A stretch of 16,642 nucleotides of DNA, from assembly GCA_026386995.1 (NCBI GenBank), contig JAPLMO010000472.1:1-16642 (forward strand). Direction: 5' to 3'. Positions 1 to 16,642 of the stretch are shown here, piece after piece. Position 1 is the stretch's first letter; each line of letters begins with the position of its first letter. The notes below the pieces were generated by a model. That model saw nothing but the letters and a program-made list of their open reading frames with translations, did not search any database and was not told the DNA's origin. The translations under genes were made by a program, and so were the position numbers. Source of the stretch: Planctomycetota bacterium (GTDB lineage: Bacteria > Planctomycetota > Phycisphaerae > FEN-1346).

Positions 1-176
1 TCGGGCATCAGGCACCAGGCCCGGATCTGGAGGCGATGGCTTGCGGCGTACCCGGTCAGAAGGTCCAGGAACCGGCGGCGGTCCTGGTCGTCGAAGAACA
101 GGGCCTTCCCGCGCTTGGCCCGCAGGACGACATGGTGCGGCACTCCCGGAATGACCAACCTTGCTGAGCGTGGCAT
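1..176 (-). CDS. REP-associated Y1 (HUH) transposase, N-terminal part, cut by window edge
   Basis: This is the first 58 codons of a gene running off the left edge. The protein begins MPRSARLVIPGVPHHVVLR and continues through FFDDQDRRRFLDLL to IRAWCLMPD. This is the N-terminal pattern of RAYT / IS200-like Y1 transposases, in which the HUH motif normally follows directly (MPNHVHL); here the sequence stops at that point. Such proteins cut and rejoin single-stranded DNA at REP hairpins. The ATG at 174-176 is preferred because the family starts with this MPR-x-ARx(V/I)IPG peptide. There is no room for a Shine-Dalgarno site between it and the promoter at 183-211, so the mRNA is probably leaderless. 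The usual TQRGN segment reads VLRAKRGKALFF, a modest divergence. Whether the catalytic part is intact cannot be seen. Confidence 0.85.
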   Translation of the reverse strand, partial: MPRSARLVIPGVPHHVVLRAKRGKALFFDDQDRRRFLDLLTGYAASHRLQIRAWCLMP

Positions 177-182
177 GATAGG

Positions 183-211
183 AGTATACCACCTATGGGG
201 GGTCGAGTCAA
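183..211 (-). promoter_or_regulatory. Sigma70-type promoter of the left transposase gene
   Basis: On the minus strand TTGACT (206-211) is followed after exactly 17 bases by TATACT (183-188). Each hexamer has five of six consensus bases. Only six bases separate the -10 box from the ATG, so transcription would start at or next to the initiation codon. Confidence 0.6.
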
Positions 212-220
212 CCAAAATAC

Positions 221-282
221 GGGACAGCGCCAGACCGCCCGGACCGCCGGCCCGGACCGGCGAAACCGACTGGCGCTGTCCC
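221..282. repeat. REP-like hairpin next to the left transposase gene
   Basis: GGGACAGCGCCAG (221-233) and its exact complement (270-282) form a perfect 13-bp inverted repeat around a GC-rich interior that itself contains repeated CCGGACCG. Similarity continues outside the arms: CAAAATAC precedes the left arm and TGATTGTTTTG follows the right arm, giving an imperfect A/T-rich foot. A perfect inverted repeat just upstream of a RAYT gene fits a REP element served by that transposase. This reading is an inference. Confidence 0.6.
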
Positions 283-337
283 TGATTGTTTTGGGGGCGC
301 CGGAAGGGGTGTCGGGGAATCACGACCAGCCCGGTCG

Positions 338-355
338 TATATACTATAGTATATA
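338..355. repeat. Perfect 18-bp A/T palindrome
   Basis: TATATACTATAGTATATA is its own reverse complement. It carries TATACT on both strands, and TATAAT overlaps its right edge (352-357). It could be a regulator operator or a pair of divergent -10 boxes, but no -35 box at the right distance is evident on either side. Confidence 0.45.
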
Positions 356-473
356 ATCGGAGGTGGCGAAAACCCCTTCGGCGGCCTCAGGAGGTATCAA
401 GTTCCGATCAAAAGCGCGTAAGAAGTGTCAAAAACCAGTAAAAAAGCGCCTTACCCATCTTACCAAAAGACGC

Positions 474-510
474 AAAAACGGCCTTGGCGCTAGCGCCAAG
501 GGGGTTTTTG
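474..510. terminator. Probable bidirectional intrinsic terminator
   Basis: CTTGGCGCTAGCGCCAAG (483-500) is a perfect 18-bp palindrome, extended to 482-501 by a C-G pair. It is followed by GGGTTTTT on the right and preceded by AAAAACGG on the left, so a stable GC stem is flanked by a U-run in both reading directions. It could isolate the transposase side from the uvrB side. Confidence 0.5.
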
Positions 511-713
511 ACCTCGCGCGGCGTAAAAAGCGCCCGATTTTGCCCTCCGGCATATACTAAAGTGAACGCGATACATTTTGGTTCTAAAGTGAATATGGGG
601 GCTGGAAAGTGGCATAGGGGGGGCGGACGCCTTAACAGCGTAGGGTTTCGGACCCCTTATGCCCCTGACCCCGCATAAACCGGGGGCCGCCGCCCTCGCG
701 TGCGGCTTGGGCG

Positions 714-742
714 TTGTCCCTTGCCCACCGGAGTGGTAGAAT
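714..742 (+). promoter_or_regulatory. Candidate promoter of uvrB
   Basis: TTGTCC (714-719), a 17-base spacer and TAGAAT (737-742) match the sigma70 pattern at four and five of six positions. The predicted start near 749 leaves a leader of about 20 bases before the ATG at 769. No LexA-type operator was recognised. Confidence 0.45.
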
Positions 743-768
743 TCCAGACTTCTGCCGCAGGGTGCGCA

Positions 769-2742
769 ATGGCCATCGATCGTTTTGAACTGGTGTCGGA
801 ATTTGAGCCCAAGGGCGACCAGCCCAAGGCCATCGATGCCCTTGCGCGCGGCCTGGAGGCTGGCAAGCGGTTCCAGACCCTCCTGGGCGTCACCGGCAGC
901 GGCAAGACGTTCGCCATGGCCAACGTCATCCAGCGGCTTCAGGCGCCGACGCTGGTTATCAGCCACAACAAGACCCTTGCGGCCCAACTATACAGCGAGT
1001 TCAAGGAGTTCTTCCCGCACAACGCTGTGGCGTACTTCGTGTCGTACTACGATTACTATCAGCCCGAGGCGTACATCCCCGCCCGCGACATCTACATCGA
1101 GAAGGACGCCTCCATCAACGATGACATCGACCGGCTGCGCCTTCAGGCCACCAGCGCCCTGATGCACCGCCGCGACGTCATCATCGTGGCCAGCGTCTCG
1201 TGCATCTACGGCCTGGGCAACCCCGAGGACTACGAGGGGATGGTCATCAACCTGGAGGTCGGCAAGCCCGTCGAGCGCGACGATCTTCTGCGGCGGCTGG
1301 TGGACCTCCAGTACGAGCGCAACGACATTGAGTTCGGCCGGGGCAAATTCCGCGTCCGGGGCGACTGCGTCGACGTGCAGCCGGCGTACGAGGAATTCGC
1401 GATGCGGATCGAGTTCTTCGGCACCGACGTCGACCGCATCGCCCTCCTGAACCCCACGACGGGCGAAATCCTCGGCGGCGAGCGCCAGGCGTTCATCTAC
1501 CCGGCCAAGCATTTCGTCATGCCCGGGGACCGTATCGGGCAGGCGTCCCTGGCGATCGAGGAGGAACTCGTCGCGCGGCTGCGCGAACTGCGTAACGCCG
1601 GTAAACTGCTGGAGGCCCAGCGCCTGGAGGCCCGCACGAAGTACGACCTTGAGATGCTCCGCGAGGTCGGCTACTGCTCGGGCATCGAGAATTACAGCCG
1701 CCACCTGTCGGGCCGCGGGGCCGGCGAGCGGCCGTTCTGCCTGCTCGACTACTTCCCCGAGGACCACCTGCTCTTCGTGGACGAGAGCCACGTGACCGTG
1801 CCGCAGATCCGGGCGATGTACGCCGGCGACCTCAGCCGCAAGAAGACCCTGGTGGAGCACGGCTTCCGCCTGCCGTCGGCGCTGGATAACCGGCCGCTGA
1901 AGTTCGACGAGTGGCACGCGCTGGCCCGGCGGTGCGTTTTCGTCAGCGCCACGCCCGCCGACTGGGAACTCGAGCAGTCGAGCGGCGAAGTCGTTGAGAT
2001 GGTCATCCGGCCGACGGGCCTCGTGGACCCGGCTATCCGCGTCGAGCCCGCCCGCGACCAGGTCCGCCACCTCCTGACCGAGGCGAAAACGCGGGCCGCG
2101 CGCGGCGAGCGGACGCTCGTCACTACCCTGACGAAGCGCCTGGCCGAGGACCTGACGGAATTCTTCCGCCGCGAGGGCGTCAAGTGCGAGTACCTCCACA
2201 GCGAGGTCGAGGTGTTCGACCGCAGCGAAATCCTGCGGGACCTCAGGCTGGGCAAATTCGACGTCGTCGTCGGCGTAAACCTCCTCCGCGAGGGCCTCGA
2301 CCTGCCGGAAGTCAGCCTCGTGGCCATTCTCGACGCCGACCGCGAGGGGTTCCTGCGGTCCGAGACGAGCCTCCTTCAGACCATCGGCCGCTGTGCACGC
2401 CACGCCAGCGCCGAGGTCATTCTTTACGCCGACACGGTGACCGAGAGCATGGCCCGTGCGATGGATGAAACCCGTCGCCGCCGCGAAAAACAGAAGGCCT
2501 ATAACGACCTCCACGGTATTAAACCGGAGACGATCAAGAAGGCCATCCGGGCGGGCATCGAGTCGGAGGTGCGGGGCCGGCGGGCCGCACGCATCGCCGT
2601 GCGACTCTCCGAAAAGGATTACGCGAAGACCGAACTGGTCCGCGAATTGGAAACCGAAATGTTCAAGGCGGCCGAATCGCTCGAATTCGAGCGGGCCGCC
2701 GAAATCAGGGACCGTATCATGGAACTCCAGAATGCCACCTAA
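769..2742 (+). CDS. uvrB: UvrB, excision nuclease subunit B (DNA damage recognition helicase)
   Basis: UvrB verifies lesions delivered by UvrA and recruits UvrC in nucleotide excision repair. The 657-residue product has the usual family length. Visible motifs are Walker A GVTGSGKT (40-47), the beta-hairpin with [12 protein letters not shown] (93-104) that wedges between the strands, LLFVDESH (334-341) as the DEAD-like motif, FVSATP (391-396), [20 protein letters not shown] (501-520), QTIGRCAR (537-544), and a C-terminal UVR motif (about 623-655) that binds UvrC. The frame is open upstream to 700, but ATG 769 is chosen because [22 protein letters not shown] matches family N-termini; only a weak ribosome site (CAGGG, 759-763) precedes it. 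nadC follows immediately, suggesting co-transcription. All key residues appear intact. Confidence 0.97.
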
Positions 2743-2764
2743 ACGCCCCGCCGCGACCATACCG

Positions 2765-3652
2765 ATGGAACGCCTTCGCATCCGCGCCCTCGACAGCCTC
2801 CAGCCCCTGCTGACGCTGGCACTCGACGAGGACATCGGGCCGGGCGACCTGACGAGCAACGTCCTCATCGACACCGAGGCGGCCGCGTACGGCGAACTCC
2901 TGGCCAAGGCCGACGGCGTGGTCGCGGGCCTGCTATTCGTGCCGAGCATCCTCCAGCGCGTCGACGGGCGGCTCCAGTTCAAGCACGAGGTCGAGGACGG
3001 CGCGCCGATCGCGCGCGGCAAGGTGATGGGCCGCATCGACGGGCCGGTGCGCCCGCTGCTGACGGTCGAGCGGACGGTCCTGAACTTCCTCCAGGTCCTC
3101 TCGGGCGTGGCCACGCTTACGAGCCAGTTCGTGGCGGCGGTGGCCGGCACGAACGCCGTCATCCTTGACACGCGCAAGACCACCCCCGGCTGGAGATATC
3201 TGGAAAAGTACGCCGTCCGCATGGGCGGCGGCATAAACCACCGCACGGGCCTGCACGACGGCGTCCTCATCAAGGACAATCACCTGGCCGTCCGCGCCCC
3301 GAACCACATGGGCGAGACTATCGCCGGCCTGGTGCGCGAGGCCCGCGGCCGCATCTCCGGAGAAATCCCCATCCAGGTCGAGGTCGAGCGGGTCGATTAT
3401 CTCCAGGAGGTTCTGCGCTCCAAGCCCGACGTGGTCCTGCTGGACAACATGGAGGCGGCGATGATCCGCGAGGCGGTCCAGATGCGCGACCGCCTGTTCG
3501 GCGACGGCGGGCCGGCGCTTGAGGCCTCGGGCGGCATAACGCTCGAAAACGTCCGCCAGGTCGCCGAGACCGGCGTCGACCGCATCAGCGTCGGGGCGCT
3601 GACGCACAGCGCCCCGGTGCTGGACATCTCGCTGGAAGTGACACGCGCGTAG
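2765..3652 (+). CDS. nadC: Nicotinate-nucleotide pyrophosphorylase (quinolinate phosphoribosyltransferase)
   Basis: NadC converts quinolinate and PRPP to nicotinate mononucleotide, the branch-point step of de novo NAD synthesis in the cytosol. The 295-residue product has the normal length. It contains EDIGPGDLTS (22-31), ERTVLNFLQVLSGVAT (102-117), DTRKTTPGWRYLEKYAVRMG (135-154), HRTGLHDGVLIKDNH (159-173), VEVE (205-208), LLDN (225-228), EASGGI (253-258) and DRISVGALTHSAP (272-284). These cover the substrate- and phosphate-binding loops. ATG 2765 is preferred on length. An upstream ATG at 2732, overlapping the uvrB stop, would add 11 residues not typical of the family but would give translational coupling; neither has a strong ribosome site. 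No nadA or nadB is nearby. The stop at 3652 is followed directly by hairpin repeats. Confidence 0.96.
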   Translation: MERLRIRALDSLQPLLTLALDEDIGPGDLTSNVLIDTEAAAYGELLAKADGVVAGLLFVPSILQRVDGRLQFKHEVEDGAPIARGKVMGRIDGPVRPLLTVERTVLNFLQVLSGVATLTSQFVAAVAGTNAVILDTRKTTPGWRYLEKYAVRMGGGINHRTGLHDGVLIKDNHLAVRAPNHMGETIAGLVREARGRISGEIPIQVEVERVDYLQEVLRSKPDVVLLDNMEAAMIREAVQMRDRLFGDGGPALEASGGITLENVRQVAETGVDRISVGALTHSAPVLDISLEVTRA

Positions 3653-3657
3653 ATGTG

Positions 3658-3751
3658 GTTTGTTGTTTCATGATTAGCCCCCCACGGTAGTGGGGGGGGC
3701 GATGGGCTGTAGTTTGTTGTTTCATGACTAGCCCCCCACGGTAGTGGGGGG
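3658..3751. repeat. Two tandem copies of a 40-bp hairpin repeat
   Basis: Positions 3658-3697 and 3712-3751 are identical over 40 bases except for one T/C difference. Each begins GTTTGTTGTTTCATGA and ends in a hairpin with an 8-bp stem, CCCCCCAC / GTGGGGGG, around GGTA. They stand between nadC and a RAYT gene, as REP elements often do. The hairpins have no U-run, so a terminator role for nadC is possible but weakly supported. Confidence 0.75.
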
Positions 3752-3775
3752 TGATGTGCGATTGGGGGGACTCCC

Positions 3776-4237
3776 TTGGGCGAACCCTTGGCCTACTTCC
3801 TCACTTGGACGTGCTATGGCACCTGGTTGCCGGGTGACGAGCGGGGGTGGGTCGATAAACACGACGCCGGCCCCAATGCCCCGTACAAGCCGCCGGACCC
3901 CCTGCGGCGGGCCTGTGCCGCGGCCCGTATGGACGAACCGCCCGTCATCTTCTCGCTCCAGAAGCGAATGCTCGTCGACACGGCCATCCGGGAGACTTGC
4001 ACCTACCGCGGCTGGTTCATCCATCGGCTGAGCGTGCGGTCGAACCACGTCCACGTGGTTGTGACTGCGCCGCACACCACGCCCGAATCGGCCATGCAGG
4101 CTCTCAAGGCCAACGCCACTCAGGCCCTGAACGGCCTCGGCCGGCGCAAACATTGGTGGACGGAGGGCGGTAGCAAACGGTATCTTAATGACCCGCGATC
4201 GCTTCGAGGTGCCGTCGAGTACGTGGCGAATCAGTGA
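3776..4237 (+). CDS. REP-associated Y1 (HUH) transposase, second subfamily
   Basis: A 153-residue single-strand transposase of the Y1/RAYT superfamily, distinct from the protein at the left edge. It begins LAYFLTWTCYGTWLPG (5-20), a hallmark of this subfamily. It has the metal-binding HUH motif as NHVHVVV (90-96, H91 and H93) and ends EYVANQ, supplying the nucleophilic tyrosine Y149 and the helper Q153 in the Y-x-x-x-Q arrangement. The catalytic set is therefore complete. The stop falls immediately after Q153, whereas relatives usually run further, so the C-terminus may be shortened. TTG 3776 is chosen as start: it sits 6 bases after a GGGGGGA ribosome site (3764-3770) and gives the family N-terminus. 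Hairpin repeats lie just upstream (3658-3751) and a repeat cluster downstream (4458-4573), the natural substrates of such an enzyme. Confidence 0.85.
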   Translation: MGEPLAYFLTWTCYGTWLPGDERGWVDKHDAGPNAPYKPPDPLRRACAAARMDEPPVIFSLQKRMLVDTAIRETCTYRGWFIHRLSVRSNHVHVVVTAPHTTPESAMQALKANATQALNGLGRRKHWWTEGGSKRYLNDPRSLRGAVEYVANQ

Positions 4238-4819
4238 CCATAGCCACATGGTCGTGCAGAGGAACGAACCCCTCTGCCCGCCGACGCCGCATCAGCCAAG
4301 GGATTTGAGGTTCTTGCGGAAGATAACGGTTGTGGGATGCTCGTCGCCCAGCCGCTCTCGGCGTCGCACAACCCGTGGGAGCGTTCGTCTTTCAATACAT
4401 CCGCCCCGACGGGGCGGGGGAATCGCCGGGATGCCTGCGTATCAACAGCGTAGGGGCAAAGGGGGCTGTACCCTTTTCGCGCTTTTGCGAAAAGGGGACT
4501 ATCCCCTTTGCCTTGCCGGAAAAGGGGACAGCCCCCGTTTCCATACAGCCGGAAACGGGTGCAGCCCCCTTTTCCTCGCTCCGAAAATCTCCTTCGCCCC
4601 GCCGGGGCGAAAAACGGAAAAAGGGTCCTGAACGCTTTTCCCTCATCCGCTTTCCACGGGTTCCGCGTCGGGCCGCTTTGCGGCCGCGCCGCTCCACCCG
4701 CGGCTACAATCCGCCGCCCCGTTGGGGCTGAAATGCCGATACGTCGCAGGGGCCTGGAAACGCCCCGGCCTCCAAGTGCGGCCGGACGAGACGGACGGGC
4801 TCCTTGCCGCGTCAAGAGT
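4238..4819. other. Repeat-rich non-coding spacer
   Basis: No credible gene is seen; the long frames here on both strands only read through repeats (they show KGDSPLF-like repeats in several frames at once). The spacer has three short hairpins built on CCCC-NNN-GGGG: CCGCCCC/GGGGCGG (4401-4417), TTCGCCCC/GGGGCGAA (4593-4611) and GCCCC/GGGGC (4716-4728). It also contains the four-unit cluster listed separately. It looks like accumulated repeat debris next to the transposase gene. Confidence 0.6.
4458..4573. repeat. Cluster of four 20-21 bp REP-like units with stem-loops
   Basis: Four units share the pattern (GCG/CCG)GAAAAGGGGACAGCCCCC: 4461-4480 on the minus strand, then 4487-4506, 4516-4536 and 4549-4569 on the plus strand. 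They pair into hairpins: CCCTTTTCGC/GCGAAAAGGG (4471-4480 with 4487-4496), AAAGGGGA/TCCCCTTT (4491-4498 with 4502-4509) and CCCGTTTCC/GGAAACGGG (4534-4542 with 4551-4559). An outer near-perfect inverted repeat joins 4458-4473 and 4557-4573. The head-to-head first pair and head-to-tail others recall BIME arrays. Confidence 0.75.
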
Positions 4820-4843
4820 TAAGTATTGTCCCCGGAACTACCC
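4820..4843. repeat. Left 24-bp inverted repeat of the RelA/SpoT cassette
   Basis: Starts TAAGTATTGTCCCCGGAAC. It matches the reverse complement of 5955-5978 at 22 of 24 positions. The last codons and stop of the 82-residue gene lie inside it. Confidence 0.7.
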
Positions 4844-5086
4844 GATAGGACCGCTACTGGAGTTCAAAATCTGTCGGAGGTCTTTGAAGTATCGCTGGTG
4901 CGTCCGGCGTAACGCATCTTCGCTTTCCGCCTCCAGTAGGACCACTTCGTGGCCTACCCCTTTATGGTTGAGATCCAACTCGATACCGAGACGCAAGTCC
5001 TCGGCCTCCCGCCGTTGCGAGTCGGCGAAGTCGCGAAAGGTAACGATTCGGCCTTCACTCCGGTTGTACTCGATTAAGAAAATCAT
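4838..5086 (-). CDS. Small protein coupled to the RelA/SpoT-domain gene, function unknown
   Basis: An 82-residue protein beginning MIFLIEYNRSEGRIVTFRDF. It appears soluble, with no signal peptide or membrane segment. A beta-strand-like start (IFLIEY, RIVTF) is followed by a charged helix (about 22-40), another strand-like HEVVLLEA (46-53) and a second helix (54-73). The ATG (5084-5086) overlaps the stop of the RelA/SpoT gene in an ATGA (5083-5086), and a GGGGAAG ribosome site precedes it, so the two are translationally coupled and transcribed leftward together. The stop codon TAG lies within the left inverted repeat. I do not know its function. Pairing with a nucleotide pyrophosphokinase-like protein makes an antitoxin or regulator of that enzyme a reasonable guess, but nothing in the sequence proves it. 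Base composition is lower in GC than in the housekeeping genes. Confidence 0.75.
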   Translation of the reverse strand: MIFLIEYNRSEGRIVTFRDFADSQRREAEDLRLGIELDLNHKGVGHEVVLLEAESEDALRRTHQRYFKDLRQILNSSSGPIG

Positions 5087-5925
5087 TGCTTCTTCCCCTT
5101 TAGTTTATCTAGCCCAGAGATCGCCTTGGCCAAAAGGTCGGCGTTCACATTCCACAGGCGTACCAACTTTCCTCGCATTTCTTGTTCACGCTGTTTGAGG
5201 CGTACTATATTGCGTGTCGAGTCTTCCAGATTTCCTCGTATTTCTTGTGCCTCGTTGCGGGGTGGGTGCAGTTCAAGAAATTCAACGGCGGCTTTCTTGA
5301 ACTCCTCGTGAGCCGCCACTGCCACCTCTGTGGACGCCACCGCTTCGAAAAACTTTGTCTCGAACTTCTCGTAAGACGCCACCGCTTCGGAACTGCTTGT
5401 GAGGAATCTTCGCCACCAGTCGGGGCCGCCGCCGTACTTAATCGTTGGATCGAGAACGTCGGAGGATTTCTCCGAAAGCTCCGCCCATCTGTGCTGCAAC
5501 GAAGTCCGAGCCTGGATCTCGACCGGCTTCCCGGAGATCATGGCGATGATGTGTACCGCTCGGTAGCCGTAACTTGGATTGTCGCGGCGGTCTATTACGG
5601 ACGCTCCGAGGAAGTCGGTTTTTAAGGACGCAACGAATTGCTCTTGTCGCACAATATTCGCTACGACGACTCTGCATCCCGCGATATCCTGCATTTGGCT
5701 CAGTCGGATGCTCTCGCGGCGGAGTTTTTCCACTATCGAGAATGTGGACTTGGCCAGCCTTCCCGTCGGGAACTCGCCGCGCTGACGAATCGTTCGGACC
5801 ACCGACTCGTACGCCTCGCCAAACGACCGCCGGTACTCTTCGAGCAATCGAAGATCGCTCTCGGTGTGGGGACCTCCCTTTAGTCGGTCACCGAGCCGGT
5901 CGATTTGCGTCTTGCTAAAGTTCAC
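5083..5925 (-). CDS. RelA/SpoT-domain protein (small alarmone-synthetase-like)
   Basis: A 280-residue protein with one RelA/SpoT nucleotidyltransferase domain and no HD hydrolase, TGS or ACT domain. Conserved positions are visible in order: GRLAKSTFSIVEKLRRE (55-71, the basic ATP/pyrophosphate-binding segment), QDIAGCRVVV (79-88), SYGYRAVHII (118-127, G-loop tyrosine Y121 and H125) and VEIQARTSLQHRWAELSEK (135-153, with the E-x-Q pair). Family members transfer pyrophosphate from ATP to GTP/GDP, or in toxic forms to adenine nucleotides or tRNA; which applies here cannot be decided. Residues 180-260 are charged and probably coiled-coil. The start is GTG 5925, chosen for the MNFSKTQIDRLGDRLK N-terminus; no strong ribosome site precedes it. 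The gene has noticeably lower GC than the rest of the window and sits between 24-bp inverted repeats, suggesting acquisition by transfer. Confidence 0.87.
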   Translation of the reverse strand: MNFSKTQIDRLGDRLKGGPHTESDLRLLEEYRRSFGEAYESVVRTIRQRGEFPTGRLAKSTFSIVEKLRRESIRLSQMQDIAGCRVVVANIVRQEQFVASLKTDFLGASVIDRRDNPSYGYRAVHIIAMISGKPVEIQARTSLQHRWAELSEKSSDVLDPTIKYGGGPDWWRRFLTSSSEAVASYEKFETKFFEAVASTEVAVAAHEEFKKAAVEFLELHPPRNEAQEIRGNLEDSTRNIVRLKQREQEMRGKLVRLWNVNADLLAKAISGLDKLKGKKQ

Positions 5926-5954
5926 TTAGAGTGCGTCCCCAAAGGGAGTTCCGG

Positions 5955-5978
5955 GGGGAGTTCAGGGGACAATACTTA
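5955..5978. repeat. Right 24-bp inverted repeat of the RelA/SpoT cassette
   Basis: Reads GGGGGAGTTCAGGGGACAAT onward to ACTTA and is the inverted partner of 4820-4843 (22 of 24). A partial duplicate of its inner part, GGGAGTTCCGG (5944-5954), lies just inside. No matching target-site duplication was seen outside the two repeats. Confidence 0.7.
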
Positions 5979-6044
5979 TCTCCGCTTGCGTTTGCGGTCG
6001 GCCGGTCCACGGCTGAGGACATGGGTGTAAATGATCGTTGTCTT
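5976..6044 (-). pseudogene. Tyrosine recombinase (integron-type integrase) C-terminal remnant
   Basis: On the minus strand this stretch reads KTTIIYTHVLSRGPADRKRK and ends at a TAA (5976-5978). TT-x-IYTHVL-x-RG is the nucleophile motif near the C-terminus of integron-type and related tyrosine recombinases, the Y (6027-6029) being the catalytic residue. Upstream the expected LLGH-D segment is missing, and an in-frame TGA lies about 17 codons before the lysine, so only a fragment survives. Its stop codon is the TAA at the outer end of the right inverted repeat of the RelA/SpoT cassette. The match is short, so this is a motif-based call. Confidence 0.5.
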
Positions 6045-6209
6045 CACGCTGCTGGCGCAATGGAGGCGTCCCCGACTCAACACGACTCACCCGCTTGAAA
6101 TTCGGCCCTGCATCTTACCCGGAAGCATACACGGCGACTTCGACCTTTGCCAATACATTCCGGCGGGGCCGCACTGCGTGGGTGTGGCCTCGGATTCTGG
6201 CAGGCGGTT
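6045..6209. other. Non-coding spacer, no feature recognised
   Basis: Between the recombinase remnant and the large palindrome I see no gene, promoter or repeat that can be supported. It may contain further decayed recombinase sequence, since GTGTTGAGTCGGGGACG on the minus strand (about 6069-6085) resembles a degenerate copy of the segment encoding VLSRGP. Confidence 0.3.
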
Positions 6210-6432
6210 CCGTTCGTAGGGGCGGCCCTGCGTGGCCGCCCTGCTGTTGTTTCAATTGGCCGGCGGCAACCGCCGCACTAAAACAGTTCACGATTGGGTG
6301 TGGCCCCGCGCCGCAGTCCGCGTGGGCATGCATGCCCAGGCAACGGCGGCCTGGGCATGCCACCCAGATACATGCAATCGTGAACTGCTCTAACGGCATG
6401 GGCGGCCACATAGGGCCGCCCCTACGCAACGG
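6210..6432. repeat. Large nested palindrome bounded by inverted GTAG-headed hairpins
   Basis: The outer arms 6215-6241 and 6400-6426 match at 25 of 27 positions in inverted orientation, and similarity extends outward by CCGTT. Each arm is a hairpin: GTAG, then GGGCGGCC, a 6-base loop and GGCCGCCC (6216-6241 on plus, 6425-6400 on minus). Inside are a 13-bp inverted repeat CAGTTCACGATTG (6284-6296 with 6375-6387) and GCATGCCCAGGC (6330-6341 with 6349-6360), plus the palindrome GGGCATGCATGCCC (6324-6337). The order and the GTAG heads match the architecture of a BIME, two REP units in opposite orientation. Confidence 0.75.
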
Positions 6433-6464
6433 CAATCGTCCATACGCAACGGCAATCGTCCATA
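6423..6464 (+). repeat. 20-bp tandem duplication
   Basis: TACGCAACGGCAATCGTCCA occurs at 6423-6442 and is repeated exactly at 6443-6462, followed by the first two bases of a third copy. It overlaps the right end of the large palindrome, so it probably arose by slippage or by an event at the hairpin foot. Confidence 0.85.
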
Positions 6465-6557
6465 ACTAGTTTTACTACTGTTGCGGCGTTTTCCCTTTAC
6501 CCTCACCCGCGTAATCTGTGTAATCTGCGGAAGGAATCCGTGGTTTGAGGTGGCCCT

Positions 6558-7538
6558 ATGGACGTGCGGCTATCGCTCGCGCTCCGCGAAAGGCGGTCGC
6601 GGCCCGTGTTTGCCGAGGAACTGGGCGCGGCCCTTGCGCTCGCGCCGCAGCGTCTCGCCCGCGAAATCGACGAACTCTCGCGGCGCGGCTTTGTGATCGA
6701 GAACAACCCTGTGCTCGGCCTGCGACTCGTGGGCGTGCCGGCGTCGCTCATCGAGGAGGAACTCGCCCACGGTATGGCCGCGCGGCGGGTGGGGCGGCGT
6801 ATCAGGTGCGTGGAGTCGGCCGCATCGACCAACGACCTGGCGTGGGAGGCGGCGGCCCGCGGACGCGAGGAGTCCGATGGCCTGGCGGTCCTGGCGGAGT
6901 ACCAGACGGGCGGCCGGGGGCGCCGGGGGAACCGGTGGCTGGCCCCGCCGCACTCGTCCATTCTCATATCGGTGGTCGTATGGCTCGCCGATGCGCCTAG
7001 CCGGGCGGGCGTGCTGACGCGGGCCTCGGCTCTGGCGGCCGCACGGGCGATCGAGGGCGCCAGCGCGGCGGACGTTGGCATCAAGTGGCCCAACGACCTT
7101 GTGATCGACGATCGCAAGGTTGGCGGCATACTGGTTGAGGCCCGGCCGGTCGCTGGGGAGGTGGGGCGGGTGGTGATCGGCATCGGCATCAACTGTACGC
7201 AGGGGCCGGAGGCGTTTCCGGAGGAGATCCGCCCGACCGTCGCCAGCCTGGGGATGCTCGGCGAGCAGCCCGACCGGACGGTCCTGGCCCGGTTGCTTCT
7301 GGTGCGGCTGGACGAGGTTTTTGGGCGGCTGGCCGACCCTGACGGGGCCGACGCTATAGCCCGTGACGCCGCCGCCAGGTGCAGAACCCTCGGCCGCCGG
7401 ATCACCGTCCAGGAGGGCGGGGCGGCCTATACGGGGGAAGTAGTCGATCTGGACGCCGATTACGGGCTTGTCCTCCGCCTGCGGGAGGGCGGGGGCCTGC
7501 GGACGTTTCCTGCAATGACGACCCATGTGGTCGGGTAG
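6558..7538 (+). CDS. birA: BirA, biotin--[acetyl-CoA-carboxylase] ligase
   Basis: BirA activates biotin as biotinyl-AMP and attaches it to the carrier lysine of acetyl-CoA carboxylase and related carboxylases. The 326-residue product has the length of the bifunctional class: residues 1-60 look like a winged-helix DNA-binding domain (FAEELGAALALAPQRLAREI, 18-37, then GFVIE), followed by the catalytic domain with STN (90-92), the biotin-binding loop GGRGRRGNRW (118-127), KWPNDL (176-181), the catalytic-lysine segment KVGGILVE (187-194) and GIGINC (208-213). A C-terminal SH3-like domain (about 275-326) completes it. ATG 6558 follows GAGGTGG (6547-6553) by four bases. It may repress biotin genes, but none is nearby and no operator was recognised. 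It appears to be a single-gene transcript between repeat regions. Confidence 0.95.
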   Translation: MDVRLSLALRERRSRPVFAEELGAALALAPQRLAREIDELSRRGFVIENNPVLGLRLVGVPASLIEEELAHGMAARRVGRRIRCVESAASTNDLAWEAAARGREESDGLAVLAEYQTGGRGRRGNRWLAPPHSSILISVVVWLADAPSRAGVLTRASALAAARAIEGASAADVGIKWPNDLVIDDRKVGGILVEARPVAGEVGRVVIGIGINCTQGPEAFPEEIRPTVASLGMLGEQPDRTVLARLLLVRLDEVFGRLADPDGADAIARDAAARCRTLGRRITVQEGGAAYTGEVVDLDADYGLVLRLREGGGLRTFPAMTTHVVG

Positions 7539-7591
7539 CCCGTATGGGCTTCCCGGGTTGCCGGAGCGGTCGTGCGGCACTCTTGCGCGGC

Positions 7592-7735
7592 GGGTCAGGG
7601 TACGTGTCTAGCGTGGCCGCGCCGTGTAGCGCGGGGGTTTATCCCCCGCGTGTTCGTAAACGCGGGGCACAAGGCCCCGCGCTACGCCGCGTAAGATACG
7701 GGCCGGCGCGACACGCTAAAAACGTACGGGTCAGG
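7592..7735. repeat. MITE-like element with inverted termini, direct-repeat borders and an inner GTAG REP pair
   Basis: The element spans about 7600-7727. It starts GTACGT and ends ACGTAC; the inverted termini (7600-7623 and 7705-7727) match at roughly 20 of 24 positions. GGGTCAGG occurs directly outside both ends (7592-7599 and 7728-7735; 9 bp if C is included), as an 8-9 bp target duplication would. Inside, two hairpins face each other: GTAG + CGCGGGGG-TTTAT-CCCCCGCG (7626-7650, plus) and GTAG + CGCGGGGC-CTTGT-GCCCCGCG (7685-7661, minus). No protein is encoded. Confidence 0.7.
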
Positions 7736-8151
7736 AGACCCGCCTTGCAAATCAGAGCCCCCTTTTCCTTGCCCTGCTTAAAAAACACCTCAGAAGTGGG
7801 GGGGGTGCGCGTATGCGGCGGCGGGAATTCGCGGGGTGTTGTCGGTTGATGGCCCAAATCCGTAAGTCCTTGTCCTGACGCGAGTTGCGGCGGCTGCCAG
7901 GGAATTTTTCCCAGGTTGTTCCGCCCGCCCGACTTGACGGGACCCCTTTTTTCAATAGAGTTAACTGCGTTCGCGGAAGAAGGCGGTCGATGAGACCGCT
8001 GTATTTTGGGAATCTGGTGTTAAGATGGCCAATATGGCGACTTTGGAAAAAAGAGTGAAGGTAGGTATACGGCTGGCCGATATTAAGGGATGTCAGAGTG
8101 GGGCGGCAGTGGGCGTCCCTGTTGACAAGGTGCCGGGAAACGGTTGTGGCT
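7736..8151. other. Non-coding spacer upstream of the pilin leader
   Basis: No protein family is recognisable. It contains a possible promoter (7934-7961), a small hairpin GCGGTC-GATGA-GACCGC (7983-7999), a TTGACA (8122-8127) without a good partner box, and the motif AAGATGGCCAATATGG (8022-8037), which recurs upstream of the small membrane protein gene. Confidence 0.4.
7934..7961 (+). promoter_or_regulatory. Possible promoter of the pilin transcript
   Basis: TTGACG (7934-7939), 16 bases, then TAGAGT (7956-7961). This would give a leader of about 410 bases before the pseudopilin gene. The -10 match is only four of six, so the assignment is tentative. Confidence 0.25.
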
Positions 8152-8204
8152 GGCGGCAGAGCATGTCCGACCCGTCGTGCCGCCGCCCGTTTTGTAGGGC
8201 GTAG
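8025..8204 (+). CDS. Possible 59-codon ORF in the pilin leader, unproven
   Basis: ATG 8025 opens a frame beginning MANMATLEKRVKVGIRLADI and ending SCRRPFCRA, with four cysteines in the second half (C23, C41, C51, C57). There is no clear ribosome site; GGTG lies 6 bases upstream. The first 16 bases are repeated at 9142-9157 without the frame being kept, which favours a DNA or RNA motif over a gene. I recognise no family. It is listed because it is the only open frame of note in an 840-base spacer. Confidence 0.15.
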   Translation: MANMATLEKRVKVGIRLADIKGCQSGAAVGVPVDKVPGNGCGWRQSMSDPSCRRPFCRA

Positions 8205-8286
8205 GAAAGGGGTGAGAAAAAGGACTACGCGTCTACCACATGGGTAGAACCACCGCCGTGGGCCATTGTGGCATCGGCGGGCGGTG
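8152..8286 (+). ncRNA. Structured leader candidate upstream of the major pseudopilin
   Basis: Four stem-loops follow one another: GGCGGCA/TGCCGCC (8152-8158 with 8178-8184), GCGTAG/CTACGC (8199-8204 with 8225-8230) closing a purine-rich 20-base loop, TCTACC/GGTAGA (8232-8237 with 8243-8248), and CACCGCCG/GGGCGGTG (8251-8258 with 8279-8286, one mismatch). The gene starts 94 bases later. The arrangement suggests a folded 5' leader. It does not show the conserved core of the c-di-GMP-I riboswitch, and I match it to no known class. Confidence 0.35.
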
Positions 8287-8379
8287 AGACGAAGGGCCGG
8301 ACTTGAAGACCAGAACGAAAACGAGAACACGGACCTGACAGCGTCCCCCAAGGGGAAACGAAGTAACAAGGAGAATCAA

Positions 8380-8868
8380 ATGAAGCGCACGACGAAAAAG
8401 GGCTTTACACTGGTTGAAATTCTGATCGTGGTGATCATCCTGGGCATTCTGGCGGCGATCGTGATCCCGCAGTTCTCGCAAGCGTCGACGGAGGCCCGCA
8501 TATCGAGCCTCAAGACCAACCTCCAGACCATCCGCAGCCAGTTGCTCCTGTACAAGATGCAGCACACTGGCGAGGTGTATCCGACTGACGCGGACTTAGT
8601 ACAGATGACGAATTGCACGGACATGGCCGGCACGGTCCTCGCCACAGCGCCGACCAACGTGCCCACCACCGCGTGTCCCCTGGGACCGTACCTGCAGACC
8701 GTTCCGGTCAACCCGATTACCGGCCTGAACACCGTCCGGATCGCGGCGACATTCGCGGGGACAGAGGTGGATGGCTGGGTGTTGAACAGCACGACCGGCG
8801 AGTTCAGGGCCGACTTGTTGAACACCAGGTTGGCGCCTGACGGCGTAACGTTGCTTAACAGTCTCTAA
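8380..8868 (+). CDS. Prepilin, GspG-like major pseudopilin
   Basis: A 162-residue prepilin. The leader MKRTTKKG ends at the G8/F9 prepilin peptidase site, and the mature protein begins FTLVEILIVVIILGILAAIV with the conserved glutamate at +5 (E13), followed by about 20 hydrophobic residues forming the filament core. The C-terminal part has GPYLQTVPVNPITG (102-115) and DGWVLNSTTGEFRADL (131-146), typical of GspG-like pseudopilins, and two cysteines (C79, C99) that could form a disulfide. It would be processed at the inner membrane and assembled into a short pilus or pseudopilus. The start is ATG 8380, six bases after AAGGAG (8368-8373), the best ribosome site in the window; the frame is open further upstream. 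A strong terminator follows, so it is probably expressed more highly than the genes downstream. Confidence 0.93.
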   Translation: MKRTTKKGFTLVEILIVVIILGILAAIVIPQFSQASTEARISSLKTNLQTIRSQLLLYKMQHTGEVYPTDADLVQMTNCTDMAGTVLATAPTNVPTTACPLGPYLQTVPVNPITGLNTVRIAATFAGTEVDGWVLNSTTGEFRADLLNTRLAPDGVTLLNSL

Positions 8869-8881
8869 AACCAGAGAAAAT

Positions 8882-8935
8882 CGCTGTGGGTGCGCAGCGG
8901 TGACCGCCAGCCTCTTCGTGTAGGGGCGAAGAGGC
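8882..8935 (+). repeat. Two small hairpins in the 3' end of the pilin transcript
   Basis: CGCTG/CAGCG (8882-8886 with 8895-8899) and the perfect 9-bp GCCTCTTCG/CGAAGAGGC (8910-8918 with 8927-8935) lie between the pseudopilin stop and the terminator. They could protect an abundant mRNA from 3' exonucleases. Confidence 0.5.
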
Positions 8936-8940
8936 ATGGT

Positions 8941-8990
8941 CTCGGGGGCAGACACGCGTGGAGCGTCGTCTGCCCCCGAGTATTTTGTTG
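8941..8990 (+). terminator. Intrinsic terminator after the major pseudopilin gene
   Basis: A perfect 13-bp GC-rich stem, CTCGGGGGCAGAC (8941-8953) with GTCTGCCCCCGAG (8968-8980), encloses a 14-base loop and is followed by TATTTTGTTG. It separates the pilin transcript from the pilMNOPQ-side genes, either completely or as an attenuating partial stop. Confidence 0.8.
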
Positions 8991-9169
8991 GGTGCGGAAT
9001 GTTGCGCCAGCGGCGGCGGCCCGGATGGCGGCCCGGAAGCCCGCCTCGCGGCCCAAATCGTTTAAGACCCCCCTCCTTTAGTGCCGATAATTCCGATGTG
9101 AGACCGTCTCGAAGAGCGGCTCTATTCTGCGCACGCTCCGCAAGATGGCGAATATGGGAGAACCTGGAA

Positions 9170-9496
9170 ATGGAATCCAAGCATCTGCAAACGATTGCGC
9201 ATGCACTGGTCCTGGTGGCGATCATGCTGGGGCTGATCGCGGGCGCCCTGTGGCTGCGGCTTGAGCCGGGCGCGCTGGAGAACGAGGCGCGGGCCCAGGG
9301 CACGGCCCGGGTCATCGCCGCCACCACCGACGGGCCCGGCATTCCCGACGCCGGCCGCCAACGCATGATGATCGTCGAGCAACTTCAGGTGCTCAACCAG
9401 CGCATGGCCGACATCGAAAAGGGCCTGCGCGATGGGTCATACAGCATCCAGACGGCCGAGCCCAAGGGCTCGTCCCGGAAGAAAGAATCGGAGTAA
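9170..9496 (+). CDS. Small single-pass membrane protein of the pilin cluster, unknown function
   Basis: A 108-residue protein starting MESKHLQTIAHALVLVAIML. Residues about 11-30 form one membrane helix (ALVLVAIMLGLIAGALWL). The rest is charged, with a probable helix or short coiled coil around MIVEQLQVLNQRMADIEKGL (67-86) and a lysine/serine-rich tail. With few basic residues before the helix, the orientation is uncertain. ATG 9170 lies nine bases after GGGAG (9156-9160). The stop is 6 bases before the next pseudopilin gene and its end provides that gene's ribosome site, so the two are co-translated. I recognise no family. Its position suggests an accessory or scaffold component of the pilus machine. 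It is not a prepilin: there is no G/FTLxE motif. Confidence 0.75.
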   Translation: MESKHLQTIAHALVLVAIMLGLIAGALWLRLEPGALENEARAQGTARVIAATTDGPGIPDAGRQRMMIVEQLQVLNQRMADIEKGLRDGSYSIQTAEPKGSSRKKESE

Positions 9497-9502
9497 TCCG
9501 TC

Positions 9503-10027
9503 ATGAGAACCATCGCACCGCCACTGAGGGCCGCGTTCACGCTGGTCGAGATACTGATCGTGGTTCTCGTCCTGATGATTGCCGCAGCCATCGTGATTCC
9601 CAACATCGGGTCGGCCGATGACTCGCAGGCCATTGCCGCCGCCGCCATCCTCCAGTCGGACCTGGAGGTCGCGCGGAGCATGGCGATGACGACCCAGGTG
9701 CCGCATTCCGTGGTTTTCAGCCTGGACCGGCAATCGTACAAGGTGGTCGCCAATTACACGGGCGTCGCGTATACGGCGGCGGTGGCGATCAACCACCCGG
9801 TCCTGAACAAACTGTACGAGGTCCGCCTGAACGGCCTCAATGGAATGGGCCTCGTGTCGGTGACGAGTGTTGCTTTCGGTGTTCCGCCCCAGCAGTACGT
9901 GACGTTTCAGTCGCTTGGCGACCCGGTCGCCGCCGGCAGCGTGGTTCTGCGTGCGGGCAACATCATTATGACCGTGTCGGTCGAGGCGATGACGGGGATC
10001 GTGTCGGCGACTCGCACGGGCGGATAG
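9503..10027 (+). CDS. Prepilin, GspH/minor-pseudopilin-like
   Basis: A 174-residue prepilin-type protein. The N-terminus MRTIAPPLRAA is followed by FTLVEILIVVLVLMIAAAIV with the conserved +5 glutamate (E16). The residue before the cleavage point is alanine (A11) rather than the usual glycine, which prepilin peptidases tolerate but cut less readily. The body has LQSDLEVARSMAMTTQVPHSVVFSLD with the spacing of GspH/FimT-type minor pseudopilins (helix, then beta-rich domain with YKVVANY). It would sit at or near the pilus tip or be incorporated in low amounts. The start ATG 9503 lies nine bases after CGGAG (9489-9493), inside the end of the preceding gene. The gene family is clear; which minor pseudopilin (H, I, J) it replaces is not. 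Confidence 0.9.
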   Translation: MRTIAPPLRAAFTLVEILIVVLVLMIAAAIVIPNIGSADDSQAIAAAAILQSDLEVARSMAMTTQVPHSVVFSLDRQSYKVVANYTGVAYTAAVAINHPVLNKLYEVRLNGLNGMGLVSVTSVAFGVPPQQYVTFQSLGDPVAAGSVVLRAGNIIMTVSVEAMTGIVSATRTGG

Positions 10028-10085
10028 GCCGGCAAGGATTTTCTGGTGACGCGTGCGGGCGTCCGAGCGTTGGAAAGGGTTTGCG

Positions 10086-11201
10086 TTGAGGCCGTTACCC
10101 ATAGGGCTGGACATCGGAACGACAACGGTCCGCCTGTTTCAACTGGCGGGGACCGAGCGGGACCTGCGAGTCGTGGACGCGGCGAAGTTCGTGATTCCGC
10201 AGGACGTCAAGGTGTTGCCGGAGCGTCGCCGTGAAGTGGTGACGGGCGGCATCCGGCGCCTCCTGAAGGAGCACCGTTTCCGCGGGCGCGAGGTGGTCAT
10301 GGCGTTGGCGCCGGGCCAGTTGTCGATCCGCAACGTCCGCCTCCCGAAGATGCCGGAGGAGGAGCGGTCAACGGCCGTCAACTGGGAGGCGCAGAACCGG
10401 TTCCCCTTCGACACGGCCACGGCGGTGATCCAGTACCTGCCGGCCGGCGAAATCCGCCAGGGCGACCAGGTCCTCGATGAGATCATCATCCTGGCGGCGC
10501 CCCGGACCGAGGTGGACGCCCAGATGCAGTGGGCGTGCGAGGCGGGGCTGGAGGTGGTGAGCCTGGACGCGGAGCCGTGCGCGGTGTTCCGCGGATTCGA
10601 GCGGTTTCTGCACCGCCGCGAGGACGAGAACGTCGCGAGCGTCATGGTGGACATCGGGGCGCAGGCAACGGTCGTGATCGCGCGCGGCCGCGACATCGTT
10701 TTCGTCAAGATGATCCCGATCGGCGGCGCGGCGTTCAACCGGGCCGTGGCCGAGTGCCTGGAACTGGCGGTGACCGAGGCCGAGGCGCTGCGGCGCCGGC
10801 TCGGCCGGCGCAAGCGGCCGTCGGCGGCCGGCGGCCAGGCCGACGAGGAATCCGACCGCGTCTGCCGCGCGGTGGCCGACGCCATCCGGCCTCACCTGGA
10901 GGACCTTGCCGGCGAGATCGCCCTGTGCCTGCGGTACTACAGTGTGACGTTCCGCGGCGCGCGCCCGGAATCGGTCACGTTCACGGGGGGCGAGGCGCAG
11001 AACATCGACATTCCGACCGCCCTGGGGGAACGCCTGGGCGTCGAGGTCCGTGCCGCCGACCTGTTCCGGGGCGTCAAGACGGACCACCTGGGCCAGGTGC
11101 TGGACCGCCGCGTTGCCCTGCCGGAGTGGACGACGGCGTTCGGGCTGAGTTTGAAGGGTTTTCACCTGGCGGCCCAGATGGCGGCCGGCGCCGTATCGTG
11201 A
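10086..11201 (+). CDS. pilM: PilM, actin-like ATPase of the pilus inner-membrane platform
   Basis: A cytoplasmic actin-fold protein that binds the N-terminal tail of PilN and links the platform to the motor. The 371-residue form starts MRPLPIGLDIGTTTVRLFQL, whose GLDIGTTT (7-14) is phosphate loop 1. VDIGAQAT (188-195) is phosphate loop 2 and TGGEAQNI (300-307) the adenosine motif. MPEEERSTAVNWEAQNRFPF (89-108) is the characteristic PilM segment. The start is uncertain: TTG 10086 has GGAAAGGG six bases upstream and gives the family N-terminus, while GTG 10053 in the same frame would add 11 residues with a poorly spaced ribosome site. Residues 235-265 form an arginine-rich insert (RRRLGRRKRPSAAGG). 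The gene is followed after 18 bases by pilN. Confidence 0.93.
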   Translation: MRPLPIGLDIGTTTVRLFQLAGTERDLRVVDAAKFVIPQDVKVLPERRREVVTGGIRRLLKEHRFRGREVVMALAPGQLSIRNVRLPKMPEEERSTAVNWEAQNRFPFDTATAVIQYLPAGEIRQGDQVLDEIIILAAPRTEVDAQMQWACEAGLEVVSLDAEPCAVFRGFERFLHRREDENVASVMVDIGAQATVVIARGRDIVFVKMIPIGGAAFNRAVAECLELAVTEAEALRRRLGRRKRPSAAGGQADEESDRVCRAVADAIRPHLEDLAGEIALCLRYYSVTFRGARPESVTFTGGEAQNIDIPTALGERLGVEVRAADLFRGVKTDHLGQVLDRRVALPEWTTAFGLSLKGFHLAAQMAAGAVS

Positions 11202-11219
11202 CGGCGGAAGGATATCCAC

Positions 11220-11795
11220 ATGCGAGAACTCGAATTTCTGCCACCCGAATACTTGCGGGCGCGGTTTCATCGCCGGGTCCGTTTTATCCGGTCGTGGCTT
11301 TTGTTGACGATGGGGCTGGCGATGGTTCTCTGGAGCCTCCAGATGGGCTATTGGGTCCGCGATGCCCAGGCCGAACTGGCAGCGCTCACCGGCACGGGCA
11401 CCGCGGTGGACCTGGACGTGGCCAAGGTCCGGCGGCTCCAGGCCGAGACGCGGGTCTACAGCCGGCGGATCGAGGCATTACGCAGCCTGCGGCCGCACGT
11501 GACCGCCGCGGAAATGGTGGCTACCCTGGCGGACCTGCTGCCGGAAGGGGTTGTGGCGGACGACGTGACGGTGGACCAATCTTCGCAAAGTCCGCCCGAG
11601 CGGGCGCGGATCCGCCTGTCGGGCATCGCGGTGACGGAGGCGATGGTCATCCAACTGCTGGCGGCGCTGGAAGCGTCGCCCGCGTTTGAGCGGCCGGTCC
11701 TGATCGAATCGAAACCGGTGGCCGGTGATAGCACGGGACGCCGCGCGTTTATTGTGGCGGCCGATGCGAAAATCGCCGCGCCGGCGAAGGAGTAG
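11220..11795 (+). CDS. pilN: PilN-like inner-membrane platform protein
   Basis: A 191-residue bitopic protein. The cytoplasmic tail MRELEFLPPEYLR corresponds to the INLLP peptide by which PilN docks on PilM, here as EFLPPEY. A membrane helix spans about residues 24-44 (RSWLLLTMGLAMVLWSLQMG), then a coiled coil (45-95) and a small alpha/beta domain (100-190) that pairs with PilO. ATG 11220 is preceded by GGAAGGA (11206-11212). Order and spacing (pilM, pilN, then pilO after 5 bases) are as in type IV pilus operons; a GspL-like role in a secretion system is equally compatible. Confidence 0.88.
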   Translation: MRELEFLPPEYLRARFHRRVRFIRSWLLLTMGLAMVLWSLQMGYWVRDAQAELAALTGTGTAVDLDVAKVRRLQAETRVYSRRIEALRSLRPHVTAAEMVATLADLLPEGVVADDVTVDQSSQSPPERARIRLSGIAVTEAMVIQLLAALEASPAFERPVLIESKPVAGDSTGRRAFIVAADAKIAAPAKE

Positions 11796-11800
11796 ATTCT

Positions 11801-12418
11801 GTGACGAACCAGGCAGTCAAACGCAAGCGTTGGGCGGTGGACCACCAGCAACTGCTGATCCTGCTGGTGTCGGCCGTCATGGTGGGCAGTTTCGTCCTGT
11901 TGGTGTTCTGGCCGACGCAGCAGCAACTGTCGGATCTGGGCTCGGAAGTGTCGCGGCAGCGGGAACTGGTGGACCTGAAAATGCGGACCAGCCAGGAGGG
12001 GTTGTACGTGTCGGCGCGGATCGCGGCCCTGCGGGGCGTCCAGGATCGCCTCGGGCGGCGTCTGCCGGAAGACGTTCGCCTGGCCGAGTTCCTGGAGTCT
12101 GTCGACGGGTGTGTTCGGACTGAAAAAGGCATCACCCATGAAATCCAGCGCCTGGAAACCGAGTCGGCCGGGCCGGTGCCGGCGGCGGCGATCCGCCTGA
12201 AACTCACCGGACCGTTTGAGTCCGTGCACCGGTGCCTGGCGCAAGTGGAAGGATTGGAGAGGCTGAACCGGGTGCAGCGTCTGCACGTGAAACGCCTGGA
12301 CGATGCCGGGCAGGTGATGGCGGATGCGGAGATCCACATCTACTACCTGCCCGCCGAGGCGTCGGGGCCGGCGCAGCGGGCGTCGGTCGAAGTGGAGCCT
12401 GAGGTCATACGCGGATGA
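11801..12418 (+). CDS. pilO: PilO-like inner-membrane platform protein
   Basis: A 205-residue protein with a short basic cytoplasmic start (MTNQAVKRKRW), one membrane helix at about 17-37 (LLILLVSAVMVGSFVLLVFW), a coiled coil (38-85) and a periplasmic ferredoxin-like domain (about 90-195; RLKLTGPFESVHRCLAQVEG is the usual strand-helix element). PilO dimerises with PilN and aligns the platform with the secretin. The start is GTG 11801, eight bases after GAAGGAG (11786-11792), which lies at the end of pilN. The stop overlaps the next start as ATGA (12415-12418), so translation is coupled. Confidence 0.86.
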   Translation: MTNQAVKRKRWAVDHQQLLILLVSAVMVGSFVLLVFWPTQQQLSDLGSEVSRQRELVDLKMRTSQEGLYVSARIAALRGVQDRLGRRLPEDVRLAEFLESVDGCVRTEKGITHEIQRLETESAGPVPAAAIRLKLTGPFESVHRCLAQVEGLERLNRVQRLHVKRLDDAGQVMADAEIHIYYLPAEASGPAQRASVEVEPEVIRG

Positions 12419-13038
12419 ATGAGAAACCCACACCGTCGGTTGCTGCGGGCAAGCCCCCGCGATGGGCCGGCTTGCTCCTAGCGCTGGCGTCGCGGCCTCG
12501 GGGCCGCTGGGCCACCGCGCGCGGACGTTGGTGCCAGACCCTGCTGACGGCCGGCCTCGTGGTGGCCGGCGTCGGCGCGTGGGCCCTGGCGATCGTGCAA
12601 CCCTGGCCCGGTCACCTGACGGAACGCGGCGCCGTAAGCGCCGCCGGCGGGGTGGATACGGGCAAGATCCGGGCCGCCTCCGACGAGGTGGAGAAACGCC
12701 TGCCGCCCCCGGTTCCGACCGCCCGGACGCCGGCGCGCAATCCGTTTGCGCTCCGCGCGATGCGGGCGGCGGCCGACCCGGAAACCCGGCCGACGGAAGG
12801 CCGGCCGCCGGACCGTGCGACGGGACCGGCGCGGGACGCCAAGACCATCCTTGAAACCCTTAAGGGCCTGAAACTTGAAGTGACGTTGACCGCTCCCACC
12901 GGAGAGCGATGGGCGGTGATCAACGGCGAAACCCTGCGAGAGGGGGATTCCATTGCCGGCCTGGAACTGACTGACATCCAGGAAGGCAAAGTCAAACTGC
13001 GGCAAGGCGGGACGTCCTGCCTGCTGCGGATGGACTGA
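12415..13038 (+). CDS. PilP/GspC-like periplasmic connector protein
   Basis: A 207-residue protein with an arginine-rich N-terminal segment (1-40), one membrane helix (about 42-61, TLLTAGLVVAGVGAWALAIV), a long proline-rich linker (80-140, including ARNPFALRAM, the counterpart of the DPF motif of PilP), and a compact beta domain (150-207): LKLEVTLTAPTGERWAVING, then LREGDSIAGLELTDI and VKLRQGGTSCLLRM. This matches the HR domain of GspC and the C-terminal domain of PilP, which contact the N0 domain of the secretin. Unlike classical PilP it has a membrane helix and no lipobox, so it is closer to GspC in topology. It overlaps pilO by four bases and is followed by the secretin gene after 11 bases. 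Confidence 0.8.
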   Translation: MNEKPTPSVAAGKPPRWAGLLLALASRPRGRWATARGRWCQTLLTAGLVVAGVGAWALAIVQPWPGHLTERGAVSAAGGVDTGKIRAASDEVEKRLPPPVPTARTPARNPFALRAMRAAADPETRPTEGRPPDRATGPARDAKTILETLKGLKLEVTLTAPTGERWAVINGETLREGDSIAGLELTDIQEGKVKLRQGGTSCLLRMD

Positions 13039-13049
13039 GGAGGTATGCC

Positions 13050-15155
13050 ATGACGGGGAGGGAAACTGAAATGAGATATATGTTCAGCAAACGATGGCTC
13101 ATCGCCGTGGCGTCGGCGCTCGCGTACTTGGCGATCGGCGCTGCGGCGGCAACGGGGGCCGACGCCAAAAAGTCGCCCGCGCCGGCCAAGGCGCCGGCCA
13201 AGGCCGAGGCGCCCAAACCTAACGCCACCAAGCCCGCCCCGGCCACGCTGGCGGAACCGCCTGCTGTGGAGTCCGCCGCCCCCTCGGGCGGCACGACCGC
13301 CGCGGAGCCCGTCCTCGTCGGCGAAGACGGCAAGATCGAGAGCCTCCACGCCAAGAACGAGGACGTCTCGAATGTCCTGGAACTGCTGTCGCGCCAGTAC
13401 CAGGTCAACATCATCGCCAGCCAGGGCGTCAAGGGCAAGGTGACGGCAGACCTGTACAACGTCTCGATCGACGAGGTCCTGGACGCCATCTGCCGCGCCA
13501 ACGGCCTGAAGTGGACCCGAGAGAACACCTCGATCTACGTCAACACCGCCGCGGAAGCCACGGCGGTCAGGACCGACGAGTCGCGCCTCGTGACCGAGGT
13601 CTTCCCCTTGAACTACCTGACGGCCGAGGACGCGGCAAAACTCATCGTGCCCGCCCTGTCGGCGAAGGGCACGTCGGCGGTCAACGCGCCGACCGAGAAG
13701 GGCCTGCCGTCGGGCTCCAGCGGATCGACCGGGGCAAACAGTTTCGGCCTCCAGGACGCGATCATCGTGCGGGACTTCCCGGAGAACATAGAACGCGTCC
13801 GCGACATCCTGAAACGCATGGACCGCCGGCCGCGCCAGGTCCTCGTGGAGGCCACGATTCTCGAGGTGACACTCGAAGACGATACGAGCCTGGGTGTGGA
13901 TTTCAACGCCCTCTCGGGTATCGACTTCCATCAACTGTCGGCGACCGCCGCCGCCGTCGCGACGCCGACCCGGACCAACGTGACCGACCCGACGGCGCTG
14001 GCCAACGGCGGGCCCGCCGGGGACGCCAGCGCGCCCGTGCCGCAGCCCGGCCGGGCAGCGACGCAACCCGGCCCGTGGGGCCAGGTCCGTACTCAAGGCT
14101 TCGCCACGCCGGGTGCTGGCCTGAACATCGGCTTCATCACCAACGACGTGTCGGTGTTCATCAATGCGATGGAGACGGTCACGGACACCACGATCCTGTC
14201 GAACCCGAAGGTGCTGGCCGTCAATAAGCAACGGTCGCAGGTCATCGTGGGCCAACGCCTTCCATACCTCACCACGACGAACTCGGAGACGACGGCGGTG
14301 CAGACGGTCAACTTCCTGGACGTTGGCACGGAACTGGCCTTCCGGCCCTTCATCAGCGACGACGGGTACGTGCGGCTGGAGGTCCATCCGAAGGTCTCCA
14401 GCGCCACCTTCACCCCAAACGGCGAATTCAGCACCCTGCCGGGCGAAAACACCACCGAGGTCACGGCCAACATTATGGTCAAGGACGGTCACACGATTGT
14501 CATCGGTGGCCTCTTCAAGGAGGCGACGTCGACGGGGCGGTTGCAGGTGCCAGGGCTGGGGAACATTCCAGGCCTAGGATGGCTGTTCCGGTCGAACGAC
14601 GACAGCACGAAACGCAAGGAAATAATCGTCCTGCTGACGCCGCACATCATCGACGACGAGGAGGCGGCCAACGACATCGGCGTCCAGGCCCTCGACGACG
14701 CCAAGCGCCGGTGCCTGGGTATGCGCGAGGGCTTCAGTTGGTTCACGCGGGAGAGGATCCAGGTCCTCTATCTCCATGCGGCCGACAAGGCCTGGCAGGA
14801 ATACGAGAAAAACCACAAGCCCTCCGATCTTTCCTGGGCCCTGTGGAACACGGAGGTGGCCCTGAACATCGCGCCGAACACCCTGAAGGCCCTCCGCATG
14901 AAGGACATGATCCTCTCGGAGAAGCGCGGCGAGCCGTACGAGCCGCCGAACTGGACCATCTGGGACAGTATCCAGGATCGCCTGAAGGAGATGGACGAGG
15001 CCAAGCGGTCGGCCGCGGAAGAGAATGCCGCAGAAGGGAAGGCCGTACCGCCGCCGGCCGCAGCGAAGCCTGTGCCTGCACCGAACGCCCCTGCACCCTC
15101 GCCGCCCGCGCCCGAGAAGAAAGACGCCGCGGCGACCAGCGCACCCAAACAGTAG
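13050..15155 (+). CDS. pilQ: PilQ/GspD-family secretin with a long C-terminal extension
   Basis: An outer-membrane secretin of 701 residues. A signal peptide (about 11-38, WLIAVASALAYLAIGAAAATGADA) is followed by an Ala/Pro/Lys-rich linker (39-86), an N0/STN-like domain (95-166, ending WTRENTSIYV), an N1 domain (182-258, FPLNYLTAEDAAKLI; RVRDILKRMDRRPRQVLVEA) and the secretin core (about 260-535), containing ILSNPKVLAVNKQ (382-394), VGTELAFRPF (425-434), VKDGHTIVIGGLFKE (477-491), VPGLGNIPGLGWLF (500-513) and KEIIVLLTPHII (523-534). Residues 535-660 are a helical extension rich in W, E and K, and 661-701 a Pro/Ala tail; classical secretins end near the core. ATG 13050 has GAGGAGGT (13037-13044) five bases away; ATG 13071 with GGGAGGG is a workable alternative. 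Confidence 0.93.
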   Translation: MTGRETEMRYMFSKRWLIAVASALAYLAIGAAAATGADAKKSPAPAKAPAKAEAPKPNATKPAPATLAEPPAVESAAPSGGTTAAEPVLVGEDGKIESLHAKNEDVSNVLELLSRQYQVNIIASQGVKGKVTADLYNVSIDEVLDAICRANGLKWTRENTSIYVNTAAEATAVRTDESRLVTEVFPLNYLTAEDAAKLIVPALSAKGTSAVNAPTEKGLPSGSSGSTGANSFGLQDAIIVRDFPENIERVRDILKRMDRRPRQVLVEATILEVTLEDDTSLGVDFNALSGIDFHQLSATAAAVATPTRTNVTDPTALANGGPAGDASAPVPQPGRAATQPGPWGQVRTQGFATPGAGLNIGFITNDVSVFINAMETVTDTTILSNPKVLAVNKQRSQVIVGQRLPYLTTTNSETTAVQTVNFLDVGTELAFRPFISDDGYVRLEVHPKVSSATFTPNGEFSTLPGENTTEVTANIMVKDGHTIVIGGLFKEATSTGRLQVPGLGNIPGLGWLFRSNDDSTKRKEIIVLLTPHIIDDEEAANDIGVQALDDAKRRCLGMREGFSWFTRERIQVLYLHAADKAWQEYEKNHKPSDLSWALWNTEVALNIAPNTLKALRMKDMILSEKRGEPYEPPNWTIWDSIQDRLKEMDEAKRSAAEENAAEGKAVPPPAAAKPVPAPNAPAPSPPAPEKKDAAATSAPKQ

Positions 15156-15165
15156 GAGCCCGACC

Positions 15166-16287
15166 ATGCAGATAAAACGCGCGATCCTCTGCGTCGCCGT
15201 GACGATGATGGCCTTGGCGGCCGGCTGCGGACAACTTCAGATGGACAAGAACCGCGAAGAGGCCCGCCAGCGCTGGGGCGTCTCGCGGGCCGACATGGTC
15301 ACCCGGATGGCCGAGGGCTACTTCCAGCGCGGCGAGATGGGCCGCGCGCGGCAGTCGATCGAGGACCTTCTGCGCGCGGGCGTGCCTTACGCGCCGCTTT
15401 ACGCGCTGGCGGCCCGCATCGAAGCCGATAAGGGCGACCTCGATGGCGCCCGGGCGTTTGCCGATCACGCGGTGACGCTCGACCCGCAGTCCGCCGAGGC
15501 TCGCTACGTGCTCGGAACGATCGAGCAGACGCTCGGTCATACCGACCGGGCCCTGTACCTGTTCTCGGAGGCCGTGCGTCTGGACCCGAACCAGTCGCGG
15601 TACGCCTTGGCGCACGCGGAATTGCAGGTGGCCCAGGGCCAGCCTGAAGAGGCGGTCAAGGGGCTTCGCGAGGCTGCGGAGCGCATGCCCGGCCGGGCCG
15701 AGGTCCATGCCGCTTTGGGCGACGTCCTCGCCCACCAAAAACGTTACAGCGCGGCCGCGGGCAGTTTCCGGATCGCCCTGCGGCTGGAACCGCAGCGGAC
15801 GGACCTGAAGGAGCGGCTCGCGCGGGCCCTGTATGCCTCCGGCGATTACAACGAGGCCGAGTCGTTGCTTGCGGACCTGACGCTGGCGCAGCCGGACTTT
15901 GCGTCCACCTGGGTCCACGGCATGCGGGCCGATTGCCTGCTGGCGACCGGCCGCGTAAAGGCGGCCCGCGAAATCTACATCGCCCAGTCCCAGAACTCCC
16001 GGGCCGCCGTTGCGGCGCGGGTGGGCCTGGCGAAGTGCGATATCCTGGACAATCGCCTGCCGAGCGCGCGGAAGAACCTGGAAGAGGCGCTCTCGCGGCA
16101 GCCGCAGCACGCCGAGGCCAACGCCCTGATGGGCTACGTCCTCCTGACGGAAGGCCGGCCCGGCGAGGCCACGGCCCATCTGAGCATGGCGTTACAGGAC
16201 CCGCAGTGCGCCGGCCGCCAGACAATCGAGCGCATTCTGGCGAAGGCCCGGGGTGATCGCCCCGAGGCGCCGGCGGCGGACAATTAG
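15166..16287 (+). CDS. TPR-repeat lipoprotein, possible pilotin or assembly factor
   Basis: A 373-residue protein with a lipoprotein-type signal: basic MQIKR, a hydrophobic core and ALAAGC, giving Cys21 as the lipidated residue (the position three before Cys is Ala, not the preferred Leu). Residues about 45-360 form a row of eight or nine tetratricopeptide repeats, for example AEARYVLGTIEQTLGHTDRA, AEVHAALGDVLAHQKRYSAA and AEANALMGYVLLTEGRPGEA, with the usual small-residue and proline spacing. ATG 15166 lies seven bases after AGGAG (15154-15158), just behind the secretin gene. PilF/PilW-type TPR lipoproteins help secretins insert and multimerise; the position fits, but this protein is longer than those and its role is an inference. 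Confidence 0.85.
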   Translation: MQIKRAILCVAVTMMALAAGCGQLQMDKNREEARQRWGVSRADMVTRMAEGYFQRGEMGRARQSIEDLLRAGVPYAPLYALAARIEADKGDLDGARAFADHAVTLDPQSAEARYVLGTIEQTLGHTDRALYLFSEAVRLDPNQSRYALAHAELQVAQGQPEEAVKGLREAAERMPGRAEVHAALGDVLAHQKRYSAAAGSFRIALRLEPQRTDLKERLARALYASGDYNEAESLLADLTLAQPDFASTWVHGMRADCLLATGRVKAAREIYIAQSQNSRAAVAARVGLAKCDILDNRLPSARKNLEEALSRQPQHAEANALMGYVLLTEGRPGEATAHLSMALQDPQCAGRQTIERILAKARGDRPEAPAADN

Positions 16288-16324
16288 TGGAACACACATA
16301 GCGCGGCGGGTCTCCGCGTATGTG

Positions 16325-16369
16325 CGCGGCGGGCAGTCTTGCCCGCCGCGGTGGGCAAGACTGCCCACC
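16325..16369. repeat. Paired hairpins that also form one long palindrome
   Basis: CGCGGCGGGCA/TGCCCGCCGCG (16325-16335 with 16340-16350) and GGTGGGCA/TGCCCACC (16350-16357 with 16362-16369) are two adjacent hairpins with 4-base loops GTCT and AGAC. The whole block is also near-palindromic, with the first hairpin pairing with the second over about 25 bp. It lies between the TPR gene and the last gene. No U-run follows, so a terminator role is unclear; a REP/BIME-like element is more likely. Confidence 0.65.
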
Positions 16370-16395
16370 GCGCGATTTGGAGGAGGCAGTCGGCC

Positions 16396-16642
16396 GTGAT
16401 TGAATTGCGTCGGGCGGCGGCCGTGATTCTGTTGTTCCTCGGCGTGGGGGTGGGCCTGCACCTCCTCCTGAGCCCCCTGCGCGAAATGCAGCTGCCCTCC
16501 GCCGCCAAGGCGATGACGCTTGCGCTGGGCCTGGCGCTTTCGGTGATGGGCCTGATTGGTGGGTACCTGGTGGCCCGCATGCCGAAGGAGCGGATCCAGA
16601 ACATCGCCGACTACCTGGAGAACATGGTGCGTCGCGGCAGGG
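16396..16642 (+). CDS. Two-TM membrane protein, N-terminal part, cut by window edge
   Basis: The first 82 residues of a protein running off the right edge. It starts at GTG 16396, nine bases after GGAGGAGG (16379-16386). Two membrane helices are visible, about 8-26 (AAVILLFLGVGVGLHLLLS) and 39-60 (AMTLALGLALSVMGLIGGYL), followed by a basic, probably cytoplasmic segment (ARMPKERIQNIADYLENMVR). I recognise no family from this part. Its position downstream of the TPR gene, across a hairpin block, makes membership of the pilus operon possible but not certain. Confidence 0.7.
   Translation, partial: MIELRRAAAVILLFLGVGVGLHLLLSPLREMQLPSAAKAMTLALGLALSVMGLIGGYLVARMPKERIQNIADYLENMVRRGR

Follow-up and report, generated by a model that had tools for sequence, protein, structure and literature searches.

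Are the short inverted repeats that bracket a RelA/SpoT gene pair the pair's own mobile ends, or do they belong to something else? The question arises from the window, the whole stretch of 16,642 nucleotides analysed here, in which a sequence-only reading had taken such repeats for the borders of a cassette-like unit. The features that matter are the following.

2765..3652, plus strand: nadC, left syntenic neighbour (tblastn 73-85% identity in 6/6 family genomes)
3776..4237, plus strand: Y1_Tnp gene, IS200-like/RAYT-like, without the basic C-terminal tail (PF01797, 27 bits, cut-off 23)
4816..4843, plus strand: left copy of the RAYT-3'-end repeat, GAGTTAAGTATTGTCCCCGGAACTACCC, decayed on its outer side
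4838..5086, minus strand: partner of 82 aa, proposed antitoxin; no Pfam match; stop codon inside the left repeat
5083..5925, minus strand: RelA/SpoT-domain protein of 280 aa, proposed toxSAS toxin (RelA_SpoT PF04607, E 6e-13)
5955..5982, minus strand: right repeat copy, GAGATAAGTATTGTCCCCTGAACTCCCC
5983..6005, minus strand: stretch in which the right repeat runs outward into the coding sequence of a RAYT C-terminus (..DRKRKRR, then stop), from blastn to the G443 and G002 copies, up to 6005
6000..6053, minus strand: remnant of an integron-integrase C-terminus, abutting the right repeat, SSVKTTIIYTHVLSRGPA
6558..7538, plus strand: birA-type gene, right syntenic neighbour (6/6 family genomes; the G002 copy is cut by a contig end)
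Stretch of the repeat, CCGGAACT: where RAYT would cut if it mobilized the repeat

An inverted-repeat search paired 4816-4843 with 5955-5982, two arms of 28 nt that are complementary at 25/28 positions (89%) and have 1111 nt between them. The 24-nt cores noticed before, in opposite orientation, do match at 22/24 positions. The 14-mer GGGGACAATACTTA, searched with up to 2 mismatches, occurred twice in the window, both times exactly (0.01 expected), and the best inverted-repeat score between the 500-bp flanks, 19, was equalled in 0/300 dinucleotide shuffles (mean 9.6, maximum 16). The arm pair ranks sixth among the 203 inverted pairs listed for the window, and its near-exact core sets it apart from the others. 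At the left border, the partner's TAG stop (4838-4840) falls within the repeat, while at the right border the repeat and the GTG start of the toxin gene are 29 bp apart; the two minus-strand ORFs overlap by ATGA. Rfam and tRNA searches gave no match.

The enclosed genes differ in composition from their surroundings. GC of the two ORFs is 0.555 and 0.549, and their GC3 is 0.65 and 0.67 compared with 0.84-0.92 in six host genes. Mean RSCU distances were 0.61 and 0.66 for the pair versus 0.16-0.34 for the host genes, where the same six genes served as reference and short genes drift more (0.45 for the 459-bp Y1 gene). Both ORFs deviate from the host genes in GC3 and codon use, and the earlier description of a low-GC, two-gene block of foreign type without a transposase of its own was supported. 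Low GC accompanies the pair itself: in 19/19 related loci measured it was below the GC of the flanks, by 0.001 (L014) to 0.155 (L013).

If the repeats belonged to the pair, related pairs should carry them too. Scanning GTDB genomes for relatives of the first gene, we found 42 loci, which include some from Planctomycetota, Elusimicrobia, Acidobacteria, Omnitrophota, Nitrospirae, Gemmatimonadales and Proteobacteria. The 14-mer was present at none of the 42 with up to 2 mismatches, and none showed a flanking inverted repeat of similar score (the best of the others scored 14 versus 19 in the window; one flank is shorter than 160 bp in L001, L002, L024, L028, L034 and L042). Even in G002, a family genome that does carry the repeat family, no repeat lies beside either of its copies of the pair (L002, L003). 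DNA homology among 11 loci and the window comprised essentially the two ORFs, with 36 bp or less upstream in a few pairs, and from the window to four relatives it extended at most from 4844 (L003) to 5926 (L002). We therefore rejected both ends private to the gene pair and a transposon with private terminal repeats (0/42 loci in either case), and the proposal that the repeats border a unit belonging to the pair was not supported: the repeat is a dispersed sequence, and the pair occurs elsewhere without it, the two outcomes that the sequence-only reading had itself named as refuting it.

What, then, is the repeat? Its sequence is the 3' terminus of a RAYT (Y1) transposase gene and comprises the last RAYT codons, a TAA stop and then GTATTGTCCCCGGAACT; copies are scattered in this planctomycete lineage. 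Both outer flanks of a convergent pair of copies in G002 translate in frame as a RAYT C-terminus, with the TAA of the repeat as stop codon. The right G002 arm shares 58% identity over 36 aa (E 5e-11) with an intact 229-aa Y1 protein of G454, which belongs to PF01797 and stays below the NF047646 cut-off (70 bits versus 80). The left arm shares 70% identity with the right arm and 52% with the G454 protein. RAYT-end homology was found for the right window copy as well as for both G002 arms. The outer flank of the right window arm aligned with six of seven RAYT-tail copies at scores of 26-41 (0/200 shuffles as good), and with the seventh, the left arm of L047, at a score of 18, matched by 23/200 shuffles. 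For the left window copy, RAYT-3'-end homology spans 28 bp only; its outer flank (4700-4815) is collinear with the RAYT tail but not significantly so, 6-69 of 200 shuffles being as good. An alignment of 17 chosen stretches, both window arms included, extends over about 45 bp.

A RAYT-tail query matched 4/101 class genomes. Among the family genomes, a DNA search gave ten matches in G443 (two of 45 bases), three in G002 (one arm, one of 48 bases and one of 24 bases without the repeat), one of 43 bases in G438 and none in the other three; a second search of 8 order genomes returned eight in G443, four in G002, including the second arm, and none in the other six. Two pairs of neighbouring G443 copies point the same way, at distances of 742 and 929 bp; every other copy is the only one on its contig. 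Five G443 copies have, by eye, an additional base between GGCGAT and GGCCTGGA; in this genome the tail thus spreads as a dispersed repeat that does not code. The exact 14-mer occurred in just 3/392 Planctomycetota genomes, which led us to reject a sequence common to the phylum; it was paired in G002 only, and the other two holders (L048, L049) lack the tail context. Across the whole genomes of 12 chosen loci (11 genomes), G002 alone contained it. With up to 1 mismatch, a 17-mer was found in 5/198 class genomes, again paired in G002 only and otherwise single, at L067 (in an open frame), L064 (with a similar trailing CCCGGAATT), L065 and L066, and a 21-mer with up to 3 mismatches was confined to G002 among 7 genomes. 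Viral contigs yielded no match to an 18-mer and one to a 19-mer, within a 428-codon open frame, and plasmid and phage sequences contained no repeat match. Among nine Y1 gene loci of G002, the repeat was present within 1 mismatch at L055 only, which is the neighbourhood of L053.

RAYT/REP and REPIN elements (PMC2817692, PMC3116915) also combine a Y1 transposase with short dispersed repeats beside a gene end and with inverted pairs; PMC3116915 describes REPINs as inverted REP doublets. Unlike these, the window repeat includes the last RAYT codons, has few copies and brackets about 1.1 kb with genes. It also folds no better than shuffled sequences, as found for 6/6 stretches (z -0.85 to 1.06) and for 3 further ones (z -1.39 to 0.34); it is thus not a canonical REP, and a palindromic REP/REPIN hairpin was rejected. 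The GGGGA/TCCCC stem of the G002 copies (L047, 4236-4300) reads GCGGA/TCCGC in one G443 copy (L078, 134-200, minus strand), possibly a compensatory change; other copies break the stem. In a pattern search of 136 sequences, a GTCCCC..GGGGAC arrangement after the repeat appeared only in L053 (601-656) and in the window (5926-5978, minus strand). The gene beside the L053 copy is putatively vsr-like, judging by its appearance.

The convergent pair in G002 (C295) consists of two exact 14-mers, 1 kb apart, around a different gene. Its product is a 311-aa protein with no Pfam match, some of whose homologues bear the name HAF-family extracellular repeat. Because an unrelated gene lies between the two repeats there, the repeat is not private to the toxin pair, and a bracket independent of its passenger becomes possible. 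Each convergent pair has the stop codon of the enclosed gene at the repeat, TAG inside it in the window and TGA overlapping its edge in G002. The window partner ends in ..GPIG, compared with ..GPISG in L003 and ..PISD or similar in the nearest proteins; as the C-termini of other relatives vary, it has lost a few codons at most. The G002 protein lacks the PEP-CTERM-type end present in 11 of 13 aligned homologues, chosen by length from the best 120 of 773, and a search to about 1.5 kb beyond the G002 arms revealed no PEP-CTERM motif. Both sites are recombination or insertion junctions, at which captured cassettes and insertions look alike in the two cases.

These junctions invite the view that convergent RAYT-end repeats are the functional ends of a non-autonomous, passenger-carrying element, which RAYT, acting in trans, would excise and paste together with the cargo between the inverted copies, in the manner of an oversized REPIN-like cassette with exchangeable contents. 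Two genomes of one lineage do have convergent pairs about 1 kb apart with different cargo, whose last gene ends at the repeat in both; the missing PEP-CTERM-type end of the G002 protein, with no such motif nearby, fits as well, as does the statement in PMC2817692 that rayt genes are always flanked by two inverted REPs. However, there are two cases only, the neighbouring G443 copies are direct or else solitary, and the repeat has no significant hairpin. The window partner would also have lost only a codon or two, and its relatives vary at this end anyway. Neither a precise empty site nor a target duplication was seen; the nadC-birA spacers of the relatives do not align with that of the window. 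We therefore regard such an element as unlikely, if worth keeping in mind. Similarly unlikely is a general form of it, in which convergent RAYT-3'-end copies would be portable brackets that capture unrelated genes, here the CapRel-like pair and the HAF-repeat-like protein, join the end of the captured gene to the repeat edge and move as transposase-less cassettes of about 1 kb with RAYT in trans.

The sequence-only reading had also suspected a recombinase remnant next to the block, and this was borne out by weak but specific matches to the C-terminus of integron integrases. By phmmer, the only PDB match of the remnant was IntI4 (2a3v, E 0.093, weak), and its only NCBIfam match was TIGR02249 (E 0.003-0.004, far below the cut-off of that family); a Pfam search revealed no recombinase. 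A C-terminal integron-integrase fragment, running on to its own C-terminus, also exists in family member G413 (L151, G413:C44:9520-9642), which suggests that integrons once occurred in this family. Integron attC sites carry a GTTRRRY core. Could the integrase, now a remnant, have inserted the pair as an integron-like cassette at a recombination site within the repeat? The remnant abuts the right copy, G413 has another such fragment, and a gene ends in the repeat. Against this, the repeat translates as a RAYT C-terminus, the GTTRRRY core was not seen in it by eye, and TIGR02249 exceeded its cut-off in 0/8 order genomes; weaker matches occurred in 14/14 control genomes too and thus reflect ordinary tyrosine recombinases. 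Moreover, the repeat lay at no recombinase end in 30 loci from the 8 order genomes (two matches with 3 mismatches were elsewhere). We consider integrase-mediated insertion highly improbable.

The pair itself is foreign and horizontally acquired, as follows from its codon use, its absence from syntenic relatives and its divergence. The order uvrB-nadC-birA is kept in 6/6 family genomes, and in all six the pair is absent from the nadC-birA site; syntenic relatives without the block thus exist, in line with the sequence-only reading. The spacer between nadC and birA measures roughly 20-240 bp in five of these genomes, about 0.8 kb in G433 and 2905 bp in the window. That of G433, the closest of the six by uvrB (85%), holds another pair (L119 3161-3791, G433:C30), an NTP_transf_2 gene (MntA-like, below the NCBIfam cut-off) and a HepT-like gene; the site has therefore taken in toxin-antitoxin-type pairs more than once. 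Toxin-gene dS was 0.32 to L001 and 0.33 to L006, both from other Planctomycetota, 0.33 to an Elusimicrobia fragment (L034, 84 codons), 0.57 to L005 (Hydrogenedentes), and 0.28 and 0.57 to the two G002 copies (L002 and L003). The values of 0.28-0.33 to other lineages are lower than those of uvrB and nadC within the family, which were 0.53-0.75 for five of the six genomes sharing the window synteny (0.67 and 0.64 for G002).

Several other features lie further left in the window. The Y1_Tnp gene scores 24 bits on NF047646, below the cut-off of 80. Just upstream of it, 3654-3751 holds a 44-nt repeat in two tandem copies (95%) together with a CCCCCCACGGTAGTGGGGGG hairpin, and may be the left end of the IS200-like element. 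Nested hairpins at 4455-4575 are built from four related 24-nt units of the AAAAGGGGACAGCCCC type, with 58-nt arms that are 78% complementary. The stretches 4362-4425 and 4572-4739 are 80-86% similar to parts of G002:C267 beside an IS200-like Y1 gene (L053/L055), and by this similarity appear to be a second dispersed intergenic repeat of the lineage. At 3-323 on the minus strand, the N-terminal part of a protein that we take to be RAYT-like (Pfam Y1_Tnp, E 0.16) runs off the left window edge.

Which function might the pair have? PF04607 covers residues 58-149 of the toxin, further helices are present, and no hydrolase family was matched. Foldseek searches of two PDB-type libraries ranked CapRel first for the toxin (E 3.5e-10 to 7.9e-10, about 20% identity), SAS1 was absent from the best 50 rows, and among the synthetase rows of VIA, CapRel alone spans residues 1-280. 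The partner weakly resembles toxSAS antitoxins and aligns with CapRel residues 286-349. The PADLOC profile PDC-S33 (349 long) matched the toxin at model positions 7-278 (E 5e-34) and the partner at 265-336 (E 1e-5), thus spanning both ORFs in their order; that model is apparently one fused protein, of a candidate system only, whereas the window has two ORFs. Homologues of the toxin number over 2300 proteins (our homologue searches took the best 120 each of 2322, 963 and 773 proteins), and the nearest among the matches listed, P0002 and P0129, are on metagenome contigs. In five full-length comparisons, dN/dS was 0.57-1.22 for the C-terminal part of the toxin versus 0.16-0.27 for residues 1-165.

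These data point to a CapRel-like toxin, with an alarmone-synthetase fold plus long C-terminal helices, and to an 82-aa antitoxin, translationally coupled to it, whose counterpart in CapRel would be the fused C-terminal domain. CapRel itself (PDB 7ztb, 9erv; PMC9712102), a fused toxSAS in phage defence, shares the synthetase fold and the connecting helices, followed by the antitoxin domain, but the window system is split into two ATGA-coupled genes, has about 20% identity and is known from sequence and predicted folds. The FaRel2/ATfaRel2 toxSAS module (PDB 8pu1-8pu4; PMC11782079) differs from the window pair, which has the toxin gene first and long C-terminal helices; in PMC10565793, the operon is written antitoxin/toxin. 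By analogy, the antitoxin would block the synthetase site until a trigger arrives, possibly a phage product that the fast-evolving C-terminal helices detect; the toxin would then modify tRNA or nucleotides and growth would stop. Toxicity of the 280-aa protein and its neutralization by the partner are accordingly what we infer from these likenesses. The pair might instead be no toxin-antitoxin system but a small alarmone synthetase of the housekeeping type and a protein that regulates it; the rank of CapRel and the absence of SAS1 in the Foldseek rows, the full span of CapRel, the weakly antitoxin-like partner and the patchy distribution across phyla, atypical for housekeeping genes, make this improbable.

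Most likely, with a probability of about 0.6, the locus is a split CapRel-like toxin-antitoxin pair that is mobile without repeats of this kind and, here, lies between RAYT-derived ones, a reading that builds on the identity and dispersal of the repeat, on related pairs without it, on foreign composition and on predicted folds. The flanking repeats would then be two convergent copies of a lineage-specific RAYT-3'-end repeat, presumably spread by RAYT activity, rather than ends that belong to the pair. Having inserted or recombined to either side of it, they would adjoin its last gene on the left and the integrase remnant on the right. The earlier idea of RAYT involvement stands in part, insofar as the repeat is RAYT-derived; that RAYT moved the whole bracketed block is possible.

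RAYTs are known for spreading tiny repeats. They have been called domesticated (PMC8266576), and judging by titles and the opening of abstracts, we found no report of RAYT-end repeats that carry genes. Convergent RAYT-end repeats with whole genes between them would open gene capture by RAYTs to testing. The C-terminal helices of the toxin evolve fast, as expected for a part that faces phages, and the pair passes from lineage to lineage with no visible vehicle.
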